Source of the DNA: a bacterium | Lineage (GTDB): Bacteria; Hinthialibacterota; Hinthialibacteria; OLB16 | Direction of reading: 5' to 3' | NCBI GenBank assembly: GCA_022072055.1 | Contig: JAJVIK010000004.1 | Location: 62,001 to 126,000, forward strand | DNA: 64,000 bases | Shown: positions 1-64,000 of the stretch, one piece after another | Layout: each line of letters begins with the position of its first letter | Numbering within the stretch: the first letter of the stretch is position 1 | Made by a program: the position numbers and the translations under genes | The notes under the pieces: generated by a model | Seen by the model: the letters and a program-made list of their open reading frames with translations, nothing else | What the model was told of the DNA's origin: nothing | The model's database searches: none

Positions 1-260
1 GCTCACTCGTCGAGATTGTGGTTGAGGCCAACGACCGTCACCAGCTCCTCGCCGACATCAGCAACACGATCTCATCCGCTGGAATCGACATTAAGGGTTG
101 CCACACCCTGAGTTTCGACAACAACCGCGCGACCCTGTCATTCAGCATCGTGATTCGGGACATCTTGCAGCTGGAGCGCCTCGCGGCCCAACTGATCGAT
201 GTTCAGGGGGTCCTCACCGTCTCGCAGCGCCGGGGGAATCGCACGCGCCCCTTGGCGTGA
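1..260 (+). CDS. RelA/SpoT-type (p)ppGpp synthetase/hydrolase, C-terminal ACT domain only (5' truncated)
   Basis: The reading frame is open from the window edge (codons start at base 3) to the TGA at 258-260. The roughly 85 visible residues form one ACT domain: a first strand with VVEANDRHQLLADISNTIS, a helix, then strands ending VQGVLTVSQRR. This is the pattern of the regulatory ACT domain that closes long RelA/SpoT proteins, which make and break the stringent-response alarmone (p)ppGpp in the cytoplasm. The catalytic part lies outside the window. ACT domains also end other proteins, for example some amino-acid enzymes, so the assignment rests on the match to the RelA/SpoT C-terminus. It converges on serS with only 4 bases between the stop codons. 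Confidence 0.7.
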   Translation, partial: SLVEIVVEANDRHQLLADISNTISSAGIDIKGCHTLSFDNNRATLSFSIVIRDILQLERLAAQLIDVQGVLTVSQRRGNRTRPLA

Positions 261-264
261 GAGC

Positions 265-1548
265 TCATCCGCCGGAAGGCGGAGCAAGCGCCTCCTGGCC
301 GCCCATGTATCCCCGCAGCGCTTCCGGAATCCGCACGCTCCCATCCTCGCGCTGATTGCACTCGAGGATGGCGATCATGAGCCGGGAAGTGGCGAGCGCC
401 GAGCCGTTCAGCGTGTGCACAAACTCAGGCTTCGAGGTCGCCGTGGGCCGATAACGGATATTCCCGCGCCGCGCCTGGTAAGCCTCGCAGTTGCTGCAGG
501 AGCTGACCTCGTAATAGCGGTCCTGACCCGGAAGCCAGACTTCGATGTCGTAGGTCTTGGCCGCGCCCTGACCGAGGTCGCCCGTGACCAGCAGCGTGGT
601 CCGGAAGTGCAGGCCGAGCTCCTCGACGAGATGCTCCGCTTGTCCGCGAATCCGCTCCAGCTCCTCGTACGAGGTCTCCGGAGTGGTGAGAGAGAAAATC
701 TCGACCTTGTTAAACTGGTGGGTCCGGACAAGACCCCGCTCCTCGGCGCCGTAGGTCCCCGCCTCTCGCCGAAAGCAGGCGGTGTAAGCCGTGTAGCGCA
801 GCGGCAGATCCGAGGCTGGGAGGATTTCCTCCCGATGATACCCTCCCAGCGCGATCTCGGCGGTCGGGATAATGAACAGGTCATCCGCCGCGAGGTGGTA
901 CATCTGCTCTGAGAATTTCGGAATCTGTCCCGAGGTGTAGCCTGTCTCTCGATTCACCAGGTAGGGGAGTCCGATCATCTTGTAGCCCGCGGCGTGGTTG
1001 CGGTCGAGCAAGAAATTGATCAACGCGCGTTCGAGCCGGCACCCATCCCCCACGTACACCGGAAACCCGGAGGCCGCGATCTTGACCCCGCGCTCGAAAT
1101 CGAAAATCCCGAGCGTCTCTCCGATCTCGAGGTGGTTCTTGAACGGAAACCCGAACTCGGGTTTGGCGCCGTGCTCGCGGACCACCACATTATCCCGTTT
1201 GTCGAGGGACCGAGGAACGCTCTCGTGGGGGATGTTCGGCAGTGCGCGAGCAATCTCCTCGAACGTGTCCTCCAGTTCACGTTGATGAGTAAGCGCCGCT
1301 TGCTGTTCTTCCTTGATCCGAGAAAGTTCCGCAAGGAGCGGTTCCACGGACTCTCCGGCCTTCTTGCGAGCCGGGATTTCCTTGCCCAGACGGTTTTGCT
1401 CCGCCTTGAGTCGCTCCGCCTCGGTGATCGCCTCACGGCGTTTCCGGTCGAGGTCCAGGAGCGGGGCGAGATTGATCGATGAATCGCGTGACCGCAAAGC
1501 CTCCTCGGTCTCGGCAGCGTGCTCACGCACCCATTTCATGTCAAGCAT
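265..1548 (-). CDS. serS: Serine--tRNA ligase
   Basis: A 427-residue class II aminoacyl-tRNA synthetase that charges tRNA-Ser (and tRNA-Sec where present) with serine in the cytoplasm. The length is normal for bacterial SerRS. The N-terminal third is a long charged helical hairpin (RKRREAITEAERLKAEQNRL and onward), the coiled-coil arm that grips the tRNA-Ser variable loop. Motif 2 is visible as FRREAGTYGAEERGLVRTHQF-like sequence and motif 3 as LNGSALATSRLMIAILEC, with the class II arginine. The start is the ATG of MLDMKWVREH, the usual SerRS beginning. The gene lies downstream of the large surface-protein gene on the same strand, 51 bases away. Nothing is unusual in it. Confidence 0.97.
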   Translation of the reverse strand: MLDMKWVREHAAETEEALRSRDSSINLAPLLDLDRKRREAITEAERLKAEQNRLGKEIPARKKAGESVEPLLAELSRIKEEQQAALTHQRELEDTFEEIARALPNIPHESVPRSLDKRDNVVVREHGAKPEFGFPFKNHLEIGETLGIFDFERGVKIAASGFPVYVGDGCRLERALINFLLDRNHAAGYKMIGLPYLVNRETGYTSGQIPKFSEQMYHLAADDLFIIPTAEIALGGYHREEILPASDLPLRYTAYTACFRREAGTYGAEERGLVRTHQFNKVEIFSLTTPETSYEELERIRGQAEHLVEELGLHFRTTLLVTGDLGQGAAKTYDIEVWLPGQDRYYEVSSCSNCEAYQARRGNIRYRPTATSKPEFVHTLNGSALATSRLMIAILECNQREDGSVRIPEALRGYMGGQEALAPPSGG

Positions 1549-1599
1549 GAAAATTCAGCTCCTCTGTTCCATAACCGCCCATGGACGCAACGATCGGGA

Positions 1600-4500
1600 T
1601 CAAAGCGGATCGAATAGATCGCGGTCGGATAGCTCGACCTTCTGGTCGGCTGACCAGTCACGCTTCGGAGGAGGCGCGGGGGGCGCCGTTTCAGTGATTT
1701 CCTCCTGCGCGAAGGAAAGCGGAGCCTCCCCTCCAAGACCCATCCCGATCTCGAGCGGTTCATCCTCATCCAGGCTGATGGCCGGGGCGGGAGCGGGAGC
1801 GGGTGCGGGCTCAGGCGGCTTGGGCGGCGCGGGCGCCGCGAAGGGATCCTCGAAAACCTGGGTCTTGGTGGTGACCGGGGATGCGAAGGGATCATCAAAC
1901 GGCGAGGCCTTTTGCGGTTCCAACCCAAAACCGGGGGAGGCGGGGACCGTGGCCGGACCGAACAGGTCGGCGGACGAGGATTTCGCCGGGGCCGCGGTGG
2001 TCGGAGGCGCGGCAAACAGGTCGTCCTTTTCCCCAACCGGAGCGGCCGCCTGAGGCCCTTCAGGGGAGGCCTTCAGCGCCGCCGCCTTCCTCGCCGCCGC
2101 CCGTTTCCGCGCCTTGGCGCGCTCGAACAGGCTAGAAACGATCACGAACAGGACCCCAAGCGCCAACAGCCCGGCCAAACCGATCAGCGTGTAGAGCATC
2201 CAGGGGCTACGGTCATACCAGATCAGCGAGAAGGTCACCGGGGCCTTGTTGATGTTTCCGGCCACATCCTTGCTCACAACCTCCACGGTGTAGCCCCAAG
2301 TGTAGAACTTGATCGGCTTCCCGGCGCAGACAAACGATTCTTCCTTGGTCCAGGAGGTCCACTCCCCTTCGGTGGCGTCCACGATCCGGAACTGATATTC
2401 GAGGTTGTCCGGGCTGGAGTAATTGTCGGTGGCGGACACCGAAACCGTCGGGATCTTGGTCTCCGGATCGTAAGTGGGCTCGTTGAACTTCACCTCGGGC
2501 GGAGAGTGGTCCACGGTGAAAGCGGTCTGAACAAAATTCGAGGCCGGGGTGCCGAATTCATCCTGCGCCAGGACCGTGACAATATATTCGCCCTCCTCGA
2601 TCTGTCCTCCTTGAGCTCCCACCAGGACCGTTTCAAGGTTGGCCTGCGGGGGACTGTATTCGCGAGTCTTTCCGTCGTGGACCACCTCATACGAGGAGAA
2701 ATAACCGATGTTCTTGTCTTCGGTGTTTTCGGTGACTACCCAACTGAGCGGCACGCTGTCCTCTCGAACATAGACTCTCGGCCCTTCGCGAGGTTGAACC
2801 GGAATCTGACGCCAGTTCAGGGTCAGCTGAAGGTCCACCTCCACGCTCACCGTGTCGCCGAAGGTGGAGACATTCCCCTTGGAATCCACCGCGTAGAGCT
2901 GCACCTGATGCCACCCATCCCGTAGACCGGCGATCCGGACGCTTGTCCGCGGAGCAAACTCGGTCACCGGCTCCCCATCGAGCCGGTAGGCGATCATCGG
3001 GGCGGATTGGCTGGGTGTGTTGTCCTCCACGCTCCAACGAATCTCGATGTTTCGAGTCTGAATCTTGATGGGAGGCAGGGTGTCCGGGTTCACCTGAATC
3101 TTCGGGGAGACATAAAAGGTGTGATAGTCAAAGGTGGTCGGTTTCGGCTCCTCGTTCCCGGAGAAATCCCGCGCCTGGACATAGAGCGTGTAGTAGCCAT
3201 CCGGATTGGCCTTGATGGCATAGTGGTTGTCGGCGGCGTAGAGCGGGAAGTTGTGGGGTTCGGGACGGACATTCGGGTCCTTCCGGTTCATGAGCACATA
3301 GCGGTAGTCGAGCCGGGTCGCGATGTCGTCCGTGGCGCTCCAAATAAAAGTGATCTCATATTTGGCGAAATCCCCATCGGGGGGATAAGTGAGTTCGCTG
3401 GTCGGGGGTTTGTTATCCTCGCGGAAGAACAGCAAATGGTTGCCGGAGGGGTCGGTGACTCCCCAAATCACCTGGGTCTCATCTCGCGTGTAATCGACCT
3501 CGGGGTAGGAATACTGAGTCTGGTTGTCAATGATGTTGCGCCAGTCGGCCCCGAAAAGCCCCTCGCGATGGAAGAGCTGCCCCGAGCGCCGTCGGTCCAC
3601 GTGCGCCCGGATGAACTGAAGCTCGCCGCCCCCCGGACAGAAGGTGTTGTAATTCTCCCGGTTCAACACTTGGGCGAACTCAATCGTGCTCTCCCAAGCC
3701 ACCCCTCCGTTCCTGGAAACACGGCACTCCATCCCGGCATCGCCCAGCCAATAGATGTAATTCTCCCCCTTTAGGCCGTTCCTGAGGTTCAGATAGGGAA
3801 GCTGCACGCTCGCTGTGTCCAGAACCTGGTCCGCCATCCAGGACCCGCCGACATAGCGCGCGTAATGGATGGTGACGCGCGTGCGGGCCTGACGGGTCGT
3901 GGTCAGCAATGGATTGAGAAGCAGGTCATTGAGCGCATCCAGGTCGGGACGAGTCTTTGTCGCGACCTCGGTTTCCTCCAGCTCCCACCAGCAGGCCAGG
4001 AGTCCATTGCCGGGGGCCGTGGACACTTGCGGGCTGAATTTGCGATACGGGGATTCGCTGACCTGCAGCGGCTTGGACCAGGTCTTGCCTCCATCCGTGC
4101 TGAGGACGCTGAAGATCTGAAGGACATTCTCGCCGGAGGCGGCGGAATAGACCACATGCAGCCCCTGCCGATCCACCGTGAGCGCAGTCTGTCCGAGGAA
4201 GGATTCCGGGTTGTAAACCACCTGGATCGGCTTCTTCCACCAGGTTCGGCCTCGGTCATCCGAGCGGGTATAGTAGAGCGCCGTCTGGACCGGAGGGCCG
4301 GAGGTTGTGGCGACGGTGCGCTCCTGCTCCTCCTGGACCTCTCGGAGACGGTCCTCCAGCTGCTTCTTGAGGTCCCGGAGTTTTTCCATCCCGCCCGCGC
4401 TCTCAACCGCCGTGGTGTATCGCAGCCCTCTCAAGAGCTGGTTCACATCCACGATCCGGTTGATCAGATCCTGCTCCTCGCTAGGGCCCACTCCCTCACC

Positions 4501-4725
4501 AGTCACCGTGAAGGTCGCGCGGAAAACCACATGCAGAATGTCGCCATCGGCCGCAATGTCCGGATAAGTGGCGTTGTTGTACTCGGAGGGGAGGACTTCC
4601 TTGGGCGCCGACCAACCTGGATATGAGCGTTGCGCCTGGCTTGGGGCGCCCCCAAACAGGGCGGCGACGGCGAATAGGACGGAAAGCCGGATCAGGGGGT
4701 GGCGAAGGACTTGGCTCGGAGGCAT
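1600..4725 (-). CDS. Large secreted, membrane-anchored protein with Asp-box (BNR) repeats, Ig-like region and DPF/DLF-rich tail
   Basis: A 1041-residue protein of unknown function. Residues 1-31 are a signal peptide (LIRLSVLFAVAALFGGAPSQA). Asp-box motifs S-x-D-x-G-x-T-W stand at 155-162 (SDDRGRTW) and 209-216 (STDGGKTW), as in sialidase-type beta-propellers, with a short charged coiled coil near 112-138. From about residue 440 there are Ig/fibronectin-like modules (SATDDIATRLDYRY, WSVEDNTPSQ). One membrane helix lies near 842-866 (WMLYTLIGLAGLLALGVLFV). It is followed by an Arg/Lys/Ala stretch, which places the last 174 residues in the cytoplasm. That tail is Pro/Ala-rich and repeats DDLF, ADLF, DDPF, EDPF and RDLFDPL. 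No sialidase catalytic set was recognised. The start ATG has no clear Shine-Dalgarno. Confidence 0.75.
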   Translation of the reverse strand: MPPSQVLRHPLIRLSVLFAVAALFGGAPSQAQRSYPGWSAPKEVLPSEYNNATYPDIAADGDILHVVFRATFTVTGEGVGPSEEQDLINRIVDVNQLLRGLRYTTAVESAGGMEKLRDLKKQLEDRLREVQEEQERTVATTSGPPVQTALYYTRSDDRGRTWWKKPIQVVYNPESFLGQTALTVDRQGLHVVYSAASGENVLQIFSVLSTDGGKTWSKPLQVSESPYRKFSPQVSTAPGNGLLACWWELEETEVATKTRPDLDALNDLLLNPLLTTTRQARTRVTIHYARYVGGSWMADQVLDTASVQLPYLNLRNGLKGENYIYWLGDAGMECRVSRNGGVAWESTIEFAQVLNRENYNTFCPGGGELQFIRAHVDRRRSGQLFHREGLFGADWRNIIDNQTQYSYPEVDYTRDETQVIWGVTDPSGNHLLFFREDNKPPTSELTYPPDGDFAKYEITFIWSATDDIATRLDYRYVLMNRKDPNVRPEPHNFPLYAADNHYAIKANPDGYYTLYVQARDFSGNEEPKPTTFDYHTFYVSPKIQVNPDTLPPIKIQTRNIEIRWSVEDNTPSQSAPMIAYRLDGEPVTEFAPRTSVRIAGLRDGWHQVQLYAVDSKGNVSTFGDTVSVEVDLQLTLNWRQIPVQPREGPRVYVREDSVPLSWVVTENTEDKNIGYFSSYEVVHDGKTREYSPPQANLETVLVGAQGGQIEEGEYIVTVLAQDEFGTPASNFVQTAFTVDHSPPEVKFNEPTYDPETKIPTVSVSATDNYSSPDNLEYQFRIVDATEGEWTSWTKEESFVCAGKPIKFYTWGYTVEVVSKDVAGNINKAPVTFSLIWYDRSPWMLYTLIGLAGLLALGVLFVIVSSLFERAKARKRAAARKAAALKASPEGPQAAAPVGEKDDLFAAPPTTAAPAKSSSADLFGPATVPASPGFGLEPQKASPFDDPFASPVTTKTQVFEDPFAAPAPPKPPEPAPAPAPAPAISLDEDEPLEIGMGLGGEAPLSFAQEEITETAPPAPPPKRDWSADQKVELSDRDLFDPL

Positions 4726-4888
4726 GGGCGGAGTTTAGCCAGACCCCCTCCCCCTTTCAACGGGAATCGGACCCCGCCGATCCTTGGGGTTGTCATTCGA
4801 TCGGGTTGGATGGATGCTTTTTGAAAGCGTGACTCCTCGGCCATTGGGCGAGGTTTCAATCCCCTGAATCTCCTGGAGGTTGCTCGAG

Positions 4889-6208
4889 ATGAACCGCAAT
4901 GGATGCCCAAACCCCCGTGTTTTCAGCTTATTTCTGGTCCTGCTGTTGGCCTTGGAACCCATTTCGGCTGAATCGGGCGATTGGCCTCAATATCGAGGTC
5001 CGCACTTGAACGGGACCACCGAGGAGGAGATCAACCTTTCCGCTTGGCCGAAGGAGGGTCCCAAGGTCCGTTGGAGAGTTCCCGCCCCGCTCGGATTCAG
5101 CTCGTTTTCCGTCGTGGGCGGCAAGGCGTTCACATTGGTGGGGCGCGAGGATTCGGATGGTCTGATGCGCGAGGTTTGTGTCGCGCTCGACGCCGGCACC
5201 GGGAAGGAGCTGTGGAGCTTTCCGATGTGCATCTCCAATTACGATGGTGGTGGGGACTCAGGCACGTCCGATAACGACGGGGGCGATGGGCCACGGTCCA
5301 CGCCCACGGTGGACGGAAACCGGGTCTATGTGTATGACTCTCAATTGGGTCTGTATTGCCTGGATGCGGAATCGGGGAAAGTGGTCTGGCAAAAAAACAT
5401 CGTTGAGGATTTCAATGGAAGAAACATTCGCTGGCAGAGCGCGGCCTCCCCGCTCCTTGAAGGAAATCTGATCTGTGTCCCCGGCGGCGGCGCGGGCGAA
5501 TCGTTTATCGCTCTGGACAAGACCACCGGCGAGGCGGTCTGGAAGAGCGGCGATGAAAAGATGACTCACGCCATGCCGGTTCCGGCCACCATCCTCGGAG
5601 TCCGCCAGATCGTGTTTTTTGCTCAATCCGGTCTGGTGTCGGTCGACGCCAAGACCGGCAAGGAACTCTGGAAACGTCCTTTCCCCTACAAGACTTCCAC
5701 CGCCGCCTCACCGATACTGACCGGGGACTTGGCTTACTGCTCCGCGGGATACGGAATCGGCGGGGGACTCGCCCGCCTCAAAAAGACCGCCACCGGCTTC
5801 GAGGCCGAGGAGGTCTGGCGCAAGGAGAATGATGTCATCAACCACTGGAGCACGCCGGTTCACAAGGATGGGTTCCTCTATGGAATGTTCAGCTTCAAGA
5901 AGCACGGCGAAGGCCCGATGCAGTGTGTCGAGCTTCTCACCGGCGAGGTCAAGTGGTCCAAGGACAAGTACGGTCCTGGGAACTGCATTCTCACCGGAGC
6001 CAAGGGGGACAAGCTGCTCGCCCTGGCGGACAATGGCGAACTCGTGGTGGTCGAGGCAACGCCGGACGATTACAAGGAACTCGCGCGCAACGATGTCATC
6101 GACGGCAAGTGTTGGTCGACTCCCACTCTGGCCAATGGCCGAATCTATGTGCGCAGCACCAAGGAGGCGGTCTGTCTGGACCTGTCGGGCGCCCTCGAAA
6201 CCAAATAG
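4889..6208 (+). CDS. Exported PQQ-like beta-propeller repeat protein
   Basis: A 439-residue protein with a signal peptide (VFSLFLVLLLALEPISA) followed by DWPQYRGPHLNG, the opening typical of outer-membrane-biogenesis/PQQ-like propeller proteins in Planctomycetes and allied phyla. Blades are marked by repeats of the type LDAGTGKELW, LDAESGKVVWQ, LDKTTGEAVW, VDAKTGKELW and LLTGEVKW (the tryptophan-docking pattern). It is probably an extracytoplasmic quinoprotein-like or binding protein. No dehydrogenase cytochrome domain is present, so enzyme activity is not implied. The ATG at 4889 was chosen over an in-frame TTG at 4880 because a TGGAGG ribosome-binding site ends at 4878, 10 bases before it. 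The 163-base gap upstream is the divergent control region with the Asp-box protein. I found no clear promoter there. Confidence 0.85.
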   Translation: MNRNGCPNPRVFSLFLVLLLALEPISAESGDWPQYRGPHLNGTTEEEINLSAWPKEGPKVRWRVPAPLGFSSFSVVGGKAFTLVGREDSDGLMREVCVALDAGTGKELWSFPMCISNYDGGGDSGTSDNDGGDGPRSTPTVDGNRVYVYDSQLGLYCLDAESGKVVWQKNIVEDFNGRNIRWQSAASPLLEGNLICVPGGGAGESFIALDKTTGEAVWKSGDEKMTHAMPVPATILGVRQIVFFAQSGLVSVDAKTGKELWKRPFPYKTSTAASPILTGDLAYCSAGYGIGGGLARLKKTATGFEAEEVWRKENDVINHWSTPVHKDGFLYGMFSFKKHGEGPMQCVELLTGEVKWSKDKYGPGNCILTGAKGDKLLALADNGELVVVEATPDDYKELARNDVIDGKCWSTPTLANGRIYVRSTKEAVCLDLSGALETK

Positions 6209-6224
6209 GACGGGAACGGCGGGT

Positions 6225-6255
6225 GGCGGCGGGGGCGGCTCATGCCCCCGCCGCC
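6225..6255. terminator. Bidirectional hairpin terminator between convergent genes
   Basis: A perfect 12-bp inverted repeat (GGCGGCGGGGGC, 6225-6236, and its complement, 6244-6255) with a 7-base loop. It fills the 60-bp gap between the stops of the PQQ-propeller gene and the NO reductase gene. The T-rich stretch after it on the + strand is weak (TCTTGTCGGTTTT), so termination efficiency is uncertain. Confidence 0.7.
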
Positions 6256-6268
6256 GCTCTTGTCGGTT

Positions 6269-8563
6269 TTACTTGCCGACAACGGGCGTCTCGATCAGCC
6301 CGCGGATGGACTTTTCCGGCGCGCTTGCGAGCGACCAGCCCCCGCTGAGCCCCGCCACGAACCAGCAGAAACCCACCACGCCGATCACGAAGACCGTGTC
6401 ACCGATCACCCGCAGCCAGCGCAGGGTGGTGACCAAGTCCGAACCCAGAAACTCCGCCGAGCGGGCGTACCACATGCCGGTGTCCACGCTCGCCCAGGCT
6501 TGGAGGAGTCCCACCGGAAGCAGGCTGATGGTGACCATGAGCGCCAGCCCGATGTTGATCGCCCAGAAAGAGAGCGCCAAGACTCCGGTCTTCCAGGGGC
6601 GGGTCACGTTCATCCCCTTGAGGCAGAAGAGCAGCAGCCCCAGCCCCAGCATGCCATAGACCCCAAACAGGGCGGCATGACCATGCACGGGCGTGGTGTT
6701 CAGCCCTTGCATGTAGTAGAGGGCCACGGGGGGATTGATCAGGAACCCGAAGAGACCGGCCCCCACCATGTTCCAGAACGACACCGCGACGAAGAAGTAG
6801 ATCGGCCAGCGGTATCCCTCCACCCAGGGTTTGGCTCGGGTGAGGTTCAGGCTTTCATATGCCTCGAAGCCAATCAGGACCAGCGGGACCACCTCCAGCG
6901 CGCTGAATACCGAACCCAGCGCAAGCACCGCGGTGGGGGTTCCGGTGAAGTACAGGTGATGGAAGGTGCCGATGATGCCGCCCGAAAGGAACAGCACGCA
7001 GGAGAACAGAACCGCCGAGGTGGCCGAGGCGACTCGCAGCAACCCCATGCGGGTGAACAGGAAGGCGATCACCACGGTGGCGAAGACCTCGAAGAACCCC
7101 TCCACCCAGAGGTGGACCACCCACCAGCGCCAGTATTCGATCATCGAGTAGTGGGAGTGCTGACCCCAGGCCAGCCCCGCTCCATAAAAACCGGCGATGG
7201 CGAAGGCGGAGATCAGAAACAGAGTGAGCAGGTGACGGTTCGCGCCCCCCTCTCGAAAGGCGGGCCAAAGCGCCCGCCCCACCAGCGCGAGCCACACAAA
7301 CAGGCCCACGAACAGGAACCACTGCCAGAAGCGGCCCAGATCCACATACTCAAGCCCCTGATGCCCGAACCAGAACCCGGCGGTCAGCCCGAGCTTCTGC
7401 TGGATCGACAGCCACTGCCCGAACATCGATCCCACCACGATCACCAGAAGGCACACGAACAGGAACTGGACTCCGAGCTTCTGGAATCTCGGCTCGTACC
7501 CGGAAACCGCCGGAGCGACAAACAGTCCGGTGGCGAGCCACGCCGTCGCGATCCAGAAGATACCGAGCTGGATGTGCCAGGTGCGGGTCACCGAGTAGGG
7601 GAACCATTCGGCGAGCGGGAGGCCATAGAACCCCAACCCCTCAACCGTGTAATGCGCCGTGATCACCCCGAGCCCGACCTGAACCAGGAAGAGCGCCGCA
7701 ACCACCCAGAAATACTTCAGAGTCGCCTTCATGGAAGGGGTCAGCTCCAGAGACAGGAGCGGGTCGTGTTCAGGGACCACCGCCGGCGGATCCTCCTTGT
7801 GACGCTGAACCGCTTGATACCAGGCAAGCGCCCCAATTCCGGCCAGTAGCAAGACCACGCTGATCATTGACCACAGGACAATCGAGCCGGTGGGAGAATT
7901 GTCGATCAGCCTCTCCGGGGGCCAATTGTTCGTGTAGGTGATTTCCTGTCCGGGGCGATTGGTCGCGCAGGCCCAGGCCGCCCAGAAGAAGAAGGCATTG
8001 AGCAGGCGCTTCCGCTCCGGGTCCTTGAGCGTTCCGGCGGGGATGGCGTAAGACTCGCGCAGGTCCTGGAGATCCGGGTCCTCCCCGAACAACCGGGCGT
8101 AGTGATCACCCGTCCCGGCAATGGCGCCCGCTCGGACTTGAGACACGGTCAGGTCCCCGGTGTCGCTCTGGTAAGTGTTGGTCCGAACCTCTTTCTTGAG
8201 GCGTTCGCGCAGGACGGCTTGGATGGAGCCATCGAGGTCCCCGTAGGGTTTCCCGTGTTCCGCGTTGGACCAAGTGTCAAGGATGGCCACCAGTTCCCGA
8301 TGCAGCCAATCCGCCGACCAGTCCGGCGCCTGGTAGGCTCCATGCCCCCACACACTCCCGATTTCCTGGCCTCCCATCGACTGCCACACATTCTGGCCAT
8401 CGCGGATGTCCTTGTCGGTGAACAGGACATTTCCGTCGCGATCCACCACCCGCTTGGGGATCGGCGGCGCCTGGAGGTAGATCTCGTATCCGTAATACCC
8501 GAGCACTCCGAACGAAGCGACAATCACGAAAGCGAAACTCAGCCACAGTTTCCAGTATCTCAT
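6269..8563 (-). CDS. norB: Quinol-dependent nitric oxide reductase (qNOR, NorZ type)
   Basis: A 764-residue integral membrane haem-copper-superfamily enzyme that reduces 2 NO to N2O with quinol electrons. The N-terminal extension (APPIPKRVVDRDGNVLFTDKD, then IRDGQNVWQSMGGQEIGSVWGHGAYQAPDW) is the fused NorC-like domain of single-subunit qNOR and carries no haem c CxxCH motif. About 14 membrane helices follow. Metal-site residues are in place: H330 (TWHIQ), H484 and E488 (VVHLWVEG) and the pair H535-H536 (GTFHHLYFTG). The ATG at 8563 was preferred because GGGAGGAG lies 8 bases upstream; an in-frame ATG at 8581 overlaps that site. It lies just behind the hemerythrin gene, with no room for a separate promoter, so it is probably co-transcribed with it under the Rrf2-type regulator. 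Confidence 0.95.
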   Translation of the reverse strand: MRYWKLWLSFAFVIVASFGVLGYYGYEIYLQAPPIPKRVVDRDGNVLFTDKDIRDGQNVWQSMGGQEIGSVWGHGAYQAPDWSADWLHRELVAILDTWSNAEHGKPYGDLDGSIQAVLRERLKKEVRTNTYQSDTGDLTVSQVRAGAIAGTGDHYARLFGEDPDLQDLRESYAIPAGTLKDPERKRLLNAFFFWAAWACATNRPGQEITYTNNWPPERLIDNSPTGSIVLWSMISVVLLLAGIGALAWYQAVQRHKEDPPAVVPEHDPLLSLELTPSMKATLKYFWVVAALFLVQVGLGVITAHYTVEGLGFYGLPLAEWFPYSVTRTWHIQLGIFWIATAWLATGLFVAPAVSGYEPRFQKLGVQFLFVCLLVIVVGSMFGQWLSIQQKLGLTAGFWFGHQGLEYVDLGRFWQWFLFVGLFVWLALVGRALWPAFREGGANRHLLTLFLISAFAIAGFYGAGLAWGQHSHYSMIEYWRWWVVHLWVEGFFEVFATVVIAFLFTRMGLLRVASATSAVLFSCVLFLSGGIIGTFHHLYFTGTPTAVLALGSVFSALEVVPLVLIGFEAYESLNLTRAKPWVEGYRWPIYFFVAVSFWNMVGAGLFGFLINPPVALYYMQGLNTTPVHGHAALFGVYGMLGLGLLLFCLKGMNVTRPWKTGVLALSFWAINIGLALMVTISLLPVGLLQAWASVDTGMWYARSAEFLGSDLVTTLRWLRVIGDTVFVIGVVGFCWFVAGLSGGWSLASAPEKSIRGLIETPVVGK

Positions 8564-8614
8564 GTTTTTTTCTCCTCCCATTCGTGGGCGGTGGTTTCAA
8601 TCTGACAAGGCCTG

Positions 8615-9229
8615 TCAGGCGTGGGTGGAGCAGGCATGGAGCTTGTGGCCGCAGGCGCACTCCACGGAGGCCCGCTCGACCCCGTACTTCTCGGCAAGCC
8701 CGTCCGCGAGGGCGAGATAGAGGTCATGGGTTCCATGCCCCATCTCCTCCGCCTCGGCCACCTCAAAACCCCTCAGCAGCAGAGCCTGATCGGATTCATT
8801 GAGCAGGTGGTCCGCCATCGCGAAGAGGCAGTGGTCCTCCTTTTCGATATGCGCGCGAAGCAGGCGGTCATAGTTCCGCGCGACGCCGGCAAACAGCGCG
8901 GGAGCGCGCGAATCTCCCTGCTTGGCTTTGGTCACCGCCTCCTCCATTCCGGCGATCAGACTTCGGCCCATGTCGTGCTCGTGACGCATGACCCCGGTCG
9001 GTCCCGAGTCGGGAGAAAGCCCGCGAGCCTCCAGGAGCGGAAAAAGGCGATCCTCCTCCTTGCCGTGGTGACACTTGTCCGCGAAGGTCTTGAAGAAGGC
9101 GATCATTTTTTCCGCGGAGTCAACCTCCAACCGGTTCTTGAGGTCGCAATTCAACGCCTCCTTTTCGAGACAGGCCAAGACCTGCTCGATGATTCGGTGT
9201 TCGTTCATGAGGATTTCAGTCGCGCGCAT
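8615..9229 (-). CDS. Hemerythrin HHE-domain protein with Cys/His-rich C-terminal tail
   Basis: A 204-residue cytoplasmic four-helix protein with a probable di-iron centre. Ligand-type motifs are in order: NEHRIIEQ (H11), HHGKEED (H54/H55, E59), MRHEHDMG (H83/H85) and HIEKEDH (H127, E131). Such HHE proteins handle NO, O2 or iron, and several support repair of nitrosated Fe-S clusters (RIC/YtfE family). The tail from 190 carries CACGHKLHAC (C191, C193, C200 plus histidines) and could bind a further metal. The start is the ATG at 9229 with AAAGGAGAG upstream; a longer frame begins at 9274 but has no such site. It is the first gene of the hemerythrin-qNOR unit. Confidence 0.9.
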   Translation of the reverse strand: MRATEILMNEHRIIEQVLACLEKEALNCDLKNRLEVDSAEKMIAFFKTFADKCHHGKEEDRLFPLLEARGLSPDSGPTGVMRHEHDMGRSLIAGMEEAVTKAKQGDSRAPALFAGVARNYDRLLRAHIEKEDHCLFAMADHLLNESDQALLLRGFEVAEAEEMGHGTHDLYLALADGLAEKYGVERASVECACGHKLHACSTHA

Positions 9230-9271
9230 TGCTTCTCTCCTTTCAACCTGTTCTTGATTTACATCGAATCG

Positions 9272-9289
9272 CATGTCTATATCCGATTT
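9272..9289. promoter_or_regulatory. Operator-like site upstream of the hemerythrin-qNOR unit
   Basis: CATGTCTATATCCGATTT matches the site at 9746-9763 in front of the regulator gene at 15 of 18 positions. On the minus strand it reads AAATCGGATATAGACATG, so GATATA could serve as a -10 element; no good -35 box was seen. It lies 43 bases before the hemerythrin start. The shared sequence in the two promoter regions suggests binding by the adjacent Rrf2-family protein. Confidence 0.6.
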
Positions 9290-9301
9290 GTGGCCGCAAA
9301 C

Positions 9302-9724
9302 TTACCGCCCTTCATGGGTGGTCGAGCCTCCCACCGCCAAGCTGGAGAGCTTGGTGTGCTTCAAGAAGCTCAAGTATCCATCCCTTAAGGTCGCCCACTG
9401 GTGGTGAACTGCGCAGGGAGACTGACTGGAGCACTCAGGCCGTCCCATAAAGCACCCGTTCCAGCGGGCAATGTGGTCAATCGGCTCGACGATGTCGAAG
9501 AGCGAAATCTCCTTCGGATGGCGCGCCAGCCGAAATCCCCCTCCCGACCCCTTCTGGGAGATCACCAAGCCCTCCCGTGCCAGCATCTGCAGCATCTTTC
9601 CCAAGTAGTTGGCCCCGCCGCCGGTCCTCTCCGCGAGGCTTGCGGCCCCAGCGTAAGCCCCTTCCGGAAGCTCCGCCAGCTGGGCCAGGGCCTTGACCGC
9701 TTGAAGTCCGGTTTTCGAGAGCAT
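9302..9724 (-). CDS. Rrf2-family Fe-S transcriptional regulator, NsrR-like NO sensor
   Basis: A 140-residue DNA-binding protein. The N-terminal winged helix (MLSKTGLQAVKALAQLAEL; SLAERTGGGANYLGKMLQ; LVISQKGSGGGFRLAR) is typical of the Rrf2 family. Three cysteines, C91, C98 and C104, show the spacing that in NsrR and IscR ligates a [2Fe-2S] or [4Fe-4S] cluster. NO destroys the NsrR cluster and releases repression. The neighbours, a hemerythrin and a quinol NO reductase, support NsrR-like NO sensing over IscR-type iron control; no isc or suf genes are present. An operator-like sequence lies over its own -10 box, which suggests autoregulation. Confidence 0.88.
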   Translation of the reverse strand: MLSKTGLQAVKALAQLAELPEGAYAGAASLAERTGGGANYLGKMLQMLAREGLVISQKGSGGGFRLARHPKEISLFDIVEPIDHIARWNGCFMGRPECSSQSPCAVHHQWATLRDGYLSFLKHTKLSSLAVGGSTTHEGR

Positions 9725-9745
9725 CGGTTTATTCTCCTTTATTCA

Positions 9746-9779
9746 CATGTGATTATCCGATTTATTGCCCCGATGTCAA
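9746..9779 (-). promoter_or_regulatory. Sigma70-type promoter with overlapping operator for the Rrf2 gene
   Basis: On the minus strand TTGACA (9774-9779) is followed after 16 bases by GATAAT (9752-9757). The operator-like CATGTGATTATCCGATTT (9746-9763) covers the -10 box. The same 18-mer, with three changes, lies before the hemerythrin gene. A repressor bound here would block RNA polymerase. Confidence 0.65.
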
Positions 9780-9825
9780 GCTCAAACTTCCCGGATACCG
9801 AAAGGAAATTCTATCTCAAGGAAAA

Positions 9826-10884
9826 TCAGCCCTTAAGGACAATCTCCCGACCACTGGCCGCGCTCTGGTAGAGGGCGTCCAGGATGGTGAGGACCGCCAG
9901 CGATTCCTCCGCCGGAACCGGTGAGGGCTTTCCGGTCGCGACCGCATCGGCGAAGGCCACGCATTCCTTGGCGTGCGCTTCGCCCCCCTCGGCGTTCTGG
10001 AGCTGGATGTCGAGGTGCTGGCGAGTCTTGTTGTCGGTCTTGAGGATCAGGTTTTGCGGCCAGTGCGCCCCCCCCTTGTCGCCGTAGAGCCACATCTGCA
10101 TGTCCTCGCCATGGGTCTTGGGGTGATTGAGAAGCCAAGCCACTTCCAGGATCAAGGTGGCGCCGTTTTCGAAGCGGACAAAGGCAGCGGCGAACTCCTC
10201 CACATCCCATTCTTTCTTGACCGGCCCGCCCCAATTACTGAACGCGCCGGGGAGACGGCGGAGCTTGTCCTGAGTGACCCCGGTGACGGTTACCGGCTTG
10301 GGGTGTCCCATCATCCACAGGGTGAGGTCGAGGATATGGACTCCAATGTCGATCACCGGCCCGCCGCCGCTGTGTTGCTTGAGCACAAATCCCGGTGTGG
10401 TCGGAGAACCGGAGCGGCGCAGCATCCAGCTACGGGCATGGTAGACCTCCCCTAGAACGCCGCGACTGATCTCGGCCTTGAGCGCCTTGGAGGTTCCCTC
10501 GAAACGAAAGTGTTGCGCGGTCATGAGGAGCTTGCCGCTCTTGTCGCGCGCGGCGATCATTTTCTTGATGTCGGCGGGCTTGGGAGCGAGCGGCTTTTCG
10601 CAAAGGACATGTTTCCCGGCTTCGAGCGCGGCCACGGTGAGCGGGGTGTGGTACATGTTTGGGGTGCAGATATCGACGATGTCGATCTCCTTGTCCGCGA
10701 TCAGGTCCTCCCCCTTGGAGTACAGTTTGGAGACCCCCAGCTCCGCGCCCTGCTTCTTCAAGTTATCCGCGCGAATATCCGCGAGCGCGACAATTTCCGT
10801 GTGGGGGCTTTCCAGCCAGCCGGGATAGTGGGTCCTCGCGATCCCTCCGACTCCAATCACACCAACCTTCAGTTTTTTCGGCAT
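9826..10884 (-). CDS. Gfo/Idh/MocA-family NAD(P)-dependent oxidoreductase
   Basis: A 352-residue protein of the sugar and inositol dehydrogenase superfamily. The Rossmann start KLKVGVIGVGGIARTHYPGW binds NAD(P). CEKPLAPKPADIKKM carries the EKP motif with the conserved lysine, and the C-terminal alpha/beta domain follows (GGGPVIDIGVHILDLTLWMMG, with the HxxD-type helix). The substrate cannot be told; paralogues in related bacteria act on sugar acids, inositols or amino sugars. The start is the ATG at 10884 (MPKKLKVG) with an AGGGAG site upstream; the frame extends upstream to 11070 without coding character. It is divergent from the VOC gene across 212 bases, in which I see no clear promoter. 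Confidence 0.9.
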   Translation of the reverse strand: MPKKLKVGVIGVGGIARTHYPGWLESPHTEIVALADIRADNLKKQGAELGVSKLYSKGEDLIADKEIDIVDICTPNMYHTPLTVAALEAGKHVLCEKPLAPKPADIKKMIAARDKSGKLLMTAQHFRFEGTSKALKAEISRGVLGEVYHARSWMLRRSGSPTTPGFVLKQHSGGGPVIDIGVHILDLTLWMMGHPKPVTVTGVTQDKLRRLPGAFSNWGGPVKKEWDVEEFAAAFVRFENGATLILEVAWLLNHPKTHGEDMQMWLYGDKGGAHWPQNLILKTDNKTRQHLDIQLQNAEGGEAHAKECVAFADAVATGKPSPVPAEESLAVLTILDALYQSAASGREIVLKG

Positions 10885-11096
10885 GGCTTGACTCGCTCCC
10901 TTCAAGGAAAGAAAGCCCCCGATCACGGGGGCGGGCATGTAGGTGGAAAATACCGCTCTCGGCGGGTTCTCACAAGGGTTTGTCCACCCTCGTGGAGATG
11001 GTGGCGGGCGGCTCGCGCGGATGGTATGGTTTGGATCCGTTCGGGCGGGGGGCATGAGGCGCCGCCCCAAGACGCTTGTCGATCAGGAGCTTTCCC

Positions 11097-11483
11097 ATGA
11101 GCGAATTCAATTCCAAGCACAATCGCGCCGTGTGGTTTGACATCCCGGTGGCAAACCTGGACCGAGCGGTGGAATTCTATGCCGGCGTGCTCGGGATACA
11201 GGTTCACAAGGAGCGCTACGGGGAGGTTTCGTTCGCGGTGCTGGAGCACCATGAGGGCAACGGCGGCTGCCTGGTCCCGGAGGAGTCCGCGATCCGCTCG
11301 GATGGAGGGATTCTGATTTACCTGAACGTGGAGGGTAGAATCCGGGAGGCGGTGGCTCAAGTCGAGCGGCTGGGCGGCAATGTGGTCCACCCGATCCACG
11401 CCATCGGCCCACACGGCTTCAAATCGGTGGTGCTAGACAGCGAGGGGAACCGCATCGCGCTGCATTCGATGGTGGACCGGTAA
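11097..11483 (+). CDS. VOC-family (glyoxalase/bleomycin-resistance fold) protein
   Basis: A 128-residue protein with two beta-alpha-beta-beta-beta modules: NRAVWFDIPVANLDRAVEFYAGVLGIQV opens the first and GGILIYLNVEGRIREAVAQVERLGGNV the second. It ends with HGFKSVVLDSEGNRIALHS, whose terminal E-x-N-x-I is the usual VOC ending. Members bind a divalent metal and act on glyoxal adducts, catechols or antibiotics; the substrate here is unknown. The ATG at 11097 follows CAGGAG with good spacing, so the in-frame ATG at 11076 was not used. It stands alone before the toxin-antitoxin pair. Confidence 0.85.
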   Translation: MSEFNSKHNRAVWFDIPVANLDRAVEFYAGVLGIQVHKERYGEVSFAVLEHHEGNGGCLVPEESAIRSDGGILIYLNVEGRIREAVAQVERLGGNVVHPIHAIGPHGFKSVVLDSEGNRIALHSMVDR

Positions 11484-11512
11484 AATTCTTGGACCCCAGA
11501 GGGCCTCAATCC

Positions 11513-11560
11513 TTGACGCCACGCCAGTGAGACGTATACTTCCAGCAACTCCTATACGTC
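11513..11560 (+). promoter_or_regulatory. Promoter with palindromic operator for the toxin-antitoxin pair
   Basis: TTGACG (11513-11518), a 16-base spacer, and TATACT (11535-11540) form a sigma70-type promoter. A perfect inverted repeat, GACGTATA (11531-11538) and TATACGTC (11553-11560), overlaps the -10 box and the start region. This is the arrangement expected for autorepression by an antitoxin or toxin-antitoxin complex. The antitoxin ATG follows at 11577 behind GAAGGAG. Confidence 0.7.
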
Positions 11561-11576
11561 AATGAAGGAGCACGGC

Positions 11577-11816
11577 ATGAACACGAAACTGACATTGCGG
11601 ATGGATGATAGCCTTATCCGCGCAGCCAAGGAGTACGCGAAACAAAGGGGGAAATCTGTTTCGCGGATCGTGGGTGAGTACTTTCTCACTCTTGGAGTGG
11701 GCCAATCGGACGAATACCCGATTACCCCAATCGCGAAGTCGCTGAGGGGAGCCTTGAAGGGGCATGACCTCGACCGTGAAGACTACCGGCGCCACTTGGA
11801 GCAAAAATACTTGTGA
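11577..11816 (+). CDS. Antitoxin of a VapBC-like module (DUF6364/ribbon-helix-helix-like)
   Basis: A 79-residue small protein starting MNTKLTLRMDDSLIRAAKEYAKQRGKSVSRIV, a ribbon-helix-helix-like DNA-binding N-terminus. The C-terminus (SLRGALKGHDLDREDYRRHLEQKYL) is a flexible charged tail of the kind that plugs a PIN toxin. The start at 11577 has GAAGGAG 6 bases upstream. Its stop overlaps the toxin start in GTGA, so the two are translationally coupled. It probably represses its own promoter through the palindrome at 11531-11560. Confidence 0.8.
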   Translation: MNTKLTLRMDDSLIRAAKEYAKQRGKSVSRIVGEYFLTLGVGQSDEYPITPIAKSLRGALKGHDLDREDYRRHLEQKYL

Positions 11817-12244
11817 GAGTCTTATTCGACACGAATGTGATTCTGGATGTCCTTTTCGATAGACCTCCATTCGCGGATGCGGGCATAAGACTGTTTTCAG
11901 AGGTTGAGAGAGAACGGATTCACGCATGTCTCTGCGCCAGTTCGGTCACGACGATTCATTACCTCGCGGCAAAAGTTGTCGGACTCCAGGCTGCTGAATC
12001 CCATATCAGAAAGATCCTGTCCATCTTCGACGTGGCGACGGTCAATCGGGGCGTGCTCGATGCGGCCCTGGAGATCGGCTTTCAAGATTTCGAGGATGGG
12101 GTGACACATGAAGCGGCCAGTCTGTATGGAGCTGAAATGATTGTTACGAGGGACCCCCGTGATTTTCGAAGATCGCTTATTCCCGTCCTATCCCCAGTTG
12201 AACTCCTCGAATTGATTTCCGCGAGGAGTGAAACGGGAAATTGA
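11813..12244 (+). CDS. PIN-domain ribonuclease toxin (VapC-like)
   Basis: A 143-residue PIN protein with a GTG start overlapping the antitoxin stop by 4 bases. The acidic Mg2+ site is visible: LFDTNVILDVL (D6), the QDFEDGVTHEAA stretch in the middle, and VTRDPRDFRRS near the end. VapC-type toxins cleave tRNA or rRNA and arrest growth when the antitoxin is lost. All core motifs are intact, so it is probably active. The target RNA cannot be predicted. Confidence 0.85.
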   Translation: MRVLFDTNVILDVLFDRPPFADAGIRLFSEVERERIHACLCASSVTTIHYLAAKVVGLQAAESHIRKILSIFDVATVNRGVLDAALEIGFQDFEDGVTHEAASLYGAEMIVTRDPRDFRRSLIPVLSPVELLELISARSETGN

Positions 12245-12312
12245 TCTGAGGCTCCGCCTGGACCCCGACCGCGAGATCGGATACGCGATGTTTGTTCCAC
12301 GATGAACTCCCT

Positions 12313-13341
12313 ATGAATCCCCCCTCCGACTCCAAGGCCCTCGACCGCATTCGCCTCGCGTTGATCGGCATGCAGGCGGGAATCCGCCGATGCATCCGAA
12401 CCCAGATCGCGCGCGCCGAGGCGGGAAGCCTCTCGCAAGTGCGCGAGGAATCGCCCTCCGACACCATCTACGCCATCGACCGCGACTGTGAATCGATCCT
12501 GCTTGACCATCTGAACGCTCTCGCGCGGGATTTCCCAATCGTGGTCATCGCCGAGGGGGTCCACGGGGATGAACCACTGCCGCTTCCGGAGGGGACACGC
12601 GAGGAGGAATGCCGGTATCGAATCCTGGTCGATCCCATCGATGGAACCCGGATGCTCATGTATGACAAGCGCGCGGCCTGGAGCCTGGCGGGAGTTGCCC
12701 CCAATCGGGGCCCTGGGACCACCCTCGCGGACATCGAACTGGCGGTCATGAGCGAGCTGCCGACCTCGAAGCAAATCTGCGCCGACACGATCTGGGCGAC
12801 GCGGGACTCGGGAACCAGGGGATGGAGAGAGAATCTGAGCCATGGCTCCCGCCGCGCCTGGAGACCCACTCCGAGCCGGGCGACCGACCTTTCGCACGGG
12901 TTTGCTCAGTTCACCAAGTTTTTCCTGGGGCGCAAACCGCTCTTGGCTGAGCTTGAGGAAGAAGCCTTCAAAGCCCTGGGAGCCTTTGAGAAGGAAGGAC
13001 GCTGTCTGGTGTTTGAAGATCAGTATCTCTCAACCGGAGGGCAGATCTACGAACTCCTTGCCGGGCATGACCGCTTCCAGGCGGACCTGCGCGCCGCTGT
13101 TCGACGCCTCAATCAGCCTGATTCACCTCCTCCCGGGATGGCCTGTCACCCTTATGACATTTGTGTGGAGCTGATCGCGCGGGAGGCCGGAATTGAGGTC
13201 ACTGACCTCGGAGGAAATCGCTTGGCCTGTTCTTTGGACACCACCAGCGAGGTCGATTGGATCGCCTACGCCAACCCCGAGATTCGGGCGCGCCTGGCCC
13301 CGGTTTTGGGACGTGTTTTCCGCGAGCACGGACTAGTGTAA
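12313..13341 (+). CDS. Inositol-monophosphatase-superfamily phosphatase
   Basis: A 342-residue Mg2+-dependent phosphatase of the IMPase/FBPase/CysQ superfamily. The metal motif is clear in VIAEGVHGDE and ILVDPIDGTRMLMYDKRAAW (DPIDGT), and the late acidic residue appears in CHPYDICVELIAREAGIEVTD. An insertion of about 70 residues between the DPIDGT motif and the C-terminal part (WGATRD- to DLSHGF-like region) makes it longer than plain IMPases of about 260 residues. The substrate could be inositol phosphate, 3'-phosphoadenosine phosphate or a sugar phosphate. The start is uncertain: no good ribosome-binding site precedes the ATG at 12313 or the one at 12292. Downstream lies an amidotransferase 9 bases away, so they are probably co-transcribed. 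Confidence 0.75.
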   Translation: MNPPSDSKALDRIRLALIGMQAGIRRCIRTQIARAEAGSLSQVREESPSDTIYAIDRDCESILLDHLNALARDFPIVVIAEGVHGDEPLPLPEGTREEECRYRILVDPIDGTRMLMYDKRAAWSLAGVAPNRGPGTTLADIELAVMSELPTSKQICADTIWATRDSGTRGWRENLSHGSRRAWRPTPSRATDLSHGFAQFTKFFLGRKPLLAELEEEAFKALGAFEKEGRCLVFEDQYLSTGGQIYELLAGHDRFQADLRAAVRRLNQPDSPPPGMACHPYDICVELIAREAGIEVTDLGGNRLACSLDTTSEVDWIAYANPEIRARLAPVLGRVFREHGLV

Positions 13342-13350
13342 ACAACGCGC

Positions 13351-14073
13351 ATGAGAAAGAGAGTCCTATACATCCAGCCTGTCGGTTGTGAGGGGCCGGC
13401 GCTCATCGAAGAGACCCGGCCCACCCATTCGGTGGCCGAGGTCTGCCGTCCGGTGATCGGCCATCCGCTCCCGAAGCGGGCATCCGACTATGCGGCGATC
13501 ATTGCCCTGGGCGGACCGATGGGGGTGTATGAAACCGATGCCCATCCGTGGCTTACGGACCTGTTCGCGTTGCTTCGACAGGCGGTCGAGGAGCGGGTCC
13601 CGACCCTCGGAATCTGCTTGGGGTCCCAGGCCCTCGCGGCCTCTGTCGGCGCCCCGGTGGGTCCCACGGGAGGACAGGAGATCGGGTGGTTTCCAATCAC
13701 CCTTTCCCAGGCCGCGCGGGAGGACTCGCTGCTTTCGATCCTTCCCTCCCCGCTCGAGGTTTTCCACTGGCATGGGGACCGCTGGGAGCTGCCCGAGGGC
13801 GCAGTCCTGCTGGCATCCTCGGAGCGCTGCGACCATCAGGCCTTTCGGCTGGGGGACCACGCCTGGGGCCTTCAGTTCCACATGGAGGTAACCGCCGAAA
13901 CCCCGCCGATCTGGGCGGAGGCCTATATTGATGAACTTCTGAAATACCCGGCCCTTCCGGGCCCGACCGAGATCGTGGAACAGACCGCGCGCTGCGCGCC
14001 GACCCTTGAACCGCTCGCGAGGGCGGTGTTCTCACGGTTTTGGGAGCTGGCGCTCAATGATCGAGGGCGGTGA
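13351..14073 (+). CDS. Class I glutamine amidotransferase (GMP-synthase-like domain protein)
   Basis: A stand-alone 240-residue class I glutaminase domain. The triad is present: C89 in GICLGSQ, H177 and E179 in GLQFHMEVT. It has the GGPMGVYE loop seen in GMP-synthase-like amidotransferases. It would release ammonia from glutamine or act on a gamma-glutamyl compound; no synthetase partner is adjacent, so the acceptor is unknown. It follows the IMPase-family gene by 9 bases. Its last 20 bases overlap the 3' end of the converging sugar-kinase gene. Confidence 0.85.
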   Translation: MRKRVLYIQPVGCEGPALIEETRPTHSVAEVCRPVIGHPLPKRASDYAAIIALGGPMGVYETDAHPWLTDLFALLRQAVEERVPTLGICLGSQALAASVGAPVGPTGGQEIGWFPITLSQAAREDSLLSILPSPLEVFHWHGDRWELPEGAVLLASSERCDHQAFRLGDHAWGLQFHMEVTAETPPIWAEAYIDELLKYPALPGPTEIVEQTARCAPTLEPLARAVFSRFWELALNDRGR

Positions 14074-15571
14074 TCCGGTGGTTCAAATCCTTGAGGCTCG
14101 GATAGATTTCACGATAGAGCGCCAGGTTTTCCTGATAGATCGCGGCGCGCCTTGAATCGGGTTGATAGCGGCGCGTCACCTTGACCGTGGTCTTGACCGC
14201 TTCCTCCAGGTTCCGATACACCCCGATCGCGGTTCCCGCGAGCAGCGCCACCCCCAGACACCCGGCCTCGTTCACCTCCGGAATCGACATCTCGGCGTTC
14301 ATGATGTCGGCCTTGAGCTGAATCCAGGCCGAGGATTTCGCCCCTCCTCCTGAGCAGCGGAACTCGTGGATCGGGAAGCCGATCTCCCGGAACAGGCCCA
14401 CACACATCGCGATCTCGTAAGTGATCCCCTCCAGCACCGCGCGAATGATCTCCCCTTCCTTGGTGCCCAGCGAAAGGCCAAGGATCGCCCCCGCGCTGTG
14501 GTTGTCGAAATAGGGCGTTCCGGTGGTGGTGAAGTGCGGGAGGACAAACAGGCGGGTCGGGTCCGAGGGGATTTTCGCCGTGAGAAGATCGTAGACATCC
14601 TTTCCCGCGCGCTTGGCCTCCTCCGCGGCCCCTTTTCCGAGGGTGTCGCGATACCAGCGCAGCAACGAGCCTCCCGTCCAGTTGTAGACCAGGGTCACCC
14701 ACTGCCCCGGAAAGGCGTGGTGGTAGCAGCAGATGTTGTTCTCCAGCATCCGGTCGTTGATCAGCGGCTCGGAGAACGCGCTGGTCACGCACTCCACGGT
14801 GCCGATGCCATAGCAGGCCATCCGGTGGGAAATCACCCCACACCCAAGGGCGGCCGCGGGCTGATCGTGCGCCCCGGTCACCGCGACCACTCCGTTCGGC
14901 AACCCCCACTCAGCCGCAATGGAGGAAGGGACTTCCCCGATCACCGTGCCGGATGGCTCGACCTTGGGAAGCTTCCCCGTGTCGAACCCGATGGAGTCGA
15001 AAATCTCCTTCCAATACTTCCCGCTCTTGACATTGAGGCACATCGAGCGAGAAACCTCGGTGAAATCGGTGGTCGGCTCAAGCCCAAGCGCCCAATAAAC
15101 CAGGTCATTGAAGAACAGGAACCTCTCCGCGCGCAAGAAGACCTCCGGCGTGTGGTCCTTATGCCATTCGAGGCGCAGGGGGGTGAAACAGGACGCGAGC
15201 GGCGCGCCGGTGTGCTCGTAGAGGTACTTTCGTCCGAACCGTTTCTCCCAGACCGGCACCAGGTCGGCGGTCCGTGGGCAGGAACTGGTGATCGCATGTC
15301 CGAGAATCTCACGCTTGCGGCCAATCGGAGTGACCGCCTCCCCCTGAGCGGACACTGAAAGCGCCTTCACGGGAACCTTGCACTTCCCGGTCGCCTCGCG
15401 AACCGCATCGCGGGTGGATTCCAGCACCTGGCGGGAGTCCAGCTCGCACCACCCCGGCTTGAGGGATAGCAGCGGGTACTCGCGGTAGGCGGCGGCCAGC
15501 TGACTCCCCTCCTCGTTGAAGATAACCGCCTTGCAGCCGGTGGTGCCGACATCAATCCCGAGCAGACTCAT
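14054..15571 (-). CDS. xylB: FGGY-family carbohydrate kinase, xylulokinase-like
   Basis: A 505-residue cytoplasmic sugar kinase of the actin/hexokinase fold. MSLLGIDVGTTGCKAVIFNEEG is the phosphate-1 motif, VVAVTGAHDQPAAALGCGV the adenosine-side FGGY signature, and RCSGGGAKSSAWIQLKADI the second nucleotide loop. The length and the ending LYREIYPSLKDL fit xylulokinase, which makes xylulose 5-phosphate from D-xylulose and ATP, but other FGGY substrates (ribulose, gluconate, erythritol) cannot be excluded. The start at 15571 was chosen because the conserved N-terminus begins there; the frame runs on to 15670. No xylose isomerase or transporter is adjacent. Confidence 0.85.
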   Translation of the reverse strand: MSLLGIDVGTTGCKAVIFNEEGSQLAAAYREYPLLSLKPGWCELDSRQVLESTRDAVREATGKCKVPVKALSVSAQGEAVTPIGRKREILGHAITSSCPRTADLVPVWEKRFGRKYLYEHTGAPLASCFTPLRLEWHKDHTPEVFLRAERFLFFNDLVYWALGLEPTTDFTEVSRSMCLNVKSGKYWKEIFDSIGFDTGKLPKVEPSGTVIGEVPSSIAAEWGLPNGVVAVTGAHDQPAAALGCGVISHRMACYGIGTVECVTSAFSEPLINDRMLENNICCYHHAFPGQWVTLVYNWTGGSLLRWYRDTLGKGAAEEAKRAGKDVYDLLTAKIPSDPTRLFVLPHFTTTGTPYFDNHSAGAILGLSLGTKEGEIIRAVLEGITYEIAMCVGLFREIGFPIHEFRCSGGGAKSSAWIQLKADIMNAEMSIPEVNEAGCLGVALLAGTAIGVYRNLEEAVKTTVKVTRRYQPDSRRAAIYQENLALYREIYPSLKDLNHRITALDH

Positions 15572-15636
15572 GGCAATCTCCCAACCTCTATTCCGCGGTC
15601 TGGGCGGCGCGCCCGGACCTTGAATCAAAACACATT

Positions 15637-16371
15637 CTACTCCGCCTTGGCGAAGGATTTTCCCAGCCAAACCTCGCGAAGGAAATACCTCACGAAAAGA
15701 AGGCCGGTGGGGAGGGACTTGGCGGTGCTTTCCCCGCCGATTCGCGCCCCCTCATGGGTGGGGAGTTCCCGGATGTCCAATCCCAGTTTCATGGCCCGGA
15801 TGGAGGATTGGAACTCAATCACGAAACCCGGTCCATCGACTTTGAGTCGGGCGAAGCTCGAGCGTTTGAAGGCTCGAAAGCCGTTGATCGTGTCGTGAAC
15901 GAACCTCCCCCGATTCCAAAGGAGATTGGCGGCAAGGGTGAAAGCCCGATTGGTCCAGGCGCGCCACCTGAACACCTGGTCATCCTCCTCGTTGCGCGCG
16001 CCCGGACCGAAGCGACGAGCGATGGCGATATCCGCGCCCTGGTCGAGAAGCTCGAAGAGTCCAGGGATGTCGGCGGGATCCTCGTTGCCATCCGGGGAGA
16101 AGAACAAAATGTGATCATGGGCGGCCTCCCGAACAGCCATCCGAAAGGCCTCCCCGCGCCCCTTGCTCTTCTGGTCGAGCACACGAACGCCATGGTCGCG
16201 AAAAAACTCGCGCGTGCCGTCCGTGCTGCCCCCATCCACCACGAAAACCTGATCGGCGCTATCGTAAGGGATCCGATCCTGGAGCGCGCGAATCCCCTCA
16301 ATCTCGTTGAGGGTGAGCAGCACCAGGGTCCGCTTCGCGCGGTTTCGATTGTCCGCCGAGAGGGCGTTCAT
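15637..16371 (-). CDS. Family 2 glycosyltransferase (dolichol-phosphate-mannose-synthase-like)
   Basis: A 244-residue GT-A fold enzyme. LVLLTLNEIEGIRAL and VFVVDGGSTDGTREFF form the nucleotide-sugar-binding start, and ILFFSPDGNEDPADI holds the metal-binding aspartates. The closing part (KLGLDIRELPTHEGARIGGES) resembles polyprenol-phosphate mannosyl/glucosyl transferases. No membrane helix is obvious, so it probably acts at the inner face of the membrane. Its ATG overlaps the stop of the epimerase gene by 4 bases (ATGA), which ties it to that sugar-nucleotide gene. Confidence 0.88.
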   Translation of the reverse strand: MNALSADNRNRAKRTLVLLTLNEIEGIRALQDRIPYDSADQVFVVDGGSTDGTREFFRDHGVRVLDQKSKGRGEAFRMAVREAAHDHILFFSPDGNEDPADIPGLFELLDQGADIAIARRFGPGARNEEDDQVFRWRAWTNRAFTLAANLLWNRGRFVHDTINGFRAFKRSSFARLKVDGPGFVIEFQSSIRAMKLGLDIRELPTHEGARIGGESTAKSLPTGLLFVRYFLREVWLGKSFAKAE

Positions 16372-17312
16372 TTCTTTCCCCCGAGCTGGGTCTCACGATA
16401 CCAGGCGATGGTCTTGCGCAGCCCCTCCACAAAGGTGTGTTTGGGTTCATAACCCAGCCATTCCCGCGCGCGGGTGATGTCCGCGCCGCGTTTGGGCTGG
16501 CCGTTGGGCTTGCTGGTGTCGAAGGAGACCGCCCCTTTGAAGCCGGTTTCGCGGACCACATGCTCGACCAACTCGCGGATGCTGGTTTCTTCATCGGTTC
16601 CGATGTTGACCGGCTCCGGACGATCCAGTTTCTCCGCCGCCAGGAGAATCCCCTCGGCGAAATCCTCCACATAGAGGAAATTCCGGGTGGGCGAGCCATC
16701 CCCCCACACAATCAGCTCTTTTTCCTCGAAGCATTTTCGTATCAGCGCCGGGATCACATGGGAGGTCTTCGGGTCAAAATCATCTCCCGGCCCAAAGGCG
16801 TTGAAAGGGATCACCGAAACCGCGTTGAGACCATACTGGCGTCGGTATGCCTGAGCCTGGACCACAAGCATCCGCTTGGCGAAGCCATAGGGGGCGTTGG
16901 TCGGCTCGGGTTCGCCCTCAAAAAGGGAGTCTTCCCGGATCGGCACCGGGGCCTTGAGCGGATAGGCGCAGGCGCTGCTCACACACACCACTCTGCCCAC
17001 CTGCTCCAAGCGGCAGGCTTCGAGGACCTGGGCGTTGAGCAGGGTGTTCCGGTAGAAAACCTCGCCGGGAAAGTTCTGGTTATAGTGAATCCCCCCCACC
17101 ACAGCGGCGGCGTGAATGACCAGGTCGCAGCCCGAAACCGCCCGGCGCGCGTTTTCGAGCACGGTCAGGTCGTGGTCACGGCTCCTCGGGACGCGCAGGC
17201 GATTCGGCTCCACCCCACGGGCCACAAGCCCCTTCTGGAGGTATTGTCCGATGAAACCCGCGCCTCCGGTGACACAGACAGTTCCTTTGTTCCAATCGAC
17301 AAGATGTGTCAT
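16368..17312 (-). CDS. NAD-dependent epimerase/dehydratase, GDP-L-fucose-synthase-like
   Basis: A 314-residue extended short-chain dehydrogenase. GTVCVTGGAGFIGQYLQKGL is the NAD(P) site, and CVSSACAYPLKAP with PYGFAKRM gives the catalytic Ser and YxxxK pair. AAVVGGIHYNQNFPGEVFYRN and EPTNAPYGFAK strongly resemble GDP-L-fucose synthase (Fcl/WcaG), which turns GDP-4-keto-6-deoxymannose into GDP-L-fucose. No gmd (GDP-mannose 4,6-dehydratase) is seen in the window, though manC is at 45.8 kb. A related epimerase role is possible. The start at 17312 avoids a 44-base overlap with the STAS gene; the ribosome-binding site is weak. It is the third gene of a four-gene operon. Confidence 0.82.
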   Translation of the reverse strand: MTHLVDWNKGTVCVTGGAGFIGQYLQKGLVARGVEPNRLRVPRSRDHDLTVLENARRAVSGCDLVIHAAAVVGGIHYNQNFPGEVFYRNTLLNAQVLEACRLEQVGRVVCVSSACAYPLKAPVPIREDSLFEGEPEPTNAPYGFAKRMLVVQAQAYRRQYGLNAVSVIPFNAFGPGDDFDPKTSHVIPALIRKCFEEKELIVWGDGSPTRNFLYVEDFAEGILLAAEKLDRPEPVNIGTDEETSIRELVEHVVRETGFKGAVSFDTSKPNGQPKRGADITRAREWLGYEPKHTFVEGLRKTIAWYRETQLGGKK

Positions 17313-17334
17313 CCCGGCCAGGCGAGCTTTCTTT

Positions 17335-17682
17335 TCAGGTTTGGACAGGGAGCAGGCCATCGAGCGCATCGTGGACACTCGGATAGACCGGAATCAGGTC
17401 CTCGAGGCGAAACACCCGCATGATCTCCGCGATTCCCTCCGGCGCTCCGACCACGGCAAGAGGAACGGCCAGCTTACGCGAGTCCTCGATGACCTCAAAA
17501 AGGACTTGATATCCGGAGGACTTCAGGTAACGAAGCCCGGAAAGATCAAGCAGGAGAGCGTTGGGGGCCGACCGAACCGCCTCGCGCAGGACCCTCAGCG
17601 CCTCCTCGGAGGCGTGCATGTCCAGCGCGCCGCTCATTTCGATGATCCGCGCGCCGCGCTCGGTCTTGATTTCAAACTCCAT
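17335..17682 (-). CDS. STAS-domain anti-sigma-factor antagonist-like protein
   Basis: A 115-residue single STAS domain of the SpoIIAA/RsbV type. IEMSGALDMHASEEALRVL starts it, and LDLSGLRYLKSSGYQVLFEV is the core, with S55/S56 in the place of the phosphorylated serine. Such proteins bind anti-sigma kinases in partner-switching cascades when unphosphorylated. No anti-sigma kinase or sigma factor is adjacent. Instead it sits between nagA (9 bases upstream) and a GDP-fucose-synthase-like gene, an unusual place for a partner-switch protein. Confidence 0.85.
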   Translation of the reverse strand: MEFEIKTERGARIIEMSGALDMHASEEALRVLREAVRSAPNALLLDLSGLRYLKSSGYQVLFEVIEDSRKLAVPLAVVGAPEGIAEIMRVFRLEDLIPVYPSVHDALDGLLPVQT

Positions 17683-17691
17683 CCGGGAGCC

Positions 17692-18627
17692 TCATCCTCG
17701 AAGTGGCGTTTCCCCAAGCAGCTTGAGCGGGTTCTCGTATCCCATACGGTAGAGGTCCCGCTCCGTGACCCCCTCGATTGTCGCCAAGTGGGACATGCAT
17801 TCCGCTTGGGTTCGCGAGGACCCGGCGAGATAGGGCTCATCCCGCATGTGCAGGAAACCGTTCGCCTCAAGCACCACCGGAGCGATTCCGAGAGAATACT
17901 CTCCGGGCGGCAAACCCGCCAAGTGGGTCTGGTCGCTCACCACGACAAGCCGCTCGGAGCCTTTGGCCGCCAGGCAGGCCCGGATAAACCCCTCCGGCAG
18001 ATGGAACCCATCGGTGATCAGAGACGAGGTGATCTCGGGCAACGCCATTTGCCCGATAACCAGGTTGTCGTGACGCGGAATCTGGGAGGGGATGCCGTTA
18101 CCGAGGTGGGTCCCCATACGCAGACCCGCCTTGACCGCATCCCGGAGTTCCCTGTAGCCCGCAAGGGAGTGCCCGGCTGAGCAAACCACCTCGGAGCCAA
18201 TGGCGGCAACCAATTCGAGCGCGCCGGGCAGCTCCGGGGCCAGGGTAAGCAGGCGGATGTGACCACCCGCGACTCTCTGAAACTCTTGGAAAAGCGCGAG
18301 AGAGGGAGGGACCATGCACTCCGCCGGGTGCGCGCCCTTGGCCCCCGGTGCGGCGGAGAGGAATGGCCCTTCGAGGTGGATGCCGAGCAGGTGTTTCGAT
18401 AGTCTCGGGTCTTCACAGGCTTCTCCGAGAACCGAGAGGCAGTGACTCATCACCTCGCGGGGAGTGGTGATGACCGTGGCGAGAAACCCGTGGGTTCCTT
18501 GCTCGACCAGGCCGAGAGTGGCCTCGGCCACTCCTTCGAGGGTGAGCTCCGCGGAGGAGAACGAAACCCCGGCGTGCCCGTTAACCTGAAGGTCGATCCA
18601 CCCGGGGATACCGATAGACTCATGCAT
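17692..18627 (-). CDS. nagA: N-acetylglucosamine-6-phosphate deacetylase-like amidohydrolase
   Basis: A 311-residue amidohydrolase-superfamily protein. GIHLEGPFLSAAPGAKGAH (H84, E86) is the NagA signature, with CSAGHSLAGYRELRD, GTHLGNGIPS and SLITDGFHLP giving further ligand histidines and SDQTHLAGLPPGEY the catalytic aspartate. NagA deacetylates GlcNAc-6-phosphate in amino-sugar breakdown and wall recycling. It is shorter than the usual 380 or so residues: the N-terminal beta-sandwich part is missing, and it begins directly with GIPGWIDLQVNGHAG. The function could therefore be on a related N-acyl sugar. It is the first gene of the operon with STAS, the epimerase and the glycosyltransferase. 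Confidence 0.82.
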   Translation of the reverse strand: MHESIGIPGWIDLQVNGHAGVSFSSAELTLEGVAEATLGLVEQGTHGFLATVITTPREVMSHCLSVLGEACEDPRLSKHLLGIHLEGPFLSAAPGAKGAHPAECMVPPSLALFQEFQRVAGGHIRLLTLAPELPGALELVAAIGSEVVCSAGHSLAGYRELRDAVKAGLRMGTHLGNGIPSQIPRHDNLVIGQMALPEITSSLITDGFHLPEGFIRACLAAKGSERLVVVSDQTHLAGLPPGEYSLGIAPVVLEANGFLHMRDEPYLAGSSRTQAECMSHLATIEGVTERDLYRMGYENPLKLLGETPLRG

Positions 18628-18663
18628 GGGGACTCTCCTCTTCGTCCCACCGAAAACGGAGCT

Positions 18664-18807
18664 TCATGAAATCTCCCTGATGAGTCTTTCGTATTCGTGA
18701 CGAGGGTTTGTCCGCCAAAGACGGTAAGCGGTCCGTGCCCTAGTTTTGATATCCGGGAGTAGCGCGGCGTAGCTGGTCCGGAAATCAGGAGTTGTCGAGG
18801 ACCTCAT
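18664..18807 (-). pseudogene. Truncated RelE/ParE-type toxin remnant
   Basis: A 47-codon frame, ATG at 18807 to TGA at 18664-18666, overlapping the antitoxin 3' end by 23 bases. The translation begins MRSSTTPDFRTSYAALLPDI and continues KTRARTAYRLWRTNPRHEYE. This matches the first half of RelE/ParE-fold toxins (start helix, then AR-x-AYRLW-x-NP-x-H). The C-terminal strands with the catalytic or contact residues are missing, and the reading frame ends after a short unrelated tail. It is probably inactive. Confidence 0.6.
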
Positions 18808-19021
18808 CTAGAGGCTTGGTCCTTCTCTCGGCAATATCTTCGCGCGCACGCATGAGGACTGGGTCGAAACGTTCGCCGGGGAGTGAGTCGCGGGCAATTT
18901 CGCTGTCCCAGGCATCGAGCCGCCGGTTCTCGTACTCGGCGAGCCACACAAAGAACTCGTTCCGTTCCCCCTCTTGGAGGGCTTTCACTTGTTCCGCGAT
19001 TCCCTCCACGTTGGCGGTCAT
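18785..19021 (-). CDS. Antitoxin-like small protein paired with a broken toxin
   Basis: A 78-residue acidic helical protein, MTANVEGIAEQVKALQEGER to KPLDEVLDNS. The ending PLDEVL is common in addiction-module antitoxins that precede RelE/ParE-like toxins. The start at 19021 has GGGGAT upstream; the frame is open to 19069. The toxin frame starts inside its 3' end, as in intact modules, but is truncated (18664-18807). It may survive as a free antitoxin. Confidence 0.6.
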   Translation of the reverse strand: MTANVEGIAEQVKALQEGERNEFFVWLAEYENRRLDAWDSEIARDSLPGERFDPVLMRAREDIAERRTKPLDEVLDNS

Positions 19022-19152
19022 GGCATCCCCATTATGCACTCGAACCCTTGTAAGGCAATGCCGGTTCAATAACCCCCTACGGGAATCCTACGGAGGAAAA
19101 GGGTGGAAGACAATGAAGAATGGGTTATCCTTTTTCCAGAGGATCTCGACCA

Positions 19153-19383
19153 ATGACCTATCGCGGCCATGTGAAAAATGGAGTTGTATTGTTGGATGAA
19201 CCGGCGGCTTTGCCGGAGGGGGTTTCGGTGGAGGTGGCAATCGCGCCTGAACCGGAGACTGAAGGCCCACCCCTTCCAACCCTATACGAATCCCTCAAGG
19301 ATGTGATTGGGAAAGCGGAGGGACTGCCGGCAGATTTCGCAAAGAACCATGACCATTACCTTTACGGAATCCCGAAGAAGTGA
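19153..19383 (+). CDS. Antitoxin of a second PIN-toxin pair (AF2212-like)
   Basis: A 76-residue protein starting MTYRGHVKNGVVLLDEPAAL, PEGVSVEVAIAP. This beta-strand-rich start (Y-x-G-x-V-x-N-G-V-V-x-L-D) is the hallmark of DUF104/AF2212-type antitoxins common in cyanobacteria and Planctomycetes. The C-terminal segment (LPADFAKNHDHYLYGIPKK) probably binds the toxin. The ATG at 19153 has AGAGGAT upstream. The stop overlaps the toxin GTG in GTGA. Confidence 0.75.
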   Translation: MTYRGHVKNGVVLLDEPAALPEGVSVEVAIAPEPETEGPPLPTLYESLKDVIGKAEGLPADFAKNHDHYLYGIPKK

Positions 19384-19784
19384 TCAGGTTTTTCGCGGAC
19401 ACCTTCTATTTCATCGCGCTCCTGAGCAAAGATGACACGGCGCATGAGGTGGCGCTCCTGTATGCTCAATCAGCCGAGGTGGAGATCGTCACCACGTCAT
19501 GGGTTCTTGCGGAAGTCGGCAACGCGTTTGCGGAACCTCCCCGACGCGCTCTCTTCGTTAAGCTCCTGCAACAGCTGAAGTCCGCGCCGCGCGCCACTGT
19601 GATCCCGGCATCACAAGACCTTTTCGACCAAGGCGCCGACCTCTATTCCCGCCGTCACGATAAGGAATGGTCGCTGACTGATTGCATCTCGTTCGTGGTC
19701 ATGGAGCGGAATGGGTCGGAGGAAGCATTGACCGGAGACCGACATTTCACGCAAGCGGGGTTTAAGGCGTTGCTGCTGGCGTGA
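19380..19784 (+). CDS. PIN-domain ribonuclease toxin
   Basis: A 134-residue PIN protein with a GTG start coupled to the antitoxin stop. Acidic residues are placed as expected: FFADTFYFIALL (D7), TSWVLAEVGNAF (E), WSLTDCISFVVM (D) and TGDRHFTQAGF (D). It is a probable VapC-like RNase. It belongs to a different PIN subgroup from the protein at 11.8 kb, since sequence similarity is limited to these motifs. It is bordered downstream by a transposase fragment. Confidence 0.82.
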   Translation: MIRFFADTFYFIALLSKDDTAHEVALLYAQSAEVEIVTTSWVLAEVGNAFAEPPRRALFVKLLQQLKSAPRATVIPASQDLFDQGADLYSRRHDKEWSLTDCISFVVMERNGSEEALTGDRHFTQAGFKALLLA

Positions 19785-19879
19785 CCCGTCGGGACGAGTC
19801 ACCCGGCGTGGCGCGTGAATCCGTTCGCGCATGTGCATACGGGGAATCCTTTCACGTTTCACCACAAGACGGTGGGCGA

Positions 19880-20120
19880 GGGGATGGAAGTCCCCGGCAG
19901 AACGGCTATGCGGAGTCGTTCCACGGGAAGTTTCGGGATGAGTGTTTGAACATGGAGGTGTTTCGGAACCTGGCGGAGGCCAAGGTGGTGATCCAAGCCT
20001 GGCGGCAGCGCTACAACCAGGAGCGGCCGCTTTCGAGTCTCGGGTACCTGACCCCGCTGGAATATCGCGCCCAATGGGAGCGGGAGCAAAACGGGAAAGC
20101 GGTCGAGGCCCCTTCGAGTT
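19880..20120 (+). pseudogene. IS3-family transposase OrfB fragment (C-terminal integrase end)
   Basis: The frame encodes GSPRQNGYAESFHGKFRDEC, then a W-RQRYNQERPLSSLGYLTP-LEY segment. This is the last part of the rve/DDE integrase of IS3-type elements, including the final E region (NGYAESF...E) and the N-x-R-P-H/L-S-x-L-G-Y signature. The N-terminal two thirds and OrfA are absent, and the open frame before it (from 19781) is not transposase. It is a scar of an old insertion. The divergent reading after 20092 is not recognisable as protein. Confidence 0.75.
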
Positions 20121-20550
20121 TATCGCTTTGGGCGCCTCAAAGGTGTCAGGGGAAAAACTTAAACGGCCTGTCCCCCGAAAGTGGAAGACAGGCCGACACC
20201 TCGTCGGTGACCGACTGGGCGCTCAGGTCGCTCTCCGGCGTTGCCCTATCCTCCCAGCCGACAAGGGAGAGTGTCCCATGAAGCCGGATCGGGACGAATA
20301 TCCGTCTCATCGACTCAGTTCAAGGACCGGGAGACTAACATTTCAACTGGCCCTCACGTTGGGGGCAGGTCAACGGAGGTGAGGATTCTTCCCATGACTG
20401 TCATTTCACCTAGAACGATATTCTTGATGACAAGGATCCTCAAGGCAAACCGGGTTCGCGCGAGGGCCGATCAGGCAGGTTGAGTCCCCAATTCATTTGA
20501 GCGAAAATCCTCCCATTCTTGCTTCCCATCCAATTGCCAGGAGAACCGCC
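20121..20550. other. Non-coding stretch behind the IS scar
   Basis: About 430 bases between the transposase fragment and the KdgK-like gene. Apart from the inverted repeat at 20164-20195 I see no gene with coding character; short open frames here lack family similarity. It is probably degenerate IS sequence plus the promoter region of the kinase gene. No clear -35/-10 pair was identified. Confidence 0.4.
20164..20195. repeat. Inverted repeat near the transposase scar
   Basis: CGGCCTGTC (20164-20172) and its perfect complement GACAGGCCG (20187-20195) with a 14-base loop. It could be an insertion-sequence end, a terminator stem or a regulatory hairpin. It lies just behind the IS3 fragment and has no T run. 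Confidence 0.45.
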
Positions 20551-21636
20551 GTGCCGCTGAAGATCCGTTCAATCCAGGAAACCGAACTTGACTTGCTGTC
20601 GGTGGGCGAGTGCATGATTCGGCTCTCGCCCCAGGGGCATGGCCGCCTTGAATACGCCAACCTCCTCGAAGTCTGGGTCGGAGGGGGCGAATACAATGTC
20701 GCTTACGCCCTGGCCCGTCTGGGACTCCGAACCGGGTGGGCCTCGCGGATGGTGGATAACCCGCTTGGCAGGCTGGTCATCAACCACGCCCGCGCGGTGG
20801 GCATGGACACCCGCGAGGTGGTGATGGTCCCCTATGATGGGGTCGGCAAGAAGGACCGCGTGGGGCTGAACTTCACCGAGGTCGGGACCTCGGTTCGAGC
20901 CAGCGTGACCCTGTATGACCGCGGACACAGCGCGGCCATGCACCTCAAGCCCGGCGAGATCGACTGGACGCGGATCTTCGAAAAGCGTGGAGTCCGCTGG
21001 CTCCACACCGGCGGAATCTTCACCGCGCTTTCCGATGACACCGCCGCGACCTGCAAGGAAATGCTCCAGGCCGCGCATGCGGCCGGGACCATTGTTTCTT
21101 ACGATCTCAACTTTCGCAGCAAACTCTGGTCCAGCAAGCGCGCCCAGGAGGTCACCAAGGAGCTGGTCCCCTATGTGGACTGCCTGATCGGCAACGAGGA
21201 GGATTTCCAGAAGGTCCTCGGTTTCGAGGTCGAGGGGACGGATGAAAACCTCCGCGAACTCCCGGTGGAGAACTACAAGAAGATGGTCCGCCGGGTCGTG
21301 GAGAGCTACCCGAATGTCCAGGTGGTGGGAACCACCCTGCGCGAGGTGAGGAGCGGCTTGGTCAACAATTGGGCGGCGATCCTCTACGCGGATGGTTCGT
21401 TCCACGAGTCGCGACGTTATGAGAACCTGGAAATCGAGGACCGTGTCGGGGGCGGCGATGGCTTTTCCAGCGGGTTTGCCTATGGGTTCCTCACCGGCAT
21501 GAGCTCCGAGGAGTGTGTGAATCTGGGCGCGGCGCATGGGGCGCTGCTCCAGACCACGCGCGGGGACACCAGCATGATCACGCTGGAGGAACTGATGCAT
21601 GTTTATGGAGGCGGCTCGGCGCGGATTAAGCGGTAA
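20551..21636 (+). CDS. PfkB-family sugar kinase, 2-dehydro-3-deoxygluconate-kinase-like
   Basis: A 361-residue ribokinase-fold kinase. LLSVGECMIRLSPQGHGRLE and VWVGGGEYNVAYALARLGLRTG form the substrate-binding start (GGxxxN), and EDRVGGGDGFSSGFAYGFLTG is the PfkB signature 2 with the catalytic aspartate and anion hole. The motif ECMIRLSP and the insertion of about 40 residues resemble KdgK homologues, which make 2-keto-3-deoxy-6-phosphogluconate, but other sugar acids are possible. The GTG at 20551 was preferred over the TTG at 20497 because CAGGAG lies 7 bases before it. It is isolated: no KDPG aldolase is next to it. Confidence 0.85.
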   Translation: MPLKIRSIQETELDLLSVGECMIRLSPQGHGRLEYANLLEVWVGGGEYNVAYALARLGLRTGWASRMVDNPLGRLVINHARAVGMDTREVVMVPYDGVGKKDRVGLNFTEVGTSVRASVTLYDRGHSAAMHLKPGEIDWTRIFEKRGVRWLHTGGIFTALSDDTAATCKEMLQAAHAAGTIVSYDLNFRSKLWSSKRAQEVTKELVPYVDCLIGNEEDFQKVLGFEVEGTDENLRELPVENYKKMVRRVVESYPNVQVVGTTLREVRSGLVNNWAAILYADGSFHESRRYENLEIEDRVGGGDGFSSGFAYGFLTGMSSEECVNLGAAHGALLQTTRGDTSMITLEELMHVYGGGSARIKR

Positions 21637-21641
21637 GGTTC

Positions 21642-21666
21642 CGCCCATGAGTGCAACTCACGGGCG
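21642..21666. terminator. Hairpin between convergent genes
   Basis: An 11-bp stem with one mismatch (CGCCCATGAGT at 21642-21652 against ACTCACGGGCG at 21656-21666) and a 3-base loop. It lies in the 42-bp gap between the kinase stop and the AddA-like stop. It has no clear T run but is well placed for two-way termination. Confidence 0.55.
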
Positions 21667-21678
21667 AGGATGGGGCGG

Positions 21679-24600
21679 CTATTCCATCTTCAAGTGCTCC
21701 CCGAGGTGGGTGAGATACAGCCCCATCTCCACCACGCGTTCGCCCGTCGCCTGCTCCCAGGCGCGACTGTAGTTCATGAGTTGTGGGCGATACTTCTGTT
21801 TCAGCCACTCTCGGTCCGCCACGGAATTGCTCTTGTAATCCACGATCACCCAACCCTCCCCTTCGCGGAACACCAGATCGATCACTCCCCGCAGAATCCC
21901 CGCGACGCCTCCATCCTCAAGCGAGTCCATCCGGAGAGTAAAGGGGATTTCGGCGTAACGTTCGGGGCTGCGGAGGGCGCGTAACCAGAGGTCGGATTTG
22001 AGGACAGCTTGAACGATTTCCATGGCGGGATCAAGGAGATCTCGGCTGAGATCCAACTCCTCGATCAGTTCGAGCGCTTCGGCGCGAAGGTCCGTCTTCG
22101 GATCGCGCATCGCGCGCTCGAAGAGATGATGCAGCAGTTCTCCCCACTCCACGCCATGCTCGCCCTCAGTCTCCGCTTGAGGTCTCGGGAGCGCCGCAAC
22201 CTGCTTTGCCGCCCGGACCCTGTAACTCGGCTCAAGAACCTTCCTCCAGCGCTCCGCGATATCCGCCTGGGCCGCCTTGACCTCTCCCGGATGAATGGCC
22301 CCCCATCCATCGGACCTCGCGGGGACAAGGATGCCTCGGGTAGCGGCGGAGCATCCCCAAGAACCTCGGAGAAAAAGTTCCACGGATTCTCCTCAGGCCG
22401 TTTGGCGCGGCGGGTGATCACAAGGCAGCCCCCCGCGCGGGTCGCGGCGACATAGAGAAGACGTATCTCTTCCGCCTTCAGGAAACTCTTTTCCAGATTC
22501 TCAATGCGCTCCCAGTCCTCCGGGTGGGCAAGAATCGACCCCTTTCCGCCGAATCGGTTCGGGGGTGAAAAGACCGCGAGATAGCCCCTGGTCCGATCTC
22601 CCGCGCGGTCCACATGGATTTCCACGGGGTGATCCTTCCCACCCCCGGTCGGGTCGGCGAGGAACACAACCGGAGCCTCCAGCCCCTTGACCTTGTGGAG
22701 GTTCATCACTCGGACCACGCGCGCCCGACTCGGGGAGGCCGGAAGCGAATCCTGAAGGTCCACTCGATCCACCAAGCGTCCAAGTTTCTCCAACAGGTCT
22801 CCGGTGGATAGGATCGCCCCCTGGGCGCTCCGGATCAGCTCGACCGCTTTGAGGAGACCCCCCGCGCGTTCATTTCCGCCAGGGTGGGCCGCCGCGCGCG
22901 CGCTAAGCCCCAGGTCTTCCAGAATGCGTTCCAGGCAAGGCGCGGGGGGGAGCTCGCGAAGCCATCTTGCGTATTGATTCAGGCGCCCGAAGGCCTCCGC
23001 AATCTCTCGGCGTAATTCGCCATCCAACCCTTGAGGAACGCCCGAGCGAAAATCGAAAATCCCCCCCATGCGGTGGAACAAATAGAGATCGGAGTCGCTG
23101 ATCCCGAATAGTTCGCTCCGGAGCGCGCCCACCAAGGCCACCGGATCATCCGGACGCCACGCGGAGGCCAAGACAATATACAGGAGCCGAAGCTCCTCAA
23201 CATCGTTCAAAGCGCTGCCCCCGGTGACTTCGTGCGGGACTCCGTGACGTCGCAGCGCCTCGGCGTACGCCGAAAGATGCTTGCGCCCCCGGGTGACAAT
23301 CAGGAAGTCCCCGGCTTGCGCCTCGGAAGGCGCCCCGGATTCCACTTCCCTCCGCGAGCGCGGAACCTTCCACCCGTTGTCCAGGGCGGATCGGATGAAA
23401 GCGGCGATGCGCTCCGCCTCCGCCTTCACCAAGTTCTCGCCGGTTGTCTGGTCCGCCGGCAAATCAAGAACCAGAACGCCGGAAAGGTCCCCAGCCAAGG
23501 CCTCCGTTCGCCCCGGCGCAAGGGGAACATAGACCGGCGACTGGGGAGTGGCTTGAAGGGGAAAGTGCGGCGCGAAGAGGTTATTCACCCACTCAATGAT
23601 CCCACGCTCGGTGCGGAAGTTCGCGGAGAGCGTCGCCACCGCGCCGCCCGTGGTTTCTATAATCCGCTTGACATCGTTATAGGTGACGATGTCCGCGCGC
23701 CGGAAACGATAGATCGACTGCTTCGGGTCCCCGACCACGAAGAGGGAGCCGGGACGCGGAATGCATCGACGCCAATCGGTCACGCCCATGTCCTCCGAGG
23801 CCAACAGCAACATCACCTCCGCCTGAATCGGATCAGTGTCCTGAAACTCATCCACCAAGAGATGTGTGTAACGGCGCTGGAAAAACCGTCGGACATTCGG
23901 GCGCTCACGGAGTAGCCGGGCCGCGCGCAACAGCAGGTCCTGGAAGTTGAGTCGCGAGGAGGCCTGACGCAGCCTGTCGTAATGGACTTGAGCCGCTTGG
24001 AAGGCGCGAATCACCGCGGCGTGGCGCTTTCCGCGGAAATACCGGACAAACGGCGCGGCGTGCTTCGCGTGAAACTCAGTCCAGCGGTCCTGCTCCGCGA
24101 GGGCCTGCTCCTTCTTGCCCGGCCAAACCTTCTGAGTGACCTTGAAGGAACTTGAGATCGGCTTGAACTGTTCAAGTATCCGGAAGAGCTGCGCCTCGTC
24201 CGAAAGGTCCGACTGCCGCGCCATCCTCACCAGGAGACGGAATTGGAGAATGAGCTTGTCCGTGCCCGGGTCCGAGGGAAGGATCGACAGCAGTTCGCGC
24301 ATGTGCGCGACATACTCCTCCAGCGCCTGGACCACCTCAGTGACGGAAAAGCTGGGATTCGATGTGACCGGCCATTCGGCCACATCGGGATATTCGGCGA
24401 ACTGAGCAAAGGGCTCCTCCAAGGCGCTCGGAGCCAGCCCGAGCATGAGCAGCTCGCCGAGGACTTGATTATCCGAAGCGCCCCATTCCGCGAGCGCCTC
24501 GCGCCAAGCGCGCGCGCGGAATTCCTGATCGGTGTCGTCATCCAGCTCCTCGAAGACAAAGTCCACCTCGGCCTCCACCGGACGCTCTCGGAGCAGGCGC

Positions 24601-24926
24601 GCGCAAAAGGAGTGGATGGTCCCGATGAAGCACTGGTCAAGATGCATGAGCGCCTCTCCGAACCGCTCCCGGCTCGCGGAATCCGCTGCTTGCTCCGCGG
24701 CCTTGCGCAATTCGGACTGAAAGCGCATTCGCAGCTCGGCGGCGGCCTTGCGAGTGAACGTGACCGCCGCGAGGTTGTCGATCCCGCATTTCCCCTTCGC
24801 GATCAGAGCGAGCATGCGCCCGACCATACAGGTGGTTTTTCCGGTTCCGGCGGCGGCCTCGACCAAGAGCGTGGTGTCCAGGTCGCCAAGAATCCGCTCG
24901 CGTTGGGTCTGGTCAGGCGGAATCAT
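21679..24926 (-). CDS. addA: AddA/RecB-like UvrD helicase-nuclease, frameshifted in a G6 run
   Basis: A superfamily 1 helicase of about 1080 residues in two frames. The N-terminus has Walker A (VEAAAGTGKTT, 27-31), then LLVDEFQDTDPIQAEVML (Walker B) and VGDPKQSIYRFRRADI (motif III/IV). A later part in the same frame has VRVMNLHKVKGLEAPVVFLAD and LLYVAATRAGGCLVITRR (motifs V and VI). The frame then degenerates after FFSEVLGDAPPLPEA. The C-terminal RecB-like nuclease (GELLHHLFERAM, GVIDLVFREGEGWVIVDYKS) continues in the -1 frame down to 21679. Adding one G to the G6 run (C6 on the + strand, 22299-22304) restores one frame. The start ATG at 24926 overlaps the AddB-like stop by 14 bases. It may be a sequencing or assembly error, or a real inactivation of the nuclease end. 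Confidence 0.85.
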
Positions 24927-27900
24927 CGTCGGAATCCTCTTCCAGCCCGCGCAGATCGCGCATCGGTTCAATCTCCGAGTTTTCTGCATTCTTGAGTTTG
25001 CGGTCGCTTTGGCTGGTGGTGAGATCCAGATCCCCGCAGCACGACCGATGGTCGCAGAATTCGCAGTCCTGCCTGTTTTCCGTTGGGACAAAGCTCCCGC
25101 CCGTGATCAGGCGAAGGAGCTTGGAGGCCACTCCCAATCCGTCCTGGAGTTTCTCCGGGGTCCATGAAATCCGTTCCCCATGTTCCTGCGCGCCGGGGAA
25201 GAAGTAACCGAACGACTCGACCTCGGCGTCCGGCCCGATGATCTCACGGAGTCGCTCGCGGACCAGGTCAATGTACAGCGCATGCTGAAGCAGCCGACCT
25301 TGGAGGAAGGGGTCCTTATTCCCGAACCGCTTGGCGCCTCCGGTCTTGTAGTCCCAGATCGCATAGCGGCCGGAGGAAGTCAGATCCACTCGGTCGATGC
25401 GCCCGCGAGCGCGGATCTCAACCCCTTCTTCCAGCTCCAGTCTCACCGGCTCAAGCGAGTCCAACGCGGTCGGAATGGCGCCGGAGCGCATCCCAACGGA
25501 TGCCTCGAGGAAAACGGGAGAGCCGGTCCGGCCAAAAACCTCCTCTTCAACCAGAAAGACATGCGCGGCGCGTTCGAGCTCGCGAAGCCGGTCCGAGAAC
25601 ACGCTCTCGCTCGGGGGCGGGATGTCCTCCCGATAGCGCTTGACCGCTCCCCGGAGAATCTCCTGGAGTAGACCCCAGTGGAGATCGCGCTTCGGCTTTT
25701 CCGAGCGGCGCATGAGTTCGGATAGGAACAAGTGGAAGACATCATGGAGCAACGAACCGAACTCGAGCGAATCGAGCCAGCGGGTCGGATCCTCCTCGAA
25801 ATCATCCGGCGGCTCGATACGAAGGACATGCTTGAAGAAATACGCGAGCGGACAGCGCCCGGCGGTTTGCAGGGCGCTCGCGGAAAGTGTCGGACCGGCC
25901 TGGGTTGTGGGGTCGTCCGGGCCGCCCTCAAAGCCCGCGATTCGTCCGTCGAAAGCAGTGAACCGATCCGAATCGCGGGCGAGGCGGGCGAGGAGACCTT
26001 GCCCGAGATGGGGATGGCAGGCCGCCACCGAGCCAAGCGCGGAGAGGCTCCCCCCAGATTCACCGAGCCTCCAGAGCCACCATTCGCCAAGATGGAGGGC
26101 GCGCTCCGCGGAAGACGGCGTGAAGGAGGCCAAGGGCAACCTTTCCGGGTCTACATCCGAGCAGCCTTCGAGTTGCTCTCCGAAGGCCGAGCTGGGAAAC
26201 ATTTCCCTGTCCTCCACCACCGAGCGGGAGGTGTAGCTCAGGGTCACCCGACCCCGTTGCCGCGCGAGCAGATATCGGAAGTTCTCCACTTTCCGTTCAA
26301 GGTGGTCCCTCGCGGTGGGGAGTTCAGGGGAGAGTCGGCGTCGCTCCCCATCGAGCAGCAACGGGTCCTGCAGTCCCACTCCCGGGAAACGGGTATCATC
26401 CAGTCCCAGGATATAGATGTGTTCGCGTCCTGAGTGGCCGCCGCCCGCAAGGCTCGACACATGCAGCGCGCCTTCCCTTGGGCGGCTGCCGAGAAGCGGA
26501 GTCCGTTCCGGCAAGCCCGCCAGCCAATCCCAGAGATCGAGGTCGGGCAAGCCGGAACCATCCTGAAACCACCCGTTGAGTTCTTCGATCTCCTCCAGGA
26601 ATTCCCTCCGCGCGAAGTTGTCGAGCTCATTCCGGGAGGAGACGGCGGTCTCCAGGAAGTCGCGCGCGCGCTCGACCACACAAAATGTGGTCTCCGTGAA
26701 GGGAGGGGTAAGATCCAGGAGCCTCCCCACCAGAGAGCTGAGAGCCTCCATCTCGGCAATGAACCGGCTCTCGTCTCGCCGGTGAACCTCCCCCTCGTCG
26801 TCACACGCCAAGACCTGACGCTCCGCTCGCCGCTTGAGGGCGGCGAGGCGCCCCTCGATCAGGGGAAGGTATCGTTCCCTCCCCCGACCGATGGCGAGCC
26901 CGCGCAGACATCTTCCCAAACGCGCGGACCCTCCCGGCCCCTCGAAATCCTCCGGGCAACGGATCAGGCCATCCTCCAGCATTCGGACCAGCAGCGCCTG
27001 AGGGAAGCCTTCTCGAATCCATTCAAGCCAAAGTGTGAGAGCCTTGCCCGGTCGCGAGTAGGAGGCGGGAATTCCATCGGCGAAGGTGATCGGTGGCGAG
27101 GCATTCTCTTCGCCGCACGCCAGCCAGAATCGAGATTCAAACAGCTCATGGAGAATTGGGACATAGGATTCCTTGTCCGAAGCCACGATTTCCACGCGGT
27201 CGAGCGGCGCGCCGGCCTCCAGGCAGCGACGGAGCGCCTCGCGCGCTTCGTTGATCTCCCCATGCGCATGGAAGAATGAGAGGTGCAGGCTGTCCGGCAA
27301 GGAATCGGGGCTATCCACGGGTAGTTTGATGAGATTCTCGGCGAGAACCGTCGTCAGAAGCTCCTTTTCAAGCCCTTGGAGCTCCAGATCCTCGGGGAGC
27401 AGCGCCACAACAGCCCCCGGCGCCGCATCGGGGTCGGTTCGCAGTCGCTCAAGCGCCAGCGCGAGGACACCCCCATGGTCGGTTCTCCTGATCCGGTCGA
27501 GTTCCTCGATCCATAGTCCGAGCAACATCCCGAGTTCTCTGCCCTTGATCGGCGCCTCGAAGCGTTCAGGGATGAGGTCCGCCGGGGACAGTCCCGCGCG
27601 GCGGAGTTCAATCAGGGTCGAGGCGAGTCGATCGAACAGCCGTGGGGTTGGAGTCAAGTTCCTCAGGTATCCCCCGCCGGTTCTAGCGGATCGTTCCCAA
27701 ACTCGCTGAGCGACGATGGATTGTCCGAGCTTGGAAAGGAGGCTGATCCGCAACGCCCGCATCCGAGGCGCGGCCAGGTCGCGCGCCAGGCCACGGACAG
27801 TCTTGACATGTAGGTTCACCACCCCGGTCCCCGAGCGCGCCAGAGCTTCCAGCCACTGGTGACCGGCGCGCGCGTTCGGGGCAAGGAGCCACTTTTCGCG

Positions 27901-27951
27901 GAGAGGGTGTTTGCGACAGATTTCAGCGAGCGCCTTAAGCAAGCGGTTCAT
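24913..27951 (-). CDS. addB: AddB-like PD-(D/E)XK exonuclease subunit with Fe-S cluster
   Basis: A 1012-residue partner of the AddA-like helicase; together they would resect double-strand breaks for recombination. The N-terminal half is an inactivated helicase-like fold with no proper Walker A. The C-terminal part holds GRIDRVDLTSSGRYAIWDYKTG, the D-x(n)-D-x-K core of a RecB-family nuclease. Cysteines in AGRCPLAYFFKH and in CEFCDHRSCCG give the four-ligand pattern of the AddB 4Fe-4S cluster. Its 3' end overlaps the helicase start, so the pair is one operon. Upstream is the repeat element at 28.0 kb. Confidence 0.88.
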   Translation of the reverse strand: MNRLLKALAEICRKHPLREKWLLAPNARAGHQWLEALARSGTGVVNLHVKTVRGLARDLAAPRMRALRISLLSKLGQSIVAQRVWERSARTGGGYLRNLTPTPRLFDRLASTLIELRRAGLSPADLIPERFEAPIKGRELGMLLGLWIEELDRIRRTDHGGVLALALERLRTDPDAAPGAVVALLPEDLELQGLEKELLTTVLAENLIKLPVDSPDSLPDSLHLSFFHAHGEINEAREALRRCLEAGAPLDRVEIVASDKESYVPILHELFESRFWLACGEENASPPITFADGIPASYSRPGKALTLWLEWIREGFPQALLVRMLEDGLIRCPEDFEGPGGSARLGRCLRGLAIGRGRERYLPLIEGRLAALKRRAERQVLACDDEGEVHRRDESRFIAEMEALSSLVGRLLDLTPPFTETTFCVVERARDFLETAVSSRNELDNFARREFLEEIEELNGWFQDGSGLPDLDLWDWLAGLPERTPLLGSRPREGALHVSSLAGGGHSGREHIYILGLDDTRFPGVGLQDPLLLDGERRRLSPELPTARDHLERKVENFRYLLARQRGRVTLSYTSRSVVEDREMFPSSAFGEQLEGCSDVDPERLPLASFTPSSAERALHLGEWWLWRLGESGGSLSALGSVAACHPHLGQGLLARLARDSDRFTAFDGRIAGFEGGPDDPTTQAGPTLSASALQTAGRCPLAYFFKHVLRIEPPDDFEEDPTRWLDSLEFGSLLHDVFHLFLSELMRRSEKPKRDLHWGLLQEILRGAVKRYREDIPPPSESVFSDRLRELERAAHVFLVEEEVFGRTGSPVFLEASVGMRSGAIPTALDSLEPVRLELEEGVEIRARGRIDRVDLTSSGRYAIWDYKTGGAKRFGNKDPFLQGRLLQHALYIDLVRERLREIIGPDAEVESFGYFFPGAQEHGERISWTPEKLQDGLGVASKLLRLITGGSFVPTENRQDCEFCDHRSCCGDLDLTTSQSDRKLKNAENSEIEPMRDLRGLEEDSDDDSA

Positions 27952-28011
27952 GGTCGAATCATATACGCGGCGAGGGCGAGACGCCCTTGGCGCGATGGAT
28001 GTCCGGTCCTC

Positions 28012-28307
28012 TCAAGCATTCCTCACTCGAATGTAACGTTGGAGGGACGCGGTCCCTCGCGTCCCGCGGTCCCTCGCGTCCCGCGGTCCCTCGCGTCCCG
28101 CGGTCCCTCGCGTCCCGTTGTCCCTCGCGACCCGTTGTCCCTCGCGTCCCGCGGTCCCTCGCGTCCCGCGGTCCCTCGCTTCCCGTTGTCTCTCGCGTCC
28201 CGTTGTCTTTCGCGTCCCGCGGTCTCTCGCTTCCCTCCCATCCCGTAAGACCGGCCACGACTGAGCGTGGCCCTCCAAGGCGCCACACGATAACGTTAAC
28301 CGCTCTA
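28012..28307. repeat. Dispersed repeat element, copy 1 (expanded)
   Basis: This stretch is homologous to 38579-38709 in reverse orientation. Read on the minus strand it starts TAGAGCGGTTAACGTT, then GGCGCCTTGGAG, the hairpin arms GGCCACG and CGTGGCC, and ends CCTCCAACGTTACATTCGAG, TGAGGAATGCTTGA. The TAG at the start (28305-28307) is the stop codon of ribD. Its middle is swollen by eleven 17-bp units. The ends are short imperfect inverted repeats (TAGAGC against the TCAAGC left end). No transposase is inside. Confidence 0.75.
28051..28237. repeat. Tandem array of eleven 17-bp units
   Basis: Units of GGTCCCTCGCGTCCCGC repeat head to tail over 187 bases, exactly eleven periods, with variants at a few positions (CCCGTT for CCCGCG, CTCGCTT, GACCC). 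As 17 is not a multiple of 3, frames through it read different repeated peptides, and it lacks stop codons in several frames on both strands. Any protein predicted across it is spurious. There are no spacers, so it is not a CRISPR array. Confidence 0.92.
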
Positions 28308-29420
28308 AAGAAGGTTCAGATAGCCGTGCACAATGACATCCGCGCCCATCGTCCGAATGTCAACCGATTGGAGCTCGACCCCATCCGCGATGGAGCTGCA
28401 CTGGTTGTTTCCGGGGAAGGGGGAGATCGCCTCGGCGTCATTCAGGATTTTCGGGCCGATCACGGCGTGGACCTCATCCACCAAGCCGGCATCCAGGAAT
28501 CCCGCGAGGGTCTGCGCGCCTCCCTCCACCAGGAGGCTGTCGACCTCTCGCTCGTGAAGGAGCGCAAGGAGCTCATGCAGGATGGATTCGCCCGGCTTGA
28601 GGTTTTCCCCGAGCAGGACTCCCTCCACCCCCGGCGGTTCCTCAAGCTTGCCGCGATAGCGCCGCGCCGAGATCACATGCAACACCGGCGCGTCCCGCGC
28701 GGTGGCGGCGAGCTTCCCGCCTCGCGGGAGTGAGCCGGTTCCGCCCAAGACAATTCGGAGGGGTTGTCTCGGCGGTGGCTCGGTCTTGATCCGGCAGGTG
28801 AGAATCGGGTCATCGGTGATCGCCGTGCGGTAACCCACGACAATCGCGCGGCGGCTCCTTCGGAGGTCATGGACCCACTCACGCGACTCCACGCCGGAAA
28901 TCCACTTGCTCGAACCGGTCGAAGCGGCGATCCGGCCATCCAGGGTCATGGCGTACTTGAGAGTCACCCACGGCCGTTTCCGAAGAACTCGAGAAAGAAA
29001 GGGTTGATTCAGGAGGCGCGCCTCCCGCTCCAAAACCCCGACCTCGACCTCGATGCCGCGCTCCCGCATCGCCGCCAGCGAACGGCCATCAGTGAGGGGA
29101 TTGGGGTCTTTCATCGCCACAACAACCCGCGCCACACCCGATTCGAGAACCCGGTCGAGGCACGGCGGGGTGCGGCCCCGGTGGGCGCAGGGTTCGAGGG
29201 TGACAAAGAGGGTGGCGCCGCGCGCCGCCTCGCCCGCGCGGTCCAGCGCAATCCGTTCGGCGTGTGCCTCTCCGCAACGTTCATGAAAGCCCTCGGCGAG
29301 GAGCTCCTTCCCCCGCGCGACCACCGCGCCGACCATCGGATTCGGCGAGGTCCAACCGACTCCCCGCGCCGCGAGCGCGAGAGCATGACGCATCCATTTC
29401 TCATCATCTGATGCGGTCAT
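28305..29420 (-). CDS. ribD: Bifunctional riboflavin-biosynthesis deaminase/reductase RibD
   Basis: A 371-residue protein for two early steps of riboflavin synthesis. The deaminase domain carries HAERIALDR (H-A-E) and PCAHRGRTPPC (zinc-binding cysteines); the C-terminal reductase domain starts near KRPWVTLKYAMTLDGRIA and includes SLLVEGGAQTLAGFLDAGLV. The length fits the bifunctional family. The ATG at 29420 has GAGG 7 bases upstream; an in-frame GTG at 29432 overlaps the rdgB stop. The stop TAG is the first triplet of the repeat element at 28307. It follows rdgB and hisF in one run of genes; no other rib gene is near. Confidence 0.95.
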   Translation of the reverse strand: MTASDDEKWMRHALALAARGVGWTSPNPMVGAVVARGKELLAEGFHERCGEAHAERIALDRAGEAARGATLFVTLEPCAHRGRTPPCLDRVLESGVARVVVAMKDPNPLTDGRSLAAMRERGIEVEVGVLEREARLLNQPFLSRVLRKRPWVTLKYAMTLDGRIAASTGSSKWISGVESREWVHDLRRSRRAIVVGYRTAITDDPILTCRIKTEPPPRQPLRIVLGGTGSLPRGGKLAATARDAPVLHVISARRYRGKLEEPPGVEGVLLGENLKPGESILHELLALLHEREVDSLLVEGGAQTLAGFLDAGLVDEVHAVIGPKILNDAEAISPFPGNNQCSSIADGVELQSVDIRTMGADVIVHGYLNLL

Positions 29421-29428
29421 TGCGCGCC

Positions 29429-30022
29429 TCACTTGCCAAGCTGTTTCAGGAACTCGCGGACCGCCGCGAGGGCTTTCCCACGGTGGCTGATCGCGTGTTT
29501 TTCCCCCGGGGGAAGCTCCGCCATCGAACGGTCCATGCCCGGCGGCTGGAAGATCGGATCATAGCCGAACCCTTGGGAGCCGCGCGGGGCGTCCAGAATC
29601 CGCCCCTCGCACTCACCGCTCGCCTGAAAGAGGATCTTCCCATCCCCGAATAGAGTGGCGCAGCACACGAACCGAGCGGTCCGCTTGTCCGGTGGAACAG
29701 CGCTAAGCTTTTCCAGGAGGAATCGATTCCGTTCGCCATCCGACTCCTTGCCGCCATAGCGGGCTGAATAGACCCCCGGCTCGCCGCCAAGGGCATCCAC
29801 CACCAGGCCGGAATCATCCGCTAGGCTCCACAACCCGGTGAAGAGACTGGCCTCGCGCGCCTTCTTTTCAGAGTTCGCCTCGAAGGTAAGGCCATCCTCC
29901 ACAACTTCGGGGTACTCCGGAAACTCCTCCAGGGAAACCACCTCAAAGGGGAGTCCCTCGAGTAGCTGCCCGAGCTCCAGGGCCTTCTTGCGGTTCCGGC
30001 TGGCGAGGAGGATGGGCCTCAT
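29429..30022 (-). CDS. rdgB: XTP/dITP pyrophosphatase (RdgB/HAM1)
   Basis: A 197-residue house-cleaning NTPase that hydrolyses dITP and XTP to monophosphates and keeps deaminated purines out of [20 protein letters not shown] is the N-terminal nucleotide site, [23 protein letters not shown] the metal and substrate loop, [12 protein letters not shown] the second signature and AISHRGKAL the C-terminal SHR-x-KA motif. All match the family. The ATG overlaps the hisF stop by 4 bases. Confidence 0.95.
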
Positions 30023-30801
30023 GCGGAGAGCTTGTGGCGCACGGTCACTCCGCGCCCCCGGAGGTACTCGTGCGCCTGATCCACGGTGTATTCGCCGAAG
30101 TGAAAGATAGAGGCCACCAGGGCGGCATCCGCCTTCCCTTCGGTGACCGCCTCGCAGAGGTGCTGGAGGTTGCCCGCGCCGCCGGAGGCGATTACCGGTA
30201 TCTTCACCGCCTCGGCGATCGCGCGAGTGAGAGGAAGGTCATAGCCATCCCTGGTTCCGTCTGCATCCATGCTGGTGAGCAGGATTTCGCCCGCTCCGCG
30301 GCGCTCGACCTCCCGCGCCCACAGGACCGCGTCCCGGCCGGTCGGGCGACGTCCCCCATGGGTGTAAACCTCCCAGGGTCCGACCCCTTTTCGGCGGATT
30401 GTGGAGCGTGCATCAATCGCCACCACAATGCACTGACAGCCGAAATAGCGCGCACCTTCGTTGACCAGATCGGGTTGAAGCACCGCCGCGGTGTTGATGG
30501 AAATCTTGTCCGCCCCGGCTTCCAAGAGACGGCGCATGTCGGCGACCGAGCGGATGCCCCCGCCGACCGTGAGCGGCATGAACACCTGCTCCGCGGTGCG
30601 CGCCACCACATCCACCATCGTGTCGCGGTGATCGCTGGAGGCGGTGATATCGAGGAAGGTGAGTTCATCCGCGCCCTGTTCGTCGTAGCGTTTGGCCACC
30701 TCCACCGGGTCCCCGGCGTCGCGGATGTCGATGAAATTGACCCCCTTGACCACTCGTCCCTGGTCCACATCCAGGCAAGGGATAATCCGTTTCGCGAGCA
30801 C
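30019..30801 (-). CDS. hisF: Imidazole glycerol phosphate synthase, cyclase subunit HisF
   Basis: A 260-residue TIM barrel that, with HisH, makes imidazole glycerol phosphate and AICAR in histidine synthesis. [23 protein letters not shown] holds the catalytic D11, [17 protein letters not shown] and [18 protein letters not shown] (catalytic D130 region) follow, and [14 protein letters not shown] binds phosphate. Its partner hisH and other his genes are not in the window, so hisF stands apart from a his operon. The gene starts 2 bases after the sugar-isomerase stop. Confidence 0.96.
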
Positions 30802-30803
30802 TG

Positions 30804-31583
30804 TTACCAGCCTCTTCCTTCCACTAGCCCGCGCGAGGCCAGGTAATCAAAGCTTTTCCGCGCGCTCTCGATCGGAGGCCCTGGGCAGATGTCCTGCTCC
30901 ACCAGGAGCCATTTCACACCGGCCTTCTCCGCCGCCGCGAAGATCCCATCCCAATCGAGAATCCCCGATCCGATTTCCGCGAAGGAGCGGTTCGCGTCCC
31001 CCGCCATGTCCTTGATGTGCAGGAGCGCCACCCGACCGGCATAGCGGTTCAGGTACCCCACCGGACTCTCGCCGCCGTGTTGCACCCAATAGGTGTCCAG
31101 CTCGGCGAGGAGGTTCTCCGGCGCGGCGAGGGACAGCAACAGGTCCAGATAGTACTGGCCGTTTTCTTTGCCGCTGAACTCAAAGGAATGGTTGTGATAC
31201 GAAAGCGATAGGCCCCTCTCCCGGAGCCTGGCCCCGACCTTATCCAGGATCCGCGCCGCATCACGGTACCCATCCGCCCCTTTGTCTTGAAACTCTTGGG
31301 GAAGATAGGGGCAGACAATTCGGCTGTTGCCGATCCGGAGGTTGTAGTCGATCACTTGGTCCAAGCTCCCTTCAAGCTGATCGATCCCATGGTGGGAACC
31401 CGCCGCCTCCAGGTTGTTCTCCTCCAGCAGCATCTTCATTTCCTTGGTGGAAAGTCCGCCATCCCCCGCGAGTTCCACTCCCTGGTACCCAATCTCGGCC
31501 ACCGCGCGGATGGTCGCTCGAAAGTCCTTGGCGCAATCCTCGCGGAGCGTGTAAAGCTGGATGCCGACCGGAATCTTGGACAT
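30804..31583 (-). CDS. Sugar phosphate isomerase/epimerase (xylose-isomerase-like TIM barrel)
   Basis: A 259-residue AP-endonuclease-2-type barrel. [69 protein letters not shown] and [13 protein letters not shown] carry the metal-binding His, Glu and Asp residues of the family. The fold is known to isomerise or epimerise sugars and inositols (IolE/IolI, Hyi). No exact substrate can be given. The ATG at 31583 has GGAGG 9 bases upstream. Confidence 0.88.
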
Positions 31584-31642
31584 GAGGGAAAACCTCCGAG
31601 GTGGGATGCCGAAATGATCATCCGAAATGGGGCGGAAGCTTG

Positions 31643-32755
31643 TCAAGCGCGAGCGCTCGCCTCCGCCATGCGACGTAGAATCCCAATCCCACGCCTGATG
31701 GTCTCGTCCGGCGCGGCGAACGAGATCCGGAAGTGGGTCTTGCGCTCCGAAAAAACGCTCCCCGGGACAACCAGCAGATCGTTCTTGATCGCCTCGGCGC
31801 AGAATGAATCCCCATCGCCCCCCGGAGCTTCAGGGAAGATGTAAAAGGCCCCGCCGGGTTTGGAGACTGTAAAGGAATCCTTGAGGCCGCCGTAAATCAG
31901 GTCCCGCTTGGCGCGATAGGCCTCCCAATGGGGGCGCATGTCGAGATCAAGCGCCGCAATCCCCATCTGTTGGCCCACGCTCGGCGCGCACACGAACGAG
32001 TATTGCTGGAGCTCCTCCATCGCCGCGATCGCATCAGACGGCCCCACCGCGTAACCAAGACGCCACCCGGTCATCGCATAGGTCTTCGAGAATCCCCCCA
32101 AAACCATCGTGTTCTCATGAACATCGCCCATCGAGACATACGGCTCATCATAGACAAACAGGTCGTAAATCTCATCCGAGATCACCAACAGATCTCGTGA
32201 GCGCGCCAGCGCGGCGATCCCCTCGAGCTCCGCTCGACCGGCAACCGCTCCGGTGGGATTGGCGGGACTGTTGACCAGGATCGCGCGGGTCTTGTCGGTG
32301 AGGCGCGGCGCGATGCGCTCGGCGGTGAGACGGAAATCCGGATAGAGGTCCACATACACCGGGACCGCGCCGATCAGATTGAGGAGGTGCTTGTACATGA
32401 CAAAGTAAGGCTCCGGAACGATGACCTCATCTCCCGGATCGAAGAGCGCCATGAAAGCCAGGAGGATTCCACCGGAGGTTCCGGAGGTGATCAGGACTCC
32501 ATCACTCCCAATCGTCTTCTTGGCCGAAAGCTTCTCAACCACCTTGTCCTTAAGCGCCTGGACCCCGCCGGTCTGAGTGTAGCGGTTGTGACCCTCATCC
32601 ATGGCCTTGAGCGCCACCCGTCGGAGTTCCGGAGGAATATCAAAGTCCGGCTGTCCGATGCTCAGGTTGCAGGGGTCCTTCATTTTCCCCGCGAGGGCGA
32701 AAACCTTCCGGATTCCGGAGGAGTCGATTCGGTCCATTCGTTCGGCAAGTAGCAT
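31643..32755 (-). CDS. PLP-dependent class I/II aminotransferase
   Basis: A 370-residue fold-type I aminotransferase. CNLSIGQPDFDIPPELR starts the domain, SPANPTGAVAGRAE and SDEIYDLFVYD hold the cofactor residues (the N-P-T-G and D-x-x-Y sites), and GGFSKTYAMTGWRLGYAVG has the Schiff-base lysine. FRISFAAPDETI supplies the substrate-binding arginine. It resembles the aspartate/aromatic/N-succinyl-diaminopimelate group; the amino donor is not clear. The ATG at 32755 was chosen at the conserved N-terminus. It follows the metallo-hydrolase by 22 bases. Confidence 0.88.
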   Translation of the reverse strand: MLLAERMDRIDSSGIRKVFALAGKMKDPCNLSIGQPDFDIPPELRRVALKAMDEGHNRYTQTGGVQALKDKVVEKLSAKKTIGSDGVLITSGTSGGILLAFMALFDPGDEVIVPEPYFVMYKHLLNLIGAVPVYVDLYPDFRLTAERIAPRLTDKTRAILVNSPANPTGAVAGRAELEGIAALARSRDLLVISDEIYDLFVYDEPYVSMGDVHENTMVLGGFSKTYAMTGWRLGYAVGPSDAIAAMEELQQYSFVCAPSVGQQMGIAALDLDMRPHWEAYRAKRDLIYGGLKDSFTVSKPGGAFYIFPEAPGGDGDSFCAEAIKNDLLVVPGSVFSERKTHFRISFAAPDETIRRGIGILRRMAEASARA

Positions 32756-32777
32756 GCTTTGTTCCTTGTTCTCGTCA

Positions 32778-34175
32778 TCAGACGAGTGGGTATTCCTTGT
32801 ACAGCTCCGGCACGGTGACATCCCGGTCGCCTTTGTCGGCCAGGAATCGGGCGTAGGCCTCGCACTGCTCCTCCTCACCGTGCACCAGGAAGATCTTTTC
32901 GACCGCGCTCCCCAGGCCCTGTCGATATTCAAACAACTCGTCCCGGTCGGCGTGACCGGAGAAGGCGTTGATAACCTCGACCTTGGCATCGACCGGATGC
33001 ATCAGGCCGAAGATGCGGACCTCGGCGTCTCCGCGCAGGATCTTGCGCCCCAGGGTGTAGTGGGCCTGAAATCCGACAATCAGGATCGTGCAGCGCTCGT
33101 CCGAGATGTGGTTGCGCAGATGGTGCAGCACACGCCCCGCCTCGCACATCCCGGAGGGAGCGATGATGATACAGGATCCCGGCATGTCGTTGATCGCCTT
33201 GGAATCCTCCACGCTGGTGACATAAGAGAGACCCTCGAACGAAAAGGGGCTGTCGTTATGATTGTTGAACAGCAACACCTCCTCGTCGTAGCATTCCGGA
33301 TGCATTCGGAAGACCTGGGTGATGTTGGTGGCGAGCGGGCTGTCCACGAACACCGGAAGCTTGGGGATCTTCTTAGCGAGCAGGAGCTTCTTGAGGGCGA
33401 AGACAATCTCCTGGGCGCGCTCCAAGGCGAAACTCGGGATGATGATCTTGCCCTTCCTGGCCACTGTCTCGTTGATGATCCTGGCGAGGTGGTCATCGCG
33501 GGTTTCGATTGGCTCGTGCAAGCGGTCCCCGTAGGTGGATTCCGAGACAAAGAACTCCACTCCTTGGGGGTAGACCGGATCCTTGAGGATCGGGAGCCCC
33601 TTCCGTCCAAGGTCCCCCGAGAACAGGAACCGGCGCTTCTCGGCGTTCTCCTCCAGGTCCAGCAGGACCACCGCCGAGCCGAGAACATGCGCGGCGTTGT
33701 GGAAGGTGAGCTGGACTCCCGGCGAGATGGGGAGCGTGGTGTTGTAATCAATCGCCACAAAACGCGAAAGGCAGGCGCGGGCGTCCGCCTCATCGTAGAT
33801 CGGGGTGATCCGGTCTTTCTCCCCGCGCTCCTCGGCCTTGCGATTGTAGAACTCGGCGTCCTTGACCTGGATGTAGGCCGAGTCCATGAGCATCAACGAG
33901 CATAGGTCGCGGGTTGCGAAGGTGGTGTAGATGACCCCCTTGAAGCCGTTCTTGACCAGGGTGGGGATGCTCCCTGTGTGGTCAATGTGGGCGTGCGAAA
34001 GGACCATGACATCGATGCTTTTCGGATCGAAGGGAAGCTCGCGATTCAGCCGGTTGGACTCGCTCCGTTTGCCCTGGAAGAACCCGCAGTCCAGGAGGAT
34101 CCGCTTCCCCTGGACCGTGAGGATATGCATGGAGCCGGTCACCTCGCGGACCGCGCCCATGAATTGGATGTGCAT
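32778..34175 (-). CDS. Beta-CASP metallo-beta-lactamase RNA-processing-type hydrolase
   Basis: A 465-residue MBL-fold enzyme. VLSHAHIDHTGSIPTLV has the HxHxDH zinc motif; GDLGRKGLPILKDP is the next metal ligand region. The beta-CASP insert follows (ESTYGDRLHE, FALERAQEI, DSPLATNITQVF, APSGMCEAGRVLHHL), with NAFSGHADRDEL as its C-terminal motif. Bacterial relatives are RNA-specific endo/exonucleases near CPSF73. The start is the ATG at 34175 (MHIQFMGAV); the frame runs on to 34637 without similarity. It heads a run of six close same-strand genes (MBL, aminotransferase, isomerase, hisF, rdgB, ribD). Confidence 0.9.
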   Translation of the reverse strand: MHIQFMGAVREVTGSMHILTVQGKRILLDCGFFQGKRSESNRLNRELPFDPKSIDVMVLSHAHIDHTGSIPTLVKNGFKGVIYTTFATRDLCSLMLMDSAYIQVKDAEFYNRKAEERGEKDRITPIYDEADARACLSRFVAIDYNTTLPISPGVQLTFHNAAHVLGSAVVLLDLEENAEKRRFLFSGDLGRKGLPILKDPVYPQGVEFFVSESTYGDRLHEPIETRDDHLARIINETVARKGKIIIPSFALERAQEIVFALKKLLLAKKIPKLPVFVDSPLATNITQVFRMHPECYDEEVLLFNNHNDSPFSFEGLSYVTSVEDSKAINDMPGSCIIIAPSGMCEAGRVLHHLRNHISDERCTILIVGFQAHYTLGRKILRGDAEVRIFGLMHPVDAKVEVINAFSGHADRDELFEYRQGLGSAVEKIFLVHGEEEQCEAYARFLADKGDRDVTVPELYKEYPLV

Positions 34176-34337
34176 GGAGGACTCCCCGAAAGTGTTCGGT
34201 GAACAGACAAGGGAGTTTAGCGTGGGGAGTGCCTTGAACAAGCCCAACTGGAGCGCCTCGAAAAAGGGCGTGCCGACAAGGGTTAACCGCCTGCTTGAAA
34301 CGAGGTACATTGATGTGAGATTTGTAACGAGAACAGC

Positions 34338-34559
34338 ATGAAGGAACCGACAAAAAAGGACCTCGACCCCCGCTTCCAGGGGGTTGTCGCGGAGGCTGGC
34401 TCCTCCCCTTCCCCCGCTCCTCTGGAATCGCCGTGCGACGAAGCCCTCGATTGGGACCTCGTGATCACCCCGCAACCTCGAGGAGTGGACGCGATCCAAG
34501 TCAAGTTCCGCTATGTTGGGAGGGGTAGACCTCTCCCGATTGACGATCCCATGGCATAG
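34338..34559 (+). CDS. Small hypothetical protein
   Basis: A 73-residue acidic protein with no recognised family. The C-terminal part, VDAIQVKFRYVGRGRPLPID, shows some beta-strand character. It lies 14 bases before the next small gene and 350 bases before rhaB. The ribosome-binding site is weak. It could be an antitoxin- or adaptor-like partner of the next protein, or the first part of a once longer gene; neither is shown. Confidence 0.45.
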   Translation: MKEPTKKDLDPRFQGVVAEAGSSPSPAPLESPCDEALDWDLVITPQPRGVDAIQVKFRYVGRGRPLPIDDPMA

Positions 34560-34573
34560 GGCGGCGATTGTCC

Positions 34574-34900
34574 ATGGAAGATACCGGTTTCTCGTGGTAC
34601 ACCCTGGTCGAAGGGGAGGACCTCGCACAGGGGACATGCTTCCACTTTGTCCAGTCCCGATTCCACCCAGCTTTCCACATGATCGCGGTCTGTAAGCTTG
34701 AGAGATTCACCTCGGAAGTGAAGATCGTCGATTTCCGGAGAACATTCTCCCTCCCCATCGGATTCATGAGAGAATTGGCAAGAGGCGTCGGGCCGCGTGT
34801 CCGCCTCCTGCCCCCCTACCGCGAGCATCCCGCCCAGGCCTTTGCCCGGTTCTTTTTGCGAGTCGGCCTGCCTGTGGACATTCCGCCATTCAAGAAGTAA
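34574..34900 (+). CDS. Conserved-looking hypothetical protein
   Basis: A 108-residue protein ending REHPAQAFARFFLRVGLPVD-IPPF. I recognise this ending as like a conserved domain of unknown function found next to other small proteins in cyanobacteria and Planctomycetes, from memory only. The N-terminal part (WYTLVEGEDLAQGTCFHFVQ) has a hydrophobic strand pattern. A TTG at 34568 would add two residues. It is followed 9 bases on by rhaB but need not be linked to it. Confidence 0.55.
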   Translation: MEDTGFSWYTLVEGEDLAQGTCFHFVQSRFHPAFHMIAVCKLERFTSEVKIVDFRRTFSLPIGFMRELARGVGPRVRLLPPYREHPAQAFARFFLRVGLPVDIPPFKK

Positions 34901-34909
34901 GCCTCCTCC

Positions 34910-36397
34910 ATGCACCATTACCTCGCATTTGACCTTGGAGCGGAATCCGGGCGGGCTGTTTCAGGGACTTTGGAGGGAGGAAGAATCTCTCTGGAGGAGG
35001 TTCACCGGTTCCCCAATCAACCGGTGTTCCTGCGTGGCGCTCTCACATGGGATTTCCCCGGGTTGATGCGTGAGATGCAGACCGGACTGGGGAAGTTTGT
35101 CCGGAGGCGCGGCGAATCCCCCGCCGGGATTTCCTGCGACAGCTGGGGCGTGGATTTCGGACTGCTCGACCGGGAGGGGAATCCCCTCGCGAGTCCCATC
35201 CATTACCGGGACAAACGAACCGAGGGGATGCCGGAACAGGTCTTCTCGCGAGTCTCCAAGGAGGAAATCTACTCCCGGACCGGCATCCAATTCATGCCGA
35301 TCAACACCCTCTATCAGTTGGAGGCGCTGCACTCGCGGGGAAGTCTTCAGTGGGCGGCCACCGACAAGTTCCTCATGATGGCGGACCTGGTGAATCACCA
35401 TTTCTGCGGGGCGGAAGTGGTCGAATCAAGCCTCGCCTCCACGAGCAACCTTTTCGCCGCCAAAGAACGAGTTTGGGCCGAGGACCTGATTGATCGCTTG
35501 GGCTATCCGCGCTCCCGGTTCCCGGAGATTGTCCCCTCCGGAACACGGATCGGGACTCTGGATGATTCCCTGGTGGACCATCTCGGACTCCCCGCCGATT
35601 GCCGAAACACGCCGGTGATCGCCTCCCTTTCGCATGACACCGCGGCGGCGGTGGCGGCGATTCCATCGGACCCGAAGCGGAATTGGGCGTACTTGTCCTC
35701 CGGAACCTGGTCGCTTCTCGGAGTCGAGCTGCCGGAACCGATTCTCACCCAGGAAGCCATGCGACTGAACTTCACCAACGAGGCGGGGGCCGAGGGAACC
35801 ATCCGATTCCTCAAAAACATCATGGGGCTCTGGATCCTTCAGGAGTGCCGTCGAACTTGGGAGACTCTCGGAACGGTGTTGGATTACAGCGAGCTGGCCA
35901 CACTGGCCGCGGAGGCGCCGTCCGGATCCGCCTTCATCGACCCGGATGACCCGCGGTTTCTGCCGCCGGGGGACATGCCCGGCCGGATTCGGGACTTCTG
36001 CCTGGAAACCGGGCAGACCCCGCCCAAGGATGTGGGCTCCACCACGCTGTGTGTGTTCGAGAGTCTGGCGCTCAAGTACCGCGCGGTCCTGGAAAGCATC
36101 GAGACCCTCACCGGGAGCGCGGTTGAGGTCCTGCATCTGGTCGGCGGCGGAGGGAAGAACCGGTTCCTCAATCAGCTGGTCGCGGACATCCTCGGAATCC
36201 CTCTGTTGGTCGGACCGACCGAGGCCACCGCGATCGGAAACATTCTCGCCCAGGCCATGGCGATGAATGAGATAGGGAGCCTGGAGGAGGGGCGGCGGAT
36301 GGTGGCGCGTTCGTTTGAGATCGAGGTCTATGAGCCTTCCCCCAAGAGGGATTGGGGGGAATCCTATCGTAGCTTCAAGGGCCTTCTGGCGAGGTGA
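34910..36397 (+). CDS. rhaB: Rhamnulokinase
   Basis: A 495-residue FGGY kinase that phosphorylates L-rhamnulose in rhamnose breakdown. YLAFDLGAESGRAVSGTLEG is the RhaB-type phosphate loop (D-L-G-A-E-S-G-R), followed by WGVDFGLLDREGNPLASPIHYRD and SASTSNLF-like and SLSHDTAAAVAAIP motifs of the family. The ending VGGGGKNRFLNQLVADILG, GPTEATAIGNILAQAMAMNE is typical. No rhamnose isomerase or aldolase is adjacent, so the pathway genes are elsewhere. The 3' end overlaps the converging small membrane gene by 23 bases. Confidence 0.93.
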   Translation: MHHYLAFDLGAESGRAVSGTLEGGRISLEEVHRFPNQPVFLRGALTWDFPGLMREMQTGLGKFVRRRGESPAGISCDSWGVDFGLLDREGNPLASPIHYRDKRTEGMPEQVFSRVSKEEIYSRTGIQFMPINTLYQLEALHSRGSLQWAATDKFLMMADLVNHHFCGAEVVESSLASTSNLFAAKERVWAEDLIDRLGYPRSRFPEIVPSGTRIGTLDDSLVDHLGLPADCRNTPVIASLSHDTAAAVAAIPSDPKRNWAYLSSGTWSLLGVELPEPILTQEAMRLNFTNEAGAEGTIRFLKNIMGLWILQECRRTWETLGTVLDYSELATLAAEAPSGSAFIDPDDPRFLPPGDMPGRIRDFCLETGQTPPKDVGSTTLCVFESLALKYRAVLESIETLTGSAVEVLHLVGGGGKNRFLNQLVADILGIPLLVGPTEATAIGNILAQAMAMNEIGSLEEGRRMVARSFEIEVYEPSPKRDWGESYRSFKGLLAR

Positions 36398-36773
36398 CCG
36401 GGACGGGCTCCTCCGGGGCGTTTTGCGGCTCGGCTTGAGGGGGACGCTCCTCGGACAAGGCCCGCAGGCGCGCGATCAGAGCCTCCAGCTTCTCAGTGGC
36501 CCCCTCCGTTTCCAGTGGCTTGTGCCCGTTCCGACCGAATTCCTCAAGGAACGACTGCGCTTGTTCGTTGATCGAGTCGAGCCAGGCGGGCCAATCCTCG
36601 GGGGAACCCGGTTTGGGGTGGGAGGGCTCGGCGGGATTCTCCCGGTGGAGCAAGAGAAACAGGGTGAGCCACCCGACCACCACCAGGGGGACAAAGATCA
36701 GGAACAGCCCCGAGACCAGATCAAAAATCGGGTTGTAGCTCAAGATTCGGCCTATCTCCCTTATGATACCCAC
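36375..36773 (-). CDS. Small membrane protein of unknown function
   Basis: A 132-residue protein with one hydrophobic segment near residues 16-42 (IFDLVSGLFLIFVPLVVVGWLTLFLLL) and a Pro/Glu-rich charged C-terminal half, ending EPQNAPEEPVPVTSPEGP. It resembles no family I can name. It converges on rhaB with a 23-base overlap. Helical charged residues (EKLEALIARLRALSEERP) could form a short coiled coil. Confidence 0.55.
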   Translation of the reverse strand: MGIIREIGRILSYNPIFDLVSGLFLIFVPLVVVGWLTLFLLLHRENPAEPSHPKPGSPEDWPAWLDSINEQAQSFLEEFGRNGHKPLETEGATEKLEALIARLRALSEERPPQAEPQNAPEEPVPVTSPEGP

Positions 36774-36869
36774 CGGCTGGGCGAAGGCGCGCCGCCTGCT
36801 TCACGGTACCACGCGCGGACTTTTTCCGGCAGCGGGGCCGTAGGTGCTCGGCCAGAAAGGAGACTCAGG

Positions 36870-37211
36870 ATGGCGGAGACCCTCTTCAGTCGGATCATCC
36901 GAGGGGAAATCCCGTGTGACAAGGTGTATGAGGATGAGCGGGCGCTGGCATTCCGGGACATCAACCCGCAGGCCCCGGTCCATGTCCTGGTCATCCCCAA
37001 GGAGGAGATCGAGGATATCTCCCAAGCCCCCTTCGGGAATGGGATCCTGGACCACCTTTTCAAGGTTGCGATCCGGATCGCGGAACAAGAGGGGATCTCG
37101 GAGGGAGGGTATCGGCTGGTCATCAACAAGGGGCCGAACGGCGGGCAGTCGGTGGACCATTTGCACATCCACCTCCTCGGGGGCCGTCGCCTGACCTGGC
37201 CACCGGGCTGA
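36870..37211 (+). CDS. HIT-family nucleotide-binding protein (Hint-like)
   Basis: A 113-residue histidine-triad hydrolase. ETLFSRIIRGEIPCDKVYED and FRDINPQAPVHVLVIPKEEI form the N-terminal part, and SVDHLHIHLLGGR holds the catalytic H-x-H-x-H triad. Such small Hint/HinT proteins hydrolyse AMP-lysine and similar nucleotide conjugates. The ATG at 36870 is preceded by AAAGGAG. The methyltransferase follows 17 bases later. Confidence 0.93.
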   Translation: MAETLFSRIIRGEIPCDKVYEDERALAFRDINPQAPVHVLVIPKEEIEDISQAPFGNGILDHLFKVAIRIAEQEGISEGGYRLVINKGPNGGQSVDHLHIHLLGGRRLTWPPG

Positions 37212-37228
37212 GGAATCCCGCGCAACCG

Positions 37229-38581
37229 ATGAACAAGGAGGTCCCGGACGCTCCAGGGAGTCCCTCGCGACCCGAGGTCGTTGCCGAGGATTGCTTCAGG
37301 CAGGCGCTGGAAATCGGTAAGGCGATTCACGGGCTGGAAGAGGTCCGCCGGATGGCGGACCTCTTCCAGCGTGCGCTTGCGCTGGATCCCGCCGGACACG
37401 CTCATGCCCGAGGGCATCTGGCATGGTTGTATTTCAATTCGGGTCAGTTTGAAGCGGCGGCGAACGAGTATCTTGCCATCCTCAAGACAGACCCGAAGTG
37501 CGTGGATGCTCTCGACTATGGAGGACGGAGCCTGATTCTGTGCTCGCGGGTCGCGGAGGCGGGACCGCTGCTGATCCGCGCCGCTCGGCTCCTGCTTCCC
37601 TCACGTCGAGGATGGCGCGCCCTGGGGTGGGGGCTCCTGTGCAGTTTCCGCATTGGGCTGATCCTTCGCGGCCTCAATCGCTATCTCGCCTGGTGGATCA
37701 GCCGTCGGATCATCCGGCTGGCGGACATCTTGTCGGGTCGAAACCGGTTCTCCACCGGGGCTTACATGAAATGGGTGGCGAGAAACAACCCAGGGATCTG
37801 GAGACTCCCGACCTACAGCCGCGCCGCCGAGATGGAGTTCACCTTCACCGCGCTGGACCCACCTCCAAACGCTTTGGTGTTGGATATCGGGACCGGCCCT
37901 TCGCCGTTCATCCCCTTTGCGGCAACAAGGGGCATCATCTTAATCGGCTCGGACCCGGATGGTTGCATCCGAGACCTCCCGAGAGACTGCCTGCCGCTCC
38001 GGAGCGGAGAGCTCCAGGGTCGATTGACACTCGTCCAGGCGGATGGCCGGCGACTCCCCTTCCGCGACCATGCCCTCTCCTCTGTGGTCTCGATCTCCAC
38101 GATCGAGCATATCCCGGAGAACGGAGACATCGAGATGATGCGGGAGGTTTCCCGAATTTTGGCGCCCGGCGGACGGGCGGTGATCACCACGGAGGGGGGA
38201 AACGAGTTTCGGGATTGGTGGCGCATCCAGAGTTTCCGCGTGGGCCTTCAATATGACACACGATCCCTGGCGCTTTCGGATTCGGCCCCCGACACTTCGG
38301 TCGGGTTCTACCGGACCTATTCCCCGGACCGGCTCGTTGAGCGTCTCGGCGCCGTTGGGGGATTGGATTTGATCGAGGCGGGTTACCTGGTGGACCGACT
38401 CAGACTGCGGGGGTGGTTCCCCGATCGCCCTTCGACATTCAAGGAAAAAATCTTGAACCCGTGGCAAAGTCTGATAGGTCGGTTCGCCATGAAACGGCTC
38501 CCCTTGCCGATCCCCGAGGGGACCGACCTGACCGGCGCGGTTGCTTATTTGATTCTGGAAAAGCCATCGAAGACCGATTAG
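37229..38581 (+). CDS. TPR-containing class I SAM-dependent methyltransferase
   Basis: A 450-residue protein. Residues of the first 120 form TPR-like helices (MADLFQRALALDPAGHAHA, LAWLYFNSGQFEAAANEYLA). The methyltransferase domain starts near ALVLDIGTGPSPFIPFAATR (SAM-binding GxG loop), goes on to LTLVQADGRRLPFRDHALSS (acidic motif II) and SISTIEHIPENG, and ends LAPGGRAVITTEGG. A hydrophobic stretch at about 140-165 may form a short helix. The substrate is unknown. Its stop TAG (38579-38581) is the first triplet of repeat copy 2. It lies downstream of the HIT gene. Confidence 0.8.
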   Translation: MNKEVPDAPGSPSRPEVVAEDCFRQALEIGKAIHGLEEVRRMADLFQRALALDPAGHAHARGHLAWLYFNSGQFEAAANEYLAILKTDPKCVDALDYGGRSLILCSRVAEAGPLLIRAARLLLPSRRGWRALGWGLLCSFRIGLILRGLNRYLAWWISRRIIRLADILSGRNRFSTGAYMKWVARNNPGIWRLPTYSRAAEMEFTFTALDPPPNALVLDIGTGPSPFIPFAATRGIILIGSDPDGCIRDLPRDCLPLRSGELQGRLTLVQADGRRLPFRDHALSSVVSISTIEHIPENGDIEMMREVSRILAPGGRAVITTEGGNEFRDWWRIQSFRVGLQYDTRSLALSDSAPDTSVGFYRTYSPDRLVERLGAVGGLDLIEAGYLVDRLRLRGWFPDRPSTFKEKILNPWQSLIGRFAMKRLPLPIPEGTDLTGAVAYLILEKPSKTD

Positions 38582-38709
38582 AGCGGTTAAGGTCCGCGTT
38601 CGCGTGGAGCGCCTTGGAGTGCCACGCTCCGTCGTGGCAGGTTTTGCGGGGCCATGGGACGCGACAAAGCGCGCCCCTCCAACGCTACATTCGAGTGAGA
38701 AATGCTCTA
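38579..38709. repeat. Dispersed repeat element, copy 2 (compact)
   Basis: A 131-bp element bounded by TAGAGC (38579-38584) and GCTCTA (38704-38709). On the + strand it reads TAGAGCGGTTAAGGTCCGCG, then GGAGCGCCTTGGAGTGCCAC with arms TGCCACG and CGTGGCA (7-bp stem, 6-base loop), and ends CTCCAACGCTACATTCGAGT before GAGAAATGCTCTA. The same modules, in reverse, make up copy 1 at 28012-28307. It lies between the methyltransferase and tRNA-Tyr, and its first three bases are the methyltransferase stop. Confidence 0.72.
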
Positions 38710-38734
38710 GTTGTGCCCAAGAACAAAAGGAGCT

Positions 38735-38820
38735 TGGTGGGGGGAGGAGGGTTCGAACCTCCGTAGGCTGGCGCCGGCAGATTTACAGTCTGCTCCCTTT
38801 AACCACTCGGGCATCCCCCC
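38735..38820 (-). tRNA. tRNA-Tyr (anticodon GTA)
   Basis: On the minus strand GGGGGGA and TCCCCCC form the acceptor stem, GCAGA-CTGTAAA-TCTGC the anticodon arm with GTA, GGAGG-TTCGAAC-CCTCC the T arm, and a long variable region makes it a class II tRNA. The discriminator A and the CCA end are encoded (TGGT on the + strand, 38735-38738). It is 86 bases long with CCA. Confidence 0.96.
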
Positions 38821-38837
38821 GTCGGGAACCGCATCGC

Positions 38838-38866
38838 ACTATACCCGCGCCGGGGAGAAACCTCAA
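38838..38866 (-). promoter_or_regulatory. Promoter of tRNA-Tyr
   Basis: On the minus strand TTGAGG (38861-38866), a 17-base spacer, and TATAGT (38838-38843) stand 18 bases before the tRNA. The -35 box overlaps the end of the antiporter gene by a few bases. Confidence 0.6.
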
Positions 38867-40590
38867 CCTCCATTGGGCGCGGGTCGAAAGCGCTCGTCCG
38901 GCTCATGGCTGCGCATAAGCGCCAGGAATTCGGTGTAATTGGTGGAATCCGCGGCTTGTTGGGCCAGGCGCGCATCCTGGAAACGTCGCCCGATGTCCGC
39001 CAAGATCTCAATTTGGGCGCCGTTGTCCTCGTGGGGGGTTAGGACCAGGAAGATCAGTCGAGCGGGTTGTCCGTCGAAGGAGTCGAAATCCACGCCGGTC
39101 TTGGATAGGCCCACAGCCAATATCGGTCGCTCCAGGCTCGCCACTCGAGCATGCGGAATCGCCAACCCGTTTTCCAGCCCCGTGGACATCAGTTGCTCCC
39201 GATTCCAGACCATGTCCACCACCTCGGCATGATTGAGCGCCGTCCCCCTCACCGCCCGCTCCGAGAGTTCGCGAATGACCTCCAGTCGGTCCACTTTCTC
39301 AAGAGAGGCGACGAACTGGGAGGAGGTGAGGAAATCGGTGAACCGGAGGGGCTTCTTGCGCTTGAGGACCCGCTGGATCATCGACCCGCTGCTCAGAGAG
39401 GTCACGAGCGCCATGACCACGAGTGCGACAAACATGGGCTCGTCGATGACCTTCCGCTCCAAGGCGAGCAGTCCGAGGATGATTTCCATCGCGCCGCGCG
39501 CGTTCATGCCGAAACCGATGGCCCAGGCCTCTCGGGAGGGAAGCCCGCTCCAGCGCGCGGCCAACCCGCATCCGAGCACCTTTCCAACCGTGGCGACCCC
39601 CAGGACCACCAAAACAAGGAGCGGATCGAAGTGGTCGATGAAGTTCACCTTGAGGCCGATGCTGGCGAAGAAGATCGGCGCGAAGATGAAGGACACGAAC
39701 TGCTCGATGTTGGAGCGGGTGCGCTGACGCATGTGTTTGGAATCGCCGACCGCGACCCCGAAAAGGAACGCGCCGAAAATCGCGTGAATGCCGATGGCCT
39801 CGGTGGCGGCGGAGCTGAGCAGGGTGAGGGTCAGGATGAAACCGAGGACCCCGCCAGGCCAACTGGCATGCGCCTGTATCCAAGGCAATGCCCGGTCGCA
39901 GAGCCAGCGCCCCACGGTCAGCATCGCCGCCGCGAAACCGAGCGTGAGGAGGATGGTCCGCGCGGGATGGTGGTGGGCGCCATCCCCGGAGTCCATCATG
40001 CCGAGGATCACCCCGAAGATGTTCCAGCCGATCAGGTCGTTCATGACCGCGCCGGCCACGATCACTGCGCCGAGGTCGGTGCGGTAAAGGTTCAGGTCAA
40101 GCAGAATCTTCGCGATGACCGGGAGCGCGGAGATGGTCAGCGCGGTGGCGAAGAAAAGGGAGAAGACCAGCGGATCGGGTGGAGGTGTCCTCAGGAGCGC
40201 ATCCTGAAGGAACCAGGCGATGGGGAACGAGATCGCGAAGGGAACCACGATCCCCGACACCCCCACCGCGATGGCGACATTCCCCTGCCTCCAGCAGGAG
40301 GACAGGTCCACCTCCATCCCAGCGACCAGGAGGAACAGGGTGATCGCCACCAGGGTGAAGCCCTCAAGGGCCAGATCAATGGCCCCCTCGGGGGGGAAAA
40401 GAGTGGCGGAGAATTCGGGGGCAAGGGCGCCAAGGACTGTGGGGCCGAGCAGGATCCCGGCGAGGATTTCCCCCAGGACCGACGGCTGGTGAAGCCTGCG
40501 CGCCACTTCCCCAAGGATTCGCGCCATTCCGAGGAGGACCCCCACGGAAAGCAGGAAAAAGGTTATGTCGTGGTTGGATAGCCCGGACAT
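38863..40590 (-). CDS. Cation/proton antiporter (CPA2) fused to a PTS-EIIA-like domain
   Basis: A 575-residue fusion. Residues 1 to about 400 are a KefB/NhaA-type CPA2 membrane domain of about 12 helices (QPSVLGEILAGILLGPTVLG, LTISALPVIAKILLDL, VMNDLIGWNIFGVILG). The cytoplasmic C-terminal domain of about 150 residues resembles nitrogen-PTS EIIA (FLTSSQFVASLEKVDRLEVI, GLENGLAIPHARVAS with the phosphohistidine, and VFLVLTPHEDNGAQIEILAD). The ion is probably Na+ or K+; control by phosphotransfer is an inference. The start at 40590 aligns exactly with the paralogue beside it, which has the same length and sequence pattern. Confidence 0.88.
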   Translation of the reverse strand: MSGLSNHDITFFLLSVGVLLGMARILGEVARRLHQPSVLGEILAGILLGPTVLGALAPEFSATLFPPEGAIDLALEGFTLVAITLFLLVAGMEVDLSSCWRQGNVAIAVGVSGIVVPFAISFPIAWFLQDALLRTPPPDPLVFSLFFATALTISALPVIAKILLDLNLYRTDLGAVIVAGAVMNDLIGWNIFGVILGMMDSGDGAHHHPARTILLTLGFAAAMLTVGRWLCDRALPWIQAHASWPGGVLGFILTLTLLSSAATEAIGIHAIFGAFLFGVAVGDSKHMRQRTRSNIEQFVSFIFAPIFFASIGLKVNFIDHFDPLLVLVVLGVATVGKVLGCGLAARWSGLPSREAWAIGFGMNARGAMEIILGLLALERKVIDEPMFVALVVMALVTSLSSGSMIQRVLKRKKPLRFTDFLTSSQFVASLEKVDRLEVIRELSERAVRGTALNHAEVVDMVWNREQLMSTGLENGLAIPHARVASLERPILAVGLSKTGVDFDSFDGQPARLIFLVLTPHEDNGAQIEILADIGRRFQDARLAQQAADSTNYTEFLALMRSHEPDERFRPAPNGG

Positions 40591-40670
40591 GTCAGTCACG
40601 CAACAAAGCCCCGCCAGAGGGGAGCGTTACTCGGAAACGAGCGGGAAGGTTAGACCGAGGGTCAGCTCTT

Positions 40671-42398
40671 TCAAAGAGCGACGGCGGGAGTGGGGTTCAC
40701 CTCCGCAGGTTCGTGGCTTCGCATCAGCGCCAGGAATTCCGTGTAATTGGTGGATTCGGCGGCCTGTTGGGCCAGGCGTGCATCCTGGAAGCGCCTGCCG
40801 ATGTCCGCCAGAATCTCAACCTGGGCGCCGTTATCCTCCCGTGGAGTCAACAACAGGAAGATCAAACGGGCCGGCTGTCCGTCGAAGGAGTCGAAATCCA
40901 CCCCCGACCTGGATATTCCAACCGCCAGGATCGGGCGCTCCAGGTCCGCCAAGCGGGCATGAGGAAGCGCCAACCCGTTCTCCAAGCCGGTGGACATCAA
41001 CTGTTCTCGCCGCCAAACCGTCTCGATCACTTTTTCGTGATCCAGCGAGGTTCCCTTGACAGCCCGCTCGACCAATTCGCGGATGACCTCGAGCCGGTCA
41101 ACCTTCTCCAGCGAAGCCACGAAGTGGGAAGACGAGAGGAAATCCGTGAAACGAAGAGCCTTTCTCCGCTTAAGAACCCGCTGGATCATCGCCCCGCTCC
41201 CCAGCGAGGTCGTCACCGCCATTACGACAAGGGCGACAAACATCGATTCATCAATGGCGCCAAGTTGGAGCGCGTAGAGTCCAACGATGATGGCCATGGC
41301 GCCCAACGCGCTCATCCCGAACCCCACCGCGATGGACTCGCGCCGGCTCAAACCGCACCAGGATGCGGCCAGGCCGCAACCGACAACCTTCCCAAAGACC
41401 GCAATAACCAACGTGAACACAACCAGGCTTGGGGAGAAATTCGAAACGAAATCGACTCTCAAACCGATGCTCGCGAAGAAGAGCGGCGCGAAGATGAACG
41501 AAACAAACTGATCAATCGTGGTCCGTGTCCGCTGACGGAGGTGGCGCGAGTCCCCCACCGCGATTCCAAAAAGAAAGGCGCCAAAGAGCGCGTGGACCCC
41601 GATCCATTCGGTCAAGGCCGCGCTGAGTAGCGCCAGGGTGAAGATGAAACCGAGAACCCCGCCCGGCCAACTGGTATGCGCCTGAAGCCACGGCAGCACT
41701 TGGTTCAGCGTCCACCTTCCCAAGGTGAGTAGCGCCAAGGCGTATGCCAAAGTCAATCCAAGGGTGGGGAGTGGGTTCAGGAGCGTGCTCCCCCCTGATT
41801 CGACCATCCCGATAAGGACGGCGAAAATGTTCCACCCGATCAGATCGTTCAGAATCGCGCCCGCGATGATGATGGTCCCGACATCCGTGCGAAACAGATT
41901 GAGGTCCATGAGGATTTTGGCGATGACCGGAAGGGCGGTGATCGAAAGCGCGGTGGCGAAGAAAAGCGCGAGAACCATCGGATCAGCGGATGAATTCCCG
42001 ACAATCTTGTCGAGGAAAGACCATCCCAAGAGAAAGGCGCAGGCGAAGGGAAAGAGGAATCCCACCAGACCGACCACGATTGCGGCTTTCCCTTGACGAA
42101 ACGCCAGGGAAAGGTCCACCTCCATGCCCGCCACGAGCAAGAAAAAGGCAATCGCGGTGGAGGTCATCCCTTCTAGGGCGACTCGGGTCGGACCGGCGGC
42201 CGGAAAGACCTCCGCGTACCACTCGGGAAAGAAGTGCCCCACAACTGTCGGTCCGAGCAGGACCCCGGCCAGGATTTCTCCAAGGACGGAGGGCTGGTGG
42301 AGACGGCGCGCAAGCTCACCGAGACCCCGCGCCGCGCCCAGAAGGATCCCCATGGACAGAAACAATATGGCTGTGTCGTGGTGAGAAAGGGTCTCCAT
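40671..42398 (-). CDS. Cation/proton antiporter (CPA2) fused to a PTS-EIIA-like domain, tandem paralogue
   Basis: A second 575-residue copy with the same build: RLHQPSVLGEILAGVLLGPT, SITALPVIAKILMDLN, ILNDLIGWNIFAVLIGMVES in the membrane part and TDFLSSSHFVASLEKVDRLE, GLENGLALPHARLADLERPI in the EIIA-like part. The C-terminal domain is closer to its neighbour than the membrane domain is; several stretches are almost identical, which points to a tandem duplication. It lies 80 bases upstream of the first copy on the same strand. Confidence 0.88.
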   Translation of the reverse strand: METLSHHDTAILFLSMGILLGAARGLGELARRLHQPSVLGEILAGVLLGPTVVGHFFPEWYAEVFPAAGPTRVALEGMTSTAIAFFLLVAGMEVDLSLAFRQGKAAIVVGLVGFLFPFACAFLLGWSFLDKIVGNSSADPMVLALFFATALSITALPVIAKILMDLNLFRTDVGTIIIAGAILNDLIGWNIFAVLIGMVESGGSTLLNPLPTLGLTLAYALALLTLGRWTLNQVLPWLQAHTSWPGGVLGFIFTLALLSAALTEWIGVHALFGAFLFGIAVGDSRHLRQRTRTTIDQFVSFIFAPLFFASIGLRVDFVSNFSPSLVVFTLVIAVFGKVVGCGLAASWCGLSRRESIAVGFGMSALGAMAIIVGLYALQLGAIDESMFVALVVMAVTTSLGSGAMIQRVLKRRKALRFTDFLSSSHFVASLEKVDRLEVIRELVERAVKGTSLDHEKVIETVWRREQLMSTGLENGLALPHARLADLERPILAVGISRSGVDFDSFDGQPARLIFLLLTPREDNGAQVEILADIGRRFQDARLAQQAAESTNYTEFLALMRSHEPAEVNPTPAVAL

Positions 42399-42474
42399 CC
42401 GATCTCGCTTGCCTCAGAGATGAAGGAGATTAGGGGAACTTACGTCCCCAGCCAATCCCATGGCGAGACCGGCA

Positions 42475-45390
42475 TCAGCTCCGTCGCTTGGACAAACACA
42501 GCGCGTGCAGCCCAGGGATTGCGGACGCCAGGTCAAAGGACTCCTCCTGATGTCCGATCAAGGCCAGGTCTCCTGCTCCAGCGCGCGAAAGAATTCTTTC
42601 CACAAGCTCCGCCCGGCGCTCCTCGGAAACGGCGGCCAAGGCGGCGAGCGACCTCGAATCGGACAGCGCGGCTTGCTCGGAAAGCAGCAGCGACAAGAGG
42701 CGCGCCCGCGCGCTCGCGCCGCCGGGGTAATCTTGGGGTGGAATCTCGGAGACCGCCCAGGCAATAGCGGGAAGGGTCTCCGCGATGGAGGCGGCGGAAG
42801 CAGGCGCGTCATTCAGAAGGAATCGAGCCGGGACCGGCTGCTCTGCCGTGACCTCAAGGATTTCCACAAGTGAGGCAAGAAGCCTCTTCCGCTCGCGGGC
42901 GGCGTGAGCCTGGAGCGCCCCCTGCCCTTCCCTGGCGGCGATCTCCTCGATCCGATGGAGCAGGGCGTGCAGACAGCAGTTGGCGTAAAGGTCCACACGC
43001 TCCTGACCGTTGCGGTCAAGGGCCACCGCGACCGGGGAGCCAGAGAGGATCATTCCGGAGGACTTGGCATGCTCGATCGCGTCCATCGCCCGGTCAAATG
43101 GCCAGCCGCCCCCAATGCTTCTCCAGGGATTCAGACGTTCCATCGGGAAGAAAGCGTGATAAGCCAAGTCGACCCTCGGGTCGCCCGGCAAGCTCGCGGA
43201 CCACTTGGATCCCCAGCCGGAGAGCGGCTCGCGGCTCGCCCGTCCGCCGCCGGCCCGACGACTGTCATGCAGGGCGAGGGTTAGACGAATAAGGTCGAAG
43301 CCCGGATCGTTCCGCAGCGGGTTCTGCCCATCGGCGCCCGTGTCGCTCCCGCGCAACACCCAATCCAGAGGCAACCCCACCCAGGCGAACGAGCCCTTTC
43401 CGATCTTCTGGAACCAGACCGGACTGACCTGAGTCCCGGTCACATCAAACACACGGCAGGTGTAGGTCCCACTGTAAACAGTCGGGTGGGCCACGCGCGG
43501 AATCTCGACAGTCAGGAGCTCCTTTTGGAACCAGGACTGAAACGCCTTCTTGCGGAGGGTGTGGGTCTCCACCGGCGGCGCCTTGCCCCAGGCCACCGCC
43601 CATTCGCCTTCCACCTCCAGTTCGCACCCCGAAGTCGCCCCTTCGGGAACACGGTAGGCCACATAGCTCTCGCCTAGAAGTTCCCAAGCCATCGGCTCCC
43701 CAATCGAGCTGAAGGCCATCCGGCCACCACGCTCCCCCGCAACCATCGGCTCGGCTTCGAGAGAGAGCGGATGAAAGCCGGTCTTGCCGAAGCGAACCGA
43801 GTGAAGGCGCATGCCCGGACCATTCTCCCGTCTCGGATGGAGCAAGAGCACACCGCCCCTCTCAGGGAGAGGGACCGAGACCCGCTCAATCCCCTTCGCC
43901 TCCCCACTTGTGAGCGGCGTAAAACCCAGGGCGAAGGTATTGACCTCCGGGGAAAGCCCCTCCTCGTCCAAGGTTTGGCGAGATCCCGGATCGACCGGAA
44001 TCCCGAACAACCGGATGGCGTAATCGGCCGGATCGGTCGCGCCCGCCTCGGTCCACCACCCCTTCCTCCCCCGAAAACCCTCAACTCCATCCACGAGGGT
44101 CACCTTGCCGCCCGCGAAAACATACCCGAGGAGGGCATCGAAGGATTCCCTCGATGGCGGCGATTCCGGATCCGGCGCGGCAAGGATGATTTCCCCCTGC
44201 TCGAGGAGGTCTTTCAGCCCCCCCTCGGAAAAGAGCGGGATCGGAATCGAGCGCTGGCACACACGATTGTGACGGGCCAGCTCCACCCAACGCGCCAGAT
44301 TCGGGTATTTCAAGCCGAGGTCAAACCAATGCCGCAGAGCGATGCTTTGATCCCGAAGCGCCAGCGGGAAATCGGCGAGCGTCATCGCCCGTGAAAGGAG
44401 TCCGCCATTGGAGAGAAACAGCAGGCGAGTTTGGATCAGGTTGTCCTCGAGAACTTTCCTTTCCCGGGGCGAAAACGAATCCGGTTCGAGCGGGATGCGA
44501 GTGGCGATCTCCCGAATCCGTTCGGTCACCCACGCGCTCCATTTCGCGGCGAAGGCGGAGAAGTCGATCTTTTCCCCGCGCAGCTCGCTCAGTTCAGCCT
44601 TGAGGATTCCTTCGTTGTCCGAATGGAGGAACCCGAAGCGAATGGATTCGCCCGAGGGAATGGTCACATGCACGCGCCAGGAGGCTCCCTCGTGAACCGC
44701 CTCGAGGTCGCGGCCCTTCCAATTCGCCCCGACCTCTCCAAACCAGAGCGCGGAAACAAACGAATGTGTGGCGTCCAGGGGGTTTCCTTGGGCGTGAAGG
44801 AGTATCCGCTCCTCGCTCTTCCATTCGTGCCCGGGGATTCCCCAATCACGTTTCTCCTTCTTCGCGGGGGTCGCCCAGAGAGTGCGAAGGGGGACCGTTT
44901 GAAGATTCAGTTCAAGACGCGCCTCCGCGCCTCCCGAATTGCGGATCTCAAAGATCATTCCGGGATGGTCCATCCCCGTGGTCCAAGCCAAGGTTCCCTC
45001 GAATTGTCCCGAGGAGACGGCAAAAGCGGCGGAATAAGGACTTCTCCCCTGCGGCGAAAGCGCGCTCGCGGAGAATGGGATGAAGGCGCCGGACGAGTCC
45101 ACGGTTCCCAATCGGAGGCCCCCCCCGAGACCCTGAAGGGGACGCACATCCTCGGCGGCCTCGCCGTATGGACGAGGATAGGCGGGAACCCAGGCGGGCG
45201 CGGTGTCGAGGAATGGAACGAAGGCGAAATCGAACCGAAGGTCGGAGCTCGCCCCCGAAACGAGCAAGGAGCCATCCTGGAACGGCCAAGTCCCCGCGGG
45301 CGGAAGCGCCCAGGCGGGGAACACATGCGCCGTTAAGGCAAGAAAGAAAGCAAGACTAGGCTTGCGACTTTGAATTCGGCGGAGAAACAT
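42475..45390 (-). CDS. Large exported protein of unknown function
   Basis: A 971-residue protein with a signal peptide (LAFFLALTAHVFPAWA) near residues 12-29. The body is beta-rich with many Trp, Gly and Pro (FPAWALPPAGTWPFQDG, GTLAWTTGMDHPGMIFEIRN). A middle section (EQGEIILAAPDPESPPSRES, YVFAGGKVTLVDGVEGFRGR) resembles a class-I-amidotransferase-like fold without a visible Cys/His pair. The C-terminal quarter is helical, ending SRAGAGDLALIGHQEESFDL. No catalytic motif could be named. The ATG at 45390 was chosen because the signal peptide begins there; the frame runs on to 45525. Confidence 0.65.
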   Translation of the reverse strand: MFLRRIQSRKPSLAFFLALTAHVFPAWALPPAGTWPFQDGSLLVSGASSDLRFDFAFVPFLDTAPAWVPAYPRPYGEAAEDVRPLQGLGGGLRLGTVDSSGAFIPFSASALSPQGRSPYSAAFAVSSGQFEGTLAWTTGMDHPGMIFEIRNSGGAEARLELNLQTVPLRTLWATPAKKEKRDWGIPGHEWKSEERILLHAQGNPLDATHSFVSALWFGEVGANWKGRDLEAVHEGASWRVHVTIPSGESIRFGFLHSDNEGILKAELSELRGEKIDFSAFAAKWSAWVTERIREIATRIPLEPDSFSPRERKVLEDNLIQTRLLFLSNGGLLSRAMTLADFPLALRDQSIALRHWFDLGLKYPNLARWVELARHNRVCQRSIPIPLFSEGGLKDLLEQGEIILAAPDPESPPSRESFDALLGYVFAGGKVTLVDGVEGFRGRKGWWTEAGATDPADYAIRLFGIPVDPGSRQTLDEEGLSPEVNTFALGFTPLTSGEAKGIERVSVPLPERGGVLLLHPRRENGPGMRLHSVRFGKTGFHPLSLEAEPMVAGERGGRMAFSSIGEPMAWELLGESYVAYRVPEGATSGCELEVEGEWAVAWGKAPPVETHTLRKKAFQSWFQKELLTVEIPRVAHPTVYSGTYTCRVFDVTGTQVSPVWFQKIGKGSFAWVGLPLDWVLRGSDTGADGQNPLRNDPGFDLIRLTLALHDSRRAGGGRASREPLSGWGSKWSASLPGDPRVDLAYHAFFPMERLNPWRSIGGGWPFDRAMDAIEHAKSSGMILSGSPVAVALDRNGQERVDLYANCCLHALLHRIEEIAAREGQGALQAHAARERKRLLASLVEILEVTAEQPVPARFLLNDAPASAASIAETLPAIAWAVSEIPPQDYPGGASARARLLSLLLSEQAALSDSRSLAALAAVSEERRAELVERILSRAGAGDLALIGHQEESFDLASAIPGLHALCLSKRRS

Positions 45391-45592
45391 GGATCCAATC
45401 CTTCGGATGGGAAGAAAATCAGCGCGAATGCGGCCAAAAGGCGGCTCTAGTCCAAACGCATTCTTCGGAAGCACGGTAACGGTTTGGGGGAAGGATTGCA
45501 AACCGGATGGCTTTGGGGGTACCATTTAAGCGAGGAAAGGGGGCATCCCGGAGTCGGGTTCCCTTCCCCGACTTGGCAGTGGGAGAAGAACG

Positions 45593-45790
45593 ATGTTCGG
45601 CATCAACCACACGGAAATCATGATCATCCTGCTGGTGATGGTCCTTCTGTTCGGGGCCACCCGCATTCCCGAACTCGGGCGTTCGCTCGGACGCGGCATC
45701 AAGGAGTTCAAGATGGGATTGCGCTCGATCGACGAGGATGACGCGCCCGAGGGCGAGAAGAAGAAGCTTAACCAATCCGAGGATGTCTGA
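45593..45790 (+). CDS. tatA: Twin-arginine translocase subunit TatA/TatE
   Basis: A 65-residue Tat pore protein. The N-terminal membrane helix (EIMIILLVMVLLFGATRIPE, 8-27) is followed by the hinge and amphipathic helix LGRSLGRGIKEFKMGLRSID and an acidic/basic tail. The G-x-x-R-I-P-E-L-G-R-S-L-G-R-G-I-K-E-F pattern is diagnostic. No tatC is adjacent. GGGAGAAG precedes the ATG. The upstream 200 bases form a divergent region with the large exported protein; I see no sure promoter there. Confidence 0.94.
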   Translation: MFGINHTEIMIILLVMVLLFGATRIPELGRSLGRGIKEFKMGLRSIDEDDAPEGEKKKLNQSEDV

Positions 45791-45815
45791 GGGGGTTTCG
45801 GAGGTTTCCACCCCC
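45791..45815. terminator. Possible hairpin between tatA and manC
   Basis: GGGGGT (45791-45796) and ACCCCC (45810-45815) form a 6-bp stem with a 13-base loop in the 27-bp gap between converging stops. It is short and has no T run; a weak candidate. Confidence 0.35.
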
Positions 45816-45817
45816 GC

Positions 45818-46918
45818 TTAAAGGAGCTCCACCCACCCCTTCGCGCGCAACCCTTCAACCACCTCCCGCATACGGTGAATGGCCTCCTCCGAGGCCACGA
45901 GGATCCGCTCCCCATCCCGGACAATGACCAGGCCCTCAACTCCGAGGGTCGCCACAATCCCGTCGGGGGAGTCGGACCCGGTCACAAGGGTGTTTCGCGT
46001 GTCGATGGCGAGGTGGCGGATGGTGGAAAGGTTGCCTTGCTCATCCAGTTCTCCCCCGCGAAGCCGTCGAAGCACCGCCCACGACCCGACATCATCCCAG
46101 GGGGCGCGGCAGGGGACAACCCGCACATCCCGGGCGTTCTCCATGATGCCATAGTCGATTGAAAGGCAAAGTTCGGGTGGCAACCCCAAGTAGAACCTGT
46201 CCAACGCTTCCGGCATGATCGAGCCGGAGTCCGCCGCGCACCGCGCGCTTTCCAGGAGAGCGGGCATCTGCCGCTCGAACTCCGCGAGGATGGAATCCAC
46301 CCGCCAGATGAAATTCCCCATGTTCCAGAGGTGGCGCCCACTTCGCAGGTACTCCGCCGCGAGTTCCAGCGAGGGTTTTTCACGAAAGGCCACCAGCCGC
46401 GCCGAATCCCCATCGAGAATCTCCGCGACATTGCGCTCACACTCCAAGTAGCCGTAGCCGCTCTCGGGTCTGGTGGGAACAATTCCCAGCGTGACCAAAC
46501 AGTGTTCGGCGCGCGCGACTCTGATCGCCGCCAGCAAGCTTGAGCGGAAGGCCTCCACATCCCCCAGATAATGGTCGGCGGAAAGAACCGCCATCACCGA
46601 GTCCGGTCCCCAGCGCCGTTCCGAGATCGCGGCGGCAAGCGCCACACAGGGCGCGGTGTTGCAGCTCTTGGGTTCGCCAAAGAGGTTCTCCTCCCTCAGG
46701 TCCGGAAGCTCATTCCGAGCGACCTCAAGGAGGTGACGGTTTGTCAGGGCAAGGATGCGCTCGGGCGCCGCCAGCGGGAGGATTCGATCCCAGGTCTCGC
46801 GCGCGAGAGAGCGCTCTCCAAGCAGGGGCAGGAACTGCTTGGGACGATCCACCCGGCTCCAGGGCCACAGACGGGTGCCCAGGCCGCCCGCCATCAGGAC
46901 CGCGATCACCGCGCTCAT
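45818..46918 (-). CDS. manC: Mannose-1-phosphate guanylyltransferase
   Basis: A 366-residue nucleotidyltransferase that makes GDP-mannose. VLMAGGLGTRLWPWSRVDRPKQFL is the nucleotide-binding signature (G-G-x-G-T-R-L-W-P-x-S-R), AVLSADHYLGDVEAF the metal site, FREKPSLELAAEYL the product loop, and IDYGIMENARDVRVVP, WDDVGSWAVLRRL the C-terminal pattern. It lacks the ManA isomerase domain. Its start overlaps the holA stop by 4 bases. GDP-mannose would feed glycans or the fucose branch (fcl-like gene at 16.4 kb). Confidence 0.92.
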   Translation of the reverse strand: MSAVIAVLMAGGLGTRLWPWSRVDRPKQFLPLLGERSLARETWDRILPLAAPERILALTNRHLLEVARNELPDLREENLFGEPKSCNTAPCVALAAAISERRWGPDSVMAVLSADHYLGDVEAFRSSLLAAIRVARAEHCLVTLGIVPTRPESGYGYLECERNVAEILDGDSARLVAFREKPSLELAAEYLRSGRHLWNMGNFIWRVDSILAEFERQMPALLESARCAADSGSIMPEALDRFYLGLPPELCLSIDYGIMENARDVRVVPCRAPWDDVGSWAVLRRLRGGELDEQGNLSTIRHLAIDTRNTLVTGSDSPDGIVATLGVEGLVIVRDGERILVASEEAIHRMREVVEGLRAKGWVELL

Positions 46919-47937
46919 CCGCCTTTACCCCGCGAGAACTCCACAAGGAACTTCTCCAGCAGAGTCTGGGGGTCTTCCCAACTCTGCTTGAGAGCGCGAT
47001 CCAGGTGGAACAGGGCCTTCTGTTCACGGCGAAGCCGCGGCAGGGAACGTCCCGCCACCTGGGGTTTGATCTTCCTAATGATAAAGGGAGCCATCCCCTC
47101 CGGCGTCCCACGGCCTTTCGCCTCGGCGCTCTTCACCTGAAGTCGCTGCTGGTTCCAGGACAGCAGGGCCGGGACAATCCCATAGATGTCGGTCCCGCTC
47201 TCCTCCAGGGTCTTCATCGCCGCGAGCGCCTTGCCCGGATTTCCCTCGCCGAGAGCGTCCCCGGTCTCCCAGATCTTGGCTTGCGGCTCCGCTTGGGTGA
47301 GGGCCTGCCAGGTATCCAAGTCCGCTTCCTTCCCTTCCTCGGTGGCCAAGGCGACTTTTTCCAGATCAGCGGCCAAAACCGAAAGGGGGGCGTCCGAGGC
47401 GGTCATGGCCTCAAGGAGATCGGCCCCCAGCGCAACCTCCGCGCGCTTGGCCAGGGCCTGGATCCACTGTTCGCGGACCTTCCCTTTCGGGGGTGAGGCA
47501 TCAACTTGAACGGAGCATTCGGCAAGGGTCTTTAGAAGCTGCGAAGTCGGCTTGAGGTCCCCGGTTTCGACAAGGACTCGGGTATGCTCTTTGGGGAGAT
47601 CCCTGAGGATCCGAGCCAGCTCCGCGAGCTGGTTCTTGCCCAGCGTGGAAAGGAGTGGGACCTTCTGATTCTTGCGGTTGCTTGCCGGGGGATCGGTGAG
47701 GACAAGGACTTTCCTCAGGGAGAAGAACGAGCCGCCTCCCGCGGCGGCGCCGAGCGCGGCGATCCCGGGACTCCCGATCAGAAACTCAAGCGTGGCCTCC
47801 TCCTCGCCGGTCGACCACGCCATGACGATCCGCCGCCGGATTGTTTCCCGGATCAGGGCATCCTCGCCCCGGAGGTGGACCACGGGGGGCGGAGTCTCCG
47901 TTTTGAGCTGTTTGAGGAAGCCGAAGGCGTCCTTCAT
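46915..47937 (-). CDS. holA: DNA polymerase III subunit delta
   Basis: A 340-residue clamp-loader subunit of the replisome. PPVVHLRGEDALIRETIRRR and GGGSFFSLRKVLVLTDPPAS match the HolA N-terminal domain, and DIYGIVPALLSWNQQRL and SLPRLRREQKALFHLDRALK the helical end. Such divergent delta subunits are recognised mainly by this pattern and context. lptE lies just upstream, as is common. The ATG at 47937 overlaps the lptE stop (ATGA) and has GAGG 6 bases upstream. Confidence 0.88.
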   Translation of the reverse strand: MKDAFGFLKQLKTETPPPVVHLRGEDALIRETIRRRIVMAWSTGEEEATLEFLIGSPGIAALGAAAGGGSFFSLRKVLVLTDPPASNRKNQKVPLLSTLGKNQLAELARILRDLPKEHTRVLVETGDLKPTSQLLKTLAECSVQVDASPPKGKVREQWIQALAKRAEVALGADLLEAMTASDAPLSVLAADLEKVALATEEGKEADLDTWQALTQAEPQAKIWETGDALGEGNPGKALAAMKTLEESGTDIYGIVPALLSWNQQRLQVKSAEAKGRGTPEGMAPFIIRKIKPQVAGRSLPRLRREQKALFHLDRALKQSWEDPQTLLEKFLVEFSRGKGG

Positions 47938-48404
47938 CCCCAACCCTCGATCAGGCGGCTGATGATCTGTTCGGCGATCCGACGGTGCACGTCATCCTCG
48001 CGCCGCCCGCTGGGGACATTCGACAGGAAGAACACGCCACGATCCGAGAATGTCTGCTCCGGCATCACCCAGAGACCTGTGTTCGGGTCGCGAGCGCCCG
48101 CGCGCACGCTGAGGGAAAGACTCTTGCCCGCGGTGCGGTTATCGTTGTTGAGGGCCACGGGCTGCAGGAGATACTCGGCGATGTCCAATTCGAGGATCAG
48201 GTCCGCGTTACGCCAATCATCCACCTGCCGCAGGCGGCCATCGCGCTGGAACTCCTCGACCATCGACTCGGTGAGTCGCTCCTCGGCGCCGTATTCGAGC
48301 GAGGAGTTTTTGGCCATGCGGATGAAGACAGTCTCATACTGGGGGGGAAGACTCCGGACCCCCGCCGCGCCGCAACCGGCGAGAATCACGGCCGCCAGGA
48401 TCAA
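47934..48404 (-). CDS. lptE: LPS-assembly lipoprotein LptE-like
   Basis: A 156-residue lipoprotein with ILAAVILAGCGAAGVRSLPP as signal and lipobox (LAGC, C11). The family pattern is SLPPQYETVFIRMAKNSSLE, RLTESMVEEFQRDGRLRQV, ADLILELDIAEYLLQPV. LptE plugs LptD at the outer membrane and inserts lipopolysaccharide. The start is uncertain: the TTG at 48404 overlaps the previous stop (TTGA) but has no Shine-Dalgarno and gives a signal peptide with no positive charge. An upstream start in the same frame is possible. It precedes holA directly. Confidence 0.8.
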   Translation of the reverse strand: MILAAVILAGCGAAGVRSLPPQYETVFIRMAKNSSLEYGAEERLTESMVEEFQRDGRLRQVDDWRNADLILELDIAEYLLQPVALNNDNRTAGKSLSLSVRAGARDPNTGLWVMPEQTFSDRGVFFLSNVPSGRREDDVHRRIAEQIISRLIEGWG

Positions 48405-48631
48405 AATTTGCCGATGAAAACAAAGAAGGCGTAGATCCCGGTGAGGATCAGGGTCACCTTGTCCCGAATGGCGAGGAAATTGAAGCGCAAATCCCCTGAC
48501 CATCGTCCCAGGAACTCGATGGCAAATCCCACGCAGAACACCCCGGCGTAGATGACGCAAAACGCGATTCCGATCTTGAACAGCTTCCATATCAGGCTCT
48601 TGATGACCGCCGTTCCATACCCAACCGCCAC
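48401..48631 (-). CDS. Small membrane protein
   Basis: A 76-residue protein with two hydrophobic segments (LFKIGIAFCVIYAGVFCVGF and VTLILTGIYAFFVFIGKF). It begins at a GTG (48631) with AGGAGG about 12 bases upstream. No family was recognised. It ends in the lptE start overlap, so the two are translationally coupled, and it may help in lipid or LPS handling; this is inference. It is downstream of the helical-lipoprotein cluster. Confidence 0.6.
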   Translation of the reverse strand: MAVGYGTAVIKSLIWKLFKIGIAFCVIYAGVFCVGFAIEFLGRWSGDLRFNFLAIRDKVTLILTGIYAFFVFIGKF

Positions 48632-48667
48632 GGATCATCCCCTCCTTTTCGCGCGCGATGGTGAGCT

Positions 48668-49045
48668 TTACGCGGTGTCTTCCTGGTACTCGGACTCGAA
48701 CACCGCCACCGATTTCGAGGCCTGGATAAAGGAGTCGTGCCAGAGATTGCGGATGTTGTCATGGATGATCGGCGATTCCTGCCGGATGTATTCGAGGGAC
48801 TGACAGGTGTTCAGCAGGCCCTTGACCTTCTCGTGGATATTCCACTTCCCCTCGGTAACCGTCGCCAGGATCCGGCTGCGTTGAACAACCTGGGCCTTGA
48901 GGACCAGGAATTTCATTTCCACGTCATCCGGCAGGTTCGGGGCCTTCAGCGAATCCTCCATCATCTCACGGAAAGTCTTCCAACTTTCGATGAACCCCTT
49001 GGCCAGCTCATGTGGGGGAGGGCCGACATAGTTTTCAAGCGCCAC
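48668..49045 (-). CDS. Helical protein of unknown function, distant paralogue of the gene at 52.7 kb
   Basis: A 125-residue all-helical, soluble protein with a GTG start. It shows no named family. Its pattern W-x-x-F, then EMKFLVLKAQVVQRSRIL, then NTCQSLEYIRQESPIIHDNI, IRNLWHDSFIQASKS follows that of the 137-residue protein at 52.7 kb (SEYQFLQMKSEVARRHQFLF; IEKFWHMVFLNLQDTLI) in the same order. The two flank the long lipoprotein gene. They could be subunits of one complex. Confidence 0.65.
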   Translation of the reverse strand: MALENYVGPPPHELAKGFIESWKTFREMMEDSLKAPNLPDDVEMKFLVLKAQVVQRSRILATVTEGKWNIHEKVKGLLNTCQSLEYIRQESPIIHDNIRNLWHDSFIQASKSVAVFESEYQEDTA

Positions 49046-49063
49046 GGTCTAGAGCCTCGTCTG

Positions 49064-49168
49064 TCAGTCGCGACGGAATACGCCCAGGCAAAATAGCACA
49101 TAAAGGGCGAAAAGAACGATCAGCACGCCATTTGCAATTTCAAGATTCTGAGGGGTGAGAAAATCCAT
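49064..49168 (-). CDS. 34-residue single-pass membrane microprotein
   Basis: ATG at 49168 to TGA at 49064-49066. The peptide starts MDFLTPQNLEIANG, then has one hydrophobic helix (VLIVLFALYVLFCLGVF), and ends with the positive RRD, which puts the C-terminus in the cytoplasm. It lies in the 152-base gap between the long lipoprotein gene and the next helical gene, in the same direction, with a modest GGAAAG upstream. It is small, so coding is not proved, but the hydrophobic helix, start and stop, and operon place make it likely. A frame-blind annotation would miss it. Confidence 0.55.
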   Translation of the reverse strand: MDFLTPQNLEIANGVLIVLFALYVLFCLGVFRRD

Positions 49169-49197
49169 TGGGTTCGCTTTCCGGGATCAGCGTGGCC

Positions 49198-52100
49198 TCA
49201 GCCCGCGGACTTATCGCGTCGAAGATACGCGGTGAAGGCGCTGAGCTCATCCGAAATGTCCCGCTCGAAATCCTCGAGGTTGTAGGCTTTCACATCCCTA
49301 AGAATCTGCGTGATCAAGGCGTCGTTCAGGACATGCAATCGCTCGAGCTGAGTGAACGCCTGGGCCAGATGGCGCTCACGGACCCGTTGCGGATAGCGAT
49401 CGTACATCCCGTAGCGCTGGAAGTTGTCCGCCGCCTTCACGAAGGTGGAGAAACTGGAAAGGGCCATCTGGTGGAGGTTGCCCTGGGCCGCCGGAGGGAC
49501 CACAAGACGCACCCGATCATAGAGGCGCTCCGCCTCGCGGCGCAGGTCCGCGACCGCGATTCCAGCCTGGAAAACCTTGTAGGTGTCGATTCGGCTGGTC
49601 GGCGCGGAAGTGAGAATCATTTCATATCCCACTTCTTCCACCGGGTGCCACTGATCCAGGAAGCGAGTCATGTCATAGGTCCAGAGAACAATGTCCCGCA
49701 TGTAGTCCAGCGCGTTGCGTCTCTCAATCGCGGTCTGGTTCAGCTGGTTGGCCTGGGCTTCCGCGGCTCGGAGCTGGTTGCCGATCCCGATGAAATCGAT
49801 GGCCTCCGAGCCCTCCAGTTTGTTGCGGACCAGGAAAACCATGTCACGCGCTTTCTCATAGTTGTCCACCGCCGAGTTGAACACGCTCTGGGCCAGATCA
49901 CGGGCTCCGATTTCACGCGCGTTGTCGATGTCGGTGCGGACCTTCTGAACACGGAGATCGATACTGTTGAGCGCGACCTCCTGCATGCGGCCAAGTTCCG
50001 ACTCCACCTGGGCAAGCGCCCTCACCCCTTGCTGATAGTAGTCCAGCTCCGGCTTGAGCCGATCCAGGACGGGATCGTATTGGACCGCGGCCACCTGCTC
50101 GCGGAGCCCGCCGCCGGTTGTCTCCACGAACTGGATCAGCCCGCCGCGCTCGACCTCGCCGATCTTGGCCACGAGCTCCTCGCGCTTCGTGTTGAGGTTG
50201 TGGATCTTGGTGGCCACAATCTGCTTGCCGACCGCGTCCTTCCCCTCTTCATAAAGGGCGAAAACCCTGGGGAGATCCGCTCGAAGAATCGCGTCATCCA
50301 CCGCGCCGATCCGGGCCGTCGCCTCGGCTAGAAAGGCGTTCCCGAAATCATCCTGCACATAGGACTTGAGCTGATTGACCAAGTTGTCGTACTCCCCTCG
50401 AACAAGCTGAGCCTCGTCCGCGAGCTTGGCAAAGGTCCGTTCGGCCTGGGCGCGTCCGGCCTCGGCTTGCTCATAGGCGGACTGGAAGCTCTCCTGGGCG
50501 AAAAGCTGCTCGGCCTGGGAAAGTGAATTGGAGGTCTCGCCGAATTCCGCTGCGGCATAGGTCGCCCCCCGGCCGGCATCCGCTTTCGCGACCTGAGCCT
50601 TCAGTTCGGCGATGGACTGGGTGGCGCGCGCGCGCCATGTCCGCACCTCGGAGGCATTGGCCTTCTCAAGGGCCGAATCCGCCAAAGTCCGAGAGGCGGC
50701 GTAATCACCCGCCTCCATCTTGTCGCGCGCCTCGGCAAGGTCGACCAGGGCCGAGGCAATCGCCTCGGAGTCATAGTCTTGAGCGAGCGCTCCGATCGCG
50801 GAGTCCGTGGCCTTCTTGGCGTTTTCGATCTGGTTCATCCGCGCTTGGATGGCAACTTCATGGGCCTCTTCCATCTTGTGAAGCGCGGCTCGGAAATCCT
50901 TGTTCAGGAAGGCCTTCCCCGACTGATCCAGGGCATCCAGCGCCTGATTGTAAAGCGCCGCCGCGTAAGATGGCGCTCCTGACTGGCGGGCGCGCAGGAG
51001 TTCGCGCTCGGCGTCCGGCTTAAGCTCTTCGGTCCTCAAACGATAGGCTTCTTGGGCGGCGGCCTCGGCGCGGGTCCGGGCCTCCTCGGAGGACTGAATG
51101 GCCGCCTTCCAGTCCGAGGTGGCGGCCCCGCCGCGGGCCTTTTCGAGGCTGCCATCAGCCTCCGCCAGCATCTCCGCGGCGCGTTCGCGCGCACCCGCGG
51201 AAACCGCCTCTCCATGCGCGCTCTCGGCCTCCGCCAAGCGGTTCTGCGCCACCTCGCGCAGACGCGCCTCCAAGCCGAGGATCTTCTGCTCGGCCTCGTC
51301 GAGAGTCTTTTCCGCGTCGGCGAAGGAGCCGATCCCGACCTGCCCGCTTGCATCCTCGATCAATCCCTGGATCGCTTGATACTCGGCGGTCACATACTGA
51401 TAGGCGCCCTTGCCCTCCATCTCCAGCAAATTGTCCTGATCCTCGCGAATCCGCAGGGAGAGCTGCACCGAGCGCGCTTGTCCGATGGCTTCCTCGATCG
51501 CCCCCGCTCCGGTCTCCAACGTCGCCTCGGCATCCTCATAGAGGATATCCTCCAGTAGGCTCTTGGCACGGTCGCGCGCGGCGACCGCTTCACCATACTC
51601 CTCCGAGGCGATGCGGGCGGTATCGTACTTAAGCGACTCTTCGAGCCGAATCTCGAGCTGCTCGATCTGACGGCGGATGTCATCCTCAAGGCCACGGGTC
51701 TCGCCGCGGGCGGTGCTCAGCGCGGCGTCCGCCGTCTCGTAGGCGGCGTCAAAGTTCCCCTGCTGGAGTTGGGTGGCCGCGCCGTCGGCATCCTTCTTGG
51801 CGGCGTCAATCTTCTCCAGTGATGCGCCCGGCTCCGCCTCGGCCAGTTTGATCAGGCGATTGGCCTGCTCGATACGGGCCCGCGCGCGCGCCTCCCGCGC
51901 CCGCTGCTCAAAAGCTCCAATGTCCCGCTCAAGTGGAGGAAACTGGGTCAGCACCGCGCGGTAGCTGGCCGCCTCCACCAGCGCCTTGGCGCTCTCGATG
52001 GCCTCGGGGACAATTTGGGATTCGGGGACATACTTGAGCACATCCAGGTTCACGGCCCTCTTCCAGGCATCCTCAATCCGCGAGATCAGCTTCTGGGAAT

Positions 52101-52680
52101 TGTCCTTCTCCAACACCGCAAGGGATGCGGTGGCCTCATCCAGGAAGGCCTTCGCCTCCTGGAGCATCTTGTCGTAACCCTGATCCCCCTCGACCACCTG
52201 AACTTGGGCTTCCTGAATCTGCGCGACCCGTTGGTCAATTCCCGCCCCGCGCTCCACCAGCGCGGTTTCCTCCGGGGCAATCGCCTTGATCTGAGCGAGA
52301 GTGGCGTTCATGCGCTCCTGAAGCGCGATCAGATCGGTCTTCTTCTGCTGGATCACCGCCTTGGCCTGCGGAAGCCGTGAGCGGATCTGCTCGATGGTGG
52401 ACAACGCCGAATCCCCAAGTCCCAACGCTTCATCGAAGTTCTTGCCCTCGACCGCCGCCTGGGAGTCGCTGAGAGCCTTATTCGCGCTGGTGAAGAGGTC
52501 CGGGAGGAAGCGGTTGGCCTGCTGCGCCTGAACATCCGCGAGCTGCGCCTCCACCTCCTGGTTCTTCTTGTTGGCCTGCATCTTCTTCCACAGGCCGCAG
52601 CCCGAAAGGGTGACCGCCAGCGCCAGCGCGAGCACGCCCAAGACATGGCGGGTCAGGCTCTTGGGGGAAGTGGGCATCAT
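49198..52680 (-). CDS. Very long helical lipoprotein (about 1160 residues)
   Basis: A lipoprotein with signal and lipobox (VLALALAVTLSGCGLWKK, C28). The rest is almost wholly helical, rich in Ala, Glu, Leu, Gln and Arg, with repeated helical-hairpin units (for example AKADAGRGATYAAAEFGETS, NSLSQAEQLFAQESFQSAYE, QAEAGRAQAERTFAKLADEA; AALYNQALDALDQSGKAFLN). Unit ends often hold D/E-F-x-x-A or KDFRAAL. It resembles DUF4398- or TPR-like repeat scaffolds found in envelope proteins. The ATG at 52680 overlaps the stop of the upstream gene by 4 bases. Acting as a periplasmic or outer-membrane scaffold is a reasonable guess. Confidence 0.75.
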   Translation of the reverse strand: MMPTSPKSLTRHVLGVLALALAVTLSGCGLWKKMQANKKNQEVEAQLADVQAQQANRFLPDLFTSANKALSDSQAAVEGKNFDEALGLGDSALSTIEQIRSRLPQAKAVIQQKKTDLIALQERMNATLAQIKAIAPEETALVERGAGIDQRVAQIQEAQVQVVEGDQGYDKMLQEAKAFLDEATASLAVLEKDNSQKLISRIEDAWKRAVNLDVLKYVPESQIVPEAIESAKALVEAASYRAVLTQFPPLERDIGAFEQRAREARARARIEQANRLIKLAEAEPGASLEKIDAAKKDADGAATQLQQGNFDAAYETADAALSTARGETRGLEDDIRRQIEQLEIRLEESLKYDTARIASEEYGEAVAARDRAKSLLEDILYEDAEATLETGAGAIEEAIGQARSVQLSLRIREDQDNLLEMEGKGAYQYVTAEYQAIQGLIEDASGQVGIGSFADAEKTLDEAEQKILGLEARLREVAQNRLAEAESAHGEAVSAGARERAAEMLAEADGSLEKARGGAATSDWKAAIQSSEEARTRAEAAAQEAYRLRTEELKPDAERELLRARQSGAPSYAAALYNQALDALDQSGKAFLNKDFRAALHKMEEAHEVAIQARMNQIENAKKATDSAIGALAQDYDSEAIASALVDLAEARDKMEAGDYAASRTLADSALEKANASEVRTWRARATQSIAELKAQVAKADAGRGATYAAAEFGETSNSLSQAEQLFAQESFQSAYEQAEAGRAQAERTFAKLADEAQLVRGEYDNLVNQLKSYVQDDFGNAFLAEATARIGAVDDAILRADLPRVFALYEEGKDAVGKQIVATKIHNLNTKREELVAKIGEVERGGLIQFVETTGGGLREQVAAVQYDPVLDRLKPELDYYQQGVRALAQVESELGRMQEVALNSIDLRVQKVRTDIDNAREIGARDLAQSVFNSAVDNYEKARDMVFLVRNKLEGSEAIDFIGIGNQLRAAEAQANQLNQTAIERRNALDYMRDIVLWTYDMTRFLDQWHPVEEVGYEMILTSAPTSRIDTYKVFQAGIAVADLRREAERLYDRVRLVVPPAAQGNLHQMALSSFSTFVKAADNFQRYGMYDRYPQRVRERHLAQAFTQLERLHVLNDALITQILRDVKAYNLEDFERDISDELSAFTAYLRRDKSAG

Positions 52681-53090
52681 TGCTTGTCCTCCTGATCCAA
52701 TCGGAATTGGATCGAAATCAGGGTGTCCTGGAGATTCAGAAACACCATGTGCCAAAACTTCTCAATCTTGTGATAGTTATCCTTCTGCGTCTTGGAGACC
52801 TTCTCCAGGTTCACGATCATCCGCAGCAAATCAGTGAGCAACCCACCGTTGATGTACAGGTCTCCCAGCTGCTCAAAGAGGAACTGGTGTCTCCTGGCCA
52901 CCTCGGATTTCATCTGGAGGAACTGGTACTCCGATTGGGAGGTCACGGGCTCTCCCAAGAATGCATGGCGGAACGCCCAATAGAACTGGGTCCACAGTTC
53001 CAGAAAGGAACGAATCCCGGCGACACACTCCTCAAACCGCTCCCGCTCCTTGGGCGGGATAGCGGCCGAAGCGCTTTTTTTCGCGGCCAT
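52677..53090 (-). CDS. Helical protein of unknown function, distant paralogue of the gene at 48.7 kb
   Basis: A 137-residue helical protein (137 if started at the ATG at 53090; a GTG at 53117 would add nine residues). Its core has W-x-x-F, SEYQFLQMKSEVARRHQFLF, LLTDLLRMIVNLEKVSKTQ, IEKFWHMVFLNLQDTLISIQ, and ends DQEDKQ, parallel to the 48.7-kb protein. It has no signal peptide, whereas the gene it couples to encodes a lipoprotein. It follows the Gly/Tyr-rich gene by 70 bases. Confidence 0.65.
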   Translation of the reverse strand: MAAKKSASAAIPPKERERFEECVAGIRSFLELWTQFYWAFRHAFLGEPVTSQSEYQFLQMKSEVARRHQFLFEQLGDLYINGGLLTDLLRMIVNLEKVSKTQKDNYHKIEKFWHMVFLNLQDTLISIQFRLDQEDKQ

Positions 53091-53160
53091 CTCTCGAAAA
53101 TCCTCCACATCCTCCACTCCCCGACACCAAGACGGGGACCAGAGACAAAAAAGCCCAAAC

Positions 53161-54411
53161 TCAGAAAGCGAATCCCAGCGCTCCCCCGGCAGGGGTTATC
53201 GGCGAGGGAACCCCCACGTTGTATCCCGAAGGAACAGGCGGCACGCCACCCGGAATCAGGCCCGCCCCCGGTCGAATTCCGCCGCCATATCCGCCCCCGC
53301 CATACCCACCATAGCCCCCACCATACCCGCCGTAGCCACCGTAACCGCCACCATACCCCCCAAAGCCCCCTTGCGCGCCATAGCCGCCGAGCCCCAAGTT
53401 TATGCCCGCGCGAAGCCCGAGCGTGGAAAGCGCGCCCGCGGTGCCCGAACGGTACTCCGAGAGCTGAACAGCCGAATACCCCCCCGGAAACCAGCTCGCA
53501 TCCGCGATCTCAGTCCCGGCCAGGGCGGCCAGCATCTCCTTTTCCACCTTGACTTTCTTTCCAGTCGAAAGGGCCAGGTTCCAGGTGTCCACCCCTTGAG
53601 ACTCCCTGCGAGACTGTTGGGAATTGGATTCCAGTCCGGTGGGCGGGTCGACCCGATCATTGAAGGGGGTTAGATCCTTCCCCTCGGCGTTCTGGTAGGC
53701 CCGGATGATATCCAGGCTATCCCTCATCACGAAGGCGTACATGCGCTTTTCCAGCGAGGAGAGGCGATAGACTCCGGGCCCGGTGCGAGTCTCCGGCTTC
53801 CATGGGACATCCTCGGCGTCCCAATCGAGCGAAACCACCGGCAGATCGAAAAAGCGCTGGGGACCATCCGGGTGGGCCGCGACGGCAAACATGATGCCTT
53901 TTAACTCATCATAGTTCGCGGCCGTGCGCGGACCGATGAAATCCGTGGAATTGACTTGGATTCGAGAGGGGACCCCATCGCGCGGGACCTCATCCCCATG
54001 CCGGCCATTGTCATATTCTCGAACTGCTTCCTTGCGGGTGAGCTTGTTGGGTTGGACAGTCACGTCATTGACAATCATCCGTCCGTCCACGGCGTCATAG
54101 ATCCGGCTCGCGCCCTTCTTTTGCCAGCCCTTCTTGGCGGTGACAAAGGTCTCGGCCTGCGGCTCGGCGGGCTGGCCTGGCTGCCCCCCTTGCGCGGCTT
54201 TAACCGTATCCTGAAAAGCTTGGTTGGCCGCGCCTGCCCCCTCGATGTAGCTTCCCGGCGCGAGACGTTCCTGGTCGGCTTGGCTCCCTACAGTGAGGTC
54301 GCTTTTTATCTCCACTTTGGGGGGCGGGGCTTGCGCGAAGCCTAGGACCGGATGGAACAGGCATGCCCCCAGCGATGCGATCAGGCTCAAGGCGCGCTTT
54401 CCGTGTGTCAT
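53161..54411 (-). CDS. Exported protein with Gly/Tyr-rich repeat tail
   Basis: A 416-residue protein with a signal peptide (LSLIASLGACLFHPVLGFAQA). The middle domain (SLDWDAEDVPWKPETRTGPG, VYRLSSLEKRMYAFVMRDSL) matches no family I know. Residues 340-378 are low-complexity GYGAQGGFGGYGGGYGGYGG and onward, then a Pro-rich end (IPGGVPPVPSGYNVG). The tail resembles structural or adhesive proteins. The ATG at 54411 has GGAGG 8 bases upstream. A strong promoter lies 180 bases before it (54591-54620). It is probably the first gene of the lipoprotein cluster. Confidence 0.7.
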   Translation of the reverse strand: MTHGKRALSLIASLGACLFHPVLGFAQAPPPKVEIKSDLTVGSQADQERLAPGSYIEGAGAANQAFQDTVKAAQGGQPGQPAEPQAETFVTAKKGWQKKGASRIYDAVDGRMIVNDVTVQPNKLTRKEAVREYDNGRHGDEVPRDGVPSRIQVNSTDFIGPRTAANYDELKGIMFAVAAHPDGPQRFFDLPVVSLDWDAEDVPWKPETRTGPGVYRLSSLEKRMYAFVMRDSLDIIRAYQNAEGKDLTPFNDRVDPPTGLESNSQQSRRESQGVDTWNLALSTGKKVKVEKEMLAALAGTEIADASWFPGGYSAVQLSEYRSGTAGALSTLGLRAGINLGLGGYGAQGGFGGYGGGYGGYGGYGGGYGGYGGGGYGGGIRPGAGLIPGGVPPVPSGYNVGVPSPITPAGGALGFAF

Positions 54412-54590
54412 TTTCGTACCCTCCACCCTTTCGAGACCGCCTTGCGGAGATTCAGTCCCCTTCAGCCGGTCCAGTAGCACGGCCCGAAGGAAATGCCACG
54501 AATTGGAGCGATCCTCCAGCGTGTGGGATGCGACTGCCCGGAAAATCTCACCCCTTCCGGAAAGGCGCACCTCTCCTTCCACCCCGGAAA

Positions 54591-54620
54591 AGTATATGAA
54601 GGGCCGACAAAGAGTGTCAA
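54591..54620 (-). promoter_or_regulatory. Strong sigma70-type promoter of the envelope cluster
   Basis: On the minus strand TTGACA (54615-54620), an 18-base spacer and TATACT (54591-54596). The transcript would have a leader of about 170 bases before the Gly/Tyr-rich gene; I see no known riboswitch in it. Confidence 0.65.
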
Positions 54621-54659
54621 TAAGGCGTGGATAATCCGCCGAAGGCGGCAAGCCTGGTT

Positions 54660-55184
54660 TCAGGGACGGATATCCACCTTGAAGAGCTCGGCGGCGGGGA
54701 TGGAGAGCAACCGCCTTCCCCTGTCCTCGACCTCCACGGACTCCGCCTCCCATGCTTTGAGAAGCTCCGTGGCCTCCGCGCTGAGGCGAACCGTGATTCC
54801 TGCTCCCGTGTCGTCGCGTCTGAAGTGCACGCGGATCTCCTCGCTTGGAGTCTGCCGGATGTTTCCCTTCCCCATGGTGGCGCCGGTCGCCCACTGGAGA
54901 CCATCCACCAGACAGGATCGCGGGGGAGAAATCGGTCCCTGGACCTCCACGGTGAGGCCAAAGTATCGCGGGATATGATGTTGGCCGATGGCCAGCTCTC
55001 CCATCTTTGCCCCAAGGACTACAAACGGTCCCAGGTGACCATGGAAACGAACCAACTCCGCTTCCGTGACCGGCGGTGGAGCACCTGAGTCTTCTTTGGC
55101 GGGGATATCCGAGAGCGCCACTCGGAAGGATAGCAGGACCGCCAAGTTGGCCAGGAAAATCCAGGCCCGATGAGTATTTCGCAT
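54660..55184 (-). CDS. Exported FmdE-domain protein
   Basis: A 174-residue protein with a signal peptide or anchor (AWIFLANLAVLLSFRVALS, 7-25). The FmdE core follows: VRFHGHLGPFVVLGAKMGELA (H48, H50), SCLVDGLQWATGATMGKGNI (C91, D94) and HFRRDDTGAG. FmdE subunits of formylmethanofuran dehydrogenase bind metal and are cytoplasmic in methane-pathway enzymes; here the cysteine of the usual H-L-C-P-G motif is Gly and no other fmd/fwd genes are near. It is therefore a free, exported metal-binding relative. The ATG at 55184 follows GGGAGG by 6 bases. Confidence 0.78.
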   Translation of the reverse strand: MRNTHRAWIFLANLAVLLSFRVALSDIPAKEDSGAPPPVTEAELVRFHGHLGPFVVLGAKMGELAIGQHHIPRYFGLTVEVQGPISPPRSCLVDGLQWATGATMGKGNIRQTPSEEIRVHFRRDDTGAGITVRLSAEATELLKAWEAESVEVEDRGRRLLSIPAAELFKVDIRP

Positions 55185-55228
55185 GACAGACCTCCCGCTG
55201 TGAATCGCCATGGCATTCTCCCGACCGC

Positions 55229-55876
55229 TTAGGTTTCCGGTGGAGAGAGCCTTGGGTTTTGAGCGTTGTCCTGGTACCGCCGGCAACGGACCAAGTCACC
55301 GTCGCTCCGGGTCCCATTCGTGGGTGAATAGACCTTGTTGGCCTTGATATCGGCCCCACGATCACCATCCGGTCCGGCTGAAACCATCCGCCATTGCCCC
55401 CAGGCGGGGATCAGCCCGGAGGCGAAGGGCGGTGGCGAGGGGCCGAAATTCGCGACATGCTGGTCCAGGTTCAGGTACTCGATCTGCTTCAGGACACTCC
55501 GAGCATCGAGATTTTCGGCGAACAAATCGGCGGGAACCGAATCGAGATACCCGACTGGGGTGGTGATGGGCGCCCCGACGAAGGCCATCAGGTCGCTGAG
55601 GGAGTTGGTTGTCGCCGGGTATTGGATCGCGCCGCCCGGATCGACTCGGCCATAGGGAGGGTATCTTCTCCAGTCCAGGGCATAGGATTCCACAGCGAGG
55701 GAAAAGGTCCGCATGTCGCTGACCACCCGCGCCGCCTTGGCTCTTATTTGAGCCTCAATCAGGTTCGGGAGCGCGATCTCCATCAGGATCAGGATGATCG
55801 CGACCACAATCAGCAATTCGATCAGTGTGAATCCGCGCGTGGCCATCCTGGGGAGCTCTGTCATACGAATTATCAT
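55229..55876 (-). CDS. Type II secretion/type IV pseudopilin
   Basis: A 215-residue pilin-like protein. RGFTLIELLIVVAIILILME is the prepilin peptidase site (cut after Gly, F becomes the N-terminus) and the hydrophobic spine. The following SDMRTFSLAVESYALDWRRYPPY and the end YSPTNGTRSDGDLVRCRRY are common in pseudopilins of Sumerlaeota/Hydrogenedentota-like genomes (from memory). It would be assembled at the inner membrane. No secretion ATPase or prepilin peptidase lies near. The start is uncertain; ATGs stand at 55876, 55864 and 55846. Confidence 0.88.
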   Translation of the reverse strand: MIIRMTELPRMATRGFTLIELLIVVAIILILMEIALPNLIEAQIRAKAARVVSDMRTFSLAVESYALDWRRYPPYGRVDPGGAIQYPATTNSLSDLMAFVGAPITTPVGYLDSVPADLFAENLDARSVLKQIEYLNLDQHVANFGPSPPPFASGLIPAWGQWRMVSAGPDGDRGADIKANKVYSPTNGTRSDGDLVRCRRYQDNAQNPRLSPPET

Positions 55877-55947
55877 TTTGTATGATCGTCTGACTCAGCC
55901 CCGGAAAAGTCAAGGGAGCGACTCCGAGAGGCCCCCTCAAGGATTTC

Positions 55948-55975
55948 TTGACAGGTGAATAGGCTGCTTTACACT
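55948..55975 (+). promoter_or_regulatory. Promoter of the EF-G2-like gene
   Basis: TTGACA (55948-55953), a 16-base spacer and TACACT (55970-55975). The start codon is 108 bases further on. The spacing and boxes fit a sigma70 promoter. Confidence 0.55.
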
Positions 55976-56083
55976 TCCCGGCGATTGATTCGCATTCATC
56001 TTTACATGCTTATTTCGGACCGGTCTCGGAATCTTGCATCCGGCTGAGCGGTCCGGATGGCAGCCTTACCGGAGGGTCTGCAA

Positions 56084-58162
56084 ATGGTTGAGATCGGCAA
56101 AAAACGCAATGTCGCCGTTGTCGCCCATCACGGGGCGGGAAAAACCAGCTTGGTGGAGGCGATTCTTTATCTGACCGGCAAAGTCGACCGCCTGGGTCGA
56201 ACCGATGATGGAACCACCTTTTCGGATTTCACCGAGGAAGAGAAAGACCGCAAGGTTTCAATCCACTCCACGCTCGTCCACCTGGAATACAACAAGCACT
56301 CGATCAACCTGCTGGACCTTCCGGGGTATTACGATTTCATCGGGGAGGTTCGAAGCTGCTTGAACGCCTGTGGCGCGGCGCTGTTTGTGATCAACGCCAC
56401 CTCGCCGGTTGAGGTGGAGACTGAAAAGGCCTGGGCTTACGCCGATGAGTTCGATCTCGCAAGGATCGCGGTGGTCAACCAGCTCGACAAGGAGCGCTCG
56501 GATTTCCCCAAAGCGGTCGAGGCGCTTCAGAACTCGTTCGGCGCGCGCTGCGTGCCGATCCAAGTCCCCATCGGCAAGGAATCCGGGTTCTCCGGGGTGG
56601 TCGATCTGATCTCGATGAAGGCCTATGGGTTCGACGCCAAGGGCAAGCACAAGGAGCTCCCCGAAATTCCCGCCGACTGCCAGGAGCTCATCTCCCGCTA
56701 TCGCGAGCGGATGCTGGATTGCGCCGCGGAGGTGGATGAGGCGGTGATGGAGAAATACCTGGCGGGAGAGGATCTCACCCGCGAGGAGATGCTTGATGGT
56801 CTCAAGAAGGCGGTCGCGGCCAAGACCTGCGTGCCGATTCTCTGCTCCTCGGCCGCCAAAGCCATCGGGACCCAGCTGGTCCTTGACGCCATCGTGGATT
56901 TCCTCCCTTCGCCCGAACGCAAGAAGACCATCAAGGGGCATCGACCCGGCTCCGAGGAGCCGGTGACCCTGCAGGTCGGCAAGGATGACTCGCTCGCGGC
57001 CCTGGTCTTCAAGACCCGCATCGACCCGCACGCCGGGCGCCTTTCTCTGGTGCGGATCTGGAGCGGAACCTTCAAGCCCGACACTCCGATCCTGAACTCC
57101 ACGACCGGCAACATCATCAAGGTCCACAACCTCCTCCAGGTGAATGGGAAGGAGCAGAATGTGATTCCCGAGGCGGGACCGGGGGACATCATCGGAATCG
57201 CCAAACACGATGATGTCAGCACCAACGACACCCTCTGCTCGCCGGGGAATCCGATTGTTGTCCCCCCCACGGAATTCCCCTTCCCGCCGCTCCAGATGGC
57301 GATCCGGCCGGTTAACAAGGGGGATGACGAGAAACTCGCCTCCCACCTCCACAAGATCGAGATGGAGGACCCCACCTTCCGAGTGCGCCGCGATCAAGAG
57401 ACCGGCGAGGCGGTGATCCAGGGAATGGGCGAGCTGCACCTCGACACGGTGGTGCAACACCTGAGACGTCACGCCAAGATCGAGGTGACCCTCACCGTGC
57501 CCAGGGTGGCCTACCGGGAAACGGTCACCGCGCACGCCGAGGGGATGTACCGTCACAAGAAACAGTCGGGGGGCCGCGGCCAATTCGGCGAGGTTCACCT
57601 CAAGGTGGACCCGCTCCCGCCTGGGACCGGATTCGAGTTCGCCAACGAGGTGGTCGGCGGAGTCATCCCCACCAAATTCATCCCGGCGGTGGAAAAGGGG
57701 GTCCTCGACACTCTTCCCAAGGGGGTGTTCGCGGGGTACCCGGTGGTGGATGTGAAAGCCACCGTGTTCTACGGCAAGGACCACCCGGTGGATTCCTCCG
57801 AGGCGGCCTTCAAGATCGCGGCGGCGATCTGTTTCCGGAATGTGGCCCGGGAGGCCAGGCCAATCCTTAAGGAGCCGATTGTCTCCGCGACCATCGAGGT
57901 GCCCGATGAATATCTGGGGGACACGATGTCGGACATCAGCTCTCGGCGCGGCAAGGTTCTGGGCATGGATTCGGTCAACGGCAAGCAGGTGATCCGGGCC
58001 CACATCCCGCTCGCGGAGATGTTCAGGTACTCGATTGACCTGCGCTCGATCACTCGGGGTCGCGGTTCATTCACGATGGTCCTGGACCACTACGAGCAGG
58101 TTCCCGCCGACATCACCCAGAAGATTGTGGCGGGCGCCACGCTCATGGAGATCGAGGAATAG
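56084..58162 (+). CDS. Elongation factor G-like GTPase (EF-G2 type)
   Basis: A 692-residue five-domain translation GTPase. The P-loop is AHHGAGKT (14-21). The G3 motif is DLPGYYDF (78-85), with tyrosine in place of the catalytic histidine of canonical EF-G (DTPGH). G4 is NQLD (132-135), and the switch I RGITI is replaced by DRKVSI. Domains II-V are complete (EDPTFRVRRDQETGEAVIQG; SGGRGQFGEVHLKVDPLPPG; SDISSRRGKVLGMDSVNGKQ). This is the pattern of EF-G2/FusA2 relatives, probably not the housekeeping factor. The ATG at 56084 follows GGAGG by 8 bases. The Nramp-like gene comes 26 bases later. Confidence 0.88.
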   Translation: MVEIGKKRNVAVVAHHGAGKTSLVEAILYLTGKVDRLGRTDDGTTFSDFTEEEKDRKVSIHSTLVHLEYNKHSINLLDLPGYYDFIGEVRSCLNACGAALFVINATSPVEVETEKAWAYADEFDLARIAVVNQLDKERSDFPKAVEALQNSFGARCVPIQVPIGKESGFSGVVDLISMKAYGFDAKGKHKELPEIPADCQELISRYRERMLDCAAEVDEAVMEKYLAGEDLTREEMLDGLKKAVAAKTCVPILCSSAAKAIGTQLVLDAIVDFLPSPERKKTIKGHRPGSEEPVTLQVGKDDSLAALVFKTRIDPHAGRLSLVRIWSGTFKPDTPILNSTTGNIIKVHNLLQVNGKEQNVIPEAGPGDIIGIAKHDDVSTNDTLCSPGNPIVVPPTEFPFPPLQMAIRPVNKGDDEKLASHLHKIEMEDPTFRVRRDQETGEAVIQGMGELHLDTVVQHLRRHAKIEVTLTVPRVAYRETVTAHAEGMYRHKKQSGGRGQFGEVHLKVDPLPPGTGFEFANEVVGGVIPTKFIPAVEKGVLDTLPKGVFAGYPVVDVKATVFYGKDHPVDSSEAAFKIAAAICFRNVAREARPILKEPIVSATIEVPDEYLGDTMSDISSRRGKVLGMDSVNGKQVIRAHIPLAEMFRYSIDLRSITRGRGSFTMVLDHYEQVPADITQKIVAGATLMEIEE

Positions 58163-58188
58163 AGTCCGGGAGCGGCTCCACCCCGAAC

Positions 58189-59604
58189 ATGGGAATACAC
58201 GAGCCGCTGGAGCCTCTGAAGCGCGCCGACCTCCCCCCAAGGACCGCCCCATTCTGGCGTCTTGCCGGTCCGGGCGCGGTGCTGGTCGGCCTCTCCATCG
58301 GCGCGGGGGAGATAGTGATCTGGCCGAGGATGGTGGCCCAGCACGGCGGCGGGATGATCTGGGCCGCGGGGGTCGGGGTCTTCCTCCAGATGTGGATCAA
58401 TTTCGAGGTCGGGCGCTGGACCATCGCCACCGGGGAGACTGTTTACACCGGGTATTGCCGGGTCTGGCGCGGCTTCGCGCTTTTCTTCATCGCCTTCAAC
58501 ATTCTGGGGTGGCTCGCTCCGGGTTGGGGCAGGACCTCCGGCCTTGCGCTCAAAGCGCTTCTAGTGGGACCCGATGGCTGGGGGAGCGACACCACCTGGA
58601 CCGTTCTCACCTTCTTCGCGGTGGCCGCGCTGCTCTTCGGTCCCAAGAAGATCTACCGCTCCGTGGAATGGAGCATCGAGGCGCTGGTGGTCATCATCAC
58701 GGCCAGCCTTCTGGTCCTCGCCTTCGCGGTCGGCACTCTTTCCGCGCTCGGGGAGATGGCCTCGGGCTTGGTCAATTTCGGATACAAGCCGCCCGGCATG
58801 ACGGTCAAAGAGCTCTTCATCGCGATTGTGTTCGCGGGGGCGGGCGGCACGGCCAACCTGTTCTACACCTTCTACCTTCGCGACAAGCATATCGGGATGG
58901 GGGCGCTGGTTCCGAGCTTGGTCAATCCTCTGCGCGGAAAGGTGGAGGCGGTTCCCTCCACCGGATACCGGTTCCCGGACACCCCCGAGAACCGGACCGC
59001 CTTCCGCAGCTGGTGGCAGTATGTTGTCTCCGATCAGATGTTGTTTTTCTGGGGGCTGAACTCGATCACGATCCTCCTGTTCATCTTCGGCTCGCTCGCG
59101 GTGCTCCACCCGCGCGGGATTGTTCCGAGCCAGGGCACGTTGATCTGGGACATGGCGAGCCTCTTGGGGGAGGTGTGGGGCCCGGCGGGGCGCACCTTGT
59201 TCCTGGTGGTCGGAGTGGCGACTCTCTTCAGCACCCAGCTCACGCTCGTGGATGGAGTCTCGCGCTCCATCGCGGACATTGTGTACACCAACTATGTGGG
59301 GGCCAAGAAGCGCCCGCTCGCGTGGTGGTATCTGGTGGTCGCCTCGGTCTGGATGGTGGTTGGGTGTGGGATCACCTATGTGATGGAGAAGCGCGGGGTG
59401 AGCGAGCTCGGTTTCCTGTTCAACGCGGCCTACATGGGGGGCTTCGCGATGGCGGTGTACACGCCCCTCACCCTGTACATGAACCACCGCCTGCTGCCGA
59501 AGTGCGCCCGGCCCGGCCCGATCTGCACCCTCATGCTGATCGTCGCCTCGATCCTCTACATCGGTTTCGCGGCGGCTTGCCTCTATTGGGAGGTCATGGG
59601 ATAG
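58189..59604 (+). CDS. Nramp-family membrane transporter, atypical
   Basis: A 471-residue protein with about 11 membrane helices. GPGAVLVGLSIGAGEIVIWP corresponds to TM1, and AGAGGTANLFYTFYLRDKHI to TM6. In Nramp metal carriers TM1 has DPGN and TM6 a metal-binding Met; here these are GAGE and no Met. Transport of Mn2+/Fe2+ in the usual way is therefore doubtful; a different cation or an organic substrate is possible. Related proteins are common in Planctomycetes. It is probably co-transcribed with the EF-G2-like gene. Confidence 0.78.
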   Translation: MGIHEPLEPLKRADLPPRTAPFWRLAGPGAVLVGLSIGAGEIVIWPRMVAQHGGGMIWAAGVGVFLQMWINFEVGRWTIATGETVYTGYCRVWRGFALFFIAFNILGWLAPGWGRTSGLALKALLVGPDGWGSDTTWTVLTFFAVAALLFGPKKIYRSVEWSIEALVVIITASLLVLAFAVGTLSALGEMASGLVNFGYKPPGMTVKELFIAIVFAGAGGTANLFYTFYLRDKHIGMGALVPSLVNPLRGKVEAVPSTGYRFPDTPENRTAFRSWWQYVVSDQMLFFWGLNSITILLFIFGSLAVLHPRGIVPSQGTLIWDMASLLGEVWGPAGRTLFLVVGVATLFSTQLTLVDGVSRSIADIVYTNYVGAKKRPLAWWYLVVASVWMVVGCGITYVMEKRGVSELGFLFNAAYMGGFAMAVYTPLTLYMNHRLLPKCARPGPICTLMLIVASILYIGFAAACLYWEVMG

Positions 59605-59630
59605 ACCGAATCGGCGCTTCGGATCGCAGG

Positions 59631-60893
59631 CTACCTGGGCGGCAGGTATCCGCCCGAGGGAACCGGTGCGGCTCCAGCGGGGATCGTGGGACGCGCGGGT
59701 CTCGGCGGCTCCTCGGGTGGAGGTCCCACATACTCCCATTCGCCGCCAGGAGCTTGGTCGAGGAGCCAGCTGAGGTCCACAACCCTCGCGGAGGCGGCGG
59801 GGGCGGGTGTCCGCGGCCCGCTTGATGGAGTTCCCGCGATCAGACTGGCAGAGGGAGCGGGGGGACTAGCCGAAGGCATGAACCGAAGGTCTGGGGGGCA
59901 TCCCTCGCGTTGATTGTAAAGCTGAGGGGCCGAGGTCCCCTCGCCGGCCTGGCCCTGGTACTGTTCCAGGAGCGCGCGATTCTTCTCGGCCTCTTCCCGC
60001 CACTTGGCCGTTTCATCCGTGCAGCGTTGGGCATCCGCCTGCGCCTTGCGCGCGAGCTCCTGGGACTTGCGGACCTCATTCATCATCAGGGCCAGGTCAT
60101 ACTTGTGAATCGCGAGCTCCCGTTGACCCAGGCCGAGGGCGATCGCGGTCATCTCCTCGCGCTTCCTGGCGAGCTCGATCTCGCGCTGGCGGATTGATTC
60201 GCGGAGCGGTTTCTCCAGCGCCTGAACCAAACCCTTGACCGCGAAACGTTCGGCTTCGTTGAAGGCCCCCTCCTCCAGCCGTCTCCCGCGCCCGCCTTGG
60301 TGGAATTTCTCAAGACGCGGAAAGCCATCCTCGTAATCATACAAGACCGCGCGCACCCCCACCCGGTATTGGAGGTCCTCATCCACCCAAAAGCGGTCGT
60401 AATCGGTCACCTCGAAAAGCGCGATGTAGTCGCACTCGAAATCCGGCATCATCTTGCGCAGCAGGTCCATGGAAAGTTGATTGCGAAGACGGTAATCGGC
60501 GAGGATGTGAGGCATGGCGGTGTAGAACCCGGTCTTGATCGGGTTGTCCGGGAGATCGGTCACCAGCCAGACCTCGCTCGCGAAGGAGCGCAGCGAGTTG
60601 GTGAATTCGGAAGCAAGACGGGTGTAAATCGGGGCGTTGATCGGATCATCGATCACCGGAACGACCAGGATGCGCACCCCGGCGGGATTGGCGCGGGTGA
60701 GGGAGAAGATCCGGTATTCTTGGATCTGCTTCCAGGGGTTCAGGTCGGAAAGGGTCCAGGCGCGCGCCTCTCTCTCAGCGCCGAAGAGGACCCCGGCGGT
60801 CAACGCGAGCGGGAGGAAGGCGGCGGTAAAGGATGCCGCCCGTGGAAAGATTTTCCGGTTTGGACAGTTCGACTCTCGGAGTGGAATCCGCAT
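59631..60893 (-). CDS. Exported coiled-coil protein of unknown function
   Basis: A 420-residue protein with a signal peptide (SFTAAFLPLALTAGVLFGAE, 21-40). A globular middle (VRILVVPVIDDPINAPIYTR; ALFEVTDYDRFWVDEDLQYR) is followed by a charged coiled coil (PLRESIRQREIELARKREEM; QELARKAQADAQRCTDETAK) and a Pro/Ala/Ser-rich tail. No family recognised. The start ATG (60893) has GGGAGA upstream. It converges on the Nramp-like gene and lies before the ceramidase-like gene on the same strand, 83 bases apart. Confidence 0.6.
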   Translation of the reverse strand: MRIPLRESNCPNRKIFPRAASFTAAFLPLALTAGVLFGAEREARAWTLSDLNPWKQIQEYRIFSLTRANPAGVRILVVPVIDDPINAPIYTRLASEFTNSLRSFASEVWLVTDLPDNPIKTGFYTAMPHILADYRLRNQLSMDLLRKMMPDFECDYIALFEVTDYDRFWVDEDLQYRVGVRAVLYDYEDGFPRLEKFHQGGRGRRLEEGAFNEAERFAVKGLVQALEKPLRESIRQREIELARKREEMTAIALGLGQRELAIHKYDLALMMNEVRKSQELARKAQADAQRCTDETAKWREEAEKNRALLEQYQGQAGEGTSAPQLYNQREGCPPDLRFMPSASPPAPSASLIAGTPSSGPRTPAPAASARVVDLSWLLDQAPGGEWEYVGPPPEEPPRPARPTIPAGAAPVPSGGYLPPR

Positions 60894-60976
60894 GTTTTCT
60901 CCCGGTTATCCCCTGGCCGAAGCAAGACTCCGGCTCTTGACCGAGAGAAATTACAGGTTTCGTGCCACTTCACCCA

Positions 60977-62275
60977 TTACTTGAGAGTGGAGGCTCCCTC
61001 GCGCGCCGCGGAGAGGAGGGTGGGGGCGAGGTCGCGGCCATAGAAGCTCACGCTCGCCTCATATCCCCCCTTGTCATACTCCTCCGGCGCGAGAATGTAG
61101 CTGATCCACTCATCGGCAAGTCCACCAACAAGGACATGCCTCGCGTCCGTGGCCTCGGAGACCTGCTTGCCGAGCTCGCTCCCGAGCCCCGCGGCCAGTT
61201 CACCGGGAATCCCGACGATCACCAAATCCCCCAGGCGCAGGGAGACGCTCGCGGTTTCGCTCGGCGCAAGTTGCTTGAGCAGGTCCTCCATGATTTCGGG
61301 CCGCATTCCGTATTCCGTGCCGCCGGTCTCCATGAAGTCCTTGTGCCAAGTGCGCTTGGGGAGGGGGATGGTCTCGCGGTGGAAACTGAAGCGGTCGCAC
61401 GGGCGCGCGGAGATCGACTCCCAGACCTTCACAGCCTCAAAGCCCAGCTCGCGCCCGTACCGTTCCGCGCGCTCCCAACGGCTGGGGCCGGAATCCGGTC
61501 GCGCCAGGGGGGACTGGTCCCCCTCCGCACCGTTGAAAAACAGAACGGTGACCCCCTGCCCGATCCAGGCCTCCAGCGTGCGCTGTAGATGCCCCGGCCA
61601 GCCCCCGGAAAACATCATCTCCGCCTCAGACATGAAGGTCGGGTGGGTGGCCCAATTGACCAAAACCGCGACGGGTTTGCCGGAGGTTTCCTCGATCCGT
61701 GTCACTGTCAGTGTCGGGTCGATATAGGTGTTCCCCTCCCTGCGGTTGCGCTTCCAGCCCTCTCCGATATTCTTCGATCCGGTTCCGATCCGGACCGGCC
61801 TGAGGTCCTTGGCGGCGCTCCTCACCACCTCGGCCAGTTTGGAAACCACGAACTCATAGAGTTCCGGTTTGTAGAGTCCGAGCTGCGGAATCGGGAAGGT
61901 GTTCATGGGGTTGATCTGATGGAGTTCGAGGCTGGCGTGCGAGTGGCTGGGGAGAATCATCATCGCCTCAAGGCTCCAGCCCTCGGAGGCGAGGTTCTCG
62001 ACCACCGCGGGCTTGATCGCCGGAGGAATCCCCACGGCATCCAGGGTGACCAACGCGAAGCGCTTCCCTTCGCCCTCGAAAACCACCGCCTTGGCCCACA
62101 CGCGGTCATGCACCCCGACCGCGGGCTTGCTCATGCGTTCTCCATAGCCGCCCAGGGTCGCGCCCATCCCCAAGGGGGGTGTGAGGTCCACCCTCGCCGC
62201 TCCGGCCTTGAGATCCGTCGCGGTCGCCGCCGCGGCCAGAAGCGTGGAGAGGAGGATGGCGCTCAGCTGTTTCAT
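60977..62275 (-). CDS. Exported neutral/alkaline ceramidase-like hydrolase
   Basis: A 432-residue protein with a signal peptide (QLSAILLSTLLAAAATATD). KAGAARVDLTPPLGMGATLGG is the typical N-terminus (A-x-x-D-I-T-P-P) of the family, ILPSHSHASLELHQINP and NWATHPTFMSEAEMMFSGG the zinc histidine motifs, and FFNGAEGDQSPLARPDS corresponds to the region with the catalytic serine. Known members cleave ceramide to sphingosine and fatty acid; members from environmental bacteria often act on unknown lipids or sugars. The full C-terminal domain of canonical ceramidases is shorter here. Confidence 0.8.
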   Translation of the reverse strand: MKQLSAILLSTLLAAAATATDLKAGAARVDLTPPLGMGATLGGYGERMSKPAVGVHDRVWAKAVVFEGEGKRFALVTLDAVGIPPAIKPAVVENLASEGWSLEAMMILPSHSHASLELHQINPMNTFPIPQLGLYKPELYEFVVSKLAEVVRSAAKDLRPVRIGTGSKNIGEGWKRNRREGNTYIDPTLTVTRIEETSGKPVAVLVNWATHPTFMSEAEMMFSGGWPGHLQRTLEAWIGQGVTVLFFNGAEGDQSPLARPDSGPSRWERAERYGRELGFEAVKVWESISARPCDRFSFHRETIPLPKRTWHKDFMETGGTEYGMRPEIMEDLLKQLAPSETASVSLRLGDLVIVGIPGELAAGLGSELGKQVSEATDARHVLVGGLADEWISYILAPEEYDKGGYEASVSFYGRDLAPTLLSAAREGASTLK

Positions 62276-62411
62276 GGGAATCTCCTTGGGGACCGGCGCC
62301 GGGTGGTTCCCGCCGGCGCGTTTGGAGGGAATATACCTCGACCTCCCCTTCCAATGACAGGCTGTTTTTGAAACCCGCTTGGTCTAGGATGGAGGAAAGG
62401 AGAGCGGAGCG

Positions 62412-63347
62412 ATGGAATACGTGCAACTCGGACGAACCGACCTGGAGGTCAGTCGGATCTGCTTTGGAGCCTGGGCGATTGGCGGATGGTGGTGGGGAGG
62501 CGCGGATGACGCCGAATCGATCAAGGCCATCCACGCCGCCCTGGATGGGGGTGTCAATTTCTTCGACACCGCCGATGTCTATGGCGGCGGCCGTTCCGAA
62601 ACGGTCCTGGCGAAGGCTTTGGAGGGGCAGAACGGGGTCTACATCGCCACCAAGGGAGCGGTCCAGTTCGACAGCCAATGGATGACGGGCGTCTCGAATG
62701 AAAAGGGTTACCTCAAACGGGCCTGCGAGGCCTCCCTCAAACGTCTTAAGCGCGAGGTCATCGACCTTTACCAGGTCCATTGGCCTGACGAAAAGACCCC
62801 GGTTGAGGAGCCGATTCAAGCCCTTGTGGAACTGCAAAAGGAGGGGAAGATTCGATTCTTCGGCCTCTCCAATTTCGGGATTCGGGACCTCGAAACCGCG
62901 CTTGATGTGGCCCGCTATGAGTCGCTCCAACCCCAATACAGCCTCTTGCACCGGGAGATCGAGGAGGAAATCCTTCCGTTCTGCGAGGACAACGAGATCG
63001 GGATTCTCGCCTATAGCCCCCTGGCCTGCGGCCTGCTCACCGGGAAATTCACCGAGGATTCGGTGTTCCCGAAAGGGGACCACCGCGGCGAAAACCCGGA
63101 CTTCCAAGGGGAGACCTTTCTGCGCAATCTGCGGATTGTGGAGTTGCTCAAGGAATACGCGGAGAAGCAGGAATGCACGGTAACTCAGCTCGCGATCAGC
63201 TGGGTGCTCGCCCATTCGGGGGTCACTTGCGCGATCTGCGGGGCGCGGAGGGACATGCAGGTGGATGAGATCGTGGAAGCCATCGACTACCCCCTTTCCG
63301 AGAAACAGGTCCTCGAAATCAAAGCGTTGGTGGAGCACTGCGAGTAA
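62412..63347 (+). CDS. Aldo/keto reductase
   Basis: A 311-residue NADPH-dependent TIM barrel. RICFGAWAIGGWWWGGADDA starts it; the tetrad is seen as DTADVYGGG (Asp, Tyr), YIATKGAVQ (Lys) and LYQVHWPDE (His). VTCAICGARRDMQVDEIVEA binds the cofactor. The substrate is unknown; it could be sugar or aldehyde reduction. The ATG has GGAG upstream. It is divergent from the ceramidase-like gene. Confidence 0.9.
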   Translation: MEYVQLGRTDLEVSRICFGAWAIGGWWWGGADDAESIKAIHAALDGGVNFFDTADVYGGGRSETVLAKALEGQNGVYIATKGAVQFDSQWMTGVSNEKGYLKRACEASLKRLKREVIDLYQVHWPDEKTPVEEPIQALVELQKEGKIRFFGLSNFGIRDLETALDVARYESLQPQYSLLHREIEEEILPFCEDNEIGILAYSPLACGLLTGKFTEDSVFPKGDHRGENPDFQGETFLRNLRIVELLKEYAEKQECTVTQLAISWVLAHSGVTCAICGARRDMQVDEIVEAIDYPLSEKQVLEIKALVEHCE

Positions 63348-63402
63348 GAATCGGGTAGATTGGGGTTGGAGGAAGACCCCAACAAGGTCGGTCACCGAGT
63401 CC

Positions 63403-64000
63403 ATGCTCACCCGCAAATTACGGATTGTCGGACAGGAGCTGCGAGCCCGGCGGCGCGCCCTCATGGCCAAGGGCTCGCTTGAGATCCTGATCCTGTATGT
63501 CACCAACCACTGCAACATGCGCTGCGCGCATTGCTTCTTCGCTGATAATCTCAACGATGGGACCGAGGATCTGAGTCCCGAACGGTTGGGACGAATCCTC
63601 CGAACACTCCCCCCCGTTCGGGAGGAAATCGCGATCACCGGCGGGGAGCCTTTCCTCCACCGCAAGCTCCCCGAGATGGTTCGACTCATTCACGACTCCC
63701 CGAGCGCGCGGGACATCCAGATCAACACCAACGGCTTTTACACCGACCGAACGCTCGCCTATTGCCGAGAGATGTTATCCTGGAACCGCAAGCGGCTCTC
63801 GATTCAAATCTCCTTGGATGGACTCGAATCGACGCATGATGAAATCCGAGGCATCCCGGGCGCGTTCCAGAAGGCCATGGCCACGGCGGAAAGGCTCCGC
63901 TCCCTCGCGCGCTGGGAAGAGCCGGGCTTTTTCAGCCCGGTTTTTCTGATGGTCATCAACAAGAAAAACTACACGGAAATTCGCCCCTTGGCGGAGTTCA
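63403..64000 (+). CDS. Radical SAM protein (3' truncated)
   Basis: The frame runs from the ATG at 63403 off the window end (199 codons). LYVTNHCNMRCAHCFFADNL holds the CxxxCxxC cluster motif (C37, C41, C44) and EIAITGGEPFLHRKLPEMVR the GGEP SAM-binding motif (80-83). Further features fit SPASM/MoaA-type enzymes (INTNGFYTDRTLAYCREM; ISLDGLESTHDEIRGIPGAF). The C-terminal clusters and substrate cannot be seen. It follows the reductase by 55 bases. Confidence 0.9.
   Translation, partial: MLTRKLRIVGQELRARRRALMAKGSLEILILYVTNHCNMRCAHCFFADNLNDGTEDLSPERLGRILRTLPPVREEIAITGGEPFLHRKLPEMVRLIHDSPSARDIQINTNGFYTDRTLAYCREMLSWNRKRLSIQISLDGLESTHDEIRGIPGAFQKAMATAERLRSLARWEEPGFFSPVFLMVINKKNYTEIRPLAEF

Follow-up and report, generated by a model that had tools for sequence, protein, structure and literature searches.

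Sequence comparison identifies a 22-bp imperfect inverted repeat on both sides of a gene for an Rrf2-family regulator in the window (the whole 64-kb stretch of DNA analysed here), and we consider it very likely that this element is the conserved operator of the Rrf2 protein encoded between the two copies. The assignment is based on its presence in 22 of 24 orthologous promoters, its specificity within its own genome, blind matches in another genome of the phylum (G001) and the co-occurrence of the regulator with hemerythrin and quinol-type nitric oxide reductase (qNOR) genes. The element, its conservation, its place and its link to the regulator and to NO-type genes predict a small, conserved and autoregulated operator-regulator pair that would be NsrR-like in its work. 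In the best reading, the protein would be an autoregulating Fe-S repressor of NO-detoxification genes, belonging to a separate clade with its own operator.

The locus and its two sites

The genes rrf2, hemerythrin and qNOR are consecutive on the minus strand of the window, where the following features were assigned.

6269..8581, minus strand: qNOR/NorB, quinol-type nitric oxide reductase, 770 aa (PF22085, 9.5e-71; PF00115, 6.6e-56)
8615..9229, minus strand: hemerythrin HHE protein, 204 aa from ATG 9229 (PF01814, 1.2e-18)
9267..9288, minus strand: predicted operator B, AATCGGAT-ATAGAC-ATGCGATT, in the gap separating rrf2 from hemerythrin, 37 bp ahead of ATG 9229
9302..9724, minus strand: rrf2, Rrf2-family regulator, 140 aa (PF02082, 3.8e-27)
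9741..9762, minus strand: predicted operator A, AATCGGAT-AATCAC-ATGTGAAT, over the -10 box and transcription start of rrf2
9752..9779, minus strand: rrf2 promoter, TTGACA (9779-9774), 16 bp, GATAAT (9757-9752), 11/12 matches

The hemerythrin and qNOR genes are separated by 33 bp and probably form one operon. The residue aligned with ATG 9229 is the start in hemerythrin homologues, and by this comparison ATG 9229 is most likely the start of the window gene as well. As a consequence, ATG 9274 falls within operator B, and B lies 37 bp upstream of hemerythrin.

A preliminary description of this DNA had paired two 18-mers, CATGTCTATATCCGATTT at 9272-9289 and CATGTGATTATCCGATTT at 9746-9763 (plus-strand letters, the genes being on the minus strand), and both the positions and the 15 equal bases out of 18 proved correct. 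The 18-mer as the complete site was rejected in favour of a 22-bp imperfect inverted repeat, AATCGGAT-N6-ATGyGAwT, of which each 18-mer makes up the greater part; operator A contains the second 18-mer and operator B most of the first. The proposed overlap of the regulator's site with a -10 box behind a TTGACA -35 box was also confirmed, and TTGACA-16-GATAAT is the sole promoter-like match in 6200-9850. At the hemerythrin-side site a -10-like GATATA is present without a good -35 box.

Across loci, the consensus of the element is AATCGnAT-N6-ATGyGATT, with which an inner palindrome on CATG overlaps. The two overlapping symmetry centres are 4 bp apart and have on average 6.13 and 6.91 complementary pairs of 11 (23 sites), compared with 1.7-4.0 at other offsets. 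In the window, A favours the second centre (7 vs 5) and B the first (8 vs 3).

A large repeat-rich protein of secreted type is encoded near hemerythrin both in the window (1600-4725) and in G001 (L139, 717-3773), and in G001 the two are neighbours though rrf2 and qNOR are elsewhere in the genome. Inspection of translations by eye also revealed two toxin-antitoxin-like pairs of small genes (11562-12244 and 19120-19784), the second gene being of PIN type, and an ORF resembling the end of an integrase-core transposase (19781-20281).

Rarity and conservation of the element

A degenerate pattern covering both 18-mers found nothing further in the 64-kb window at up to 3 mismatches, and 100 dinucleotide shuffles gave a mean of 0.07 matches and never 2, a descriptive figure since the two sites themselves served to define the pattern. 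The genome-wide search for the 18-mer, suggested in the preliminary description, was carried out with this pattern over the 5.86 Mb: the only zero-mismatch matches were the two window sites, while 3 further places deviated at 2 positions and another 25 at 3 positions. The pattern AATNGNAT-N6-ATGYGATT matches B with 0 mismatches and A with 1, and 3 other places in the window with 3 mismatches; thus, the consensus pattern alone is unspecific, while the weighted models are specific.

The regulator has orthologues in 8 of the 14 genomes of the window's phylum (E ≤ 1e-30), in 10 of 386 genomes of a wider set (E ≤ 1e-40, those 8 included) and on 15 named contigs, mostly from candidate-phylum MAGs. 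The comparison of promoters in relatives, likewise suggested beforehand, was performed by de novo motif discovery in 24 orthologous rrf2 upstream regions, with the window excluded. The same motif was recovered in 22 of them at a width of 22 and in 20 at a width of 26, and its log-likelihood at a width of 22 was 237.5, compared with 68.9-79.6 in 8 shuffled sets. At this width the motif was not found in L031 (G001) and L090, and the rrf2 genes of G001 and G081 have no site at their own promoters. In most loci a TTGACA box precedes the motif, which shares bases with a TATAAT-like -10 box. In 13 of the 20 loci used for the weight matrix below, a second copy is located between rrf2 and the following gene.

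A position weight matrix was built from 20 non-window sites, leaving out L031 and L090 (no site) as well as L065 and L068 (weak). In the window it ranked A first (39.0) and B second (24.6), the next independent match scoring 9.6. The motif includes the -10 hexamer and degenerate patterns match by chance, as would be expected if the resemblance were accidental or reflected an AT-rich promoter of a general kind. Such an origin is extremely unlikely given the shuffles, the paralogue promoters, the blind matches in G001 and the scan with the -10 columns masked, in which A (28.9) and B (21.3) kept ranks 1 and 2 ahead of the next match (13.6). Among 18 promoters of paralogous Rrf2 genes the best score was 14.45, overlapping that of the weakest positive, L072 (13.55, leave-one-out with a slightly different background).

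Genome-wide distribution of the sites

Model R1, which includes the window, and model R2, made of 19 sites with none from the window or G001, were applied to the 14 phylum genomes, with scoring of at most 150 first-look candidates in each. In the window's own genome, R2 recognised A (E 2.9e-4) and B (E 9.4e-3) as the only matches at E ≤ 3 among the 150 of 195 candidates scored. At E < 0.05, the scored candidates of the 14 genomes contained 15 R2 matches, 13 at rrf2 loci and 2 in G001; 11 of these matches had served in training, and four were blind (two in the window, two in G001). The rrf2 gene of G001 is unlinked and without a site. The two G001 matches are the top two genome-wide among the candidates scored, at most 150 (E 0.017 and 0.043); one lies about 290 bp ahead of a qNOR ORF, and the other precedes the single hemerythrin homologue of G001. 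The best R2 match in the 6 genomes without the regulator was 0.29 (at most 150 candidates scored in each). A weaker site (score 19.0) precedes the unlinked qNOR gene of G005 by about 80 bp, and two of the nine qNOR genes of the phylum have no site (G001 C116 and G006 C70).

Among 14 further genomes, training genomes included, 11 had a match at E ≤ 0.3, and one such match (E 0.134) exposed a second rrf2 orthologue in G396 with a site of its own. Further matches elsewhere were in some cases in or near unrelated genes, and those outside rrf2 and NO loci, e.g., L190, L193, L188, and L161, look like false positives. A position near a promoter does not by itself name the binder, and the shared sequence could be bound by a different protein, of the FNR/DNR type for instance, instead of the Rrf2 protein. 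This is very unlikely, as the promoter of rrf2 itself carries the site in most orthologues across several phyla, the second G396 copy was found through the site alone, and no strong site appeared among the candidates scored (at most 150 per genome) in genomes without the regulator.

In G010 (contig C27; L165, 1500-1600), two motif matches 50-75 bp apart precede a gene for an FAD/Fe-S oxidoreductase, which may be a real extra target. The gene for a relative of this protein adjoins rrf2 in L058.

Putative target genes and the likely signal

A hemerythrin homologue (E ≤ 0.001) was present in all 8 regulator-bearing genomes and in none of the 6 others of the phylum, the search giving 10 matches of which 2 were weak. 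The qNOR gene (PF22085) was present in 7 of the 8 genomes with the regulator versus none of the 6 without it. As the genomes belong to one phylum, these counts do not represent independent events, and some of the genomes are incomplete.

The neighbours of rrf2 include NnrS (L071 and L078), a ScdA_N plus hemerythrin repair-type protein of the ScdA/YtfE type (L064), a nos_propeller protein of the nitrous-oxide-reductase type (L056), and rubrerythrin, NIR_SIR and Form_Nir_trans (transporter) proteins (L136). On the other hand, COX2/COX1/COX3 in L063, a radical SAM protein with NrdD in L060, an alginate-export porin in L059 and a CoA transferase beside the G001 rrf2 are counter-examples. The COX, anaerobic ribonucleotide reductase and alginate-export neighbours would fit a wider O2, redox or Fe-S role equally well. 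With the same regulator and operator, the signal could be Fe-S status, oxygen or redox, as for IscR and RsrR, and the NO genes would be one output. Such a signal would agree with the C-x6-C-x5-C-x2-H arrangement, invariant in 19 of 19 orthologues, with IscR and SUF-regulator models outscoring the NsrR model, and with the COX subunits, NrdD with radical SAM, and FAD/Fe-S oxidoreductase linked in some genomes. It appears rather unlikely in view of the genome-wide sites of the phylum, which are at hemerythrin, qNOR, NnrS and rrf2 (at most 150 candidates scored per genome), and of the own genome, in which no match among the 150 of 195 candidates scored is at Fe-S assembly genes. Judged from the target genes, the signal of the Rrf2 protein is probably NO.

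In the window's own genome, the closest paralogue of the regulator (39% identity) has a cytochrome/COX3-type gene downstream, and the interval between the two contains the perfect inverted repeat CTGGAT-N6-ATCCAG (contig C2; L079, 4643-4660). This repeat has the same layout with another half-site and is perhaps the operator of the paralogue.

The Rrf2 protein in relation to NsrR and IscR

The protein scores above the cut-offs of the Rrf2 superfamily (PF02082, 95.5 bits, cut-off 30; TIGR00738, 95.6, cut-off 73.3). The preliminary description had noted three cluster-type cysteines, and C91, C98 and C104 are indeed invariant in 19 of 19 orthologue rows together with H107, in the IscR-type spacing and with the Cys3His set of IscR. 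The same 19 rows show no variation in the recognition-helix stretch N39-Y40-L41-G42-K43, in keeping with conservation of the operator. The suggested membership in NsrR was not supported. The NsrR equivalog NF008240 gives 36.1 bits against a cut-off of 182, and the Asp8 ligand is absent (Gln8 in the window and no Asp at column 8 among the aligned orthologue rows), with His107 present instead. According to the relevant passages of PMC5411485, the ligands are three Cys and Asp8 in ScNsrR (S. coelicolor), and three Cys and His107 in IscR. The IscR equivalog TIGR02010 is likewise below its cut-off (59.5 bits, cut-off 207.55), although the regulator scores higher against the IscR and SUF-regulator models than against NsrR. 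By the position of the sites, the NO-stress targets and autoregulation typical of NsrR are both predicted here.

The passages of Rodionov et al. (2005; PMC1274295) on the classic NsrR operator give it as gATGyAT-N5-ATrCATc. In line with the difference claimed beforehand, this palindrome has no match within 3 mismatches at A or B, with 4 elsewhere versus 3.3 expected, and it was rejected as the identity of the sites. The palindrome of Thermus thermophilus NsrR, CTTGACCNNGGTCATGG, is absent at A and B and was rejected as well. As described in part of PMC5748679, this protein is likewise a regulator of NO genes with a palindrome departing from the classic one, and its fourth ligand is absent. A true NsrR orthologue with a drifted operator would account for the shared layout, an inverted repeat with half-sites ending in AT and a spacer of 6 instead of 5 (PMC1274295, operator passages), and has a parallel in the other palindrome and missing fourth ligand of Thermus NsrR; the 36.1 bits against 182 and His107 in place of Asp8 make it unlikely.

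In comparison with the NsrR regulon as outlined in the passages of PMC1274295, the system shares an Rrf2 protein with three Cys, an autoregulation-type layout, an inverted-repeat operator, and NO-detoxification targets, namely qNOR, hemerythrin/YtfE-type and NnrS. It differs in its operator, in His107 without Asp8 and in a score far under the NsrR cut-off. With E. coli IscR (PMC5411485, ligand passages) it shares Cys-Cys-Cys-His ligands at matching positions and the Rrf2 fold, whereas the predicted targets in the window genome, among the 150 of 195 candidates scored, do not include Fe-S assembly genes, and recognition-helix Glu43 and Gln44 correspond to Gly42 and Lys43 here (HMMER alignment). 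In related candidate phyla, nsrR is annotated in Hydrogenedentota and Sumerlaeota genomes; the passages concerned in PMC10866078 give neither operator nor target, unlike the present case. A literature search within limited terms found no description of the 22-bp operator. The earlier proposal of a lineage-specific operator of an NsrR-like protein is thus upheld for the operator-like element tied to an Rrf2 regulator and NO genes, but not for NsrR membership.

Predicted mechanism and implications

Taken as a whole, the explanation by predicted operators, repression and NO release is likely. The holo (Fe-S) dimer would bind the 22-bp imperfect inverted repeat at A and B. On A it would cover the -10 box of rrf2, resulting in autorepression, and on B, just before hemerythrin-qNOR, it would repress the detoxification genes. 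NsrR lets go of DNA on reacting with NO, as stated in the passage concerned of PMC11500311. By analogy, NO would attack the cluster held by Cys91, Cys98, Cys104 and probably His107, the protein would leave the DNA, and NO reductase and hemerythrin would be made. It is possible, but we propose it only tentatively, that NO sensing arose separately from NsrR in a distinct Rrf2 clade, which spans several candidate phyla and combines an IscR-type Cys3His cluster with a 22-bp operator of its own.

For little-known bacterial lineages, the finding provides a predicted operator with a small NO-defence regulon. The natural occurrence of IscR-type ligands in a regulator linked to NO genes would also bear on how signal and DNA target change in Rrf2 proteins.

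Follow-up and report, generated by a model that had tools for sequence, protein, structure and literature searches.

Tol-Pal and other envelope tethers are built from an outer-membrane lipoprotein and small inner-membrane partners, and Pal and other structural lipoproteins stabilise the envelope. The locus described here lies in a window of 64,000 nucleotides (the whole stretch of DNA that was analysed) from a genome of 5.86 Mb, and has five genes, called A to E, followed by a sixth, F. Like the Tol-Pal type of tether, A to E appear to combine an outer-membrane lipoprotein with one or more small inner-membrane partners. A Pfam search of A to F found neither a TolQ/R-type motor nor an OmpA-like peptidoglycan-binding domain, and no TolB propeller either.

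The type IV pilus machine (PilB-PilC-PilM-PilN-PilO-PilP-PilQ) resembles the locus through a homologue of B and E, named G, whose gene directly follows pilC in two other phyla. However, A to E themselves match no pilus family, and the genomes encode PilM and secretins besides. The lipoproteins with the DUF4398 domain (PF14346) are the closest known counterparts of C, the orthologues of which are like them in having helical hairpins and a lipidated N-terminus but differ in their tandem units of about 71 residues, repeated over 1000 residues, and in their fixed operon. To our knowledge, DUF4398 has no known function; the available excerpts of the literature mentioning the domain indicate none, and those on DUF4398 and Hinthialibacter contain no description of an A-E cluster.

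The original prediction, made from the window's letters, knew of no named system with this gene set, and the library searches agree. A to F gave nothing above the curated cut-offs of Pfam and NCBIfam (Pfam only in the case of D), leaving A, B, D and E unnamed in these libraries, and neither B nor C matched a solved structure in the PDB at E 0.001 or better (Foldseek). No anti-phage defence family of PADLOC was matched by A, B, C, E or two G proteins, and no phage family of PHROGs by A, B, E or the same number of G proteins. The architecture is thus unlike that of any system we can name, with the caution that a missing annotation does not prove a novel function.

The locus and its conservation

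All of the open reading frames in the original prediction were found where it had placed them, on the minus strand (Table 1). A to E run in one direction, from 54411 to 48668, and F, lptE, holA and manC come next, the last three with Pfam matches. The ATGA overlap by which B and C had been said to be coupled was confirmed at 52680-52677. A second overlap, TTGA at 48404-48401, is present as letters, but the start of lptE that it implies is unsure because a TTG start gives a very short signal peptide and the N-termini of relatives in the family are longer. The two-helix protein F is likewise a real frame. A similar one was found at locus L042 and none at L041, so that F, known from the window and L042 only, is lineage-specific and falls outside the conserved set. 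Just upstream of A, and of an exported neighbour of 174 residues, lies a pilin-like gene whose product has a motif for prepilin cleavage (window 55229-55846, minus strand).

Table 1. Genes of the locus, with positions in the window
Gene	Position	Strand	Description
A	53161..54411	-	416 aa, exported, Sec signal peptide, conserved DNGRHGDEVPRDG motif, Gly/Tyr-rich C-terminus
B	52677..53090	-	137 aa, lacks a signal peptide; bundle of antiparallel helices, paralogous to E
C	49198..52680	-	1160-aa lipoprotein, lipobox LSGC, all-helical, repeats of ~71 residues
D	49064..49168	-	34-aa single-pass membrane microprotein, C-terminal FRRD
E	48668..49045	-	125 aa, GTG start, without signal peptide, paralogue of B
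F	48401..48631	-	76-aa two-helix membrane protein, GTG start, lineage-specific, non-core
lptE homologue	47934..48401	-	Pfam LptE 2.9e-11; neighbour outside the conserved set

The original prediction depended on the cluster being kept outside this genome, and the order A-B-C-D-E was found in three phyla. Neither of the two outcomes that it had named as counting against it was obtained. Relatives of C occur in 13 of 41 genomes and relatives of B in 14 of them. Throughout the window's own class, Candidatus Hinthialibacteria, the gene maps have A-B-C-D-E in one direction; at some of these loci the gene finder missed D, which a D profile then recovered. A profile of the B family matches 13/14 genomes of the class and 30 of 386 genomes scattered over the domain. 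In a second phylum (that of our genome G025, probably Sumerlaeota) the same profile matches 39/40 genomes, including 20/20 of those of high quality, mostly with three copies each. There are 30 paired loci in this phylum. B and E were resolved at 27, in the same order save for a few split or misread genes; at the remaining three, a simple gene finder missed B and E, both of which the genome search had located. The third phylum is represented by two genomes, one with A-B-C-D-E (G142) and the other with B-C-D-E (G279), where no A was found at the locus (L131). Searching contigs with the single sequence of C gave no match, and the B-family profile was required.

Judged by sequence, the locus is real, ancient and conserved, and far more conserved than was visible when the original prediction was made. 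A gene set kept in nearly all genomes of a phylum normally serves something basic, and the five genes, in at least three poorly known bacterial phyla, are probably retained together since their products make up a single envelope-spanning structure. No part of A to E has a named function, and the set is a defined and testable one through which envelope biology can be studied in uncultured diderm phyla.

The lipoprotein, the microprotein and the exported protein

A lipoprotein without a retention signal is usually expected in the outer membrane. The Gly-Cys of the lipobox is kept in all eight aligned rows of C, and we infer that its place is in the outer membrane, not the inner one, and that it spans the full width of the periplasm. 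AlphaFold2 predicts C to be all-helical, with a mean pLDDT of 85 and a pTM of 0.34, the latter so low that the overall shape is unreliable. Each repeat of about 71 residues consists of a 43-residue helix and a 19-residue helix. When the C proteins of the window's class were aligned with those of the second phylum by hhalign, the probability was 100 and the E value 1.6e-48, which may be inflated by Ala-rich helical repeats, and the lipobox region matches as well. DUF4398 matches at E up to 0.01 were seen in 11 of 18 C orthologues (6/10 from the second phylum and 5/8 from the window's class), while the window's own C has no DUF4398 match in Pfam.

The microprotein D, with fewer than 50 residues, could easily be missed by ordinary annotation. 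It has a short N-terminus, followed by about 19 hydrophobic residues and a short tail such as YSLNLFKK. Of the 48 intervals between C and an adjacent B-family gene, 47 contain a frame that matches the D profile. Seven of the 47 are second copies of the same genomes, and the single miss is a dnaE-G pair and not a C-E interval. Counted by distinct genomes, 40/40 have D between C and E, or 41/41 when G142 is included, and 13 of the 40, as well as G142, were outside the set from which the D profile was built. Hydropathy and charge suggest that the C-terminus of D is inside.

The exported protein A is also shared between phyla. The A proteins of the window's class and the upstream gene of the second phylum align by hhalign at 99.9%, with E 5.8e-31 over 127 columns. 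Many relatives of A carry DDGTHGDxxxxDG, and the motif (DDG-x-HGD) is found in the third phylum as well; it may be akin to those motifs of secreted proteins that are rich in Asp/Gly and bind metal. Some relatives of A (L052, L053, L145 and L146) have a CxxC pair, either CAVC or CAMC, that the window's A lacks, which suggests a metal or disulphide site of variable occurrence.

A helical family with a member beside pilus genes

The two small helical proteins had been proposed to be paralogues, and this is borne out by BLASTP (E 2e-5) and by a profile-profile comparison (99.1%, E 1e-18, 118 columns). AlphaFold2 gives B as a confident helical bundle (pLDDT 90, pTM 0.80) with helices at residues 13-44, 51-78, 83-99 and 103-136; the likeness of E to B rests on the profiles, B being the one of the two whose structure was predicted. 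Trp-His is invariant in the B-family alignment, and the comparison of the B profile with that of the outgroup family gives E 1e-26. None of 29 members of the B/E/G family matched Pfam. In the second phylum, one of the B/E pair has a C-terminal membrane helix of its own.

G is the third paralogue. It has the same domain and a membrane helix and is encoded away from the cluster; by homology, B, E and G are one family. Since most G proteins have more basic residues before the membrane helix than after it, the bundle is predicted to be placed in the cytoplasm. In the tree, the G proteins of the window's class group with those of the second phylum in a single clade (98/92). A swap of the two cluster copies around C between the phyla, which a first tree had raised, was dropped after a second tree and AU tests (p 0.38 and 0.42) were undeciding.

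In the second and third phyla, G comes directly after pilC (T2SSF) in 13 of 16 loci, mostly as pilB-pilC-G-dprA, or else with a divergent pilT flanking pilC on its far side. Among the outgroup loci, G follows the gene of a PilT-type ATPase (pilT) twice; one genome, doubled in the neighbourhood table, was counted once. The original prediction could not see this third, membrane-anchored member of the helical family, which other phyla encode next to type IV pilus genes. In the window's own class, G is beside none of the PilB, PilC and PilT genes. Co-occurrence with pilus genes is uninformative because PilC-type genes are present in 364 of 386 genomes. The idea that the module substitutes for the pilus alignment complex was rejected for PilM and the secretin, the two components searched for, both being present in 30/30 genomes.

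Other neighbours of G were recorded as well. Pilin-like genes are near G at three loci of the window's class (L055, L056 and L058). At the first of these, which belongs to the genome of the window itself, two paralogues in tandem (L055, 7784-9622) that resemble lipid A acyltransferases by sequence come after G. A gene for an HU/IHF-type DNA-binding protein comes after the single-copy G in 7 of 11 outgroup loci (L117, L118, L119, L122, L125, L127 and L129), and in two of these, tatC-like and tatA-like genes are next.

A possible envelope scaffold and its alternatives

The predicted parts cover the outer membrane, the inner membrane and the cytoplasm, with an exported protein besides. We tentatively propose, at a little under even confidence, that A to E form one envelope-spanning assembly, a fixed scaffold that braces or positions a type IV pilus machine. 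C would be anchored to the outer membrane through its lipid and would form a long helical rod that reaches into the periplasm. D would be a single helix of the inner membrane, with the N-terminus outside and the basic C-terminus on the cytoplasmic side. B and E would be homologous helical bundles at the cytoplasmic face, and A an exported partner in the periplasm or at the surface. Because the cluster encodes neither a motor nor an enzyme, the assembly may be expected to act as a fixed tether or scaffold. It would brace or position the pilus machine via the B/E/G family, the place of G in the pilB-pilC-G-dprA row of other phyla making the pilus the most likely structure to be served in this way.

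Homology, gene order, the lipobox, the predicted topology, the constant presence of D and the place of G are there to be read in the genomes. Shared operons do not prove contact, and that the products of A to E touch each other is something we infer. The pilus would be the client on the basis of the position of G and of the type IV pilus twitching genes reported in all Sumerlaeota MAGs studied (PMC8092238), a connection at the level of the paralogue rather than of A to E. If the pilus link is true, an unrecognised component family would be added to a well-studied nanomachine. We are rather doubtful of a bolder form of the proposal, a new trans-envelope machine with a lipid-anchored helical rod, a single-helix microprotein that is obligate and a pair of bundles in the cytosol, in which the outer membrane is coupled to the inner-membrane platform of the pilus through the widespread, unnamed B/E/G family. 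On that reading, and with the same doubt, at least three phyla would share the full module and further phyla would keep only a pilus-linked or HU-linked member.

The same parts could also make a general outer-membrane tether or a ruler of the width of the periplasm, unrelated to the pilus, with C tying the outer membrane to inner-membrane D, B and E, and with G a mere distant paralogue. This is possible, if not something on which we would rely. Near-universal presence in a whole phylum is what would be expected of a housekeeping structure, C is a giant helical lipoprotein with a weak likeness to Borrelia BB0323 (Foldseek, E above 5, not significant), and the A-E operon itself was never found beside pilus assembly genes at the mapped loci. 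However, such a tether leaves unexplained why G follows pilC so often, the observation from which the pilus scaffold is drawn. A is exported, and at nearly all loci its gene immediately precedes B, as would suit the cargo of a dedicated route of export or display in which B and E are adaptors or chaperones, C a periplasmic carrier and D a membrane adaptor. We consider this unlikely, since the ordinary Sec signal peptide of A would need no adaptors, the cluster is without a channel, ATPase or protease, and no A was found at the G279 locus.

A part for A to E in LPS transport, which the original prediction had linked to the cluster by position, now seems very improbable. In the window's genome lptE is the next gene beyond F, and the cluster is followed by lptE and holA both here and in families f1 and f4. 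These are two of five families only; the neighbourhood varies, with carA-carB-proC in f2 and unrelated genes elsewhere, so that the adjacency is not conserved, and Pfam finds no Lpt family among A to E. Further along the window, a TatA-family gene (NCBIfam TIGR01411) lies at 45593-45790 on the plus strand, divergent from manC.
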